Program-made: the position numbers and the translations under genes
Part shown: one piece after another, positions 1 through 64,000 of the stretch
Layout of the letters: the number at the start of each line of letters is the position of its first letter
Position numbering within the stretch: position 1 is the first letter of the stretch
Notes under the pieces: generated by a model
Database searches by the model: none
What the model was told of the DNA's origin: nothing
Seen by the model: only the letters and a program-made list of their open reading frames with translations
Assembly (NCBI RefSeq): GCF_003182195.1
Contig: NZ_QGTM01000001.1
Location: forward strand, 248,001 to 312,000
Reading direction: 5' to 3'
DNA from: Halomonas sp. A11-A
GTDB lineage: Bacteria; Pseudomonadota; Gammaproteobacteria; Pseudomonadales; Halomonadaceae
DNA: 64,000 nucleotides

Positions 1-77
1 CTACCGACACCTTCCCTGGCGTAGGACCTCCGCTCACGCCTGCCTCCAGCGCCCCTGACAGCTCATTGGGATGCGTT

Positions 78-1184
78 TCAGCGCCCCGACTTGACGCGGT
101 TCCAGACCCGGGTGCGCACGCGCTGCACGGCCAGCGGCTTCTCCTCGGCCACGTAGAGGTTGTCCATCACCTCCTGGTCCGGGTAGATGGCCGGGTCGTT
201 GAGGATGTCGGGATCGAGATACTCGTTGGCCGCCAGGTTGGGGTTGGCGTAGACCACGTACTCGGTGATCGCGGCGGCGATCTCGGGCTCCAGGATAAAG
301 TTGATGAAGGCGTGGGCGTTGTCAGGATTCGGCGCATCGGCGGGGATCGCCATCATGTCGAACCAGAGCGCGGCGCCCTCCTTGGGGATGCTGTAGCGGA
401 TGGTGAAGTCGCGGCCCGCCTCCTCGGCGCGGTCGGCGGCCTGGAAGATGTCGCCGGAGTAGCCCGCCGCCACGCAGATGTCGCCGTTGGCGAGATCGGT
501 GATGTAGCGCGAAGAGTGGAAGTAGGTGACGTTGTCGCGCATCGCGGCGATCAGGTCGCCGGCGGCTTCCAGGTCGGCACTCTCCTCGGAGAGCGGCGAG
601 AGCCCCAGGTAGGCCATGGCCGGCGAGAGCATCTCGTCGCCGGAGTCGAGCATGGAGATACCGCAGCCCCCCTCGTGCAGCGCGGTGGTGATCTCGGGGT
701 CGAAGAGCAGCGCCCAGGAGTCCACCGGGGCGTCGTCGCCGAGGATCGCAAGGACCCGCTCCTCGATGTAGCCGATGCCGTTGGTGCCCCACATGTAGGG
801 AATCGAGTAGCGGCTGCCCGGGTCGACGAACTCCAGGTCATCCATCAGCTCCGGGTTGAGGTTGGCCATGTTGGGCAGCTTGTCGTGATCGAGTTCCTGG
901 TAGACCCCGGCGCTGATGTGGCGGGTCAGGTAGTGGTTGGAGGGCACCACCACGTCATAGCCGGAACGGCCGGCGAGCAGCGCGGCGTCCAGCACCTCGT
1001 TGCTGTCGTAGACGTCGTAGATCACCTCGATGCCGGTGGCCTCGGTGAACTTCTCCAGGGTGTCCGGCGCGATGTAGTCCGACCAGTTGTAGATCCGTAC
1101 CTCGCCTGCCGCCTGGGCGGCGGCGGCCCCCAGCGCCAGCCCGGCGGCGGCTACGGCCAGTGAGAGTTGCTTGGCTTGCATCAT
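78..1184 (-). CDS. potF: Polyamine (putrescine-type) ABC transporter periplasmic binding protein
   Basis: Periplasmic solute-binding protein of the PotF/PotD/SpuD family, which captures putrescine or spermidine and delivers it to an ABC permease. About 25 N-terminal residues form an Ala-rich Sec signal peptide ending AQA-A. The mature start EVRIYNWSDYIAPDTLEKF is the family hallmark, and the length (368 aa) is near that of E. coli PotF. An in-frame GTG lies at 1193, but the ATG at 1184 follows a GAGGTG ribosome-binding site at good distance and gives the better signal peptide. It sits 105 bp downstream of puuA on the same strand, so uptake and gamma-glutamylation of putrescine are probably linked. 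No ABC ATPase or permease is visible; they could lie beyond the left edge. The exact polyamine specificity cannot be read from the sequence. Confidence 0.88.
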   Translation of the reverse strand: MMQAKQLSLAVAAAGLALGAAAAQAAGEVRIYNWSDYIAPDTLEKFTEATGIEVIYDVYDSNEVLDAALLAGRSGYDVVVPSNHYLTRHISAGVYQELDHDKLPNMANLNPELMDDLEFVDPGSRYSIPYMWGTNGIGYIEERVLAILGDDAPVDSWALLFDPEITTALHEGGCGISMLDSGDEMLSPAMAYLGLSPLSEESADLEAAGDLIAAMRDNVTYFHSSRYITDLANGDICVAAGYSGDIFQAADRAEEAGRDFTIRYSIPKEGAALWFDMMAIPADAPNPDNAHAFINFILEPEIAAAITEYVVYANPNLAANEYLDPDILNDPAIYPDQEVMDNLYVAEEKPLAVQRVRTRVWNRVKSGR

Positions 1185-1289
1185 CCTGATCACCTCTTCG
1201 GTCGCTTGTTGTTATCGGTTGCCCTGGGCCGGGCCCGATGAAGTCAGCGTAGCGGCCCGCGGCGGGGCGCTCTCAACGCTGGGTGCGCA

Positions 1290-2636
1290 TCAGACACTCA
1301 ACAGCAGGAATTCCCGCTCCCAGGAGCTGATCACGCGCTTGAAGTTCTCGTTCTCCACCCGCTTGACCGCCACGAAGCCGGTCACGAACTTGCTGCCCAT
1401 GTAGGTCTCCAGCTCAGCGCAGTGCTCCATGCGCTCCAGGGCCTGCTCCAGGGTGAAGGGCAGGCGCAGGTTGCGGCGCTCGAAGGCGCGCCCCTGCACC
1501 GGGGCCGAAGGATTGAGCTTCTGGATCATCCCCAGGTAGCCGCACAGCAGGGACGCCGCGATGGCCAGGTAGGCGTTGGCGTCGGCCCCCGGCAGGCGGT
1601 TCTCGACCCGGCGGTTCTGGGGGCTGGAGTCGGGCACCCGCAGGCCGCAGGTGCGGTTCTCCTCCCCCCACTCCACGTTGACCGGCGCCGAGGTGTCGGG
1701 CAGGAAGCGGCGGAAGGAGTTGACGTTGGGGGCCATCAGCGGCAGCGCCTCGGGGATGAACTTCTGCAGCCCGCCGATATGGTGCAGGAAGAGCTGGCTC
1801 ATGGTGCCGTCGGCGTTGGAGAAGACGCTCTTGCCGCTCTTCGCGTCCAGCACGCTCTGATGGATGTGCATGGCGCTGCCCGGCTCGTTGGTCACCGGCT
1901 TGGCCATGAAGGTAGCGGCCACGTCGTGCTTGAGCGCCGCCTCGCGCATGGTGCGCTTGAACAGGAAGATCTGGTCGGCCAGGGTCAGCGGGTCGCCGTG
2001 ACGGAAGTTGATCTCCATCTGGGCGGTGCCCTCCTCGTGGATCAGGGTGTCGATATCCAGCCCTTGGGCCTCGCACCAGTCGTACATGTCCTCGAAGAGC
2101 GGGTCGAACTCGTTGGCGGCGTCGATGGAGAAGGACTGGCGGCCGGTCTCCTGGCGGCCGCTTCTGCCGATGGGCGGCTGCAGCGGCAGGTCCGGGTCCT
2201 CGCAGCGCTTGGTGAGGTAGAACTCCATCTCCGGCGCCACGATGGGGCGCCAGCCCTGCTCGGCGTAGAGCGCCAGCACGCGCTTGAGCTGGTTGCGGGC
2301 GGAGAGCTCGATGGGATTGCCCATCTTGTCGAAGCAGTCGTGGATCACCTGGGCGGTGGGCTCCAGCGCCCAGGGCACCGGGTAGGCCGCCCCCGCATCG
2401 GGCTTGCAGACCATGTCGATGTCGGCGGGGTCGAGCAGCGAGTAGTAGATGTCGTCCTCGACGTAGTCGCCAGTCACCGACTGCAGCAGCACACTCTCCG
2501 GCAGGCGCATGCCCTTCTCGCCGACGAACTTCGACACCGGGGTGATCTTGCCGCGGGCGATGCCGGTGATATCCGCCACCAGGCACTCCACCTCGGTGAT
2601 GCGTCGCTCCTTGAGCCAGCCTTCCAGGTCTTTCAT
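1290..2636 (-). CDS. puuA: Glutamine synthetase-family gamma-glutamylputrescine synthetase
   Basis: Glutamine synthetase-fold ligase that joins glutamate to putrescine with ATP, the first step of the Puu putrescine pathway. The 448-aa protein has an N-terminal beta-grasp domain (about 1-110) and the catalytic domain after it. Visible motifs are the substrate segment around MEINFRHGDPL, the ATP/metal motif SAMHIHQS, NVEWGEENRTCGLRVP and ENRLPGADANAYLA. The short N-terminus and absence of a clear glutamine-synthetase adenylylation segment fit the PuuA/GlnA3-type subgroup rather than housekeeping GlnA. The next gene upstream is the PuuB-like oxidase, 36 bp away, and a polyamine-binding protein follows, which is the best support for the function. 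A related glutamate-amide ligase with another amine substrate is the main alternative. Confidence 0.83.
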   Translation of the reverse strand: MKDLEGWLKERRITEVECLVADITGIARGKITPVSKFVGEKGMRLPESVLLQSVTGDYVEDDIYYSLLDPADIDMVCKPDAGAAYPVPWALEPTAQVIHDCFDKMGNPIELSARNQLKRVLALYAEQGWRPIVAPEMEFYLTKRCEDPDLPLQPPIGRSGRQETGRQSFSIDAANEFDPLFEDMYDWCEAQGLDIDTLIHEEGTAQMEINFRHGDPLTLADQIFLFKRTMREAALKHDVAATFMAKPVTNEPGSAMHIHQSVLDAKSGKSVFSNADGTMSQLFLHHIGGLQKFIPEALPLMAPNVNSFRRFLPDTSAPVNVEWGEENRTCGLRVPDSSPQNRRVENRLPGADANAYLAIAASLLCGYLGMIQKLNPSAPVQGRAFERRNLRLPFTLEQALERMEHCAELETYMGSKFVTGFVAVKRVENENFKRVISSWEREFLLLSV

Positions 2637-2672
2637 GGGAACCTCGTCAGTCGCCCGGGGCCCGGGCGCTCA

Positions 2673-3980
2673 TCATAGTCGATCGCGCAGCTTGTAGAAG
2701 GTGGTGGCCAGCACCAGCAGCGGCGTGCGCAGCCACTCTCCGCCGGGAAAGCGCCGGTGGGGTATGGCGGCGAAGGCATCGAAGCGCTCGCACTGGCCGG
2801 CCACCGCCTCCGCCATCAGCTTGCCGGCCAGCCCCGCCAGCGCCATGCCGTGGCCGGAGTAGCCCTGGGCATAGTAGAGCGTCTGGCCGATGCGGCCGAA
2901 GTCCGGCGCCCGGTTGAGGGTGATGGCCACCTCGCCGCCCCAGCGGTAGTCGATGGCGACGCCACGCAGCACCGGGAAGAGCCGGGCGATCTTGGCGTCC
3001 ATGCGCGCCTGAAGGCCGCGGGGCTCACGCCCGGTATAGCTCACCTCGCCGCCATAGATCAGCCGCCGGTCGGCGGAGAGACGATAGTAGTCGAGCACGA
3101 AGTTGGCGTCCGAGAGGGCATCGTTCTTCGGCAGCACCTGGGCGGCGCGTTCGGCGCCGAGGGGCTCGGTGGCGATGAGGTAGTTGGCGGCGCGCATCAC
3201 CCGGCCGGCGAGCTCCGGCACCAGGCGGTGCCGGAAGGCGTTGGTGCCCAGCACCACGATGTCGGCGGTGACGCTGCCGCCGGGCGTGACCACCCGGTGG
3301 GGAGCGCCGCGCTCGATCGCGAGCGCCGGGCTGCCCTCGTGGAGCACCGCGCCGGCGAGGCGGGCGGCGCGGGCCAGCCCCAGGGTGTAGTTGAGCGGGT
3401 GCAGGTGCCCCGCCTCACTCTCGTGGAGGGCGCCGGGATAGGCATCGCTGACCACCCGCTCGCGCAGGGCCTCGCCCTCGAGCCAGGTCATCGCCTCGTA
3501 GCCGTAGTCGCGGGCCAGGCGGTCGCGGAAGGCCTTGAGCTCGCGCACGTGGCGCGGCTTCACCGCGGCGTGCAGGTAGCCCCAGGCGAGATCGCAGGGG
3601 ATGGCATGGCGCTCGATGAGCTCGGCGGTGAGCGCCACCGCCTCGCGGCTCATGGCCCAGATGTCACGGGCAGCGCCGAGGCCCAGCGCCCGCTCCACGG
3701 TGGCGATGTCGGTGCCAAGCCCCGGCAGGATCTGGCCACCGCTGCGCCCGGAGGCACCGAAACCGATCTCGCTGGCCTCCAGCAGCACCACCGAATAGCC
3801 CCGCTCGGCCAAGTGCAGCGCCGCCGAGCAGCCGGTGATCCCGCCGCCGATCACGCAGACGTCGGCACGCACCTCCCCCGCCAGCGGGGGACAGGGGCCG
3901 GGGTCGACGGCGATGGAGTCGCGGTACCAGGAGGCCGGACGCCGATCGAGGCGGGAAGAGGGGATCGCCGATGCGGTCAT
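2673..3980 (-). CDS. puuB: FAD-dependent gamma-glutamylputrescine oxidase
   Basis: DAO-family flavoprotein (435 aa) expected to oxidise gamma-glutamylputrescine to gamma-glutamyl-aminobutyraldehyde, releasing ammonia and hydrogen peroxide. The N-terminal dinucleotide-binding motif VCVIGGGITGCSAALHLAE starts near residue 45, followed by the flavin-contacting FGASGRSGGQI segment. The C-terminus has the usual YYAQGYSGHGMALAGLAGK signature of the family. It precedes puuA by 36 bp on the same strand, so the two are probably co-transcribed. The substrate is inferred from this pairing; the DAO family alone would allow other amine or amino-acid oxidases. Confidence 0.83.
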   Translation of the reverse strand: MTASAIPSSRLDRRPASWYRDSIAVDPGPCPPLAGEVRADVCVIGGGITGCSAALHLAERGYSVVLLEASEIGFGASGRSGGQILPGLGTDIATVERALGLGAARDIWAMSREAVALTAELIERHAIPCDLAWGYLHAAVKPRHVRELKAFRDRLARDYGYEAMTWLEGEALRERVVSDAYPGALHESEAGHLHPLNYTLGLARAARLAGAVLHEGSPALAIERGAPHRVVTPGGSVTADIVVLGTNAFRHRLVPELAGRVMRAANYLIATEPLGAERAAQVLPKNDALSDANFVLDYYRLSADRRLIYGGEVSYTGREPRGLQARMDAKIARLFPVLRGVAIDYRWGGEVAITLNRAPDFGRIGQTLYYAQGYSGHGMALAGLAGKLMAEAVAGQCERFDAFAAIPHRRFPGGEWLRTPLLVLATTFYKLRDRL

Positions 3981-4038
3981 GCGCAGTGCGCTCGTTGTTG
4001 TGGGATGGAGGGCCGTGGGGCTCTGCTCTCAGAACAGT

Positions 4039-4066
4039 TTGACATCAGCCGACGCTAAATTGTCAA
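4039..4066. promoter_or_regulatory. Inverted repeat TTGACA-N16-TGTCAA upstream of puuB
   Basis: A perfect 6-bp inverted repeat with a 16-bp spacer lies 59-86 bp before the puuB start, in the only AT-rich stretch of the puuB-moeB gap. It could be an operator, or one arm could act as a -35 box. No convincing -10 accompanies it, so this is a candidate only. Confidence 0.3.
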
Positions 4067-4191
4067 GTATTCAATAACAACGCCACACCTGGCAGCCGAG
4101 CAAGGCTCACTGGGAGCCCGCCTCTCTCGCCACCACCCCCCGTTCGCGATGCCTCAGGCGTCAAGAAATGACGACCAGCGGCCGCCAGGCC

Positions 4192-4938
4192 TCAGCCACC
4201 GCAGACCGGGCAGGCGGGATCCCGGGGCACCTTGAAGTGGCGCCACTGGCCGGTGAGGCCGTCGAAGGTGGAGAGCCCGCGGTGGGGGGTGCCGGCCCAG
4301 CTGAGCAGCTTGATCGCCTCCAGGGCCTGGAAGCTGCCGATCAGCCCCACCAGGGGAGCCACCACGCCGCTCTCGGCGCAGGAGAGCGCCTCGTCGCCGC
4401 GATCGTCCGGGGGATAGAGGCAGGCGTAGCAGGGGCCGCCGGGATCGCGGGGGTCGAACACCGCCAGCTGCCCCGAGAAGCGGATCGCCGCCCCGGAGAC
4501 CAGCGGCACGCCGGCCGCGCGGCAGGCGGCGTTGATGGCGTAGCGGCTGGAGAAGCGGTCGGTGCAGTCGAGCACCACATCGGCCTCGGCCACCGCCGCG
4601 GCCATGGCCTCGCCCGCGAGATGGGCGGTCAGGGTCTCGATCACACAGCCGGGGTTCAGGGCCCGCGCCGCATCGCGGGCGGACTCAGCCTTGTTGCGGC
4701 CCAGGTCCGCCTCGCCGTGGGCGATCTGGCGCTGCAGGTTGGAGAGTTCCACCGCGTCGGCATCGGCCAGCGTCAGCCGTCCTACCCCAGCGGCGGCCAG
4801 GTAGAGGGCCACCGGGGAGCCGAGCCCGCCGGCGCCCACCACCAGGGCCCGGCCGGCCAGCAGCCGCTCCTGCCCCTCGATGTCGATCTGGGCCAGCATG
4901 ATCTGGCGGCTGTAGCGCAGCAGGTCGGCGTCGTGCAT
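4192..4938 (-). CDS. moeB: ThiF/MoeB-family adenylyltransferase (molybdopterin-synthase adenylyltransferase)
   Basis: E1-like enzyme that adenylates the C-terminal glycine of a small sulfur-carrier protein (MoaD or ThiS) for molybdopterin or thiamine synthesis. The start is the ATG at 4938, giving 248 aa, the usual MoeB length; the frame extends further upstream but without family sequence. Visible features are the nucleotide-binding loop VVGAGGLGSPVALYLA, the arginine-containing LQRQIAHGEADLG segment, the aspartate in DCTDRFSSRYAIN, and zinc-ligand CxxC pairs in PCYACLYP and CPVCGG. It starts 2 bp after the lrp stop and lies downstream of hemA-prfA-prmC, the position moeB holds in Pseudomonas. 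MoeB and ThiF are hard to separate by sequence; the position favours MoeB. Confidence 0.87.
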   Translation of the reverse strand: MHDADLLRYSRQIMLAQIDIEGQERLLAGRALVVGAGGLGSPVALYLAAAGVGRLTLADADAVELSNLQRQIAHGEADLGRNKAESARDAARALNPGCVIETLTAHLAGEAMAAAVAEADVVLDCTDRFSSRYAINAACRAAGVPLVSGAAIRFSGQLAVFDPRDPGGPCYACLYPPDDRGDEALSCAESGVVAPLVGLIGSFQALEAIKLLSWAGTPHRGLSTFDGLTGQWRHFKVPRDPACPVCGG

Positions 4939-4940
4939 GG

Positions 4941-5441
4941 TCACTTGTTCTCGAACTCCTCGATGTCGGGCACGTGGAGGGTGAACTCCTCTTTCACCTC
5001 CTCCATCACCACATAGCTCTTGGACTCCTTGACCCCCGGCAGGGTCAGCACCACGTCGCCGAGTAGCTGTCGATAGGCGGCCATCTCGGGGATGCGGCAC
5101 TTCAGGATGTAGTCGAACTGCCCGGAGACCAGGTGACACTCCTGAATCTGCGGCAGCTTGGCCACGGCGCGACGGAACTCGTCGAACACCGCCGGCGACT
5201 GGGTCTCCAGGCTGATCTCCACGAACACCAGCAGGTTGGCCTTGAGCGCCCGGGGATCGAGCACCGCCTTGTAGCCGCGGATCACGCCCGCGCGCTCCAG
5301 GCGCTTGACCCGTTCGAGACAGGGCGTGGTGGAGAGCCCCACCTGGGCGGCGAGGTCAACGTAGGAGATGCGGGCGTTCTCCTGCAGGCAGCGCAGGATC
5401 TTGAGGTCGATGCGGTCGAGGGCGCGGGACTTGGCTTTCAT
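4941..5441 (-). CDS. lrp: Leucine-responsive regulatory protein Lrp
   Basis: Lrp/AsnC-family DNA-binding regulator of amino-acid metabolism. From the ATG at 5441 the protein is 166 aa, close to E. coli Lrp (164 aa); the open frame upstream to 5546 is not family-like. The helix-turn-helix spans residues about 15-60 (LDRIDLKIL ... GLSTTPCLERVKRLE), and the C-terminal RAM ligand-binding domain includes QIQECHLVSGQFDYILK and YVVMEEVKEE, nearly the same as true Lrp rather than the shorter AsnC paralogues. It is almost fused to moeB (2-bp gap). Its closeness to the putrescine genes suggests, but does not show, that it could regulate them. Confidence 0.88.
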   Translation of the reverse strand: MKAKSRALDRIDLKILRCLQENARISYVDLAAQVGLSTTPCLERVKRLERAGVIRGYKAVLDPRALKANLLVFVEISLETQSPAVFDEFRRAVAKLPQIQECHLVSGQFDYILKCRIPEMAAYRQLLGDVVLTLPGVKESKSYVVMEEVKEEFTLHVPDIEEFENK

Positions 5442-5622
5442 GGCGGTGGCGGCTGCTCGGTCTCGGGAGTGGCAGAACATGCCGGCGCGACAGTCGATCC
5501 GACTGCAAACCACTGCCAGGAGAGCGGCATTGTGGTCTTCAGGCATGAAATCACGACGGCTTTAGGTGTTATTTTCTGATCAAGGTGTACCACACCCCCA
5601 CCGATCGCCTCCAGTTGAACCC

Positions 5623-6486
5623 TCAACGCCCCGGCCAGCGCCCCAGGCTGACCCGCTCGAGGCCGGCCAGGTCGCGGCGGGTCGCCACCTCGTCATAGCC
5701 GGCCTCGATCAGGGCCTGGCGCACCGCCCCGCCCTGCTCGGCGCCGTGCTCGAGCAGCAGCCAGCCCGCTGTGGCCAGGTGCTCCCGGGCCGTGCGCACC
5801 AGGTGATGGAGGTCGGCCAGGCCGCCCTCGTCGGCCACCAGGGCGCTCACCGGCTCGAAGCGCACATCGCCACGGGCCAGGTGGGGGTCGTCGTCGGCCA
5901 GATAGGGGGGATTGGAGACGATCAGGTCGAAGCGTTCGGTGACGCCGTTCTCCCGGCCCTCCTCGAGGGCCGCGAACCAGTCGCTCTGTCGGAACTCGGC
6001 GTTGGCGATGGCGAGCCGCGCGGCGTTGCGGCGGGCGAGCGCCACCGCCTCGGCACGGATATCCACTCCCAGCACTCGCCAGCCCGGCCGCTCGCTGGCG
6101 AAGGCGAGCGCGATGGCGCCGGTGCCGGTGCCGAGATCCAGCAGCCGCCCGGTGGCAGCGCCCGCCTTCTCCAGGGCGGCCTCGACCAGGGTCTCGGTAT
6201 CGGGACGCGGGATCAGGGTGCTCGGTTCGGTGGCCAGGCGCAGCCCCCAGAACTCCCGTTCGCCGGTGAGATAGGCCACCGGCTCGCCCGCCTCGCGGCG
6301 TGCCAGCAGGGCGGCGAAGCGCTCGGCCGTGGCGGGGTCCGCCTCGCGATCCCCCCAAGTGTAGAGCCAGGTGCGATCGACCTCGAGCAGGTGGCAGAGC
6401 AGCACCTCGGCGTCGAGGCGCGGGGTGGGCGAGCCGGCCGCCGCCAGGCGCGCCGCCGAGGCCACCAGCAGGGCATCGAGGCGCAT
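5623..6486 (-). CDS. prmC: Release-factor glutamine methyltransferase
   Basis: SAM-dependent N5-glutamine methyltransferase that methylates the GGQ glutamine of peptide-chain release factors. It has an N-terminal helical release-factor-binding domain (about 1-75) and a Rossmann methyltransferase domain with the SAM loop LLDLGTGTGAIALAFA and the catalytic NPPY motif (IVSNPPYLA). Length 287 aa is normal. Its ATG overlaps the prfA stop by one base (TGATG), so it is translationally coupled to its own substrate gene. Confidence 0.95.
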   Translation of the reverse strand: MRLDALLVASAARLAAAGSPTPRLDAEVLLCHLLEVDRTWLYTWGDREADPATAERFAALLARREAGEPVAYLTGEREFWGLRLATEPSTLIPRPDTETLVEAALEKAGAATGRLLDLGTGTGAIALAFASERPGWRVLGVDIRAEAVALARRNAARLAIANAEFRQSDWFAALEEGRENGVTERFDLIVSNPPYLADDDPHLARGDVRFEPVSALVADEGGLADLHHLVRTAREHLATAGWLLLEHGAEQGGAVRQALIEAGYDEVATRRDLAGLERVSLGRWPGR

Positions 6487-7577
6487 CAGCTCTCCTGCTG
6501 CAGGGCGGCGAGCTGCTCCGCCTGATACTCGTGGATCAACGGCTCGATCACCTCGTCGAGCTGCTCACCGCTGATCACCTCAGCCAGCTTGTAGAGGGTC
6601 AGGTTGATGCGGTGGTCGGTGACCCGCCCCTGGGGGTAGTTGTAGGTGCGGATGCGCTCGCTGCGATCCCCGGAGCCCACCAGGCTCTTGCGCTCGTCGG
6701 CCTGGGCCTGGCGGCGCGAGGCCTCGGCGCTCTGTTTGAGGCGCGCGGCGAGCAGCGACATCGCCTTGGCGCGGTTCTTGTGCTGGCTGCGCTCCTCCTG
6801 GCACTCCACCACCACGCCGCTGGGCAGGTGGGTGATGCGAATCGCGGAGTCGGTGGTGTTGACGTGTTGGCCGCCGGCGCCGCTGGAACGGAAGGTGTCG
6901 ACCCGCAGGTCGGCGGGATTGATGTCGATGTCGCCCACCGCATCGGCCTCGGGCATCACCGCCACGGTGCAGGCGGAGGTGTGGATGCGCCCCTGGGACT
7001 CGGTGGCCGGCACCCGCTGCACCCGGTGGGTGCCGGACTCGAACTTGAGCCGTGCATAGACCCCCTCGCCCTTGATGCGCGAGATGATCTCCTTGTAGCC
7101 GCCCTGCTCGCCGTGGCTGGCACTCACCACCTCGACCTTCCAGCCGTGCTGCTCGGCGTAGCGGGAGTACATACGGAAGAGGTCACCAGCAAACAGCGCC
7201 GCCTCGTCGCCGCCGGTGCCGGCGCGCACCTCCAGGAAGACGCTGCGACCGTCGTCGGGATCCTTCGGCACCAGCAGCTGCTTGAGGCGCACCTCCATGG
7301 CCGCGAGCCTGTCGCGCCCCTCGGCCAGCTCCAGCTCGGCCAGCTCGCGCATCTCCGGGTCGCTGTCGGAGGCGAGCTGCTGGGCGTCGGCGATGTCGTC
7401 CTCCACGCCACGGTACTCGCGCCAGGCCTCCACCAGCGCCTCGAGCTCGGCGTATTCGCGGGAGTAGTCGCGGAAGCGGGACTGGTCGCCGATCACCTCG
7501 GGATCCGCCAACAGGGCGGCGAGCTCCTCGAAGCGCTCGCCGAAGGCGTCGAGACGCGCACGCAGGGAAGCTTTCAT
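6486..7577 (-). CDS. prfA: Peptide chain release factor 1
   Basis: RF1 recognises UAA and UAG and triggers peptidyl-tRNA hydrolysis. The 363-aa protein shows the stop-codon-reading PAT tripeptide ([18 protein letters not shown]) and the GGQ motif ([18 protein letters not shown]), the latter being the target of PrmC encoded immediately downstream. It follows hemA by 8 bp, and the order hemA-prfA-prmC is a classical gammaproteobacterial operon. Confidence 0.97.
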
Positions 7578-7585
7578 GGGTTGTC

Positions 7586-8854
7586 CTATCGGGTCTTGTC
7601 AGGGGCGGCGCCGAGCAGCAGGGCGCCGGCGGCCTCGAGCAGGTCGTGACGCTCGGCGGAGGCGGCCTCGCGCAGCGCCACGGTGGGGCCGTGCAGCAGC
7701 CGGTTGGTCAGCTGGTGGGCCAGGCGGCGCACCACCGCCTCGGGGTCCTCGCCGCGGCCGAGCCGCGCCAGGGCCTGCTCCAGGGAGTGGTCGCGCAGGC
7801 TCTCGGCGCGGGAACGGTAGTCGTGGATCAGCTCGCCGCCACCGCGGATGCGCCGCTCGTGGAGCCAGGCGCCCACCCCGTGCTCGATCAGCGACTCGGC
7901 TTGGTCGGCGGCCACCTGGCGGTGACGGCGATTCTCCTCGATCACCTCCTGAAGGTCATCGACGGAGTAGAGGAAGATGTCGGCGAGCCTGCCCACCTCG
8001 GGCTCGATGTCCCGGGGCACGGCGATGTCGACCATGAAAATGGGGCGGTGGCGGCGCGCCTTCAGGGCCCGCTCCACCATGCCCTTGCCGATGATCGGCA
8101 GCGGCGCCGCCGTGGAGGAGATGACGATATCGGCCTCGACCAGCGCCTCGGGAATGGCGTCCAGGGTGATGGCGCGCCCGCCCAGGCCGCCGGCCAGCAG
8201 CTCGGCCCGCTCCCGGGTGCGGTTGGCCACGGTGATCTGGCGCACGCCGGCCTCGAAGAGGTGGCGCGCCACCAGCTCGATGGTCTCGCCGGCGCCGATC
8301 AGCAGGGCCCGGGCGCGACCGAAGTCATCGAAGATGCGGCTGGCCAGGCTCACCGCCGCATAGGCCACGGAGACGGGGTTGCGACCGATACCGGTCTCGG
8401 TGCGCACCTGCTTGGCCACCGCGAAGGTGTGCTGGAAGAGGCACTCGAGTTCCTTGCCGAGCCCGCGGGCCTCGCGGCTGGCCTGGTAGGCATCCTTGAG
8501 CTGGCCGAGGATCTGCGGCTCACCGAGCACCATGGAGTCGAGGCCCACGGCCACCCGCATCAGGTGGCGGGCGGCCTCGTGATCCAAATAGTGATAGGCG
8601 CAGGCCGAGAGGTCCGCCACCGGCAGGCCATGGAAGCGCCCCAGCCAGTCGAGGATCGCCATCTCCCCCTGGGGCTCGGTGACGCAGTAGAGTTCGGTAC
8701 GGTTGCAGGTCGAGAGAACCGCTGCTTCCTTGACTTGGGGCAAACCGAGCAGCTCGCCGAGCGCCGTTTCCAGCTGGGCGGGGGTAAAGGCCACCTGCTC
8801 GCGCACCTCGACGGTGGCGGTTCGATGGTTGATTCCTAGGGCAAGCAGCGTCAT
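7586..8854 (-). CDS. hemA: Glutamyl-tRNA reductase
   Basis: NADPH-dependent enzyme that reduces glutamyl-tRNA to glutamate-1-semialdehyde, the first step of C5-pathway haem synthesis. The ATG at 8854 gives 422 aa, the normal length, starting [19 protein letters not shown]. The catalytic cysteine is in [11 protein letters not shown], and a nucleotide-binding motif [17 protein letters not shown] follows in the middle domain. The open frame extends upstream to 9211 but loses family likeness. It diverges from the TPR lipoprotein gene across a 163-bp gap that should hold both promoters; I could not identify boxes with confidence. Confidence 0.96.
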
Positions 8855-9017
8855 CCGTCGGGCATCTTTACTGGTGGTGGCCGGCCTTGGCGGCGTCCTG
8901 ATCATTGGGGGGTGGATTCTACCATAGCGTCGCCCGCTTGGCCGCCTTCGGTGGTGCGCTTTGCCCACGCCGGTCAAGCCGTTATGCTGACCCCTCGGCC
9001 CTGCCAGCGAGAACCCC

Positions 9018-10778
9018 ATGCCTGCCGCTCTCCCCTCGTCACTACGCCCGCTCTCCGCCCGCCTGGCCCCGCTGGCGCTGGCCATGCTGCTCGCCGGCTG
9101 CCAGACGCTATCGGCCGTGGGCGGGGCCGGCGAGCCGCTGGACGATCCGCTGGCCGGCGCGCCCCCCATCGCGCGCGGCCTGGACGCCGAGGGGCTGGCC
9201 GGCCTGCTCACCGCGGAGCTCGCCGGCCAGCGCGGCGACTACCGCCGCGCCGCCCTGGGCTATCTGGAGGCCACCGAGCGCTACGCCGCCCCGGCCCTGG
9301 CCGAGCGCGCCGCCCTGGCCGCCAGCTTCAGCAGCGACCGCGAACTGCTGGCCCGGGCCGCCGACCGCTGGCAGGCGCTGGCCCCCGAGGCCGAGGCGCC
9401 CTCGCGGCTGCTCGCGGGGCTGGCGGTGCAGCGCGGCGACTGGCCCGATGCGCTGCGCCAGCGCCTGGCGCTGATCGAGCGTGGCAGCGAGAGCGACCTG
9501 ACCGCCTTCGTCGAGGCGGCACTTGGCGAGAACGCCGACCCGGCACCGCTGCTGGCGCTGCTCCGCCCCTGGCTGCCCCGCGCGCCACAGGGCGCAGCCC
9601 GCCAGGACGCGGAGCTTGCCACCGCGCTGCTGGAGGTCTCCAGCGGCGACACCGCCGCCGCCGAGCGCCGTCTGGAACGGCTGGGCCAGAGTGCGCCGGA
9701 GCTGCCGGCGCTGTGGCTGACCCGGGCGCGCCTGGCCCAGGAGCGCGGCGACCACCGCGGCGCCCGCGAGGCGGCGCGGCGCGGGCTTTCCATCTCACCG
9801 GACGATGCCCGCTTCATCCTGCTGCTGGCCCAGAGCGAGCTGCGCCTGGGCAACGTCGCCGCCGCCGAGGCGAGCACCGACGCCCTGCTGGAGGATCATC
9901 CCGGCAACGCGGAGCTGCGCCTGTCACTGGCCCGCCTCTACCTCGAGGAGCGCGCCACCGAGGCCGCCCGCCGCCTGCTGCTGCCGCTGGTGGACGAGCC
10001 CGGTACCCCGCCCATGGCCTTCTACCTGCTCGGCACCACCGCCGAGGCGGAGGGCGAGGTGGACAACGCCCTGCTCTACTACCGCCAGGTAGCACCGGGG
10101 CCGGAGTTCCTGGCGGCACGCCTGCGCGCCGCCGAGATGCTGATCGAGGATGATCGCCTGCTCGACGCCCGCGCCTTTCTGCGCATCGAGCGGCTGCGCC
10201 ATGAGGCCTACTTCGCCGATCTGGTCGGCCTCGAGGTGGAGCTGCTGGAGCGCGAGGGGCTCGCCGACGAGGCCACCGCCCTGCTCGACCGCGAGCTCGA
10301 CCGCACCCCCAACGACGAGCAGCTGCTCTACCTGCGCGCCATGCGCGCCTGGGAGGCCGGCGACCCCGAGGGGATGGAGCGCGACCTGGGGCGCATCATC
10401 GAGCGCAACCCGGACAACGCCATGGCCCTCAACGCCCTGGGCTACACCCTGGCCGACCTGAACGTCACCGAGCGTCTCGACGAGGCGCGCGAGATGATCG
10501 AGCGTGCCCACGAGCTCGACCCCGGCAACCCCGCCATCATGGACAGTCTGGGCTGGGTCTATTATCGCCTGGGCGACCCCGAGCGCGCCCTGACCTGGCT
10601 CGAGCGCGCCTATGCCCAGATGCCGGACCAGGAGATCGCCGCCCACCTGATCGAGGTGCTGTGGGCCCTGGAGCGGCGCGCCGAAGCCCGCGAGCGCCTG
10701 GCCGAGGCCCTCGAGCGCTTCGACCAGCGCCCGCTGGTCGATGACCTGCTGCGGCGCATCCCCGAGCTGGCCCGCTGA
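9018..10778 (+). CDS. TPR-repeat outer-membrane lipoprotein upstream of lolB
   Basis: A 586-aa predicted lipoprotein: a hydrophobic N-terminus ends in the lipobox LLAGC (Cys near residue 28), followed by an almost entirely alpha-helical tetratricopeptide-like region. The clearest TPR copies lie in the C-terminal third (NPDNAMALNALGYTLADLN and ELDPGNPAIMDSLGWVYYRL). It starts a plus-strand run into lolB, ispE and prs. The same arrangement occurs in Pseudomonas aeruginosa (PA4667 before lolB), where the protein is of unknown function. TPRs point to a protein-interaction role at the envelope, plausibly linked to lipoprotein sorting by neighbourhood only. Confidence 0.85.
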   Translation: MPAALPSSLRPLSARLAPLALAMLLAGCQTLSAVGGAGEPLDDPLAGAPPIARGLDAEGLAGLLTAELAGQRGDYRRAALGYLEATERYAAPALAERAALAASFSSDRELLARAADRWQALAPEAEAPSRLLAGLAVQRGDWPDALRQRLALIERGSESDLTAFVEAALGENADPAPLLALLRPWLPRAPQGAARQDAELATALLEVSSGDTAAAERRLERLGQSAPELPALWLTRARLAQERGDHRGAREAARRGLSISPDDARFILLLAQSELRLGNVAAAEASTDALLEDHPGNAELRLSLARLYLEERATEAARRLLLPLVDEPGTPPMAFYLLGTTAEAEGEVDNALLYYRQVAPGPEFLAARLRAAEMLIEDDRLLDARAFLRIERLRHEAYFADLVGLEVELLEREGLADEATALLDRELDRTPNDEQLLYLRAMRAWEAGDPEGMERDLGRIIERNPDNAMALNALGYTLADLNVTERLDEAREMIERAHELDPGNPAIMDSLGWVYYRLGDPERALTWLERAYAQMPDQEIAAHLIEVLWALERRAEARERLAEALERFDQRPLVDDLLRRIPELAR

Positions 10779-10815
10779 AGGCCCGACACTCACCGACTAC
10801 TGCCACGAGACACCC

Positions 10816-11433
10816 ATGACGCCACGTTCCCTGACGACGCTGCTGATCCCCCTGCTCGCCCTGCTACTGCTGGCCGGCTGTGCCGGCCGCACGCCCGCCC
10901 CGGATGGCGAGCGCGCCGCCGGCCAGTGGCAGGCCCAGGCCGAGCGCACCGAGGCCCTGGACACCTGGATCCTGGTGGCACGCGTCGGACTGCGCACCTC
11001 TGAGGAGGGCACCAGCGCCAACCTCGACTGGAGCCAACACCCCCACTACTACAGGATGCTGCTCAGCGGCCCCTTCGGCAGCGGGCGCAGCACTCTGGAG
11101 GGCCGCGAGGGGCGCTTCTCGCTGACCACCTCCGAGGGCCGCTTCGAGGCCGAGACACCCGAGGCGCTGATGGAGGAGCAGCTCGGCTGGTCGCTGCCGA
11201 TGGGCGCTCTGCAGGACTGGGTACGCGGCCTGCCCGGCTCGCAGAGCGACTACCGCCTGGAAGAGGATGAGCTGGGCTTCCCCCAGCGGCTTTCGCAGGA
11301 CGGCTGGGAGATCGAGTACCGCGACTGGAGCCTGGCCGAGGGGCTCTGGCTGCCCCGCCGGCTGGTGATGACCTACGGCGACCTGCGCGTGACCCTGGTG
11401 GTCACCGACTGGCGCCCCGTGGTCGATGAGTAG
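10816..11433 (+). CDS. lolB: Outer-membrane lipoprotein LolB
   Basis: Receptor that takes lipoproteins from periplasmic LolA and inserts them into the outer membrane. The ATG at 10816 gives 205 aa beginning with a lipoprotein signal peptide and the lipobox LLAGC. The rest matches LolB: WILVARVGLRTSEEGTSANL, SGPFGSGRSTLEGREG and a C-terminal beta-strand-rich domain ending in RRLVMTYGDLRVTLVVTDW. The gene overlaps the start of ispE by 8 bp. The partner gene lolA lies far away in the same window (53657-54286). Confidence 0.94.
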   Translation: MTPRSLTTLLIPLLALLLLAGCAGRTPAPDGERAAGQWQAQAERTEALDTWILVARVGLRTSEEGTSANLDWSQHPHYYRMLLSGPFGSGRSTLEGREGRFSLTTSEGRFEAETPEALMEEQLGWSLPMGALQDWVRGLPGSQSDYRLEEDELGFPQRLSQDGWEIEYRDWSLAEGLWLPRRLVMTYGDLRVTLVVTDWRPVVDE

Positions 11434-12340
11434 GGCGATGAACGAGCCCCTCGTCCTGCCGGCCCCGGCCAAGCTCAACCGCCTGCTGCATATCGTCGGC
11501 CGCCGCCCGGACGGCTACCACGAGCTGCAGACGCTGTTCCAGTTCCTCGACCACGGCGACACCCTGCGCTTCCACCTTCGCGAGGATGGCGAGATCCGCC
11601 TGACCCCGGAGATTCCCGGGGTGCCCGCCGAGGAGAACCTGATCGTGCGCGCTGCCCGTGCGCTGCAGGCCGAGAGCGGCTGCCGGCTGGGCGCCGAGAT
11701 CCATCTCGAGAAGCGCCTGCCGCTGGGCGGCGGCCTGGGCGGCGGCAGCAGCGATGCCGCCACCGCCCTACTCGGGCTCAATGCCCTGTGGCGGCTGGGG
11801 CTGACCCTGGACCGCCTGGCCGAGCTGGGGCTCGCCCTGGGCGCCGACGTGCCGGTGTTCGTACGCGGTCACGCCGCCTGGGGAGAGGGGGTCGGTGAGC
11901 GCCTCACCCCCGTCGAGCTCGACACCCCCTGGTTCGTGGTGGTGCATCCCGGCGTAGCGGTCTCCACCCCAGCGGTGTTCGGGGCCCCCGAATTGACACG
12001 CCACACCCCCCCGATTACCATGGCGCGCGCACTTCAGGGGGGTGCGTCGAGCTGGCGCAACGACTGCGAGGCCACGGTCAGGGCCCTCTATCCGCCCGTG
12101 GCGGAGGCGCTCGACTGGCTATCGGCACGAGCACCGGCCCTGCTGACCGGCACCGGCGCCTGCATCTTCGCCCGTCTGGCCAGCGAGGCCGCAGCCGACC
12201 GGCTGCTGGCCGAGATCGCCGGGCGCTGGCCGGCCTTCAAGGCCCGCGGCCTGAACCGCTCCCCTCTCCATGATGTTCTGGACCATGATGTTCTGGACCA
12301 CGACGTCTTGGGGCATGACGCTGTGGAACTCGACTCCTGA
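11426..12340 (+). CDS. ispE: 4-diphosphocytidyl-2-C-methyl-D-erythritol kinase
   Basis: GHMP-family kinase of the MEP isoprenoid pathway, phosphorylating CDP-methylerythritol. The N-terminal substrate segment [13 protein letters not shown] and the GHMP ATP loop [18 protein letters not shown] are clear, as is the C-terminal TGTGACIFA motif. An alternative ATG at 11438 would avoid most of the overlap with lolB. The protein is 304 aa, longer than the typical 280-290, because the C-terminus carries a short run of HDVLD-type pentapeptides after the family domain ends near GLNRSPLHD. It lies in the conserved block lolB-ispE-prs. Confidence 0.95.
12269..12328 (+). repeat. Four 15-bp tandem repeats in the 3' end of ispE
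   Basis: Units start at 12269, 12284, 12299 and 12314. The first two are identical (CATGATGTTCTGGAC) and the others are diverged. They encode [20 protein letters not shown] at the extreme C-terminus of IspE. They are in frame, so they lengthen rather than break the protein. Confidence 0.85.
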
Positions 12341-12368
12341 TGACCCAACCCTGCATAGGTGGCTGCGC

Positions 12369-13310
12369 GTGTCAAAATTGATGGTTTTCGCCGGGAACGC
12401 CAATCCCGAACTCGCCCGGAAGATCGCCGAGAGTCTGGACACCCGCATGGGCAACGCCACGGTCGGTCAGTTCAGCGACGGCGAGATCGCGGTCGAGATC
12501 AACGAGAACGTGCGCGGCAAGGACGTCTTCGTCCTCCAGTCCACCTGTGCACCGACCAATGACAACCTGATGGAGCTGGTGCTGATGGTGGACGCCCTGC
12601 GTCGCGCCTCGGCCCACCGCATCACCGCCGTGGTGCCCTACTTCGGCTACGCCCGCCAGGATCGTCGCGTGCGCTCCGCCCGGGTGCCCATCTCCGCCAA
12701 GATCGTCGCCGACATGCTGGTCAAGGCCGGCGTCGACCGGGTGATGACCATGGACCTGCACGCCGACCAGATCCAGGGCTTCTTCGACGTGCCGGTGGAC
12801 AACGTCTACGGCTCGCCGATCCTGCTCGACGACATCGAGCGCCAGAACTACGAGAACCTGGTGGTGGTCTCCCCCGACGTGGGCGGCGTGGTCCGTGCAC
12901 GCGCCATCGCCAAGCAGCTCAACGCCGATCTCGCCATCATCGACAAGCGTCGCCCCTCCGCCAACCAGGCCCAGGTGATGCACATCATCGGCGAGATCGA
13001 GGGGCGCAACTGCGTGGTGGTCGACGACATGATCGACACCGCCGGCACCCTGTGCAAAGCCGGCGAGGCCCTCAAGGAGCACGGCGCCCAGCGCGTGGTG
13101 GCCTACGCCACTCACCCCATCCTCTCGGGGCCTGCGGTCGACAACATCGTCGGCTCGGTGCTCGACGAGGTGGTGGTCACCGATACCATTCCGCTCTCCG
13201 ACAACGCACGCCGCTGTGGCCATATCCGCCAGCTCAGCGTGGCCGGGCTGATCGCCGAGGCGATCCGTCGGGTGAGCAACGAGGAATCCGTCAGCGCCAT
13301 GTTCCACTGA
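12369..13310 (+). CDS. prs: Ribose-phosphate pyrophosphokinase
   Basis: PRPP synthetase, transferring pyrophosphate from ATP to ribose-5-phosphate for nucleotide, His and Trp synthesis. I chose the GTG at 12369 ([19 protein letters not shown]), which has an AGGTGG ribosome-binding site 6 bp upstream; the ATG at 12381 would remove the first four residues. The 313-aa protein contains [20 protein letters not shown], the metal-binding [14 protein letters not shown] and the PRPP-loop [17 protein letters not shown]. In Pseudomonas a tRNA-Gln gene sits between ispE and prs; here the gap is under 30 bp and holds none. Confidence 0.96.
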
Positions 13311-13420
13311 GGCACACGCCTCGGGAACCGCGCCGGAAAGCGCCCTGCGGGGCAACTGGAAGCGTCACGGTCAGGTCGCGGGCCGCGGCGCCTTCCTTAC
13401 TTCACTGAAGAGGCAATACC

Positions 13421-14056
13421 ATGTCTGATTTTACCCTAAACGCCAGCGTTCGTAACGACCTGGGGAAAGGTGCGAGCCGCCGCCTGCGTCGTGAGAACCT
13501 CCAGGTGCCGGCCATCGTCTACGGTGGTGAGAAGGCGCCCCAGCCGATCTCCGTCGAGAAGTCCGCCTTCTACAAGGCCGCCGAGAGCGAGTCCTTCTTC
13601 TCCTCCGTGATCAACCTGGTCATCGACGGCAAGAGCGAGCAGGTCGTGGTGCGTGACATGCAGCGTCACCCCTTCAAGCCGCTGATCACCCACGCTGACT
13701 TCCTGCGCGTGGACGCCACCCACGAGATCACCATCAACGTGCCGCTGCACGTGGTGGGCGAAGAGAAGTCCAAGGCCATCAAGGATAACGGCGGCGAGCT
13801 GCACGTGCTGGCCAACGAAGTCCAGATCAGCTGCCTGCCGAAGGACCTGCCGGACTTCCTGGAAGTGGACATCACCGACGTCGAGCTGGGTTCTACCCTG
13901 CACCTGACCGACCTGGTCCTGCCGGCCGGCGTGACCCTGGTCGAGCTGACCCACGGCGAGGACCACAACCAGGCGATCCTCAGCATCACCAAGCCCAAGG
14001 CCCGCGGTGGCGAGGCAGCCGGTGAAGGCGAGGAAGGCGAGGAAGGCGAGGAGTAA
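13421..14056 (+). CDS. rplY: 50S ribosomal protein L25 (CTC/TL5 type)
   Basis: 5S-rRNA-binding ribosomal protein in its long two-domain form. The N-terminal L25 domain (about 1-95) includes [20 protein letters not shown] and the C-terminal TL5 beta domain follows to about residue 190. The tail is a run of Gly and Glu ([11 protein letters not shown]), a common low-complexity end in this family. Length is 211 aa. It follows prs after 110 bp and is closed by two strong hairpins before pth. Confidence 0.95.
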
Positions 14057-14081
14057 TCCTCACCGCTCCATCCGACCGCCC

Positions 14082-14144
14082 GGGGCCGTGCCAGGCACGG
14101 CCCCTTCCGGTTACGATCAAGCGCCCCGGCGCTTGATTTTTTTT
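14082..14144 (+). terminator. Double intrinsic terminator after rplY
   Basis: A perfect 11-bp stem (14082-14092 with 14094-14104) is followed by a second stem, ATCAAGCGCC (14116-14125) with GGCGCTTGAT (14128-14137), running into eight or nine Ts. The second has the full hairpin-plus-U-tract form of a rho-independent terminator. It abuts the ribosome-binding site of pth. Confidence 0.85.
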
Positions 14145-14155
14145 GGAGGCAACCC

Positions 14156-14743
14156 ATGAGTCAGGTCAGAGCGATCATCGGGCTGGGCAACCCCGGCGCC
14201 GACTACGAGGCCACCCGCCACAATGCCGGCGCCTGGCTGGTGGAGGCGGTGGCCCGCCGCGCAGGGGCCGAGCTGCGCCCCGACCGCAAGTTCCTCGGGC
14301 TCCATGCCCGGGTGCAGTTCGAGGGCCACGACCTCCATCTGCTCAACCCGACGACCTTCATGAACCGCAGCGGTGGCGCCGTGGCGGCCCTCTGCCAGTT
14401 CTACAAGATCGCCCCGGACGAGCTGCTGGTGGCCCACGATGAGCTGGACATCCCCCCCGGCACCGCCCGCTACAAGACCGGCGGCGGCCACGGCGGCCAC
14501 AACGGACTGCGCGACATCATCAGCGCCCTGGGCAACGAGCGCGGCTTCCACCGCCTGCGCCTCGGCATCGGCCACCCGGGCGATGCCAAACAGGTGACCC
14601 ACTTCGTGCTGGGGCGCCCCGGCAAGGCCGAGCATGGCGCCATCCAGGCGGCCATCGACGAGTGCCTGGCCACCCTGCCCCAGGCGCTGGCCGGGGACTG
14701 GGTCAAGGCCATGAACCGGCTGCACAGTTTCAAGAGCGCCTAA
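14156..14743 (+). CDS. pth: Peptidyl-tRNA hydrolase
   Basis: Releases tRNA from peptidyl-tRNAs that drop off the ribosome. The 195-aa protein starts with the family signature IIGLGNPGADYEATRHNAG, whose His is catalytic, followed by PTTFMNRSGGAVAAL and DELDIPPGTARYKTGGGHGGHNGLRD. The ribosome-binding site GGAGGC (14145-14150) directly follows the U-tract of the upstream terminator, so expression must rely on read-through or on a promoter hidden in the terminator region. Confidence 0.96.
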   Translation: MSQVRAIIGLGNPGADYEATRHNAGAWLVEAVARRAGAELRPDRKFLGLHARVQFEGHDLHLLNPTTFMNRSGGAVAALCQFYKIAPDELLVAHDELDIPPGTARYKTGGGHGGHNGLRDIISALGNERGFHRLRLGIGHPGDAKQVTHFVLGRPGKAEHGAIQAAIDECLATLPQALAGDWVKAMNRLHSFKSA

Positions 14744-14817
14744 CGTTTCAAACGCGCTTCGCCCGCGTAGAATAGACGCCACCTTCCAATCGCGAACACG
14801 CTTTCCAGGACGATCCC

Positions 14818-15909
14818 ATGGGTTTCAACTGCGGTATCGTCGGCCTGCCCAACGTCGGCAAGTCGACCCTCTTCAACGCCCTCACCAAGTCCGGCATCGA
14901 CGCCGAGAATTTCCCCTTCTGCACCATCGAGCCCAACGTCGGCATCGTGCCGATGCCCGACCCACGCCTCGACCGGCTCGCCGAGATCGTCAAGCCGCAG
15001 AAGGTGATGCCCACCACCATGGAGTTCGTCGACATCGCCGGGCTGGTAGCCGGGGCCTCCAAGGGCGAGGGGCTCGGCAACAAGTTCCTGGCCAACATCC
15101 GCGAGACCCAGGCCATCGCCCACGTGGTGCGCTGCTTCGACAACGACAACGTCATTCATGTCGCCAACCAGGTGGACCCGCGGGCGGACATCGAGATCAT
15201 CAACATGGAGCTGGCGCTGGCCGACCTGGACACCGTGGAGCGCGCCATCCAGCGCCTGGTGCGCGTGGCCAAGGGCGGCGACAAGGAGGCCATCGCCACC
15301 AAGGCGATCCTCGAGCGCATCCAGCCCCACCTGGCCGAGGGCCTGCCGCTGAGAAGCTTCGGCCTCGACGAGGACGAGAAGAAGCAGCTCAAGGGCTTCG
15401 GCTTTTTGACCCTGAAGCCCACCATGTACATCGCCAACGTCAACGAGGACGGCTTCGAGGCCAACCCCTATCTGGACGTGGTCCGCGAGATCGCCGAGGC
15501 CGAGGGCGCCGTAGTGGTGCCGGTGTGCAACCAGCTCGAGGCGGAGATCGCCGAGCTCGATGACGAGGAGCGCGCCATGTTCCTCGACGAGATGGGCATG
15601 GAGGAGCCGGGCCTCGACCGGGTGATCCGCGCCGGCTACGCCCTGCTCGGCCTGCAGACCTACTTCACCGCCGGAGTGAAGGAGGTACGCGCCTGGACCG
15701 TCAAGGTGGGCGCCACCGCCCCCGAGGCCGCCGGCGTGATCCACACCGATTTCCAGAAGGGCTTCATCCGCGCCGAGGTGATCGCCTACGACGACTTCGT
15801 CAGCCTCGGCGGCGAGCAGGCCGCCAAGGACGCCGGCAAGTGGCGCCTGGAGGGCAAGGAGTACATCGTCCAGGACGGCGACGTGATCCACTTCCGCTTC
15901 AACGTCTAG
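14818..15909 (+). CDS. ychF: Redox-regulated ribosome-binding ATPase/GTPase YchF
   Basis: Obg-family P-loop protein (363 aa, identical in length to E. coli YchF) that hydrolyses ATP. Motifs: Walker [15 protein letters not shown], switch region [15 protein letters not shown]3 [17 protein letters not shown] and a C-terminal TGS domain with [13 protein letters not shown] and ending [10 protein letters not shown]. It follows pth by 74 bp, the usual gammaproteobacterial pair. Confidence 0.96.
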
Positions 15910-16055
15910 GCCCGCGCTCCCTCACGAGCGCTCGCCCCGGCGCGCGCTCAGCGTTGAGCTGGCGTGATCCCCGGGCGGCCGTTGCCGGTCACATTCCCGC
16001 CACGGGGTGCCACAATGAGAGGAGCTCACAGGCCCCGACGACGAGGAGAGAGGCT

Positions 16056-16457
16056 ATGCGAACCAAGGTAAAGAAGAGCGAGGCCGAGTGGCGCCAGCAG
16101 CTGACGCCCGAGCAGTACCGGGTCACCCGCGAGAAGGGCACCGAGCCCCCCTTCAGCGGCCACTACCGGGTCAGCGACGAGCACGGCATCTACCACTGCG
16201 TCTGCTGTAACGCCCCGCTGTTCGAGAACGAGCACAAGTTCGACGCCGGCTGCGGCTGGCCGAGCTTCGATCGCCCGCTCGGCCGGCACAGCGTCGAGGA
16301 GCATATCGACACCTCCCACGGCATGGTGCGCACCGAGGTGGTCTGCGCCCACTGCGACGCCCACCTGGGCCATGTGTTTCCCGACGGCCCGCCGGACACT
16401 ACCGGGCTGCGCTACTGCATCAACTCGGTGGCCATCGACTTTCACTCCGGAGAATAG
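16056..16457 (+). CDS. msrB: Peptide-methionine (R)-S-oxide reductase
   Basis: Repairs the R epimer of oxidised methionine in proteins. The ATG at 16056 follows a GGAGAG ribosome-binding site and gives 133 aa. Two CxxC pairs (HCVCC and CAHC) bind zinc, and the motifs GCGWPSF, HLGHVF and [11 protein letters not shown], the last with the catalytic Cys, identify MsrB. It is a single-domain cytosolic form with no MsrA fusion, and it is closed by its own terminator. Confidence 0.95.
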
Positions 16458-16492
16458 CACGCCAGGGAATCGCCTTACGCCACATCCTGCCA

Positions 16493-16529
16493 CGGCCGCC
16501 CATCTGGTAAGATGGGCGGCCGTTCTTTT
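16493..16529 (+). terminator. Intrinsic terminator after msrB
   Basis: A perfect 12-bp stem (16493-16504 with 16511-16522) has a 6-nt loop and is followed by TTCTTTT. It separates msrB from the GTPase gene that starts 22 bp later. Confidence 0.85.
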
Positions 16530-16551
16530 GGCTGACCCAAGTGAGGCCCCC

Positions 16552-17520
16552 ATGCTCGGCTGGTACCCGGGACACATGCACAAGGCGCGCCGCCAGATCA
16601 CCGAGGCGTTGCCGGAGATCGACGTGGTGATCGAGGTCCTCGACGCCCGCCTGCCCTACTCCAGCGCCAACCCCATGCTCGCCCAGCTGACCCGTCACAA
16701 GCCGGTGCTGAAGCTGCTGTCGCGGGCCGACCTGGCCGACCCCGAACGCACCCGGGAGTGGGTGGCCCACTTCGACGCTCAGCCCGACATGCGCGCGCTC
16801 GCCGTCACCACCACCAACGCCCGGGAGCTCAAGCGCATCCCCAAGCTCTGCCACGAGCTGGCGGGCCAGGTGCGCGCCGACCGCGACGTGCGGGTGATGG
16901 TGATGGGCATTCCCAACGTCGGCAAGTCGACCCTGATCAACGGTCTGGCCGGCAGGAGCATCGCCAAGACCGGCAACGAGCCCGCGGTGACCAAGCGCCA
17001 GCAGAAGGTGCGCATCGGCGGGCGCATCGCCATCATCGACACCCCCGGGGTGCTGTGGCCCAAGATCGAGGACCAGGCCAGCGCCTATCGGCTGGCCGCC
17101 AGCGGCGCCATCCGCGATACCGCCATCGACTATGTCGACGTGGCGGTGGTCACCGCCGCCGAGCTGGCCCGCCGCTATCCCGAGGCGCTCACCGCGCGCT
17201 ACCGGCTCAAGGCGCTGCCGGCCTACACCGCCAACCCCGAGGCCGAGCGGGTCGAGGCCGACGGCCCGGTGCGCGTGGACCTGCTGGCGCTGGCCAGCTT
17301 CGATGGCCACGCCATCCTGGCCGAGATCGCCAGCCGCCGCGGCGGCCTGCGCCCCGGCGGCGAGGTGGACCTGCACCGCGGCGCCGAGGTGCTGCTCCAC
17401 GAGCTGCGCGACGGCAAGCTCGGCCGCCTGACCCTGGAGACCCCGGCGGATATCCCCCCCGAGCCAGTGGAAGAGCCGGCCTGTGCCGAGGATGACGCCG
17501 ACCCCGACCACACCGCATAA
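16552..17520 (+). CDS. rbgA: Circularly permuted ribosome-assembly GTPase, YlqF/RbgA family
   Basis: GTPase whose G motifs occur in permuted order: the G4-like TTTNARELK segment comes first, then G1 [16 protein letters not shown], then G3 DTPGVLWP. The N-terminus MLGWYPGHMHKARRQITE is the YlqF/RbgA signature. The ATG at 16552 gives 322 aa. Bacillus RbgA matures the 50S subunit; the role in gammaproteobacteria is less established. The C-terminal helical domain is followed by an acidic tail. Confidence 0.88.
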   Translation: MLGWYPGHMHKARRQITEALPEIDVVIEVLDARLPYSSANPMLAQLTRHKPVLKLLSRADLADPERTREWVAHFDAQPDMRALAVTTTNARELKRIPKLCHELAGQVRADRDVRVMVMGIPNVGKSTLINGLAGRSIAKTGNEPAVTKRQQKVRIGGRIAIIDTPGVLWPKIEDQASAYRLAASGAIRDTAIDYVDVAVVTAAELARRYPEALTARYRLKALPAYTANPEAERVEADGPVRVDLLALASFDGHAILAEIASRRGGLRPGGEVDLHRGAEVLLHELRDGKLGRLTLETPADIPPEPVEEPACAEDDADPDHTA

Positions 17521-17562
17521 TCCCCCTTCGCCCGCCGCCCTGGACACTGGACACCGAACGAC

Positions 17563-18792
17563 ATGGACACCACCCCGATCCGGAAATCGCACAAGCTGCA
17601 CAACGTCTGCTACGACATCCGCGGCCCGGTGCTCGACCACGCCAAGCGGCTGGAAGAGGAAGGCCAGCGCATCCTCAAGCTCAACATCGGTAACCCCGCC
17701 CCGTTTGGCTTCGAGGCGCCGGAGGAGATCCTCCAGGACGTGATGCGCAACCTGCCCACCGCCCAGGGCTACTGCGACTCCAAGGGGCTCTACTCGGCGC
17801 GCAAGGCGATCATGCAGGAGTGCCAGCGCAAGGAGATCCCCGGCGTCGGCATCGAGGACATCTACATCGGCAACGGCGTCTCCGAGCTGATCGTGATGGC
17901 CATGCAGGCGCTGCTCAACGACGGCGACGAGGTGCTGATCCCCGCGCCGGACTACCCGCTGTGGACCGCCGCCGCCAACCTCTCCGGGGGACGCGCCGTG
18001 CACTACCTGTGCGACGAGCAGGCCGACTGGGCGCCGGATCTCGACGATATCCGCAGCAAGGTGACCAGCCACACCCGGGCCATCGTGATCATCAACCCCA
18101 ACAACCCCACCGGGGCCGTCTACCCGCCCGAGGTGGTGCGCGAGCTGCTGGAGATCGCCCGTCAGCACGACCTGGTGGTCTTCTCCGACGAGATCTACGA
18201 CAAGATCCTCTACGATGGCGTCGAGCACGTCTCCACCGGCGCCCTGGCCGGCGAGGACCAGTTGGTAGTGACCATGAACGGGCTCTCCAAGAGCTACCGC
18301 TGCGCCGGCTTCCGCTCCGGCTGGATGATCCTCTCCGGCAACCTCGCCAAGCAGCGCGCCGCCGACTTCATCCAGGGGCTGACCATGCTCGCCTCCATGC
18401 GCCTGTGTGCCAACGTGCCGGCCCAGCACGCCATCCAGACGGCACTCGGCGGCTACCAGTCGATCAACGACCTGATCCTGCCCGGCGGGCGCCTGCTGGC
18501 CCAGCGCGACATCACCCATGAGAGGCTCAACGCCATCCCAGGGGTGAGCTGCGTCAAGGCCAAGGGGGCGCTCTACGCCTTCCCGCGGCTCGACCCCAAG
18601 GTCTACAACATCCGCGACGACCAGCAGCTGGTGCTCGACCTGCTGCTACAGGAGAAGATCCTGCTGGTCCAGGGCACCGCCTTCAACTGGCCGGAGCCGG
18701 ACCACGTGCGCATCGTCACCCTGCCCTGGGCCGACCAGCTCGGCGACGCCCTGGAGCGCTTCGAGCGCTTCCTGTCGCGCTATCGCCAGTAG
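17563..18792 (+). CDS. alaA: Glutamate-pyruvate (alanine) aminotransferase
   Basis: PLP-dependent class I/II aminotransferase making alanine from pyruvate and glutamate. The 409-aa sequence follows E. coli AlaA (formerly YfbQ) closely through long stretches such as VCYDIRGPVLDHAKRLEEEG, LPTAQGYCDSKGLYSARKAI and LCANVPAQHAIQTALGGYQS. The PLP lysine is in NGLSKSYRCAGFR. A 7-bp GC stem at 18795-18801/18811-18817 just after the stop may be a weak terminator, although it lacks a good U-tract. Confidence 0.95.
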   Translation: MDTTPIRKSHKLHNVCYDIRGPVLDHAKRLEEEGQRILKLNIGNPAPFGFEAPEEILQDVMRNLPTAQGYCDSKGLYSARKAIMQECQRKEIPGVGIEDIYIGNGVSELIVMAMQALLNDGDEVLIPAPDYPLWTAAANLSGGRAVHYLCDEQADWAPDLDDIRSKVTSHTRAIVIINPNNPTGAVYPPEVVRELLEIARQHDLVVFSDEIYDKILYDGVEHVSTGALAGEDQLVVTMNGLSKSYRCAGFRSGWMILSGNLAKQRAADFIQGLTMLASMRLCANVPAQHAIQTALGGYQSINDLILPGGRLLAQRDITHERLNAIPGVSCVKAKGALYAFPRLDPKVYNIRDDQQLVLDLLLQEKILLVQGTAFNWPEPDHVRIVTLPWADQLGDALERFERFLSRYRQ

Positions 18793-18929
18793 TGGCGCCG
18801 GCCAGGGCACCCGGCGCTTGAAACCCACGGGCCCCGGCCGTATCTAAGCTAATGCTTCTCAACGCCGCGCCTCGGCGCGGCACCTCACTCCGGCCCCCTT
18901 TCCCCCGATAACCATTGGAGACCCCCACC

Positions 18930-19832
18930 ATGATGAGAATCCTGCTCTTTCTGGGCACCAACCTGGCCGTCATTATCGTCGCCAGCATCACCCTGCGGCT
19001 GCTGGGGGTGGAAGGCTACCTGCGCAGCCAAGGCATCAACTTCAACTCCCTGCTGATCTTCTGCTTCATCGTCGGTATGGCCGGCTCCATGATCTCGCTG
19101 TTCCTCTCCAAGTGGATGGCCAAGCGCAGCACCGGCACCGTGATCATCGAGACGCCCAGCAACGCCACCGAGAAGTGGCTGCTCGACACCGTGGAGGAGC
19201 TCTCCCGCCAGGCCGGCATCAAGACGCCCGAGGTGGGCATCTTCCCCGCCCAGCAGTCCAACGCCTTCGCCACCGGCTGGAACAAGAATGACGCCCTGGT
19301 GGCGGTCTCCGCCGGCCTGCTCAACCGCATGCGCCCCGAGGAGGTGCGCGCGGTGCTGGCCCACGAGATCGGCCACGTGGCCAACGGCGACATGGTGACC
19401 CTGGCGCTGATCCAGGGGGTAGTGAACACCTTCGTGATGTTCTTCGCCCGGGTGGTCGCCCACCTGGTGGACCAGTTCCTCAAGAGCCGCAGCGACGGCG
19501 CGGGGCTCGGCTTCATGGGCTACTTCGCGGTGGTGATCGTCGCCGAGATCGTCTTCGGCATCATCGCCTCGGCCATCGTCGCCTGGTTCTCGCGCTTCCG
19601 CGAGTACCGCGCCGACGCCGCCGGTGCCAAGCTCGCCGGCTCCGGCGCCATGATCAATGCCCTCGCCCGCCTCAAGGCGGAGACCGAGATGCCCGACCAG
19701 ATGCCGGACACCCTGCGCGCCATGGCCATCACCAAGGGCCAGACCCGCTCGCTGATGGAGCGCATGTTCGCCAGCCACCCGCCCTTGGATGACCGTATCC
19801 GTGCCCTGAAGGAAGCGGCCTACCGCCAGTAA
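18930..19832 (+). CDS. htpX: Membrane protease HtpX
   Basis: Zinc metalloprotease of the inner membrane that degrades misfolded membrane proteins. The HEIGH zinc motif ([12 protein letters not shown]) is present, with two N-terminal membrane segments (about 5-27 and 36-56) and two more around residues 150-210. The ATG at 18930 has a TTGGAG ribosome-binding site at good distance; the in-frame ATG at 18915 overlaps that site, so I chose the later one (300 aa). A perfect 8-bp hairpin at 18864-18881 lies in the leader and may be regulatory, though heat-shock or Cpx boxes could not be identified. Confidence 0.94.
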
Positions 19833-19855
19833 GCAAGCTTACGGAAAGCCACAAC

Positions 19856-19886
19856 GCAGAGGGCCCGCCATTGGCGGGCCCTCTGC
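19856..19886 (+). terminator. Hairpin terminator after htpX
   Basis: A perfect 14-bp GC-rich stem (19856-19869 with 19873-19886) with a 3-nt loop lies 23 bp after the htpX stop. The following T-tract is weak. It marks the end of core sequence before the accessory island. Confidence 0.75.
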
Positions 19887-19910
19887 TGTTGGTGATCTTA
19901 CCCAGCATTG

Positions 19911-20078
19911 GTGGACACCGGTCTAAGAGGTCATTCGGGCCTCGAAGGCCTCCGGGATGATCAGCCCAATCGCACTGTGCCGGCGTTGCCGGTTGTCGTC
20001 CAGTTCAATGTACTCGAACACCTGCTGCCGCATGGCCTCCCGGATCTCGAAGCGTTCGCCATGTAACGGGGTGTCCAC
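19911..20078 (-). mobile_element. Internally deleted IS3-family relic
   Basis: A 168-bp segment is bounded by inverted ends GTGGACACCGG (19911-19921) and CGGGGTGTCCAC (20067-20078). Read on the minus strand, 20061 down to the TAG at 19923-19925 encodes the last 40-odd residues of an IS3-type DDE transposase, including EYIELDDNRQRRHSAIGLI, with the RRHSALG-like signature of that family. All other transposase coding is gone, so it is a dead MITE-like remnant. It forms the left border of the cassette island. No target duplication was recognised. Confidence 0.72.
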
Positions 20079-20105
20079 TGCTGCTGGGCAAGATCAATCC
20101 ATTAT

Positions 20106-20175
20106 GGCTAACGCTTGGCTTTGCGGCGTACCGAAGCACAGCGTAGGTACGTCCGACAATAGCCACTTGTTAGGA
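20106..20175 (-). repeat. attC-like recombination site (after the R-M cassette)
   Basis: Read on the minus strand it starts TCCTAAC and ends AAGCGTTAGCC, with a long interrupted stem: TGGCTATTGTCGGACGTACC pairs with GGTACGCCGCAAAGCCA, leaving several extrahelical bases. The end boxes each differ from consensus in one or two positions. The symmetry is too long for chance and matches the attC design. Confidence 0.72.
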
Positions 20176-20182
20176 TTTTTCG

Positions 20183-20229
20183 TGGACATTTTGCACATAG
20201 GTAATATAATGCACATAGGTGCTATAGGT
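20183..20229 (+). promoter_or_regulatory. Promoter and repeated operator of the R-M operon
   Basis: A -35-like TGGACA (20183-20188) and a perfect TATAAT (20205-20210) are 16 bp apart. GCACATAGGT occurs at 20193-20202 and 20211-20220, an 18-bp period, with a degenerate third copy GCTATAGGT at 20221-20229. The repeats cover the spacer and the start-site region, as expected of an autoregulatory operator bound by the adjacent ribbon-helix-helix protein. Confidence 0.65.
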
Positions 20230-20245
20230 TACAAAGGGGATTGGA

Positions 20246-20428
20246 ATGTCGAAAAGTGAATCTGGTCGATTAGTTCTTGAGATTGACCCCGAATTAAAGC
20301 GAAAGCTCTATGCCGTATTGGCATTGGAACAAAAAACCTTAAAAGAATGGTTTATCGAATCTTCATCATCTTATGTAAAAGAAAGACTCAAGGCAGAGCT
20401 GGATAGCTTAGGGGGTGAAAAAGAATGA
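20246..20428 (+). CDS. Small ribbon-helix-helix-like regulator
   Basis: A 60-aa protein: RLVLEIDPELKRKLYAVLAL forms the beta-strand-helix start of a ribbon-helix-helix (CopG/Arc-like) DNA-binding fold, and QKTLKEWFIESSSSYVKE fits the second helix. Its stop overlaps the methyltransferase start by 4 bp (ATGA), so the two are translationally coupled. Its promoter carries repeated 10-bp boxes, so it probably plays the controller role in this restriction-modification system. The fold is assigned from pattern only; an antitoxin-like role is possible. Confidence 0.7.
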   Translation: MSKSESGRLVLEIDPELKRKLYAVLALEQKTLKEWFIESSSSYVKERLKAELDSLGGEKE

Positions 20429-22053
20429 AGTTCAAAGCAGATCAGACAACCCAAAAGCTCAGGGGCGGCTACTATACACCAAAACCCTTAGCAGACTATG
20501 TAACAAGCTGGGTTTGTGCAATTAACCCTGAGCACATTGCGGAGCCGAGTTGTGGAGATGGTGTTTTTCTGCAAAGCATTGCTGAGAAAACACTCAACAA
20601 AGACGTGCAGGTAACTGCTTATGAGCTATTCGATGTCGAAGCCGAGAAAGCCAGATCAAGAGCCGCCGAATCAGGGTTGAATAATTTTCAAGTAAATGAA
20701 GGTGACTTTTTAGATTGGGCCAATATTGCATTGTTAGAGAAAGCGCACCCTTTCGATGCTGTGGTTGGCAACCCTCCGTTCATCCGTTATCAGTTCCTTG
20801 AAAAGGAATTTCAGCTGAACACAGAACGGGTATTTCAAACACTCGGTCTTAAATTCACTAAACACACCAATGCATGGGTGCCTTTTATCCTGGCTTCCAT
20901 TTCATTGCTACGCCCAGGTGGTCGACTGGGTATGGTCATTCCATCTGAAATTGTGCATGTTTTGCACGCACAGTCATTGCGTACTTACCTTGGTACCGAA
21001 TGCAGCAAGGTTGTCATCATTGATCCTCAGGAAATTTGGTTCGAGGGCACGCTGCAAGGTGCGGTGATAATTATGGCCGAGAAGAAAATGGACTTTCATG
21101 AGCCGACCCAAGGAGTCGCCATTGAGAGCGTGCGCGGGTTTGACTTTCTTGAAACTGATCCGAATCAGCTCTTCGAAAACGCTGTCGGAATCAATGGTGA
21201 AACAGTCGCAGGGAAATGGACTAAGGCTCTGTTCTCCCCCGAAGATCTAGCTTTTTATAATGACATTTGTCGGCACGATGACGTCCATGTCTACAGTGAG
21301 ATTGCTACAGTAGATGTTGGGATCGTTACTGGTGCAAACAAATTTTTCTTAATTGATGATGAGACAGTAAAGCAACACAAGTTGCATAAATATGTACACC
21401 CAATGTTTGGTCGAAGCGAGCATTGTAAAGGCGTCATATATGACGAAGCACAACACCAGTCTAATAAAGATTCAGGAAACCCAACGAACTTTCTTCTGCT
21501 GGAGAATGAGCTCGACACCTACCCAGAGAACGTGAAGCACTACATCGCTCAGGGTGAACAGGAAGACCTACACAAGCGCTACAAATGCCGGATCCGTAAA
21601 CCATGGTACAAAGTGCCTTCTGTTTACGCTACTACCATTGGGATGCTTAAGCGTTGTCATGATGCTCCACGTTTAATTTCTAACCAAATTAGTGCATACA
21701 CTACGGATACCGCATACAGAATAAGACCTCTGGGTAATATTGATCCAGACACTCTCGTGTATTGCTTTATAAATCCAATCACCGCAATTTCTGCGGAGCT
21801 GAATGGGCGGTATTATGGTGGTGGCGTATTAGAGCTGGTGCCATCAGAAATTGAAAAATTATGGCTGCCTATTCCTGATGGAGTTGATACCCAACTGGCA
21901 CTGCTTGATGAAGAGATCCGAACCCTACCTATGGAAGAGGTGTTGCGCAGAAATGGCTATCGTGTGTTGCAGCATATCGGCTTGACTGAGCAAGATGTCG
22001 AAAGACTGGTTCAAATTTGGTCTGGGTTCCGAGACCGGAGACAAAGAAAATAA
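20425..22053 (+). CDS. N6-adenine DNA methyltransferase of a restriction-modification system
   Basis: A 542-aa SAM-dependent DNA methyltransferase. It begins with GGYYTPKPLADYV (residues 14-26), a segment typical of gamma-class adenine methylases, then the SAM motif AEPSCGDGVFLQSI (39-52) and the catalytic NPPF (116-119). The C-terminal half (about 290-500) is unlike the core and is presumably the target-recognition domain. It resembles the Eco57I/TaqI-type methylase group. It is translationally coupled to the small regulator and convergent with a PLD-fold nuclease within one cassette, so the role is most likely protective methylation. The recognition sequence cannot be predicted. Confidence 0.87.
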   Translation: MKFKADQTTQKLRGGYYTPKPLADYVTSWVCAINPEHIAEPSCGDGVFLQSIAEKTLNKDVQVTAYELFDVEAEKARSRAAESGLNNFQVNEGDFLDWANIALLEKAHPFDAVVGNPPFIRYQFLEKEFQLNTERVFQTLGLKFTKHTNAWVPFILASISLLRPGGRLGMVIPSEIVHVLHAQSLRTYLGTECSKVVIIDPQEIWFEGTLQGAVIIMAEKKMDFHEPTQGVAIESVRGFDFLETDPNQLFENAVGINGETVAGKWTKALFSPEDLAFYNDICRHDDVHVYSEIATVDVGIVTGANKFFLIDDETVKQHKLHKYVHPMFGRSEHCKGVIYDEAQHQSNKDSGNPTNFLLLENELDTYPENVKHYIAQGEQEDLHKRYKCRIRKPWYKVPSVYATTIGMLKRCHDAPRLISNQISAYTTDTAYRIRPLGNIDPDTLVYCFINPITAISAELNGRYYGGGVLELVPSEIEKLWLPIPDGVDTQLALLDEEIRTLPMEEVLRRNGYRVLQHIGLTEQDVERLVQIWSGFRDRRQRK

Positions 22054-22095
22054 TCAGGGAAATGAGGCGTTCAACTCACCTGACGCCTCTGATTA
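22051..22095. terminator. Bidirectional hairpin between methyltransferase and nuclease genes
   Basis: TAATCAG (22051-22057) pairs with CTGATTA (22089-22095), and an inner AGGCGTTCA/TGACGCCT stem closes on a 7-nt loop. It lies exactly between the convergent stop codons, so it probably terminates both transcripts. Confidence 0.65.
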
Positions 22096-22098
22096 CGT

Positions 22099-23247
22099 TT
22101 AGGTGATTTCTATCTGGTAGTTACTGCCTCCCAGGTGGTAAAGCGCCATGTGCTTACCCAAGAGTCCTCGCTTGGCAACAAGCGCTTTGGCAGCCCCCCA
22201 ATGTATCTGAGTCATTGCATTATTTTGAGCATACGTTTTTGTGTTTGTTTTAGAATTGTGGGTCAAGCGCAAATCGTAATTACCATTTGAGATACCATTA
22301 ATAATGATTTCAAAAGTTGCTGTTGCCCTCAATAGGTGTTTTTTACTGGGGCTGGCATCAGGTGTCCATGTGAGCCCTGCAAACACGCTATCCTTAAAAT
22401 AGTGCCGTTGATCAATTCCATCAAGCAGGCCTTTCTTTAAGTACATAGACCCAGTTGGATTGGTGTTACTGCCAGTAGGGATGCATAAATCTCTTTCCGT
22501 TAACTCTTTACTGGACCAAACCAAACCTGCGGCTGGAGCAACTTGGGAATTCTGCGGTTTTGGTGGCGCAACAGGAACAGGTTGCGGTACAGCCTGAGGC
22601 TTTCTTCGATGTATTGGTAAGGCAGGTGTGGCCACTGATTGCCCACCTGGGGACTTAGTGCCAATGACGGGAGCTTTTTTCTTTATGCTCTCATCTTCCA
22701 ACCGCCCTTCATTAACTAAGTCGTCTAACTGATTTCCAGCGGTGATCTGAAATACATTCAATGGATGCTGACCAATCAATGCTCTGAATGGGTCAATTAG
22801 CGCTGAAGCATACTGACTATCATCATGGCTAGTCAAATCAAGTTCAACTTTTGAACTAACCTCAACGTTGTCGCTAAGTCCACTCGCTGTCAGATTTGCA
22901 CTCCCCACGATAAACGTGGCTTGTTGAGCGCCAATTGCCGCGTAGAGTTTTGGATGGAAAAGACTTGCTTGCGTCCCCATGTCAATGACGTGGGGTTGCA
23001 CTCCGATTGCCAGGAGTTTAGCTAATGCTTGTTTAGAAGTTATTCCATTCGAAATACCAACAAAAACTTGAGCTATATTATTCTTTCTCTGAAGAGCCGT
23101 CTCAATTTTTGCTACTCCCGCTTCCCTCACAAATGCAACACTGATAAATAAGTTATCTGCCCACGGAGAATCAATTAAGTTGTTTATTGCATGCTCATGG
23201 TCATGATTAGGGGCAAGACCCTGTGTAAGAGCTGATACTTTTGCCAA
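22099..23247 (-). CDS. Phospholipase D-fold nuclease, probable restriction endonuclease
   Basis: A 382-aa protein with an N-terminal PLD-like nuclease domain (about 1-165) carrying one HKD motif: His98 and Lys100 in LFHPKLYAA, and GSANLT at 115-120. Single-HKD nucleases such as BfiI and Nuc act as dimers. A Pro/Gln-rich linker (about 205-245) leads to a C-terminal domain of about 130 residues that could bind DNA. The start is an unusual TTG at 23247, supported by AAAAAGGA seven bases upstream; a weak start would suit a toxic nuclease. It converges on the methyltransferase in the same cassette, and that pairing is the main reason to call it a restriction enzyme. A defence nuclease independent of the methylase is the alternative. 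Confidence 0.75.
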   Translation of the reverse strand: MAKVSALTQGLAPNHDHEHAINNLIDSPWADNLFISVAFVREAGVAKIETALQRKNNIAQVFVGISNGITSKQALAKLLAIGVQPHVIDMGTQASLFHPKLYAAIGAQQATFIVGSANLTASGLSDNVEVSSKVELDLTSHDDSQYASALIDPFRALIGQHPLNVFQITAGNQLDDLVNEGRLEDESIKKKAPVIGTKSPGGQSVATPALPIHRRKPQAVPQPVPVAPPKPQNSQVAPAAGLVWSSKELTERDLCIPTGSNTNPTGSMYLKKGLLDGIDQRHYFKDSVFAGLTWTPDASPSKKHLLRATATFEIIINGISNGNYDLRLTHNSKTNTKTYAQNNAMTQIHWGAAKALVAKRGLLGKHMALYHLGGSNYQIEIT

Positions 23248-23315
23248 CTATATATCCTTTTTAATCATGAAATTATTGTTTACGAGTAGTGGTGACCACG
23301 ATGAAGCGCTGATAA

Positions 23316-23393
23316 CCCTAACGCAGAGCGCACCGGTGGCCTTTGTGGAACGAAGCGGAGGAAAGGGCATCCGTGTGACGCGTATTGTTAAAT
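23316..23393 (-). repeat. attC-like recombination site (between nuclease cassettes)
   Basis: On the minus strand it begins ATTTAAC, an exact RYYYAAC box, and ends GCGTTAGGG, with one deviation from GTTRRRY. Internal arms GCGTCACACGG and CCACCGGTGCGC are complementary with a few bulged bases. It starts 4 bp after the stop codon of the DUF91-like gene, as in a normal cassette. Confidence 0.72.
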
Positions 23394-23396
23394 TCT

Positions 23397-24146
23397 TCAC
23401 TCAAGTCGAGCCTCACGCAGACTGACGGATAGCTCATATTCGAATAACTGAACGCCCTGAACCCCAGAGCAAGCGAGTAACAAATCCTCTGAAATATGCC
23501 GAGCCACGATAATGCCTCGAACCGACTGCCCAGGTTCCGTCTGGTTTTTCCTGATCCAGGCCATGTACCGCAGCAACTGACCGACAACCCTGTCATACCC
23601 CTTCGACACTTTTAACTCTATGACAACGTAGTTGCCCTCCGAATCCGTGGCCAGAATATCAATAAATCTTCCACCCACTGGAAACTCAAGACCATTTATC
23701 CCTTCATCCTCAAACAGAGTAAGGCCTGACTCTATAAGGTGAAGGTTCCTTGCGAGGTAATTCTGCAAGTCTTTTTCATACGCGAACTCCGGACTACCTT
23801 CCTCTGCTAACTCTTGAACTTCTTCCTGTACTGCCTGTTCGGCATCATCCCCTGGGTAAATTGGCGCTGGGTCATTCTGTGGTCGATATAGGCGAAAATG
23901 TTTGGGGTCCACTTGAAAGAACAGGTCATCCTCTCCCGGCTTGGCCCCATAATGTACCCGGCTTTTCGAGTTAACTGACATTCTAAGCAGATGGGCAGCA
24001 ATCGTTCCGTCTTTGATTTTTGGATAGTTTTCCCTGAACCAAGAACGGACTCGGTCACGCGAAATCACGGTATCCGGCTTCAAATCTATGTCACGCACCA
24101 TGTCATGCATAAGGGCTCGAACGGGTTTGTCATAAAGTGATGCCAT
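23397..24146 (-). CDS. NucS/DUF91-like PDDEXK nuclease carried on a gene cassette
   Basis: A 249-aa protein. The C-terminal half is an EndoNucS/DUF91-type PDDEXK nuclease domain: GGRFIDILATD with Asp163, then VVIELKVSKG with Glu177-x-Lys179, then RVVGQLLRYMAWIRK. The N-terminal 90 residues (RDRVRSWFRENYPKIKDGTI...) look like a winged-helix-type module also found with restriction-like endonucleases. The gene fills a single cassette, starting 13 bp after one attC and ending 4 bp before the next, with no promoter of its own visible. A role in DNA restriction or repair is inferred from the fold only. Confidence 0.75.
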   Translation of the reverse strand: MASLYDKPVRALMHDMVRDIDLKPDTVISRDRVRSWFRENYPKIKDGTIAAHLLRMSVNSKSRVHYGAKPGEDDLFFQVDPKHFRLYRPQNDPAPIYPGDDAEQAVQEEVQELAEEGSPEFAYEKDLQNYLARNLHLIESGLTLFEDEGINGLEFPVGGRFIDILATDSEGNYVVIELKVSKGYDRVVGQLLRYMAWIRKNQTEPGQSVRGIIVARHISEDLLLACSGVQGVQLFEYELSVSLREARLE

Positions 24147-24159
24147 GGAACCTCTTAGA

Positions 24160-24244
24160 ATTTAACGCCTTTGTTTAGCGGCGCCACGTCAGGGGCGTCC
24201 GGTGGAGGCCGCAGGCCGGAACAAACTACAACAGTTTGTTAGGT
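24160..24244 (-). repeat. attC recombination site (best-preserved copy)
   Basis: On the minus strand the end boxes are ACCTAAC and GTTAAAT, both exact fits to RYYYAAC and GTTRRRY. The inner arms TTTGTTCCGGC and GCCGCTAAACAAA pair with unpaired bases left over. The first R box overlaps the stop codon of the upstream 96-aa gene. Confidence 0.8.
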
Positions 24245-24529
24245 GCCAAACGCCCATGCGGAGACGCCAGCTATAACAAGCCCTAAAAGTAAGCCAGTAA
24301 ATAGGTTCCACGCCCTGATCTTACTCTCGTAACGCCTGTTCTCTTTTTGCTCCAGCTTCGCTATCTGAACCTTCATCACAGCCGTGAAGGTTGGATTCGT
24401 GCCACGAATGCTTAGCCGGGCCTCGGCAGCTGCGAGTTCCTGAGCATCAAGAGTGTCTATTTCGCTCGGATCGCTACTCGCCAAGTACCGCTGAAACATC
24501 TTTACTATTTCATGGTCTGGCACAGACAT
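24239..24529 (-). CDS. Small tail-anchored cassette protein
   Basis: A 96-aa protein of unknown function and the first gene of the cassette cluster. I chose the ATG at 24529, which has GAGG eight bases upstream; an in-frame GTG at 24550 lies inside the recombination half-site. Residues 1-70 are hydrophilic and probably helical (EIDTLDAQELAAAEARLS, VMKVQIAKLEQKENRR), and the last 20 residues form one membrane segment (LFTGLLLGLVIAGVSAWAFG). It is probably anchored by its C-terminus with the bulk in the cytoplasm. The stop codon lies inside attC, as is usual for cassettes. Confidence 0.6.
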   Translation of the reverse strand: MSVPDHEIVKMFQRYLASSDPSEIDTLDAQELAAAEARLSIRGTNPTFTAVMKVQIAKLEQKENRRYESKIRAWNLFTGLLLGLVIAGVSAWAFGT

Positions 24530-24567
24530 TCTCAAAGCCTCGTTTCGCACCTAACAGGTATTAGACA

Positions 24568-24625
24568 GCGCGCTCGTTTATTGACTTGAACGCGCGTGCT
24601 CGTTCAAGTCAATAAACGAGCGTGC
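24568..24625. repeat. Near-perfect 25-bp palindrome beside the cassette cluster
   Basis: Arms 24568-24592 and 24601-24625 match in 24 of 25 positions, core CTCGTTTATTGACTTGAACG, around an 8-nt loop. It lies 13 bp outside the half-site where the first cassette begins, at the place an attI site would occupy. No transposase or IS ends were recognised around it. Confidence 0.85.
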
Positions 24626-24895
24626 AAATTTCCCACCAAGTGACTGATTTTCCTGAAAATTAAGAATAATTTGACTGCATAAGAAGGATTCGCGTGCCTG
24701 CTCGCTCGGCCATTCAGGCACGCTACCGCCCACTGCATGTTGACATGACACCTGCCATCCATGCGGCGTAATGCGCCTTCTTGATGACGCTGGCGCCGTC
24801 GCGGCTAGCTTGCCGCATCTCAGCGTATGCCGGGGCCGTCATGGTTGCAAAGGGCAGTTAGGATGCGAAAGCCCTGCGCTCACCCTGGTGAGCTA
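24626..24895. other. Gene-free stretch between palindrome and pdxB
   Basis: With the palindrome this makes a gap of about 345 bp without a gene. The left half is AT-rich and the right half returns to host composition. The only structures seen are a GCTCACC/GGTGAGC hairpin just downstream of the pdxB stop (24878-24893), which may end pdxB transcripts, and a lone GTTAGGAT at 24863. No ORF with coding character was found. Confidence 0.6.
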
Positions 24896-26071
24896 TCACC
24901 CCTTGCCGTTATCGCCCTGCAGCAGCCGGAAGCCCCCTCCCGCCAGCAGCGCGGCCAGGGCGGCGTCGGGCTCGGCCAGGGCGACCTCCAGGGTGGCGAA
25001 CTCGCGGCGCAGGGGGTAGTGGGCGCGACAGGCATCGAAGCCCTTCGCCATGCCCTGGCGGCGGCTTTCGCGCAGCAGGCTGTCGTGGTCGCGGCGCACG
25101 TCATGGACGGCACGCAGGCAGAGCCGCAGCGCCTCCTCGGCGGCGAGGCCCGGGCCGAGTTCCAGGCGGCGCAGCGGCGGCGGGGGCAGCAGGTCGGCAA
25201 GGGAGACTCTGGCAGGCAGGCCCAGCTCGCGGCACAGTGCCCGGTAGATCTGATGGGTGCCGCGCCGCTTGCCGTCCAGGCTGTGGCCAGCGATATGTGG
25301 CGTGGCGATCTCGGCGAGGTCCCGCAGGGCGCCGTCGATGGCGGGCTCGTGCTCCCAGACATCGAGTACCGCGCTGATATCACCCTCCCCGGCCAGCCGC
25401 TGGCGCAGCGCCGCACCGTCCACGCAGTCGCCGCGACCGGCATTGAGCAGCACGGTGCCGGGCGCGAGTTCGGCAATCGCCCGGGCGCCCAGCAGGTGGT
25501 GGGTGGCATGGGGCCCCTCGCGCACTAGGGGGGTGTGCAGGCAGAGCACGTCGCACTCGTCGATCAGCGTCTCGAGGTCGACGAAGTCGGCCCTCTCCTT
25601 CTCCACATCCCCTGCCTCGACCCGGGGCGGGTCGCAGGCCAGGCAGTCGATCCCCATGGCGGCCAGGCGCCCCAGCAGCCGCCCGCCCACGTTGCCGGCG
25701 CCCACCACCCCCACCCGCCGCTCGGCGAGGCGCCAGCCCTGGCGCTCGGCCAGGGTGGCGAGGCTGCCGAGCACATGATCCACCACCGCCTCGGCGTTGC
25801 AGCCCGGGGCACTGGCGAAGGCGATACCGCGCTCGGCGAGCAGCGCGGTCTCGATATGGTCGGTGCCGATGGTGCAGGTGCCCACGAAGCGCAGCCGGTT
25901 CGCTCGGGCCAGCAGCGCTTCGTCTACCCGGGTGATGGAGCGCACCACCAGGGCGTCCACGTTGACCAGGTCATCGGCGGTGATCTCCCGCCCGGGCCGG
26001 CGGACAAGCTCGCCCAGCGAACCGAAGCAGGCCTCGGCGGCGGGGACGTTAGCATCGACAAGGATTCGCAT
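24896..26071 (-). CDS. pdxB: Erythronate-4-phosphate dehydrogenase
   Basis: NAD-dependent 2-hydroxyacid dehydrogenase of the DXP-dependent pyridoxal-phosphate pathway, oxidising 4-phosphoerythronate. The start MRILVDANVPAAEACFGSLG is typical of PdxB, followed by GTCTIGTDHIE, the Rossmann motif VGVVGAGNVGGRLLGRL and the active-site segment TPHIAGHSLDGKRRGTHQIY. Length is 391 aa, against about 380 in E. coli, with the extra PdxB C-terminal dimerisation domain present. Confidence 0.95.
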   Translation of the reverse strand: MRILVDANVPAAEACFGSLGELVRRPGREITADDLVNVDALVVRSITRVDEALLARANRLRFVGTCTIGTDHIETALLAERGIAFASAPGCNAEAVVDHVLGSLATLAERQGWRLAERRVGVVGAGNVGGRLLGRLAAMGIDCLACDPPRVEAGDVEKERADFVDLETLIDECDVLCLHTPLVREGPHATHHLLGARAIAELAPGTVLLNAGRGDCVDGAALRQRLAGEGDISAVLDVWEHEPAIDGALRDLAEIATPHIAGHSLDGKRRGTHQIYRALCRELGLPARVSLADLLPPPPLRRLELGPGLAAEEALRLCLRAVHDVRRDHDSLLRESRRQGMAKGFDACRAHYPLRREFATLEVALAEPDAALAALLAGGGFRLLQGDNGKG

Positions 26072-26164
26072 GGTCTCTTGTTCCCACTTCTCAGGCGATT
26101 ACAATACGCCCCAACCTACCACTCCCCCGCCGCCACGGGGAGCCTCTGCATCTCAGGAGCCTCG

Positions 26165-26446
26165 ATGATCGTCCGCTGGGAAACCGACCACGACTATGTG
26201 CTGGTGCACATTCACCAGGACATGTTCGGCGACTGGATCTTCAGCCGCGCCTGGGGACAGATCGGCACCCAGTTCGGCGGGCTCAAGCACCAGCTGGCCG
26301 ACGATCATGACCAGGCGCTGATGTGGCTGGCCGACGAGGCCACCATCCAGGCCTCCCGGGGCTTTCGCAAGGTGCTGGAGGTGGAGGACGAAAGCCCCGA
26401 GGGGCGCGAGGCGGTCAGCCAGCTCTCGCTCCTCGACGCCCTCTAG
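26165..26446 (+). CDS. WGR-like small protein
   Basis: A 93-aa protein starting MIVRWETDHDYVLVHIHQDM. The central WIFSRAWGQIGTQFGG with a following helix ending ASRGFRKV resembles the WGR domain, found alone in many proteobacteria and in PARP-like and other DNA-related proteins. The ATG at 26165 directly follows AGGAGCCTCG. It diverges from pdxB (93-bp gap) and converges on the glutaredoxin-like gene with only 3 bp between stops. Its function is unknown. Confidence 0.75.
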   Translation: MIVRWETDHDYVLVHIHQDMFGDWIFSRAWGQIGTQFGGLKHQLADDHDQALMWLADEATIQASRGFRKVLEVEDESPEGREAVSQLSLLDAL

Positions 26447-26449
26447 GCG

Positions 26450-26797
26450 CTAGCCCAGGTAGCGCCGACCGTTGCGCAGCTCGGCCCCGCGCACCTCGCG
26501 GGGCGGCTCCTCCCCCGCCAGCTGGCGGCGCAGGGCCTCCCAGGCCTCGACGTTCAACCAGTCCCGCTCGGCCAGCCAGGCCGCCAGCCGTGCCGCATCG
26601 AAGCCGCGGTCCAGCTCCTTCCCTTCGGCATCCGCCAGCACCGGGATGCGCACCCCGTAGCGCTCGACCAGGGCATCATCCTCGCTGATCTCGACCCGAT
26701 CCAGGGCCACCGGCTCGCGGCTGAGGTGGCCAAGCAGCGCCTCGAGCTGGCTGCACAGGTGGCAGCCCAGGGTGGTGTAAAGCGTCAGCCGGACCAT
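26450..26797 (-). CDS. Glutaredoxin-family thiol protein (DUF836-like)
   Basis: A 115-aa thioredoxin-fold protein from the ATG at 26797. The redox motif CHLC is in LTLYTTLGCHLCSQLEALL, and the cis-Pro segment is YGVRIPVLAD, as in glutaredoxin-like DUF836 proteins. A longer reading back to 26857 would run through duplicated rlmKL sequence and is not family-like. It lies downstream of rlmKL, separated by the duplicated tail, and may share its transcript. Confidence 0.8.
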   Translation of the reverse strand: MVRLTLYTTLGCHLCSQLEALLGHLSREPVALDRVEISEDDALVERYGVRIPVLADAEGKELDRGFDAARLAAWLAERDWLNVEAWEALRRQLAGEEPPREVRGAELRNGRRYLG

Positions 26798-26879
26798 GCG
26801 CGCGCCTCCCGGTGGCGAATCAGGAAGACGTGGTGCAGGTCGGGGTTGCGTTTGCAAGTTAAAAAGCGGGTCGAAGGTC

Positions 26880-29084
<2,205 letters not shown>

Positions 29085-29328
29085 CGCGTCGATACCGCTT
29101 GGCAGATTCTCGGGGTCCACCGTGTCAGACAGGTGAACGGGTTGTTACAAATCGGGGGTCGACAAGCCCGATCGAAGTGGGCTATCAATACCCCAGTAGC
29201 TACTGAAACACGCATGCGTTTGCTGTCAACGGGCTCGCTCTTCATGAACCGGCCCGTGGCACGTTAGGGTAAGTCTCGAGCCGACGGTTGGAGCCTGCCA
29301 GTTAGATACCTTTTCAAGAGGTAGTCCA

Positions 29329-29535
29329 ATGAAACGACAGAAACGTGATCGCTTCCAGCGTGCCTACATTCATGGCTACAAGGCAGGTATTTCAGGTCGC
29401 TCTCGCGATGACTGTCCGAGCCAGGACATCAATCTTCGCGAATACTGGATGAGCGGTTGGCGTGAAGGTCGTGGGGATCAATGGTCCGGCATGACGGGAG
29501 TCTCCGGCATCCACAAGAACCCCATGGTGATGTGA
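29329..29535 (+). CDS. rmf: Ribosome modulation factor
   Basis: Small basic protein that dimerises 70S ribosomes into inactive 100S particles in stationary phase. The 68-aa sequence starts MKRQKRDRFQRAYIHGYKAG, almost the E. coli RMF start, and keeps SGWREGRGDQW. It has an AGAGGTAG ribosome-binding site and an intrinsic terminator, so it is monocistronic. The 244-bp leader between rlmKL and rmf should carry its growth-phase promoter, which I could not pinpoint. Confidence 0.95.
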   Translation: MKRQKRDRFQRAYIHGYKAGISGRSRDDCPSQDINLREYWMSGWREGRGDQWSGMTGVSGIHKNPMVM

Positions 29536-29598
29536 CCCCTACCCGCTTTCGGGTTCACACCCACCGATCTCGATAGACTGGAGATCCCAACTCGATGG

Positions 29599-29626
29599 AG
29601 CCCGTGGCACTCACCACGGGCTTTTT
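29599..29626 (+). terminator. Intrinsic terminator after rmf
   Basis: AGCCCGTGG (29599-29607) pairs with CCACGGGCT (29614-29622) around a 6-nt loop, followed by TTTTT. It can also serve the convergent pyrD on the other strand. Confidence 0.88.
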
Positions 29627-29641
29627 GCGTGCCTCACCAAC

Positions 29642-30667
29642 TCATCGCGCGCCGGCCTGGGCCTTCAGGGCCCGGGCGCACTCGCCCACCAGGGCCGGGC
29701 CGCGATAGATGAAGCCCGAGTAGAGCTGCACCAGGTCGGCGCCGGCCTCGCGCTTGGCAAGGGCCGCCTCGCCGCTGTCGATGCCCCCCACGCCGATGAT
29801 CGGCATCTCGGGCAGCTGCCGGCGCAGTTCGCGGATCACCGCATTGGAGGCCTCGAACACCGGGTGGCCGGAAAGCCCCCCGGCCTCCTCGGCGTGGGGC
29901 AGCCCCGCCACCGCCTCGCGGGAGATCGTGGTGTTGGTGGCGATCACCGCATCGATGGCGTTGCCGGCCAGGCAGCGCGCCACCAGGCCGACCTCCTCGG
30001 CCTCCATGTCCGGGGCGATCTTCACCGCCAGCGGCACCCGACGGCCGCCGTCGCGGTCGAGCCGGCTGCCCTCCTCGCGCAGCGCCGAGAGCAGGCCATC
30101 GAGCTGCTCGCCGAACTGCAGGTTGCGCAGCCCCGGGGTGTTGGGCGAGGAAATGTTCACGGTGATGTAGTGGGCATGGGCATGCACCTTGCGCAGGCAG
30201 GCGAGGTAGTCGTCCACCGCCTGCTCCACCGGCGTGGTGAGGTTCTTGCCGATGTTGATGCCGATCACGCCGTCATAGCGGCTCGCCCTGACCTTCTCGA
30301 CCAGGTGGTCGACCCCGGCATTGTTGAAGCCCATGCGGTTGATGATGGCGCCGGCCTCGGGCAGCCGGAAGAGCCGCGGCCGCGGATTGCCCGCCTGGGG
30401 CTTCGGGGTCACGGTCCCGACCTCGACGAAGCCGAAGCCCAGCGCCCCCAGGACGTCGAGGTGGTCGGCGTTCTTGTCGAGGCCGGCCGCCAGGCCTACC
30501 CGGTTGGGAAAGCGCAGTCCCATCAGCTCAACCGGGTCCTCGACGCGCTCGCCGCCGAGGCGGCCCGCCAGCCCCAGGCGCCCGGCCAGATCGAGCCCCT
30601 TCAGCGCCACCCCGTGGGCGGTCTCGGCATCGAGGCGAAAGAGGATCGAGCGGGCGAGGGAATACAT
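29642..30667 (-). CDS. pyrD: Dihydroorotate dehydrogenase (quinone), class 2
   Basis: Membrane-associated flavoenzyme of pyrimidine synthesis, oxidising dihydroorotate with quinone as acceptor. The ATG at 30667 gives 341 aa with the amphipathic N-terminal helix of class 2 enzymes ([15 protein letters not shown]). FMN and substrate motifs seen are [20 protein letters not shown], the catalytic-Ser region [15 protein letters not shown] and [20 protein letters not shown]. The frame continues upstream to 30895 but only as antisense to the neighbouring gene end. Confidence 0.95.
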
Positions 30668-30735
30668 GGCGTCTCCAGGCGGCGAGGGGCTAGACGTGTC
30701 GGCGCAGGAGTATAGCAGCGCCCCCGCCCCATGAC

Positions 30736-30765
30736 GACGCACCCCGCCTGGCGGCGGGGTGCGTC
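30736..30765 (-). terminator. GC hairpin after the glutamate dehydrogenase gene
   Basis: A perfect 13-bp stem, GACGCACCCCGCC (30736-30748) with its complement at 30753-30765, has a 4-nt loop and lies 21 bp beyond the dehydrogenase stop. No U-tract follows, so termination is probable but not certain. Confidence 0.6.
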
Positions 30766-30786
30766 GATGCCGGAGGCAAGGCGCGC

Positions 30787-33700
30787 TCAGCTCTCCTGGC
30801 TGCTCTCCGCCAGGTCCACCAGCTCGCGCACGACCACGGCAAACAGCGGGAAGCCGCCCTGGCCACCGCTGCCCACCTGCTCGAGCAGCTTGCACCAGCG
30901 GCTGTGCATGCCGGCGTGCAGCTCAAGCCACTGATCGACCCGCTCGCCGGCCTCCCGAGCGCCGCCCTCCATGCGCAGCACGCTGACGGTGAGCGCCAGC
31001 TGCTGGCGGTCGACGTCGTCGCGGAAGGTGTCGCGGGCCTGGGCCTGCCAGCTGTCGCGCACCTTGAGGGCGGTAATCTGACCGATCAGCCACGGCAGCT
31101 CCAGGCGATCGCCGATCTCGTAGAACACCTCGGACACCCGCTGGGGCTTCTCGCCGGCCTGGCGGGCCGCCTGGATGATACCGAGCCCGGCATAGAGGCT
31201 GGCGGCCGCCGCCGAGGCGCCGGCCAGCGCCTCGGGCACGCCGGCCTCGATGAGCTCGGCGCGGCGCGCCTCCCAGGCCTTGAGCTCCTCACCGCGCAGC
31301 CGCTTACCGATGCCCTCCTGGAGCTGGGCCAGGCGCGGGGTGAAGTACTCGATGGTCTCGCGGGTCTCCATTCCCAGCCGGGCGCGTAGGAACCAGCGGG
31401 TCGCGCGGCGGATCAGGCGCATCAGGTCGATCATCATGCCGTACTGCACTGCGCTCGGCACCCGGTTGTCCAGGGCCTCGATCTGCTGCCACAGGCTGTC
31501 GAGCTGGAACACCTCCCGGGCGATCACATAGGCGCGGGCGATCTCGGCGCGACTGGCCCCGGTGGAGTCGATCAGCCGACGCACGAAGACGATGCCCATA
31601 TGGTCGACGAGGTCGTTGGCCACCTGGGTCGCCACGATCTCGCGCTTGAGGCGATGCTCGTACATCTCGTCGCGGTAGCGCTCCACCAGCACCGCGGGGA
31701 AGATCCACTCCACGTGGCGCTCCATGACCGGATCATCGGGCACCTCGGAGGCGATCAGGTCGCCCTTGAGCACGCGCTTGGCATAGGAGATCAGCACCGA
31801 GAGCTCCGGCAGCAGCATGCCCTGCTGGTTGGCGGCGCGCTCCTCGAGCACCTCGTCGGCGGGCAGGAACTCCAGCTCGCGATCCAGCAGCCCCTGAGCC
31901 TCGAGCTCGCTGATGAAGCGGCGATAGGGGCCGATCCCTTCCCGGGAGATGATCTCGGCCAGGTCCAGCGCCTGGGTCTGGCGGTAGTTGTCGCGCAGCA
32001 CCAGCTCGGCGACCTCGTCGGTCATGTCGGCGAGCAGCTGGTTGCGCTGCTTCTCGGTCATGTCGCCGCGCTTGACCACCTCGTCGATGAGGATCTTGAT
32101 GTTGACCTCATGGTCGGAGCAGTTGACCCCTCCGGCGTTGTCGATGAAGTCGGTGTTGATGCGCACGCCGCGGGCGGCGGCCTCCATGCGGCCGCGCTGG
32201 GTGAAGCCGAGGTTGCCGCCCTCGCCCACCACCCGGCAGTTAAGCTCGCGACCATCGATGCGCAGGGCGTCGTTGGCCTTGTCGCCCACCTGGGCGTCGC
32301 TCTCCTCGCTGCCCTTGACGTAGGTGCCGATGCCGCCGTTCCAGATCAGGTCGACCTCGGACTTGAGCATGGCGCGGATCAGTTCGCTGGGCGAGAGCCG
32401 CTCCTCCCGGATGCCGAAGAGGCGCTTCATCTGGGCCGAGATCGGGATCGACTTGGCGCTGCGCTTGAAGACGCCGCCCCCCTCGGAGATCAGCGAGGCA
32501 TCGAAGTCCTCCCAGCTGGAGCGCGGCATCTCGAACAAGCGCTGGCGTTCGGCGAAGGTCGCCGCGGCGTCGGGGTCGGGATCAACGAAGATATGCAGGT
32601 GGTTGAAGGCCCCCACCAGGCGGATGCGGTCGGAAAGCAGCATGCCGTTGCCGAAGACGTCGCCGCCCATGTCGCCGATGCCCACCACGGTGAACTCGTC
32701 CTGCTGGGTGTTCACGCCGAGGTTGCGGAAGTGGCGTTTGACCGACTCCCAGGCCCCCTTGGCGGTGATGCCCATCTTCTTGTGGTCGTAGCCGTTGGCG
32801 CCACCGGAGGCGAAGGCATCGCCCAGCCAGTGGCCATACTCGGCGGAGATCTCGTTGGCGATATCGGAGAAGGTGGCGGTGCCCTTGTCCGCCGCCACCA
32901 CCAGGTAGGGGTCATCCTCGTCGTGGCGCACCACCGCTCTCGGCGGCACCACCTCGCCCCCCTTGAGGTTGTCGGTCACGTCGAGCAGGGCGCGGATGAA
33001 GGTCTTGTAGCACTCGATCCCCTCGCGCTGGTAGGCCTCGCGATCGCCCTCGGGCAGGCGCTTGCAGACGAAGCCGCCCTTGGCGCCCACCGGCACGATC
33101 ACCGAGTTCTTGACCTGCTGGGCCTTGACCAGGCCGAGCACCTCGGTGCGGAAGTCCTCGTGGCGATCGGACCAGCGCAGGCCGCCCCGGGCCACCTTGC
33201 CGCCGCGCAGGTGAACGCCCTCGAGGCGCGGCGAGCAGACGAAGATCTCGAAGGCCGGGCGTGGCTTGGGCATGCCGGTGACCTTCGACGGCTCCAGCTT
33301 GACGGCGATGTAGTCCTTGACCCCGCCGTCGGCGCGCCGCTGGTAGTAGTTGGTGCGCAGGGTGGCGCGGATCAGTTCCATGTAGCGGCGCAGCAGCTGG
33401 TCGTCGTTGAGGCTGGCGACATCATCCAGCAGACGCTGGATACGCTCCACGCAGGCCGCCTCCTCGCCCTCGGCGGGACGCTCCTCGGGGTCGAAGCGCA
33501 GCTCGAAGAGGGTCACCAGCTCGCGGGTGATCTCCGGGTGGCTGGCGAGGGTGTTGGCCATGTACTCCTGGGAGACACCGAAGCGGATCTGCTTCATGTA
33601 GCGCGCATAGGCACGCAGCATGGCCACCTCGCGCCAGGTCAGGTTGGCGCCGATGATCAGCCGGTTGAAGCCGTCGTTGTCCGCCTCCCCCGCCCAGATG

Positions 33701-35625
33701 CGCTGGAAGGCCTCGATGAAGGGCTCGCGCATCTCCTGCAGGTTCACCTCGACGCTGGTGTGGTGCTCGAGGTCGAAGTCGTGGATCCAGTAGACGACAT
33801 CGCTGGCCTCTATCTCGTAGGGGCGCTCGCCGATCACCCGCAGGCCGAGGTTCTCCATCATCGGCAGCACGTCGGAGAGCGGAATCGGCTTGTCGCGATG
33901 GAACAGCTTGAGGTTGACCCCGCTACCCTCCTCCTCCACCAGCCGGTAGAGCGACAGCGACAGCGGTGCGCCATCGTCCAGCTCGCTGATATGCTGCAGA
34001 TCGTAGACGGCGGTGCGGGCGCTGAAGTCGTCGCGATAGCTGGCCGGGAAGGCATCGCGGAAGCGGTCCATCAGACGGTTGGCCTGCTCCTCGCCGAAGC
34101 CCTCGATGCTGGCGGCCTGCAGGTCGTCGCGCCAGTTGCGGGCCAGTTGGGCCACCTTGGCCTCGAGCCGCCTGACGTCATACTCCACCGGCCGGTCGCC
34201 CTGGAAGCGCAGGATGAACTGGATGCGGGCCAGCACCGACTCCGAGAGGTAGGTGTTGAAGTCGCCGAAGGTGGCATCGAGCTCCTCGCAGAGCAGGTTC
34301 TGGATGCGCACGCGCAGCTCGGTGGAGAAAACATCCCGCGGGATGTAGGCCAGGCAGGAGTAGAAGCGCCCGGGGCGGTCCTCGCGAATGAAGAGCCGCA
34401 CCCGGCGCCGCTCGCGGATGCTGAGGATGCCCAGCGCGGTCTCGGCCAGCTCGTGGGTGTCGATCTGGAAGAGGTCGTCACGGGGATAGACCTCGAGGAT
34501 CTGCAGCAGCTGCTTGCCGTTGTGCCCCTTGGGGTTGAAGCCGGCGATCTCCATCACCGCCTTGAGCTTGCGGCGCAGGATCGGCACGTTGCGCGGCGAC
34601 TCGTTGTAGACGGTGGCGGTGAAGAGCCCCAGGAAGCGGTGTTCACCGATCAGGTTGCCCTGCTCGTCGTAGCGGTCGACGGAGATGTAGTCGGGGTAGG
34701 TCGGACGATGCACCCGGGCGTGATGGGCACTCTTGGCAAACGACAGCAGCTCCGGCACCAACACGAACCGGCCATTCTCGACGCCGAGCTCGGTGCGGAT
34801 GCGCTCGCGATAGCGCGGCTGGTCGAGCCGGAAGACCCCCAGCTCGCTGCCCTTGACCTTGACCAGCTGCTGCTGGCCGCCCTTCTCGATGACCTGGTAG
34901 GCGTCGTAGCCGAGGAAGGTGAAGTTGTCGTGCAGCAGCCACTCGAGGAAGGCGATCGCCTCCCGGTGATCTTCCGGGTCGATCTGAGCCGGACAGGCAG
35001 CGCGCAGCTCCTCCAGGGCGGCCTTCATCTGCTCGCGCATCGGCTCGAAGTCGGTGACCGCGGTACGCACGTCCACCAGCACCTCATGCAGGCTGGCCTG
35101 GAGCTCGGCCAGCGCGGCCGGGTCGGAGCGGCGATCGATCTCGATGACGATCAGCGACTCCCGGCCGCTCGGCGCATCGGCATCGCGGGGCGAGGCGACC
35201 CGAGTCAGGCGAGTGTCTGTGCCGCGCTCGGTGGCCAGCACGGCATTGTGAATGGCATGCACGGTGATGCCGCGACGGTTGAGCTCGATGCGCACCGAGT
35301 CCACCAGGAAGGGCATGTCCTCATGCAGCACCATCACGAAGGTGTGGGGCGACTGCCAGCCGTGCTCCTCGTAGTCGGGATTGAAGACCCGCACCTTGGG
35401 GGAGGCAGCGTCGAACTGCTGGAGGAAGTGCCAGACCGACAGGGTGGCCCCGTAGAGGTCGTCCAGGCAGCGATCCTCGAGGTCATCAAAGGGCACGGAG
35501 GCGTAGAAGTAGCGAGCGAAGGCGCCCACCTCCGCCGCCTTGCGCTCCTCGAGTCGGGCGTTCAACCGCTCGGAGAGCTGCTTGAGAAAGTCCTGTCTGG
35601 CGTCGTCGTTCGCAACATTCAGCAT
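30787..35625 (-). CDS. gdhB: NAD-specific glutamate dehydrogenase, large (180-kDa) type
   Basis: Very large (1612 aa) NAD-dependent glutamate dehydrogenase that deaminates glutamate to 2-oxoglutarate. The N-terminal half (about 1-700) is the regulatory region of this class, with ACT-like segments. The catalytic region includes [37 protein letters not shown], with the Gly-Gly and Lys of the active site, and [17 protein letters not shown]. The C-terminal 300 residues form the typical helical domain. Length and motifs match the GDH-180 class of Pseudomonas. It is transcribed as a single gene with a 177-bp gap to trmA upstream. Confidence 0.95.
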
Positions 35626-35802
35626 CCTTCACCTCGTGCCTTGGGCCGCGACAGCGACCGGAAGTGTTCGACATGGCGCCCGCCCCGGGCGCCCTGTCGC
35701 CAGCTTACGCCACTCTCCGCACCGGCCCCACCGGGATGCCAACATGCTCATGGAGCATGACGGTTGGGCATCGCCACTTGACAGGCACGCCCCGCGACCC
35801 GG

Positions 35803-36930
35803 TCAGTCGCGCCGCTCCAGCAGCACCCCGCACTCGCAGTGGTGGGTCCAGGGAAACTGGTCGAACAGCGCGAAACGGGTGATGGCGTGGGTCTCGGTCA
35901 GTCGCTCCAGGTTGTCCGCCAGCGTATCCGGATTGCATGAAATATAGACGATGCGCTCATAGCCGCTGAGCTGGCGGCAGCTGGCCTCGTCCAGTCCGGC
36001 GCGGGGCGGATCCACCAGCACGGTGGTGAAGTCGTAGTCGTCCAGGGCCCACTCGGCCACCCGCCGGCCGCCCTTCTCGCCCTGAAGTGCCGCGGCGAAC
36101 TCCTCGGCCGACATGCGTCCCACGGTGACGTTGTCGAGGCCGTTGGCGGTGAGGTTCTCGCGGGCGCTGGCCACCGAGGTGCGCGAGATCTCGGTGGCCA
36201 GCACGCGGCGGAAGTTCTCGGCCAGCGCCACGGTGAAGTTGCCGTTACCACAGTAGAGCTCCACCAGGTCGCCGGCCTGGCTGCCCCGGGTCACCTCCCG
36301 CGCCCAGGCGAGCATCGAGCGGCAGATCTCGGCATTGGGCTGGGTGAAGCTGTTCTCCACCTGCTGGTAGACGAACTCGCGCCCCTCCACCGTCAGGCGC
36401 TCCCAGACGTGGTCGCGCTCGAGCACCAGGCGCTGCTTGCGGGCGCGCCCGATGATCATCACCCCGAGCGTCTCCTGGAGGCGGCGCGCCTCGGCCTCCC
36501 AGGCCTCGTCCAGCGGGCGGTGATAGACCAGGGTCACCAGCGCCTCGCCGGCGAGCGTGGTGAGGAACTCCACCTGGAAGAGCTTGCGGCGCAGCAGGGG
36601 CACCCCACGGATGGCGTCGAGCAGGGCCGGCATCAGCTCATTGATACGACGGCTGGCCACCGGGTACTCGTCGAGGCGAATCACCCTCTTCGTCTTTTTC
36701 TTCGGCTCCTCGGGGCCCGCCTCGGACTCCTGTATCTCGAACATGGCATAGAAGAGGTCGTCACCCTCGTGCCAGATCCGGAACTCGCAGCGCTGGCGGT
36801 AGTGACTGGGCGGCGAGGGATAGACCTCGAGGGTCGGCGGCGAGAAGCGCGCAAAGTCGCGGGTGATGCGCTCGCGCTTGGCCTCGAGCTGCTGGTCATA
36901 GCGGGCGGGGTCGACAACAGGAATGGCCAA
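35803..36930 (-). CDS. trmA: tRNA (uracil-5-)-methyltransferase
   Basis: Makes m5U54 (ribothymidine) in the tRNA T-loop with SAM. The 375-aa sequence carries YRQRCEFRIWHEG near the N-terminus, the SAM loop DLVELYCGNGNFTVALA, DPPRAGLD, the nucleophilic Cys in IVYISCNPDTLADNL and the C-terminal general-base segment HHCECGVLLERRD. It lies 45 bp after murI on the same strand. Confidence 0.96.
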   Translation of the reverse strand: MAIPVVDPARYDQQLEAKRERITRDFARFSPPTLEVYPSPPSHYRQRCEFRIWHEGDDLFYAMFEIQESEAGPEEPKKKTKRVIRLDEYPVASRRINELMPALLDAIRGVPLLRRKLFQVEFLTTLAGEALVTLVYHRPLDEAWEAEARRLQETLGVMIIGRARKQRLVLERDHVWERLTVEGREFVYQQVENSFTQPNAEICRSMLAWAREVTRGSQAGDLVELYCGNGNFTVALAENFRRVLATEISRTSVASARENLTANGLDNVTVGRMSAEEFAAALQGEKGGRRVAEWALDDYDFTTVLVDPPRAGLDEASCRQLSGYERIVYISCNPDTLADNLERLTETHAITRFALFDQFPWTHHCECGVLLERRD

Positions 36931-36975
36931 GAAGCCTCCTTCGGGGAATGGCAGGAAACGGATGGGGGACTGCGC

Positions 36976-37755
36976 TCAGTCCAGCACCAGAAGTCGCGGC
37001 TCGGCAAAGCCGAAGCGGGCAAGGCCCGCGGTCAGCCGGGGGTCCAGGGCGGTGACATGGCTCTCTCCCGGACCGCGCCGGGGGGCCACGCCGCGCGCCA
37101 CCTGGGCGGTGCGCCGGGCGATGGCCTCGCTGGAGTCGATCCACGCAATCTCGCGGGGGGCAGCGGCGGCCAGGAAGTCCCGCAGCAGGGGAAAGTGGGT
37201 GCAGCCGAGCACCACGGTATCCAGCAGCGGATCCTCCCACAGCGGCGCCAGGGCCCGGCGGATCACCGCGGGGTCCGGGGCCTCGCCGGCCAGCCAGCGT
37301 TCGGCTTCGCGCACTAGCTCATCGGCGGCCACCCGGGTCACCCGGCAGTGGGCGGCGAAGGCCTCGATCAGGCCCAGGGTATAGGGACGCGCCACCGTGG
37401 CGGAGGTGGCCAGCAGGCCGAAGTGGCCGCTGCGCGAAGAGGCCGCGGCGGGCTTGATGGCCGGTACGGTGCCGACCACGGGAATCGTAAGCCGGCTGCG
37501 CAGGGCATCCAGCGCCAGGGTGCTGGCGGTGTTGCAGGCCACCACCAGGGTCACGCAGCGGCTGGCCAACACGGCGGCCTCGCACACCCTCTGGATGCGC
37601 GCTACCAGCCAATCATCCTCGCGCAAGCCGTAGGGAAGCATGGCATTGTCGCAGGCGTAGACCAGCGCGGCCTCCGGCAGCTGATGGCGCAGGGCCGTCA
37701 CCACGGAGAGCCCACCCACCCCGGAATCGAAGACCAGGATCGGTCCGCCGCTCAT
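36976..37755 (-). CDS. murI: Glutamate racemase
   Basis: Converts L- to D-glutamate for peptidoglycan. The catalytic cysteine pair is visible in VVACNTASTLALDAL and LGCTHFPLLRDFL, and the N-terminal substrate loop is VFDSGVGGLSVV. The ATG at 37755 is preferred over an in-frame GTG at 37761 because it follows GGGGCG more suitably. Length is 259 aa. Confidence 0.94.
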   Translation of the reverse strand: MSGGPILVFDSGVGGLSVVTALRHQLPEAALVYACDNAMLPYGLREDDWLVARIQRVCEAAVLASRCVTLVVACNTASTLALDALRSRLTIPVVGTVPAIKPAAASSRSGHFGLLATSATVARPYTLGLIEAFAAHCRVTRVAADELVREAERWLAGEAPDPAVIRRALAPLWEDPLLDTVVLGCTHFPLLRDFLAAAAPREIAWIDSSEAIARRTAQVARGVAPRRGPGESHVTALDPRLTAGLARFGFAEPRLLVLD

Positions 37756-37897
37756 GGGCACGCCCCGTCAACGCCGCAGGCGGCATCACGGTCGGAACGA
37801 CGAGAGAGCGTCGACAAGTGTCGGGAGTCTGGCATCACGAGGCACCGGCAGGGAGTGGCGCCATTCTACCCCAGCCGGCACGCGCTGGCAGCCCGGG

Positions 37898-38446
37898 TCA
37901 GGCGGGTTCAGGTGTCTCGCGCAGTTCGGCGTAGAGCTCCGGATAGGCCTCCTGGAGACGCTCCAGCTCGGCCTCGGCCCCCTCAGGAAGTGCCTGGGCG
38001 AGGCGATCGAGGTCCTGTTCATTGAAGTGCTCGCGAATCATCGGGAAGAGCAGCTCCCGCTCGTCGCGCAGGTAGGCGCGGTGGGCGTCCAGGTACGCCT
38101 TGAGGTCGTCGGCGAAGCGATCCATGGGGATCACCGCGTCCATCAGGATCATGTCGATATCGCTGGAGAGGCGGCCCAGCTGGACCTTCAGCGCCTGATA
38201 GTCGGCGGCGAGGCGCTCGGTTATCGGCCGGCTGCCAGGATCGAGCTCTGCCAGGCGCTCGCTGAACAGCCGCTCCAGGGGTAGGGTGAAGCCTTCCATG
38301 TAGTCCAGAATGTAGTCCACCACCTCGCGCACCAGCTGGAAGTTGGGGCGCTCGCCTGCCGCGAGGGTCTTATGCTTCAGCTGCAGAACGTGCAACATGC
38401 GAGCCATGTTGGCATGATCCAGACGCAGTTGGGTCAGCACGGGCAT
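37898..38446 (-). CDS. Hemerythrin-like four-helix protein with missing metal ligands
   Basis: A 182-aa all-helical protein of the HHE cation-binding family. The first helix keeps LRLDHANMARMLHVLQLK. Family members normally have an HHP-x-E segment after the DYxxxY helix, but here it reads YMEGFTLPLERLFSERL, so the His-His pair is replaced by Thr-Leu. In the last helix the usual second His is a Tyr (DAHRAYLRDERELLFP). Too few ligands remain for an ordinary di-iron site, so oxygen or nitric-oxide binding is doubtful. It lies between murI (same strand) and rarA (divergent). Confidence 0.75.
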   Translation of the reverse strand: MPVLTQLRLDHANMARMLHVLQLKHKTLAAGERPNFQLVREVVDYILDYMEGFTLPLERLFSERLAELDPGSRPITERLAADYQALKVQLGRLSSDIDMILMDAVIPMDRFADDLKAYLDAHRAYLRDERELLFPMIREHFNEQDLDRLAQALPEGAEAELERLQEAYPELYAELRETPEPA

Positions 38447-38622
38447 GTCGGGCCCTCCTGTGTAGTGACATCATTGCAGGGACAAGGGAGTAGGCACACG
38501 CTTTCATTGGATGCGCCATCCGGGACGAGGTTCATCGACTGCCTAGCCGGCGATGATCCTTCCCCACTCTAGCAGCCACTCCCCCGACCTGCCTCTGTCG
38601 AGATCAACGTAAGGAATCTGCC

Positions 38623-40013
<1,391 letters not shown>

Positions 40014-40027
40014 CAACAGCCTGAAAC

Positions 40028-40062
40028 GAATCGCCCCCGTGGCAAGATCACGGAGGCGATCC
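40028..40062. terminator. Hairpin between rarA and the transposon
   Basis: GAATCGCCCCCGTG (40028-40041) pairs with CACGGAGGCGATCC (40049-40062), 12 of 14 positions including wobble, around a 7-nt loop. It is flanked by opposing heptad arrays and was probably the shared rarA/lolA terminator before the transposon arrived. Confidence 0.65.
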
Positions 40063-40073
40063 TCTTACAGCTT

Positions 40074-40081
40074 AAAGCTTA
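40074..40081. repeat. Left 8-bp target-site duplication of the catabolic transposon
   Basis: AAAGCTTA directly precedes the outer inverted repeat CCTGATTAC at 40082. The same eight bases directly follow the other outer end at 53620-53627. Eight base pairs is the duplication size known for the IS1595 family. Confidence 0.85.
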
Positions 40082-41110
40082 CCTGATTACACACGTTATT
40101 CAGCCATTGTCCCGGCTTAGGTCTATCCTGGAATCATACGGACAGTCAAGGAGATAATGCCATGGCTCGCAATCCCATCCAGTTCCAGCCCGGCCTGTCA
40201 CTGCCGGCCTTCCTGGGTCAGTACGGCACGGAAGGGCAATGCCGGGAGGCGCTCTTTCGGCATCGCTGGCCGAGGGGCTTCGTCTGTCCTGACTGCGGCA
40301 ACACGACCTTCTGCCAACTCTCGCGTGGGCTCTACCAATGCCATCGCTGCCATCATCAAACCTCGCTGACCGCCGGTACCATCTTCCATGGCACGCATCT
40401 GCCGCTGACCACCTGGTTCCTGGCGATCTACCTGCTCACCCAGCGCAAGAGCGGCATCTCGGCGCTGCAGCTGTCCCGGGAGCTCGGTGTCAGCTACAAC
40501 ACGGCCTGGAAGCTCAAGCACAAGCTGCTGCAGGTCATGTACGAGCGCAACCAGGGTGAGCGGCTCTCAGGGCGGATTGAGATCGATGACGCCTACCTGG
40601 GCGGTGAGCGGCCGGAAAAGCGCGGGCGCGGCGCTGATCACAAGTTCCCCTTCATCGCCGCCTTGCAAACCAATGAGGAGGGCCACCCACAGCGGGTTCA
40701 GCTGCGCCGAGCGAGTGGTTTTACCCTGACCGGGATCCGTCGCATGCCCGACATGCCGTTGTGCCTGGCAGTCAGGTGAGCAGCGACGGACTCGGGAGCT
40801 TCCGGGCCTTCGATGCGCCTCCCTATCCTCATGTGCGCCATATCACCGGCGGTGGGCGTGCCAGCGTGGCGAACCCGGAGTTCAACTGGGTCAACACGCT
40901 GCTCGGTAACCTCAAGAACGCGATCACCGGTACCTATCATGCCATATGCGGGCAGCACGCCCCGCGCTACCTGGCCGCCGAGCTCGAGTATCGCTTCAAT
41001 CGGCGCTATGACCTCAAGGCCATGATCCCGCGCTTTCTCACGGCCACCGCCCGAACGCCGCCGATGCCGTACCGGTTCCTGAGGATGGCTGAGCTTTATG
41101 CGTAATCAGG
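40082..41110 (+). mobile_element. IS1595-family insertion sequence
   Basis: A 1,029-bp element. The left end CCTGATTACACACG...CAGCCAT and the right end, read inward, CCTGATTACGCATA...CAGCCAT agree over about 25 bp. It contains one transposase reading frame with a frameshift. It lacks its own matched 8-bp flanks, as its left flank duplicates at the far end of the transposon instead. Confidence 0.85.
40162..41105 (+). pseudogene. IS1595-family transposase, frameshifted
   Basis: Two overlapping frames, 40162-40779 and 40761-41105, together encode a full IS1595/ISXO2-type transposase. The N-terminus has the zinc ribbon (CPDCGN and CHRCHH) and a helix-turn-helix. The DDE-type core shows RIEIDDAYLGGE in the first frame, then SSDGLGSF and FNWVNTLLGNLKNAI in the second. 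Inserting one base near 40742 restores a continuous RRHARHAVVPGSQVSSD reading, so a single-base deletion is the likely lesion. Unless ribosomes frameshift here, the enzyme is inactive and the transposon would need help in trans. Confidence 0.85.
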
Positions 41111-41121
41111 TAATGTCTTGC

Positions 41122-42159
41122 TCATGCATTCTGCTTCTTTTGGGCGGCCAGCAGATCCAGCGCCACATCCACGATCATGTCTTCCTGCCCCCCCACCATG
41201 CGGCGTTTGCCCAGCTCCACCAGAATGTCCACGGGCTTCAGGCCGTACTTCTGCGCCGCCACTTCGGAGTGGCGCAGGAAGCTGGAGTACACACCGGCGT
41301 AGCCCAGGGCCAGGGTTTCGCGGTCAACGCGCACCGGGCGGTCCTGCAGTGGGCGCACGATGTCGTCAGCAGCATCCATCAGGGCGTACAGGTCGGTACC
41401 GTGCTCCCAGCCCATCTTGTCGAAGGCAGCCACACAGACTTCCAGCGGCGCGTTGCCGGCGCCTGCGCCCATGCCGGCCAGGGAGGCGTCAACGCGGTCA
41501 CAGCCCTCTTCCACCGCCACGATGGAGTTGGCCACACCCAACGCCAGGTTGTGGTGGGCGTGAATGCCGGTTTCGGTTTCCGGCTTGAGCACGTCTTTTA
41601 GCGCCCGGAAGCGGTCACGGATGTCGTTCATGTTCATGGCGCCGCCGGAGTCGACGACATAGAGGCAGGTAGCACCGTAATCTTCCATCAGCTTGGCCTG
41701 CTCCGCCAGGCCCTGCGGGGTCTGCATGTGGCTCATCATCAGAAAGCCCACGGTGTCCATGCCCAGCTTTCTTGCGTGTTCGATGTGCTGCTTCGAGACA
41801 TCCGCTTCGGTGCAATGGGTGGCAACCCGTACGATTCTGGCGCCGGCGTTGTAGGCGTTGTCCAGGTCGTGGACGGTGCCGATGCCGGGCAGCAGCAGGG
41901 TGGCGATTTTGGCGTGTTCGATGACTTCAGCGACCGCTTCGATCCACTCCAGATCGGTGTGGGCGCCGAAGCCGTAGTTGAAGCTGGAGCCCTGCAGGCC
42001 ATCACCGTGGGCCACTTCGATGGAATCCACCTTGGCCTTGTCCAGGGCCCGTGCAATGTCCTGCACGTTCTTGATGGAGTACTGGTGACGGATGGCGTGG
42101 CTGCCGTCCCGCAGGGTCACGTCGGAGATGTAGAGTTTCTTGCCGGGATTGAATGTCAT
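41122..42159 (-). CDS. bphI: 4-hydroxy-2-oxovalerate aldolase
   Basis: Class II pyruvate aldolase that splits 4-hydroxy-2-oxoacids into pyruvate and an aldehyde, the last carbon-cleaving step of meta pathways. The N-terminal [16 protein letters not shown] holds the metal Asp and catalytic Arg, [14 protein letters not shown] provides metal-binding His residues, and [12 protein letters not shown] is conserved. Length is 345 aa. It is the last gene of the cluster and follows the acetaldehyde dehydrogenase by 13 bp. The two proteins are known to form a complex that channels the aldehyde. It ends 11 bp from the IS1595 copy. Confidence 0.94.
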
Positions 42160-42172
42160 TGTTCGTTCCTCC

Positions 42173-43108
42173 TCAGTTGACCAGCGATTCGGCGATGCGC
42201 TCGGCGGTGCCGAGAGCCGCGGAGGTCATGATGTCCAGATTGCCGGCATAGGCCGGCAGGTAATGGGCGGCGCCCTCTACTTCCAGGAAGATCGAGGTCT
42301 TTAGACCGCTGAAGCGGCCCAGGCCCGGGACGTTCATGGGCTGGTCTTCGGGGATGTCGTCGAACTGCACTTTCTGCTTGAGGCGATAACCGGGCACGTA
42401 GCTGTTGACGGCCTTGACCATTTCTTCCACCGAGGCTTCCACTTCCGCCTGGTCGGCGGCATCGGAGAGCACGTAGACGGTGTCGCGCATCAGCAGGGGC
42501 GGCTCGGCCGGGTTCAGGATAATGATGGCCTTGCCCTTCTGGGCACCACCGACCACTTCGATGGCCTTGGAGGTGGTTTCGGTGAACTCATCGATGTTGG
42601 CGCGGGTGCCGGGGCCGGCGGATTTCGATGAAATGGACGCCACGATTTCGGCGTAGTGCACCTTGGCGACCCGGGAGACCGCTGCAACCATGGGAATTGT
42701 CGCCTGGCCACCGCAGGTGACCATGTTGACGTTGCCTTCGTGCAGGTTCTGCTCCAGGTTCACCACCGGTACGCAGTAGGGGCCGATGGCCGCCGGCGTC
42801 AGGTCGATGATCTTGATGTTTTCCTTGTGGCCCCGCAGGAACACTTCGTTGTGGCGGTGGGCGCCGGCGGAGGTGGCATCAAACACAATGTCGATGTCGG
42901 CAAATTCCGGCATTTTCACCAGGCCGTCCACGCCTTCGGCGGTGATGGCGACACCCATACGTGCGGCGCGGGCCAGGCCGTCGGATTCCGGGTCGATACC
43001 GACCATGGCGCCCATTTCAATATGCTTGCCATTGCGCAGGATTTTGATCATCAGGTCGCTGCCAATGTTGCCCGAGCCGATGATCGCTGCCTTGATTTTC
43101 TTGCTCAT
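42173..43108 (-). CDS. bphJ: Acetaldehyde dehydrogenase (acylating)
   Basis: CoA-dependent aldehyde dehydrogenase turning acetaldehyde (or propanal) into the acyl-CoA with NAD. The ATG at 43108 has a CAGGAAA ribosome-binding site and gives 311 aa. The NAD motif [18 protein letters not shown] starts the protein, the catalytic Cys is in [16 protein letters not shown], and [13 protein letters not shown] is conserved. It pairs with the aldolase downstream. This gene and the aldolase are richer in GC than the genes further upstream in the operon. Confidence 0.94.
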
Positions 43109-43130
43109 GAATTTTTCCTGTTGCTTATAG

Positions 43131-43913
43131 TTACTCGAATCGCACGGAGCAGCTTCCAATACCCGCCAGCGTCATCCGCAAATTGTCACCCGCATTGACC
43201 GGCACCATGGCGGACAAAGCGCCGGACAAAATGACATCACCGGCCTTCAGCGACATTCCCAGCTGGCCAAGGGTGTTGGCCAACCAGGCAACCGCAATCG
43301 CCGGAGACCCCATGGTGGCTGCACCTGCGCCCGTACCCACGATCCGGCCGTTTTTTTCCAGCACCATACCGGTTGTGAACAGGTCCAGATTACGGGGATC
43401 CACCAGGCGATCACCAAGTACGAACACGCCACACGACGCGTTATCCGCGATCGTGTCCTGAATCCGAATCTTCCAGTCGCGAATTCGTGAATCGACAATC
43501 TCAAAACACGCCATCACACCTTCGGTGGCCCTAAGCACATCAGCGACGGTGACACCGGGACCGTTCAGATCCCGCTTCAGAACAAAGGCGATTTCACCTT
43601 CCGCTTTCGGTTGGATCAGAGATTTCATGGCAATCGACTCGCCCTGGTTGATCACCATGCGGTCCGTCAGCTGGCCAAAATCGGGTTGATTCACACCCAG
43701 CATGTCCATGACAGCCTGACTGGTAACGCCTATTTTTTTTCCAATAACTCGCTCACCTAGCGCTAACCTCTTAGCAAGAAATAGTTTCTGTATTTGGTAT
43801 GCATCTTGGACAGTTAGCTCTGGATATCGATCCGTAATACTCTGTATCGGCGTAGAGCTCTGGTACGCAGAAAAAAGTTCCTTTGCAATCCTGTCACTGG
43901 CACTAGAACACAT
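43131..43913 (-). CDS. bphH: 2-oxopent-4-enoate (2-hydroxypenta-2,4-dienoate) hydratase
   Basis: Hydrates 2-hydroxypenta-2,4-dienoate to 4-hydroxy-2-oxovalerate. The 260-aa protein follows the TodG/BphH/MhpD family: [29 protein letters not shown] with acidic metal ligands, and [11 protein letters not shown]. The ATG at 43913 has a GAGGAA ribosome-binding site. Composition is uneven: the first 60 codons (43741-43913) are about 40-48% GC while the rest reaches about 65% in places, as if the gene were a recombinant joint. Confidence 0.92.
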
Positions 43914-44059
43914 ATTTATTCCTCACCCCCCCATTTCCTCGCCTGAAGAAATTTGATTTCAAATCGGCGCCTTCAATAACTGCATCAATACAAATCCGAA
44001 TTATTATTAACGCTTGCATCAAAGGCACCCGATTCTATCTACCCACAAAATTCAGCATA
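43914..44059. other. Intercistronic gap upstream of the hydratase
   Basis: 146 bp of AT-rich sequence between hydrolase and hydratase genes. No ORF or clear hairpin was seen. The next gap (44888-45057, 170 bp, between the channel and hydrolase genes) is similar. Such loose spacing suggests the cluster has been assembled piecemeal. Confidence 0.5.
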
Positions 44060-44887
44060 CTACTCGTTGATCTCATTAAAGAAGTCAGCTACGAGACGGT
44101 TGAATCGATCTGTATGTTCAATTTGTGTCCAATGCCCACAGCGACCGAAAACATGCAACTGCGCACGATCTATGACTTCAGCCAAGTGCAAGCTGCTGGA
44201 TAACGGGACAACCCGATCCTCTCTTCCATGAATAATCAATGCCTCATTGGAAAGACTTTTAAGCTCTTCGTCAGAGCTGGCTAACGAGTCTATCCACTGC
44301 TGGCGTGGGGCAGGGAACATACTTGCGAATGACTCCTGAACCCCAGGGCGAATACTTGCTTTATATCGCACCTCTGCTAATTCATCGCTCACCAGGGAAC
44401 GGTCATAAGCGAAGAGATCGAGAAGCTTGCGCATATTCTCTATAGACGGTTGGTAACCCCAGACTGCATCCAGGCCCTCTGTGAGCTTGAACTTAGTGCC
44501 AGCTGCGCCCATCAGGACCAAACGACCCACTCGCTCCGGATACCTCAGAGCGGTAGCAATCGCGAGCCCCCCCCCAAAAGAATTACCTACGATGTGAGCC
44601 TTTTGAATATTCAAAGCGTCCATAACACCGATGATGTGCTGGACCCAATTATCCAGGGAAAATTCATAGCCCTCAGGTTGTTCGGTATAGCCGAATCCAA
44701 CCATATCGGGCGCAATAACACGATAGAACTGGCTTAGATATGGAATATTAGGGCGCCAATTAGCGTAGGCAGTCACACCCGGTCCAGAGCCGTGAACCAG
44801 TATTACCGGGTATCCTTCTCCAACGTCGTGGTAATTGGTTTGGATACCTGCCGCTACAACGCTCTTACCGATTTCAGGGTTCGTCAT
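44060..44887 (-). CDS. todF: Meta-cleavage product hydrolase (TodF/CumD/XylF type)
   Basis: Alpha/beta hydrolase (275 aa) that cleaves the ring-fission product into 2-hydroxypenta-2,4-dienoate and a carboxylic acid. The catalytic triad is visible: Ser103 in GNSFGGG, Asp224 in GREDRVVP and His252 in GHWTQIEH. The oxyanion segment is HGSGPGVTAYANW. These segments resemble TodF, CumD and XylF, which act on alkyl-substituted products, more than BphD, which acts on the phenyl product. That favours an alkylbenzene such as toluene, ethylbenzene or cumene as substrate, though not conclusively. Confidence 0.88.
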   Translation of the reverse strand: MTNPEIGKSVVAAGIQTNYHDVGEGYPVILVHGSGPGVTAYANWRPNIPYLSQFYRVIAPDMVGFGYTEQPEGYEFSLDNWVQHIIGVMDALNIQKAHIVGNSFGGGLAIATALRYPERVGRLVLMGAAGTKFKLTEGLDAVWGYQPSIENMRKLLDLFAYDRSLVSDELAEVRYKASIRPGVQESFASMFPAPRQQWIDSLASSDEELKSLSNEALIIHGREDRVVPLSSSLHLAEVIDRAQLHVFGRCGHWTQIEHTDRFNRLVADFFNEINE

Positions 44888-45057
44888 CTCTCATTCCTCA
44901 TTTTTCGAAATATTGGGTCACTAGGTTTCAGAAGGCGCACATAGATTCTTACAACCGCTATCCCAAAGAAGATATATGCAACTCGATCCGGAGTATCTCG
45001 AATAAATTACATACACTATCGATAGAACCTCCTTGTTCTATCCAAGCCGAGGGAAAT

Positions 45058-46431
45058 TTAAAATCTATAAGTGTAAGCTAAACCAAAACTATCTTGGGAA
45101 TGCTTAGCCCTTATTGGGTCAGAAGTGTTAGGCAGCCTAGAGTTCTCCATCGTCTCTTCAAAGGAGTGGGTCCAGGCAAAGTCCACTTTACTTGCCTTTG
45201 ACCATTGATAAGAAAACCCCAGAGACCCGAAAGTATTAGGAATAGCAGGAATAACCGCAAGTAATGTATCTGAGCGTAGCGCCTGAGTCGCAAATCTGAC
45301 ACCGCCTCGCAGCGTCCACTTTCCCGTCATATAGGCAGCACCTAGCGAAAGCGCTGTTTGATCTTTATAATTCTGCGGAAGGAGAATATCGATATTTTGG
45401 CCAGTATCCGCCTCAAAAGCAACATCGATATCTTTCATTGCATCCTTCCAGAAGATCCGGGAGAGGTCAGCCGCCAGCAACCACTGGCTACCAACCTGGT
45501 GGCTTATCCCCAGATTCAATTGCGCGGGTGTTTGAAAGTCCCGAATTTTAACCGTTCCAGGCAGCGCTATTTGTCCTGCCACTGCATCAACCGCCGTCAG
45601 AACGCCATCACCCTTCATATCCCCGATATGGCTCTCCATGGAATAAGCAACGCCTATCCGGGTATCCGGGCTGTACTTGTAGATCATACCTACACGCCCT
45701 CCATAACCCCAGGCATCGACACCACTTGCAACCGGGTGGGTTCTTGAAAAGCTAAAATGCGCGCCACGAAGGTCGGGCAAACTTCCAAGTACAGGCAACA
45801 GTGAACCTCCCGCGCGACCAGACCCTATAAGCGAGCCCACTTGATCCGCCCCCAACAACGTTTCAAGGTTCAGGCCTTGCCACAGGGCATCCACGCTGGC
45901 CCCTACTATAAGCTGGTCATTAACCTCATAGCTGGCAGCAAACGGGATATTCATGGTAAGCAGCCGACTGGAAGACTCGAGCCCCGTATCAAGCCCCCCA
46001 CTGGCGCGGGAGAGAAAACCGTCATTACCGTACTCTGTCCCTACCCCACCTTGGGCAAAGGCGCCAACACCAAGCACCAGAGGGCCGTTGTGATAGGTGT
46101 AGGCTAATTGTGGAGCAGCGTATGGGCCGCGGTTTTTTGAACGATCATCGGAGGATGAGACTTCCCCTGTGGCTTGGTCTTTAGCCTTGATGTCGGTCAG
46201 CACAACATCGAATCCTACATGAATCTCAGAACCCTGCCCCATCAAAGAGAGGGTCGCGGGGTTTGTCATCATGCCCGCTGCACCCACATCAAAGGCAGTC
46301 GCGGCCCCGCCCATCGCTGCGGAAATTGGACCATGTCCAACAAATCTCAATACGTCACTGACCGCCAGAACATTTCCGGAGATCATCATCAAGCCTGCAA
46401 TAGCAGATATTTTTTTTATTTTTACCTTCAT
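45058..46431 (-). CDS. todX: FadL/TodX-family outer-membrane hydrocarbon channel
   Basis: Outer-membrane beta-barrel of the FadL family that lets hydrophobic substrates enter by lateral diffusion. A 23-residue signal peptide (ISAIAGLMMISGNVLA) precedes the N-terminal hatch with GHGPISAAMGGAATAFD and NPATLSLMGQGSE, both family hallmarks. The rest alternates beta-strands and ends in an aromatic YTYRF, the outer-membrane assembly signal. Length is 457 aa, against about 453 for TodX. Lying inside the catabolic cluster, it should import the aromatic hydrocarbon. Confidence 0.9.
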   Translation of the reverse strand: MKVKIKKISAIAGLMMISGNVLAVSDVLRFVGHGPISAAMGGAATAFDVGAAGMMTNPATLSLMGQGSEIHVGFDVVLTDIKAKDQATGEVSSSDDRSKNRGPYAAPQLAYTYHNGPLVLGVGAFAQGGVGTEYGNDGFLSRASGGLDTGLESSSRLLTMNIPFAASYEVNDQLIVGASVDALWQGLNLETLLGADQVGSLIGSGRAGGSLLPVLGSLPDLRGAHFSFSRTHPVASGVDAWGYGGRVGMIYKYSPDTRIGVAYSMESHIGDMKGDGVLTAVDAVAGQIALPGTVKIRDFQTPAQLNLGISHQVGSQWLLAADLSRIFWKDAMKDIDVAFEADTGQNIDILLPQNYKDQTALSLGAAYMTGKWTLRGGVRFATQALRSDTLLAVIPAIPNTFGSLGFSYQWSKASKVDFAWTHSFEETMENSRLPNTSDPIRAKHSQDSFGLAYTYRF

Positions 46432-46470
46432 TTTTATTTTATCTCTGCCAATTCCCGTTAGTAGAAGCTG

Positions 46471-47406
46471 TTATTTTCTTCGTACTGACTTATGGCCCCA
46501 CATGGCGGTTCGGTTATGGCGCGTCACTACCCAAGAGGGGTCTTTCACATCGCGAGCACCCCAACCAAATTCAAGCTCAAACCCGGATGGTGTTTCAGCA
46601 TAAAATGAGACCATGTGGTCGTTAACGTGACGTCCGATCGTCGCAGTGATCATGCTAGATGTATTGTTGTCACTTTCCTCAGCCCGAAGGTTAGAGTCGG
46701 TTAATTTGTCTGACGAACCATCGAGTCGGTCGTAGGCATAACCTACATCATCAAGCGTCAAGGCTTGCAGCAAGAAATGGTGAACCCTCTTGGGTAACGG
46801 GGCCTCGGCGATAGCCAGGGTGTGGTGGCGACCATTGCAATGAAGGAAATAACCTCGCACAGTAATATCCGGGCCCATCGCGATGTCGATTACGTCGGAT
46901 AACTGAAAGCCTAACAGTTCCGTGTAAAACGACAGGCCTTTCTCAATATCTGGAACCGCATAGAAATAATGTCCCGCTCCTTGCTCTCCGGTAACGAACC
47001 CGCTGACACCAGCGCTAGAGATAAAAGGCTGCTCAAATAACTCTGTGGCCCCATAGTAAAGCTCCAAGGACATCCCAAATGGATCATTGAATGAGATCAA
47101 ATCCATCACGCCACGTTTTTCTGCCAGTTCAGTGTCGCCAGTCTTGACCTGGACCCCTGCTTCACGTAGCCGTTCCGTCATTAGCCTCAATGCCTTAGAA
47201 TCAGCCACTTCATAGCCTGCAAACTCGAGGTCGTCAGAGTCACCTTTTTCTATCGCTATTCGCCACTCCCTTGAATCCATACGAAATAAGGCTTTCTCAT
47301 CAGAGCCATTAACCTCCATCAATCCGATTTTCTTGGTGAGATAGGAGCGCCACGCTTGCACATCGCTTACAGAGAACCCCATGTAGCCCAGGCTTTTGAT
47401 ACCCAT
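46471..47406 (-). CDS. bphC: Extradiol ring-cleavage dioxygenase (BphC/TodE type)
   Basis: Type I extradiol dioxygenase (two vicinal-oxygen-chelate halves) that opens the dihydroxylated ring next to the diol using Fe(II). The C-terminal half holds the iron ligands: His146 in GAGHYFYAV, His210 in RVHHFLLQ and a Glu in GFELEFGWG. The protein is 311 aa, while 2,3-dihydroxybiphenyl dioxygenases are usually about 290-300. The excess is a Ser/Asp-rich stretch at about residues 230-252 (GSSDKLTDSNLRAEESDNN) just before the TIGRHVNDHMVSFYA motif. Preferred catechol (3-methyl, 3-isopropyl or 3-phenyl) is not readable. Confidence 0.9.
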   Translation of the reverse strand: MGIKSLGYMGFSVSDVQAWRSYLTKKIGLMEVNGSDEKALFRMDSREWRIAIEKGDSDDLEFAGYEVADSKALRLMTERLREAGVQVKTGDTELAEKRGVMDLISFNDPFGMSLELYYGATELFEQPFISSAGVSGFVTGEQGAGHYFYAVPDIEKGLSFYTELLGFQLSDVIDIAMGPDITVRGYFLHCNGRHHTLAIAEAPLPKRVHHFLLQALTLDDVGYAYDRLDGSSDKLTDSNLRAEESDNNTSSMITATIGRHVNDHMVSFYAETPSGFELEFGWGARDVKDPSWVVTRHNRTAMWGHKSVRRK

Positions 47407-47425
47407 TTATATCTCCTTATTCGAT

Positions 47426-49934
<2,509 letters not shown>

Positions 49935-49993
49935 TCACCCATAAGAACCCATGTTTGGGGTCTTATGGATGAATGGCGGGTGCGTTATATCAA

Positions 49994-50554
49994 TCAGAAG
50001 AATTGGCTAAGATTGTTAGCAGTAACCGTACTCTGGTCGAATAGGATTGTCCGTCGAGAAATCTTGAAACCGAACCCATCGGGCACACGGTGCAAAATAT
50101 CTCTGCGCTCACCAACATATATGTCCGTCATACGCTCCAGTCGGTTTCTGTAACAAAGGAACGCGGAACTAACCTCCAACGTATCGGCATCCTCTGTTTC
50201 ACGGACGATCACATTGGTGACAATGTGCCGACTGCGGGAAGCAGGATCTTCGGTCCAGTTCAAGCCTGACAACCTTCCGCGGATGCGCGCCCGTAAGCTC
50301 GCATAATCTTCGTCGAAGTGGGCATTGCCTCCTGGAGGAATGTACTCCAGAGCCTTGTCCCGGGTGGTGTGATTGGTTCGAAGCGGCATCCAGTACCGAA
50401 TATCTTCGGTCATCAACCCCAGCCACTCATCGTATTTCTGGTAATCAAGCAACTGGGACTCGCGATAATAGAACTGTTCCACCGCATATTGCAGCTCACG
50501 ATCAACGGGTTTCAGTGGCCATTCGATCGGTTTAGTAAGATCATTATTTGACAT
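49994..50554 (-). CDS. bphA2: Aromatic-ring-hydroxylating dioxygenase beta subunit
   Basis: Small structural subunit (186 aa) of the alpha3-beta3 oxygenase. VEQFYYRESQLLDYQKYDEW and LSGLNWTEDPASRSRHIVTN are typical of the toluene/biphenyl branch, and the cystatin-like fold continues to RRTILFDQ. It is separated from the alpha-subunit gene by a long 213-bp gap. Confidence 0.93.
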   Translation of the reverse strand: MSNNDLTKPIEWPLKPVDRELQYAVEQFYYRESQLLDYQKYDEWLGLMTEDIRYWMPLRTNHTTRDKALEYIPPGGNAHFDEDYASLRARIRGRLSGLNWTEDPASRSRHIVTNVIVRETEDADTLEVSSAFLCYRNRLERMTDIYVGERRDILHRVPDGFGFKISRRTILFDQSTVTANNLSQFF

Positions 50555-50767
50555 TTTATAATCCTTCTATCTTTCTTTTAGGCGCCGGCACCAGACTTAG
50601 TCTTTAAGCAAAGCGAACCCCTGACTTGGAACCGATGCCTTTGGATTTCAGCTAGACTAAAATCCGCAAGGATGAGTCGTTTATCTTTCACCGCCTCAAC
50701 CCGCTTTCGCATTCCCTAGCTACACAAGCGACAGTAAATAGAGAATGCGATCACCTTTTCGGTGCTT
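50555..50767 (-). other. Unusually long gap between dioxygenase alpha and beta genes
   Basis: 213 bp without an ORF. On the minus strand it contains a 9-bp hairpin, GGATTTTAG with CTGAAATCC (one mismatch), near 50643-50670. A second GCATTC/GAATGC pairing is nearer to the alpha gene. These could stabilise or attenuate the mRNA between the subunit genes. Related clusters normally have these genes close together, so it may be a scar of a lost ORF. Confidence 0.5.
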
Positions 50768-52288
<1,521 letters not shown>

Positions 52289-53329
52289 ATGCCCAACATC
52301 CAGTTCCGCGCCAGTGGTCGTACCCTCACCAGCCATGCCGGCCTCTCGATCATCGGCCAGTGCGTCGAGATGGCCGGTATCGACAGCCTCGACAGTCGCT
52401 TCCCCATCTCGCAAGGAGTGCGTAACAGTGACATCGTCAAGGCCTATCTGGGGCTGCTGTGTCTGGGCATGAGTGACTTCGATGCCATCGAGAACTTCCG
52501 TCAGGACAAATCGTTCAAGCACTTGCTCAACCTGCACAAGGTGCCCAGCACGGCGACGCTGCGCCAACGCCTGGAGAAGCTCGCCACCCAAGGGCTTCAG
52601 GAGAGTACCGCGTCCTGGTCCACGACGCTGCTGTCGCTGGCCAAGGCACCGATCACCGCCGAGACGACACACGTCTGCCTGGACATCGACACCTTCGTCA
52701 TGGACAACAGCAACTCCAAGAAGGAAGGCGTCTCGCGGACCTACCAGAAGGTCGATGGCTACACCCCGATCGCCGCTTATCTGGGCAATGAAGGCTGGTG
52801 TCTGGGCCTGGAACTGCGTCCCGGCAAGCAGCACACCATGAAGGAGAGCAACGCCTTCCTGGAGCGGGTGCTGCCCCGCGCCCAGGGCCTGACCGAACAG
52901 CCCCTCCTGCTGCGTGAGGACAGCGGCTTCGACAGCCAGGCGCATCTGGCGCTGCTTGAACAGCAACGCCGGGCCTGCGCCGAGGACGGGCGCGTGCTGG
53001 ACTATCTCGTCAAGTGGAACCCGCGCCGCTCGGCCAAGGAAGACCTGGCCACCTGGCTGGCCGTGGCCGGGGACTACTGGGAGGAGCTGCGCCCGGGTAA
53101 GCGCCAGGCGCTGTGGACGCAGACCGTCTCAATCCGCGATGACGACAAGGTCGAATACGTCGTCAAGCGTGTGATGCGCCTGGTCGAGCGCACCGCCGAT
53201 CGCGATGGCCAGCTGCTGATCGAACCGGACTATGAACTGGAAGGCTGGTGGACCAGCCTGGACGAGGCACCGCAGGCGGTGATCCAGCGCTACCAGGCGC
53301 ATGCCACTCACGAGCAGTTCCACAGCGAG
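52289..53329 (+). pseudogene. IS1380-family transposase, 3' end lost
   Basis: About 347 residues of an IS1380-type DDE transposase are intact, including HVCLDIDTFVMDNSNSKKEG, RTYQKVDGYTPIAAYLG, LREDSGFDSQAHLALLEQ and YQAHATHEQFHSE. At about 53329 the family sequence stops in the middle of the final domain, and the frame runs on through unrelated DNA to 53425. The last 60-100 residues and the right IS end are missing, so it is inactive. Its left end may still drive the operon. Confidence 0.85.
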
Positions 53330-53417
53330 CCCGCGTCAGGTCGCGCACCGCCTCCTGCTCCGGCGTGGGGACCCATACCGGCGTCAGCTCACCGGAACGC
53401 GATAGACGTGCCAACAT
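53330..53417 (-). pseudogene. Fragment of an IS110-family transposase
   Basis: On the minus strand this short piece encodes ARLSRSGELTPVWVPTPEQ and EAVRDLTRAR, a segment characteristic of IS110/IS1111 transposases. It begins at the point where the IS1380 gene breaks off and ends 3 bp before an IS1595-type end. Only about 28 residues remain. Confidence 0.65.
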
Positions 53418-53420
53418 TTT

Positions 53421-53619
53421 CCTGATTACGCATTAAACTCAACCACGCTGGAGGATTTGCCACCTAAACGCCTACGATTCAAGCTCATGCGGAGAAAAAC
53501 CCACATCGTGAATTTTGACCCAGACCGGCACCTCCAATGCAGTGATGATCATATATTTTTGAAAATTAAGGATTTTTCGATGGCTTTCGTAGCACAGCTG
53601 AGCGTCGTACGTAATCAGG
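53421..53619. mobile_element. 199-bp IS1595-type end element (MITE-like)
   Basis: It begins CCTGATTACGCATTAAACTC and, read inward from the right, CCTGATTACGTACGACGCTC. Both resemble the ends of the IS1595 copy at 40082-41110. It contains no transposase coding. Its right end is the right boundary of the whole transposon and is followed by the target duplication. The 37 bp between it and lolA hold nothing further. Confidence 0.75.
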
Positions 53620-53627
53620 AAAGCTTA
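53620..53627. repeat. Right 8-bp target-site duplication of the catabolic transposon
   Basis: AAAGCTTA follows the terminal GTAATCAGG and equals 40074-40081. Joining the left flank to the sequence after it yields four unbroken heptads of the form TTANAGC, so the reconstructed empty site is self-consistent. Confidence 0.85.
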
Positions 53628-53656
53628 TAGCTTACAGCTCCGGGCGTAGCCCGGGA

Positions 53657-54286
53657 TTACTGCGTATCGCGGATCACATCGGTGCCCTCGGGGATATCGA
53701 AGACGAAGCGGCTGTCGTCGATGGCCTGGTTCATGGTGGCATCGCGAAACTCGATGGCGGTGCGCTGCCCGGTGCTGTCGGTCATCTGCAGGGTGGTCAG
53801 CAGCTCACCGCGGAAGGTCATCTTCAGCTCCTCGAACAGGGTATCCGCCGACTTGGGCAGCAGGGTGAAGGTCTCGGCGCCCCCCTGCTGCTGGCGAGTC
53901 ACGTCATAGCTGTCGACCAGGTCGCTGGCACTGCCGGAGAGCAGCAGGGCCGGGGTATGGGTGACGCGATGATCCAGGGCCTGGATGGTGGCCTGCTCCA
54001 GGTCGGGGTCGTGCAGCATCACCTCCTGGCCGTCGGAGATCACCTCCTGCTGGTAGGGAGCCTCCACCTCCCAGCGGAACTTGCCGGGACGCGCGAGCCA
54101 CATCTGGCCGTGGGCTTCCTGGAGACGCTCGCCGCTGGCGTCGAGGATCTGCTGCTCGAAGCGCGCCTCGAAGGTCTGCAGCGGCTCGAGCATGCGGGTC
54201 AGGCGATCCGCCCCTTCGCTGGCCAGGGCCGCGAGCGGCATGGCCAGGGTCATGGTGATAACGGCAAGGGTCTTCTTCACTATCAT
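53657..54286 (-). CDS. lolA: Outer-membrane lipoprotein carrier protein LolA
   Basis: Periplasmic chaperone that carries lipoproteins from the LolCDE transporter to LolB. A signal peptide (MIVKKTLAVITMTLAMPLA) is followed by a half-barrel protein with LQTFEARFEQQILDASGE, ARPGKFRWEVEAPYQQ and SDGQEVMLHDPDLEQ, all typical. Length is 209 aa. It follows ftsK by 157 bp in the usual order ftsK-lolA. Confidence 0.95.
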   Translation of the reverse strand: MIVKKTLAVITMTLAMPLAALASEGADRLTRMLEPLQTFEARFEQQILDASGERLQEAHGQMWLARPGKFRWEVEAPYQQEVISDGQEVMLHDPDLEQATIQALDHRVTHTPALLLSGSASDLVDSYDVTRQQQGGAETFTLLPKSADTLFEELKMTFRGELLTTLQMTDSTGQRTAIEFRDATMNQAIDDSRFVFDIPEGTDVIRDTQ

Positions 54287-54443
54287 GGTGCTCTGTCTCC
54301 CTGGACGGTTCCAACTGGAATCCTGTCACTCGGACTGTATGGACGCCGGCGGGTTGCAGGCCTGCCGGCGCTTTCATGCTGGTTGCATGGTTGAAGGGGG
54401 GCGTCTCCCAGGGGAGACGCCCGCGTCGGTGGCGGGCGCGCTG

Positions 54444-57845
<3,402 letters not shown>

Positions 57846-57996
57846 GTGGTCATCCCCCTTGCGCCACCGCTGGCGTCTTCCAGTTGATTGGCGCCAATCA
57901 TACCGAGCCAGGCCCGCCCATCACAGTGGCCCGAACGCCTTGAGCCGAGGCGCCGCGGGCGGCACACTGGCCTCCCCTACTGCTGGATGCCCGCCG

Positions 57997-58773
57997 ATGG
58001 TGCCCTGGCTGCTCGAGCGCCCGATCCGCTTCCCGCCCGTCACGGCGGCCCTGCGCGACCCCGACGGTCTGCTGGCCGCCGGCGGCGCCCTCGATCCCGG
58101 CTGGCTGCTGGCCGCCTACCGCCGCGGCATCTTTCCCTGGTACGGGGACGATCAGCCGATCCTGTGGTGGAGCCCGGACCCGCGCATGGTGCTCTTCCCG
58201 GAGGAGCTCAGGGTGCGTCGCAGCCTCGCCAAGCGGCTGCGCCACGCCGGCTTCACGATCACCGCCAACCGCGCCTTCGACGCCGTGATGACCGCCTGCG
58301 CCGAGCCGCGTGCCGGGCAGCCAGGCACCTGGATCACCGACGAGATGCGTGCGGCCTACGTCCGGCTTCACGCCCTGGGGGCGGCACACTCCGTCGAGGT
58401 CTGGCAACGGGAGCGCCTGGTGGGCGGCCTCTACGGCGTCGCGCTGGGACCGGCCTTCTTCGGCGAGTCGATGTTCACCCGGGTGGCGGACGCCTCCAAG
58501 GTGGCCCTGGTGCACCTGGCCCGGGCCATGTCGTCGGGCGGCGGGCGGCTGATCGACTGCCAGATGCACACCGCCCACCTGGCAAGCCTCGGCGCCCGGG
58601 ATATCGCCCGCGCCGAGTTCATCGGCTATCTTGAGAAGTGGCTGGGCAAGCCCCAGGATGTGGAGCCCGACGGCCTATCCTTCACCCCGGCCTGCTGGTC
58701 CTTCGAAGCCATCGGCGAGCCCCCCGGGGGGCCGCCAGTGAACGCCACCAGGAGCCGGAGAGAGTCGTCGTGA
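57997..58773 (+). CDS. aat: Leucyl/phenylalanyl-tRNA-protein transferase
   Basis: N-end-rule enzyme that adds Leu or Phe to proteins with N-terminal Arg or Lys, marking them for ClpS-ClpAP. The ATG at 57997 gives 258 aa, starting MVPWLLERPIRFPPVTAAL. GIFPWYGDDQPILWWSPDPR, GTWITDEMRAAYVRLH and FFGESMFTR are family signatures. The C-terminus is somewhat longer than in E. coli (234 aa). It overlaps the downstream bpt gene by 4 bp. Its protease partners clpA and clpS are also in this window. Confidence 0.94.
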   Translation: MVPWLLERPIRFPPVTAALRDPDGLLAAGGALDPGWLLAAYRRGIFPWYGDDQPILWWSPDPRMVLFPEELRVRRSLAKRLRHAGFTITANRAFDAVMTACAEPRAGQPGTWITDEMRAAYVRLHALGAAHSVEVWQRERLVGGLYGVALGPAFFGESMFTRVADASKVALVHLARAMSSGGGRLIDCQMHTAHLASLGARDIARAEFIGYLEKWLGKPQDVEPDGLSFTPACWSFEAIGEPPGGPPVNATRSRRESS

Positions 58774-59507
58774 GCAGCAACGCCCCCCGCCAGCCCGTCC
58801 GGGATCTACGCTTCTTCCTGACCGTGCCCCATGCCTGCAGCTATCTGGCCGGGCGCGAGGCAACGACCCTGTTCCTCGACCCCCAGGAGTCGCCCGGGCA
58901 GGGCGTCTACGACTCCCTGGCACTGCTCGGCTTCCGGCGCAGCGGCCGCCATCTCTACCGCCCCCACTGCGAAGGCTGCAGCGCCTGCATCTCGGTGCGC
59001 CTACCGGTGGCGGAGTTTGCCCCGAACCGCAGCCAGCGCCGGCTGATCCGGCGCAATGCCGACCTGACCCTGCACCTGCGACCGGCGATCTTCGACCCGG
59101 AACACTACGGCCTCTATGCCCACTATATCCGCACCCGGCACGCCGACGGCGACATGTACCCGCCGAGCCACGAGCAGTACCGCACCTTCCTGACCCTGGA
59201 TCAGGAGTATGCTCGGCTGCTGGAGTTCCGCCTCGCGGGCCGGCTGGTGGCCGTCGCGGCCTTCGACCAGCTCGAGCACGGCCTGTCGGCCATCTACACC
59301 TTCTTCGACCCCGACCCCGCACTGGAGCGGCGCTCCCTGGGCACCTTCGCGGTGCTCACCCTGGTGGAACAGGCGCGTCGCCGCGGCCTGCCCCATGTCT
59401 ATCTGGGCTACTGGATACGCGAGTGCCGCAAGATGGCCTACAAGCAGGCGTTCCAGCCTCTGGAGATGCTCGAGGGCCGCCACTGGCGGCGCCTGATTCC
59501 CGCCTGA
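58770..59507 (+). CDS. bpt: Aspartate/glutamate leucyltransferase (arginyltransferase family)
   Basis: Second N-end-rule transferase, adding Leu to N-terminal Asp or Glu. The GTG at 58770 overlaps the aat stop (GTGA), giving 245 aa. The Cys cluster [17 protein letters not shown] near residue 70 and the GNAT-like C-terminal half with [18 protein letters not shown] identify the Ate/Bpt family. The pair aat-bpt followed by infA is as in Pseudomonas. Confidence 0.92.
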
Positions 59508-59628
59508 CCTCCCGCCGCCGAGTGCGATGCTTTGCCATGTCGGCCGGCATGCGGCACAATATCGCGCTATTCTTTCAGGGCGGCAGCGCCCTGCCGAGCG
59601 TCATATCCATCAGCGAGGAACCGCCTAT

Positions 59629-59847
59629 ATGGCACGTGAAGACCATATCGAAATGGAAGGCGTCATCGTCGACACCCTCCCCAACACCACCTTCCGCGTC
59701 GAGCTGGAAAACGGCCACGTGGTCACCGCGCACATCTCCGGCAAGATGCGCAAGAACTACATCCGCATCCTGACCGGCGACAAGGTCAAGGTGGAGCTGA
59801 CTCCCTACGACCTGACCAAGGGTCGCATCGTCTACCGCTCCCGCTGA
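59629..59847 (+). CDS. infA: Translation initiation factor IF-1
   Basis: S1/OB-fold factor that binds the ribosomal A site at initiation. The 72-aa sequence [19 protein letters not shown] ... [18 protein letters not shown] is almost invariant across proteobacteria. The ATG at 59629 lies after a GAGGAA ribosome-binding site, although an open frame extends upstream. It converges on clpA across a hairpin. Confidence 0.97.
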
Positions 59848-59880
59848 GCCGCGGTCGAGCCTCCCCAAGCCCGACGCCAG

Positions 59881-59930
59881 CCGCACAGGACAACGCCCCG
59901 TCGATCGACAGGGCGCTGCGTCGTGTGCGG
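59881..59930. terminator. Hairpin between convergent infA and clpA
   Basis: An outer stem CCGCACA (59881-59887) with TGTGCGG (59924-59930) encloses an inner 10-bp stem (59894-59904 with 59905-59915, one mismatch). It sits in the 93-bp space between the two stops and probably ends both transcripts, although no T-tract is present. Confidence 0.5.
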
Positions 59931-59940
59931 GTGTCGGCCG

Positions 59941-62217
59941 TCAGGGCGCGTCGGCCAGCTCCGCTTCGGTGGAGAGATGGAGTTCGCCCTCCTCCACGGT
60001 GACGTGCACCACGCCGCCGTGCTCCGACAGCTCGCCGAACAGGATCATCTCCGCCAGCGGCTTCTTGAGCTTCTCCTGAATCAGCCGCGCCATCGGGCGG
60101 GCGCCCATGTCGGGATCGTAGCCCTTCTCGGCCAGCCAGTCCCTGGCCGCCAGGTCCACATCCAGCTGCACCCGCTTCTCGTCGAGCTGCGCCTGCAGCT
60201 CCACCAGGAACTTGTCCACCACGCTGCGCACCACCGAGGCGGGCAGGGCGTGGAACTGGATGATGCCGTCCAGGCGGTTGCGGAACTCCGGTGAGAAGGT
60301 CTTGCGAATCACCTCCATGGCATCGGTGGAGTGGTCCTGATGCTGGAAACCGATGGAGCGCCGCGTGGCCTGCTCGACCCCGGCGTTGGAGGTCATGATC
60401 AGGATCACGTGGCGGAAGTCCGCCTCGCGGCCGTTGTTGTCGGTCAGACGACCGTGGTCCATCACCTGTAGCAGCAGGTTGAAGACCTCGGGATGCGCCT
60501 TCTCGATCTCGTCGAGCAGCAGCACGCAGTGCGGATGCTTGGTGATCGCCTCGGTCAGCAGGCCACCCTGATCGTAGCCCACGTAGCCCGGCGGGGCGCC
60601 GATCAGCCGCGACACCGTGTGACGCTCCATGTACTCGGACATGTCGAAGCGCACCAGCTCGATCCCCATGATCTTCGACAGCTGGCGGGCCACCTCGGTC
60701 TTGCCCACCCCGGTGGGGCCGGCGAACAGGAAGCTGCCCACCGGCTTGTCCGGCGCCTTGAGCCCGGCCCGGGAGAGCTTGATCGCCGCCGCGAGGCTGT
60801 CGATCGCCTCGTCCTGGCCGAAGACCAGCATCTTGAGGTCGCGATCGAGGTTCTCGAGCAGCTTGCGGTCGGAGCTGGAGACGCTCTTCGGCGGAATCCG
60901 CGCGATGGAGGCGACCACCGCCTCCACCTGGGCGGTGTCGATGGTGTCGATGCGCACCTCCGGCGGCAGCAGGCGCTGATGGGCGCCGGCCTCGTCGATC
61001 ACATCGATGGCCTTGTCCGGCAGGTGGCGGTCGCTGATGTAGCGGTCCGCGAGCCTCGCGGCGCTCTCGAGGGCCGCATCGGTGTACTTGAGCCGGTGAT
61101 GCTCCTCGAAGCGCGAACGCAGCCCCTTGAGGATGCGGATGGTGTCCTCCACCGAGGGAGCCGGCACGTCGACCTTCTGGAAGCGCCGTGCCAGGGCGCG
61201 ATCCTTCTCGAAGATCCCGCGGTACTCCTGGAAGGTGGTGGAACCGATGCAGCGCAGTTCACCGGAGGAGAGCAGCGGCTTGAGCAGGTTGGAGGCGTCC
61301 ATCACCCCGCCCGAGGCGGCACCGGCGCCGATCACAGTGTGGATCTCGTCGATGAAGAGGATGGCGTTGGGCTGCTTGCGCAGCTCCGCCAAAAGCCCCT
61401 TGAGGCGCTTCTCGAAGTCGCCGCGGTACTTGGTGCCAGCGAGCAGGGCGCCCATATCCAGCGAATAGACCACGGCATCGCTGATCACCTCGGGCACGTC
61501 CTCCTCGACGATGCGCTTGGCCAGCCCTTCGGCGATGGCGGTCTTGCCCACGCCGGCCTCGCCGACCAGCAGCGGGTTGTTCTTGCGCCGCCGAGCGAGG
61601 ATCTGCACCACCCGCTCGAGCTCGTGCTCGCGACCGATCAGCGGGTCGATCTTGCCCATGCGGGCCTGTTCGTTGAGGTTGGTGGCATAGGCGGTGAGCG
61701 GGTTGGCCCCGTGCTCACTGCCCCCCTCCTCGCTCTCCTCGGACTCCGAGGGGGACGACGAGGGGCTCGGACCGTGCCCGGCCACCTTGGAGATGCCGTG
61801 GGCGATATAGTTGACGGCATCGACCCGCGCAACATTCTGCTGCTTCAGGAAGTAGACCGCCTGGCTCTCCTGCTCGGAGAAGATCGCCACCAGCACGTTA
61901 GCGCCGGTGACCTCGCTCTTGCCGGAGGACTGCACGTGGAAGACCGCCCGCTGCAGGACGCGCTGGAAGCCCAGGGTCGGCTGGGTCTCGCGGTCTGACT
62001 GATCCTCGGGAATCAGCGGCGTGGTGGAATTGATGAAGTCCTGCAGGTCGGAGCGCAGCTTGTCGAGGTTGGCCCCGCAGGCACGCAGCACATCGGCCGC
62101 CGAGGCGTTGTCCAGCAGCGCCAGCAGCAGGTGCTCCACGGTCATGAACTCGTGCCGCTTGGAACGCGCTACGGTAAAGGCCGTGTTCAGGGTCAGTTCA
62201 AGTTCTTTGCTCAGCAT
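59941..62217 (-). CDS. clpA: ATP-dependent Clp protease ATP-binding subunit ClpA
   Basis: AAA+ unfoldase that feeds substrates to ClpP. It has the N-terminal double Clp domain (about 1-145) that docks ClpS, AAA-1 with [14 protein letters not shown] and AAA-2 with [14 protein letters not shown]. Length is 758 aa as in E. coli. clpS lies 144 bp upstream on the same strand. With aat and bpt nearby, most of the N-degron pathway is gathered here. Confidence 0.97.
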
Positions 62218-62361
62218 GGCAGTCCCCTTCTTGCCGCCCAGGGCATTGCGTCGGATCTTTCGTCATCCGGCATCATCAACATCGGGCACAAACGCCGCCG
62301 TTGCAAGCCTTGCTGCCAACGGCGGGCGGTGACCACCCGTCGCGACCATGTCCGGGGGGAG

Positions 62362-62685
62362 TCAGTCCGCCGCCTCGATGTCCGAGAGCAGCGGATGTTG
62401 GCACTCTCTAGCGTATTGATTGACCTGATGGCTTTTGGTTTCCGCGATATCGCGGGTGAAGATGCCGCAGGTCGCCTTGCCCTGCGTATGCACCGCCAGC
62501 ATCACCTGCACCGCGGTCTCGCTGTCCATATGAAAGAAGGTCTGCAGCACCTCCACCACGAACTCCATGGGGGTGAAGTCGTCGTTGTGCAATACCACCT
62601 TGTACATCGGCGGACGCGCCAGCGCAGGCTCGGCGCTCTGCACCGCCAGGTCGCCCTCCTCGTCGGTCCCCGGAGGGCGGGTCAT
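62362..62685 (-). CDS. clpS: ATP-dependent Clp protease adaptor ClpS
   Basis: Recognises N-degron substrates and hands them to ClpAP. The core [20 protein letters not shown] and [20 protein letters not shown] are typical, including the residues that line the N-degron pocket. I chose the ATG at 62685 (107 aa), which matches family length; an upstream start at 62712 would add nine residues. Confidence 0.95.
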
Positions 62686-62827
62686 GCTGCACCATATCTG
62701 TCGTTGCCACATAGCGGGAGACTACTCGTTTCACGGGCCGGCTAGCGGGCAGGTCAGGACGTTTAGACGTCGCCCGGCCGGCGGGGTTCATCTTGCGCTT
62801 CAACGCAGCGCCAGGCCTCAACGCAAC

Positions 62828-62856
62828 GGCCCCTGCCCGTCACCCAGGCAGGGGCC
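62828..62856 (-). terminator. Hairpin after the isocitrate dehydrogenase gene
   Basis: A perfect 10-bp stem, GGCCCCTGCC (62828-62837) with GGCAGGGGCC (62847-62856), has a 9-nt loop and lies 76 bp beyond the stop of the dehydrogenase. No T-tract is present. The rest of the 246-bp gap between clpS and icd shows no gene. Confidence 0.6.
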
Positions 62857-62931
62857 GATGCACGCGCGGCTGCCGGCGCTACGGCCTTCTCGGCATCAAC
62901 GGCGCCGAGAGGCCGCTCAGCCCTTGACCGC

Positions 62932-64000
<1,069 letters not shown>

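Follow-up and report, generated by a model that had tools for sequence, protein, structure and literature searches.

A predicted restriction-modification system within a single integron gene cassette of Halomonas sp. A11-A

Introduction

In the Eco57I/AcuI systems, M.Eco57I is accompanied by a Type IIG enzyme of 997 aa. The E. coli and Acinetobacter loci compared below, which appear to be of this type, contain an M.Eco57I-type methylase gene, a small regulator gene overlapping the methylase start and a convergent gene for a bifunctional enzyme of 997-998 aa. M.Eco57I was reported to methylate the degenerate sequence CTNNAG (PMC3874165). The PLD-type Type IIS enzymes BfiI and BmrI (ACTGGG) combine an N-terminal single-HKD PLD domain and a C-terminal B3 domain in one chain, and a PLD plus B3 arrangement is likewise found in NgoAVII, NgoFVII and CglI (GCSGC or GCCGC; 4rct).

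Restriction-modification (R-M) systems in integron cassettes as such are already known (PMC9892861, PMC4176335, PMC12444791 and PMC12409362). A cassette typically contains one ORF and occasionally more, according to PMC12409362. Integron-borne Type II and Type IV restriction systems are described as size-reduced in Darracq 2025, Getz 2025 and Kieffer 2025, as cited in PMC12409362 and PMC12444791.

Here, a window of 64,000 nucleotides from Halomonas sp. A11-A (contig NZ_QGTM01000001.1, positions 248,001 to 312,000) was analysed. Its cassette resembles the E. coli and Acinetobacter loci in the type of methylase, in a homologous small regulator gene overlapping the methylase start and in the convergent nuclease gene, whereas a 382-aa nuclease of PLD type with a predicted B3 domain takes the place of the bifunctional enzyme; no large bifunctional R-M enzyme as in Type IIG systems was found beside the methylase. 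BfiI and BmrI share this nuclease architecture but only 14-20% identity in structural alignments, and a different target is expected. Unlike BfiI, the cassette nuclease is paired with a single M.Eco57I-type methylase. A helicase-like gene, as in NgoAVII, NgoFVII and CglI, is absent from the cassette.

Materials and methods

Sites of the attC type were searched with a covariance model (R2) built from nine attC sites of the host genus, seven from other species and two from the integrase-linked array of the host on another contig; none came from the window. The automatically derived structure contained only 4 pairs and was replaced by 12 pairs assigned manually after the fold of one training site. 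A motif-plus-hairpin scan discriminated poorly when used alone (200 shuffled versions of the island gave 36 matches with at least 18 pairs) and was abandoned in favour of R2.

Results and discussion

Cassette and array

With a threshold of E<=5, R2 detected three attC sites in the window, each of them on the minus strand (Table 1). The attC site is cut at G/TT. The initial annotation, made from the sequence alone, had placed a three-gene cassette at 20112-23322; R2 recovered attC sites of the same orientation at both ends, and their G/TT points gave 20112-23321. The location of the predicted R-M gene set in a single integron cassette was thereby confirmed. The nuclease gene lies in cassette orientation, and the operon of regulator and methylase is read in the direction opposite to the attC sites.

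Table 1. Features of the cassette and its array in window coordinates. E-values of R2 are rough owing to a short calibration.
Feature	Position	Strand	Evidence or remark
attC of the R-M cassette	20106-20175	-	R2 43.6 bits, E 5.1e-9
Integron gene cassette, 3,210 bp	20112-23321 (23321->20112)	-	G/TT points of two attC
Promoter of regulator-methylase operon, TGGACA-16-TATAAT	20183-20210	+	11/12 consensus matches
Two direct operator copies (predicted), GCACATAGGT	20193-20202, 20211-20220	+	18 bp apart
Small regulator, 60 aa, probably ribbon-helix-helix	20246-20428	+	weak ParD match
M.Eco57I-type N6-adenine methyltransferase, 542 aa	20425-22053	+	PF22837
Hairpin between convergent genes, GAGGCGT/ACGCCTC	22054-22098	.	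also in L005
Nuclease, 382 aa, convergent to methylase	22099-23247	-	PF13091 and BfiI match
Nuclease domains: PLD single-HKD; low-confidence linker; B3-type DNA-recognition	residues 1-188; 189-239; 240-382		predicted
attC of neighbouring cassette; R' box is the other boundary of the R-M cassette	23316-23393	-	R2 41.2 bits, E 2.2e-8
Third attC, beyond DUF7669/NucS_C cassette	24160-24244	-	R2 26.7 bits, E 1.3e-4

The three-attC array is located between htpX and pdxB. It is no complete integron with integrase and attI adjacent, and the sole intI above cut-off in the genome lies on another contig (C25); the array is an attC cluster without integrase. An Rfam scan of 19000-25000 yielded 4 matches at E<=1, none of them at the gathering score of its own family. 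A fragment of an IS3-type transposase was noted at 19923-20078, beside the cassette. Eight of the 13 homologous loci described below were searched with R2 (L005, L006, L007, L116, L117, L118, L012 and L013), and no attC was found at E<=1 by this genus-built model, which may miss distant attC sites.

Methylase

The methylase matched PF22837 (325.6 bits, cut-off 27), PF02384 (54.8 bits) and PF07669 (52.9 bits), all above cut-off, and MTase_II of PADLOC with 691 bits. It contains an M.Eco57I C-terminal domain and a gamma-type methyltransferase core with motifs I and IV. EPxCGDG and NPP are invariant across 20 aligned rows, and together with the PF22837 match they bear out the assignment as adenine methyltransferase made initially. 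Judging from its family, the enzyme would recognise a degenerate site of the CTNNAG type and methylate adenines on both strands.

Regulator and promoter

The match of the regulator to the ParD model of Pfam is weak (15.8 bits, under the cut-off of 27.3; E 0.019). It is 85% identical in the Pseudoalteromonas locus L005 and 79% in L006; in L010, from E. coli, 52 aa align at 58% identity. An own promoter and repeated operators had been proposed for the operon, and both were recovered (Table 1). The promoter was the best of 5 promoter-like sites, a number not above chance (shuffled mean 6.7). The first operator copy is placed between the promoter hexamers and the second directly past the second hexamer. 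The half-site ACATA/TATGT, which was picked after the data were seen and is also the commonest 5-mer there, is present in all ten homologous upstream regions, with 28 occurrences in total (shuffled mean 7.8; 0 of 1000 shuffles as high). The small protein would repress the regulator-methylase promoter through these repeated half-sites over it.

Nuclease

The nuclease was barely over the cut-off of PF13091 (27.4 bits, cut-off 27). BfiI was its best match by sequence (E 5.1e-5) as well as by structure (Foldseek E 1.8e-13; VIA Z 20.5, rmsd 2.6 over 176 residues), in agreement with the convergent single-HKD PLD-fold nuclease of the initial annotation. Whole-chain TM-scores to BfiI in Foldseek were low (0.32-0.34, rmsd 18.5) because the two domains sit differently. 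Since the VIA rows of the whole model covered mainly the PLD part, the B3 part was modelled alone (pLDDT 92.9). The top 24 VIA rows of this model were all B3-type chains (Z 8.9-5.4; next 3.8). Its Foldseek E-values were weak (best 1.2e-3), and a Pfam search with the B3 part of 13 members gave nothing above chance (best E 0.027, an unrelated family). The C-terminal domain is predicted from the model to be a B3-type DNA-recognition domain.

Residues H98, K100, N118 and E129 are invariant in 13 nuclease rows and were aligned with the catalytic residues H105, K107, N125 and E136 of BfiI. The protein shares with BfiI-like PLD enzymes the single-HKD PLD domain with H-K-N-E and, as a prediction with middling Z values, the B3 domain. 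By analogy with BfiI, it would bind an asymmetric site by the B3 domain and cut nearby without metal, with a PLD active site from two subunits. Membership in the NgoFVII family (RE_NgoFVII 17.6 bits, cut-off 23.8) and in DrmC of DISARM (NCBIfam 17.3 bits, cut-off 133) was rejected.

Two further claims fared less well. The TTG start of the nuclease gene is real in the window, and it had been taken as a device for methylating before cutting; at the corresponding position L005 and L007 have ATG and L006 has GTG, and the proposal was rejected because the starts are not conserved. Of the internal terminator, the hairpin between the convergent genes was confirmed. It is of modest strength (z -1.80 on one strand and -2.32 on the other), lacks a T-tract and is absent from the 6 terminator-like sites; a classical T-tract terminator between the genes was not found.

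Linkage of nuclease and methylase

In nuclease-led searches, every full-length homologue of the nuclease (13 of 13) adjoined a homologue of the cassette methylase (32-92% identity), convergently in 12 loci and in tandem in one. The linkage is conserved, the opposite of nuclease homologues standing mostly without a methylase, which would have spoken against the initial annotation. Left out of the count are L008, truncated at a contig edge and with the methylase adjacent; L009, a terminal fragment of 53 aa where no methylase was seen; L014, where a protein with the B3 part only stands next to a IIG enzyme and a homologous methylase; and seven hits that concern only or mainly the PLD part (H3, H4, H5, H7, L034, L035 and L191/G1142). 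Of the latter, two (H3 and H5) adjoin annotated methylases of other kinds, L191 contains frames that resemble a methylase by eye and through a weak IIG match, and at L034 a weak match of IIG type lies some 1.8 kb away; no annotated methylase accompanies H4 and H7, and searches with the query methylase and IIG enzymes returned nothing at L035.

Seven loci found via the methylase were likewise not counted. A full nuclease adjoins the methylase in L037, L039 and L048. The viral contigs L038, L040 and L041 carry the methylase without an intact nuclease (only the B3 part in L038 and L040, none in L041), and the nuclease of Sphingobium L018 is a remnant. In Roseobacter L013, IS66 is inserted in the nuclease gene. 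L036, L042 and L052 repeat the contigs of L031, L033 and L032, respectively. No phage record matched the nuclease or the methylase.

Homology to L005 at the DNA level extends over 20246-23246, from start codon to start codon. All three genes have been under purifying selection since the split from this Pseudoalteromonas copy, with dN/dS of about 0.03-0.04 for the methylase, 0.06-0.07 for the nuclease and 0.08-0.13 for the regulator at a dS of up to 1.2, which is near saturation.

Exchange of nuclease partners

The methylases closest to the trio of the window, among the relatives examined, are those of E. coli (60% identity, two loci) and Acinetobacter (58%, one plasmid), and both are accompanied by the same regulator gene. 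Their partner is a 997-998-aa Eco57I-type enzyme and not the PLD nuclease; by length and family, and not by a named record, these enzymes appear to be of the Eco57I/AcuI type. The methylase matched 62 plasmid records, of which 40 were listed and 15 were inspected for their surroundings, and 45 E. coli genomes, of which two were inspected. Compared with the E. coli methylase, the cassette methylase is 56% identical in the C-terminal domain and 63% in the core. No sequence relation between the nuclease and Type IIG enzymes was better than E 0.9, and no IIG enzyme is present in the cassette, where IIG queries matched the methylase only, over short stretches. The PLD version of the locus occupies 3.2 kb versus 4.9 kb for L010.

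The AU test rejected a single clade both for the methylases with Eco57I-type partners (p 2e-5) and for those with PLD partners (p 5e-82); these groups were named after the first tree had been seen, and a second tree (L048 dropped as a long branch, L189 and L190 added) warns of long branches. That neither partner group is one clade points to an exchange of unrelated nucleases on one methylase/regulator chassis. Counted as the least label changes forced by starred branches, at least three switches between Type IIG and PLD-B3 partners are distributed over two distant methylase lineages.

The occurrence of the same kind of methylase and regulator gene with two unrelated nuclease types is new here; in the literature searched, which included few subscription papers, no pairing of a PLD nuclease with a methylase of Eco57I type was seen. 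As a tentative explanation, for which we see slightly less than even chances, the chassis may be permissive. Because methylation of CTNNAG is degenerate, any nuclease with a target inside that set, even one of unrelated fold, could plug in without killing the host; the compact PLD version would be the one that reached an integron cassette. A standing question is how bacteria come by a new restriction enzyme yet leave their own DNA uncut. A degenerate methylase tolerating unrelated nucleases would offer a concrete route, and the present kind of methylase, together with its regulator gene, is found with both partners in several lineages.

Function of the cassette

With high probability, the locus is a complete Type II R-M system travelling as one integron cassette; its array has three attC sites and no adjacent integrase. 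The R-M interpretation given initially is supported, and on sequence grounds well supported. As M.Eco57I is reported to methylate CTNNAG (PMC3874165), cleavage by the nuclease is predicted to fall within CTNNAG; CTGAAG is the first candidate, followed by other CTNNAG sequences, and we rate the chance of a site in this set at about one half. Two predictions follow: DNA modified by the cassette methylase should resist AcuI/Eco57I at CTGAAG, and the PLD nuclease should work without metal on a target belonging to the CTNNAG set.

A mainly selfish role, in which the system acts as an addiction module securing the retention of the cassette or its array and defence is a secondary effect, is rather unlikely. 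R-M systems have been tied to the stabilisation of superintegrons and mobile elements (PMC4176335 and PMC3874152), and an RHH-like autoregulator resembles toxin-antitoxin control (PMC3874152); however, an array of three attC sites without adjacent integrase offers little to stabilise, and such a role is compatible with a complete R-M system and not exclusive of it.

Decay to a silent cassette or an inactive nuclease, leaving a gene history only, is improbable. No integrase promoter is nearby, the IS3-type fragment adjoins the cassette, the nuclease gene starts with TTG, and the nuclease genes of the Roseobacter and Sphingobium loci are interrupted or mostly gone. Against this stand three open frames, low dN/dS for all of them, the retained catalytic residues and the cassette's own 11/12 promoter.

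That an active methylase travels with a PLD effector that requires methylation (Type IV-like) or is otherwise a sensor is very improbable: SauUSI, a modification-dependent enzyme (ATP-dependent restriction endonuclease by its PDB title), is the second match by structure (Z 20.2 over the PLD domain) and by sequence (E 8.7e-4), and DrmC, ZacB and a Type IV model were weakly matched in PADLOC, but a helicase part is missing, the C-terminal B3-like domain corresponds to the specificity domain of BfiI, EcoRII and NgoAVII, and cutting at the marks of the neighbouring methylase would kill the host.

As a compact and probably self-regulated R-M cassette, the locus joins the growing list of integron-borne defences. 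It is like the published cases in being a defence system carried as a cassette, and here three genes, including a regulator and with an own promoter, are contained in 3.2 kb. The initial description of such a multigene cassette as rare has to be relaxed in view of the R-M cassettes published in the four reports cited above, and the integrase-linked array of the host itself contains a two-gene Gabija cassette of 4.2 kb.

Cassette boundaries and insertion site

A covariance model was built from nine attC sites belonging to the host genus: seven came from other species and two from the integrase-linked array of the host, which is on a separate contig, with none taken from the window. Across the whole 64 kb it recognized three attC sites and none further at E ≤ 5. 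The first two enclose a cassette of 3,210 bp, in agreement with the ends given in the initial annotation, which had proposed a complete restriction-modification (R-M) system in a single integron cassette. No integrase gene adjoins the attC sites of the window; the only host intI above the cut-off is located on another contig, C25.

Features of the cassette and its surroundings (window coordinates)
Feature	Position	Strand	Basis or remark
IS3-type transposase fragment	19923-20078	minus	rve_2, 24.4 bits; adjoins cassette
attC	20106-20175	minus	covariance model
Promoter	20183-20210		TGGACA-16-TATAAT
GCACATAGGT, copy 1	20193-20202		between the two promoter hexamers
GCACATAGGT, copy 2	20211-20220		immediately past the second hexamer
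attC	23316-23393	minus	covariance model
Neighbouring cassette	23322-24165		
DUF7669 + NucS_C protein	23397-24146	minus	in neighbouring cassette
attC	24160-24244	minus	covariance model
Open frame, 103 aa	24239-24550	minus	past third attC; C-terminal stretch looks hydrophobic by eye; without a family match above cut-off

The island is flanked by htpX on one side and a pdxB-like gene on the other. An htpX match was present in 60 genomes of the genus, from which 30 loci, including the host's own, were kept for comparison. In 22 of the 29 non-host loci the 1.5-kb sequence flanking htpX contains pdxB; the other seven include two short contigs. A single large other gene separates htpX from pdxB in genomes G008 and G009, and pdxB was not found in the stretch examined around htpX in G027 and G046. 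Several extra genes occupy the gap in G007, the closest relative by HtpX, and the covariance model, applied to G007 among these five, located two attC sites there (64.1 and 33.1 bits). Since attC sites occur in the same gap of G007 and of the host, the gap received cassettes at least twice. Some of the G007 gap genes (locus L151, 997-6478) appeared insertion-sequence-like by eye.

Gene products

The regulator (60 aa) and methylase (542 aa) genes share four bases and are oriented opposite to attC; the nuclease gene (382 aa) has the same orientation as attC. The methylase scored 325.6 bits against the M.Eco57I C-terminal family and 691 bits against the PADLOC Type II methylase model. The ribbon-helix-helix label of the regulator is tentative, being based on a ParD match below the cut-off.

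The nuclease barely exceeded the PLDc_2 cut-off (27.4 against 27). BfiI was its best structure-known relative by sequence (E 5.1e-5) and the best Foldseek match of the predicted structure (E 1.8e-13), with whole-chain TM-scores of only 0.32-0.34; VIA-align also placed BfiI best over the modelled PLD part (Z 20.5, rmsd 2.6, 176 residues). H98, K100, N118 and E129 were invariant in 13 nuclease rows and align by sequence with the catalytic BfiI residues 105, 107, 125 and 136. The C-terminal 145 residues were modelled separately (pLDDT 92.9). All top 24 VIA rows were B3-type chains (Z 8.9-5.4; next row 3.8), comprising plant FUS3, VAL1, LEC2 and ARFs as well as BfiI, EcoRII, LlaJI, UbaLAI and NgoAVII; the ARF, VRN1 and LlaJI chains contain B3-type domains. 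With a best Foldseek E of 1.2e-3 and middling single VIA Z values of 8-9, the predicted B3 assignment rests on all top rows sharing one fold.

B3-type proteins of roughly 145 aa also exist as separate genes next to methylase homologues: on a Lysinibacillus plasmid together with a Type IIG enzyme (L014:3995-4429), beside a full PLD-B3 nuclease (L031:4860-5300), and alone on a viral contig (L040:6587-7033).

Linkage and selection

Searches that started from the nuclease were used to count homologues covering at least 80% of it, giving 13 distinct loci besides the window (L005, L006, L007, L012, L013, L031, L032, L033, G475, G899, G848, G525 and G550) with nuclease identities of 25-86%. The initial annotation had treated the nuclease as the partner of an adjacent methylase, and in every one of them the nuclease adjoined a methylase homologous to that of the window, at 32-92% identity; 12 were convergent and L032 was tandem. 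Homology to the Pseudoalteromonas copy (L005) covers 20246-23246, with a start codon at either end, at 82% DNA identity. Approximate dN/dS values against this copy were 0.03-0.04 (methylase), 0.06-0.07 (nuclease) and 0.08-0.13 (regulator), and are rough because dS is near saturation. The system is rare: it occurred in 2 of 398 genomes of the phylum sample, host counted, and among 97 relatives in the host alone.

Insertion sequences were seen inside the nuclease gene in Roseobacter (IS66; L013:1495-5101) and inside the methylase gene in Sphingobium (IS1380; L018:4501-8001), where the nuclease is reduced to a remnant. Three IMG/VR viral contigs (L038, L040, L041) kept the methylase and lacked the nuclease or retained its B3 part only, as expected of anti-restriction methylases.

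Exchange of nuclease partners

Among the rows examined, the methylases closest to the trio of the window, L005 and L006 came from E. coli (60%) and Acinetobacter (58%). The inspected loci (two E. coli, one Acinetobacter plasmid) carried a homologous regulator-methylase pair with a convergent Type IIG enzyme of 997-998 aa; the E. coli enzyme scored 1606 bits against one PADLOC IIG model. In a 30-row methylase tree, the PLD-partnered window, L005, L006 and L031 formed a seven-row clade with the IIG-partnered L010, L016 and L017 (support 100/100), and the methylase of the PLD-partnered tandem locus L032 fell inside a four-row clade whose other members were IIG-partnered (98/96). AU tests rejected a single clade of IIG-partnered (p 2e-5) and of PLD-partnered methylases (p 5e-82). 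Starred branches forced at least three and at least five label changes (3 and 6 in the first tree), counted as gains or losses for groups named after the first tree had been seen and subject to the tree's warning of long branches. No report of unrelated nucleases exchanged on one methylase/regulator chassis was found in the literature searched, which covered few subscription papers.

Operon control

The repeated operators of the initial annotation were recovered as two GCACATAGGT copies on the promoter. The half-site ACATA/TATGT was the top 5-mer in ten homologous 70-bp upstream regions, all of which carry copies (28 in total, whereas 1000 shuffles averaged 7.8 and never exceeded 16, for a motif picked after inspection). 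As this set includes the Type IIG-partnered loci L010 and L016, regulator and putative operator accompany the methylase irrespective of nuclease type. The regulator would repress the operon promoter. The argument of the initial annotation that the TTG start of the nuclease fits a need to methylate before cutting fails because the start codon varies among homologues. Of the proposed internal terminator, a hairpin between the convergent genes is present, also in L005, but lacks a T-tract.

Predicted target site

M.Eco57I is described as methylating both strands at the degenerate site CTNNAG, so that its partner can change only at the two central bases; the sites recognized are CTGAAG for Eco57I and CTGGAG for BpmI (PMC3874165). 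Cac824II shares 44 and 46% identity with AcuI and Eco57I, respectively, and recognizes CTGAAG as well (PMC4736252). By length and family, the L010 and L016 enzymes are presumably of the Eco57I/AcuI type. From the M.Eco57I specificity and these relatives, the window methylase is predicted to mark CTNNAG-type sites and the PLD-B3 nuclease to cut at one of them, a prediction to which we give about an even chance. Identity between the window and E. coli methylases was 56% in the C-terminal domain, presumably where the target is read, and 63% in the core, which as a sequence comparison would fit kept specificity and is not proof of it.

Integron-borne defence systems

R-M cassettes in integrons (PMC9892861, PMC4176335, PMC12444791, PMC12409362), PLD-B3 nucleases (PMC4081073) and M.Eco57I-type methylases are already known; no report combining all three was found in the literature searched, with few subscription papers covered. 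A review describes the Type II and IV systems carried by integrons as size-reduced (PMC12409362, citing Darracq 2025), and a 382-aa nuclease replacing a 998-aa enzyme is consistent with this. The covariance model found no attC by any of eight homologous loci searched, and integron size selection for the compact nuclease is therefore offered as a suggestion.

The DUF7669/NucS_C protein of the neighbouring cassette also matches the candidate defence models PDC-S02 (72.6 bits). In the integrase-linked array of the host, a 4.2-kb cassette, large for its kind, lies between two attC sites (L119:8188-12444; G000:C25:32187-36443) that were located by motif scan and then used in the covariance model. 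Its two genes make up a Gabija system, with scores of 984 bits for GajA and 786 bits for GajB.
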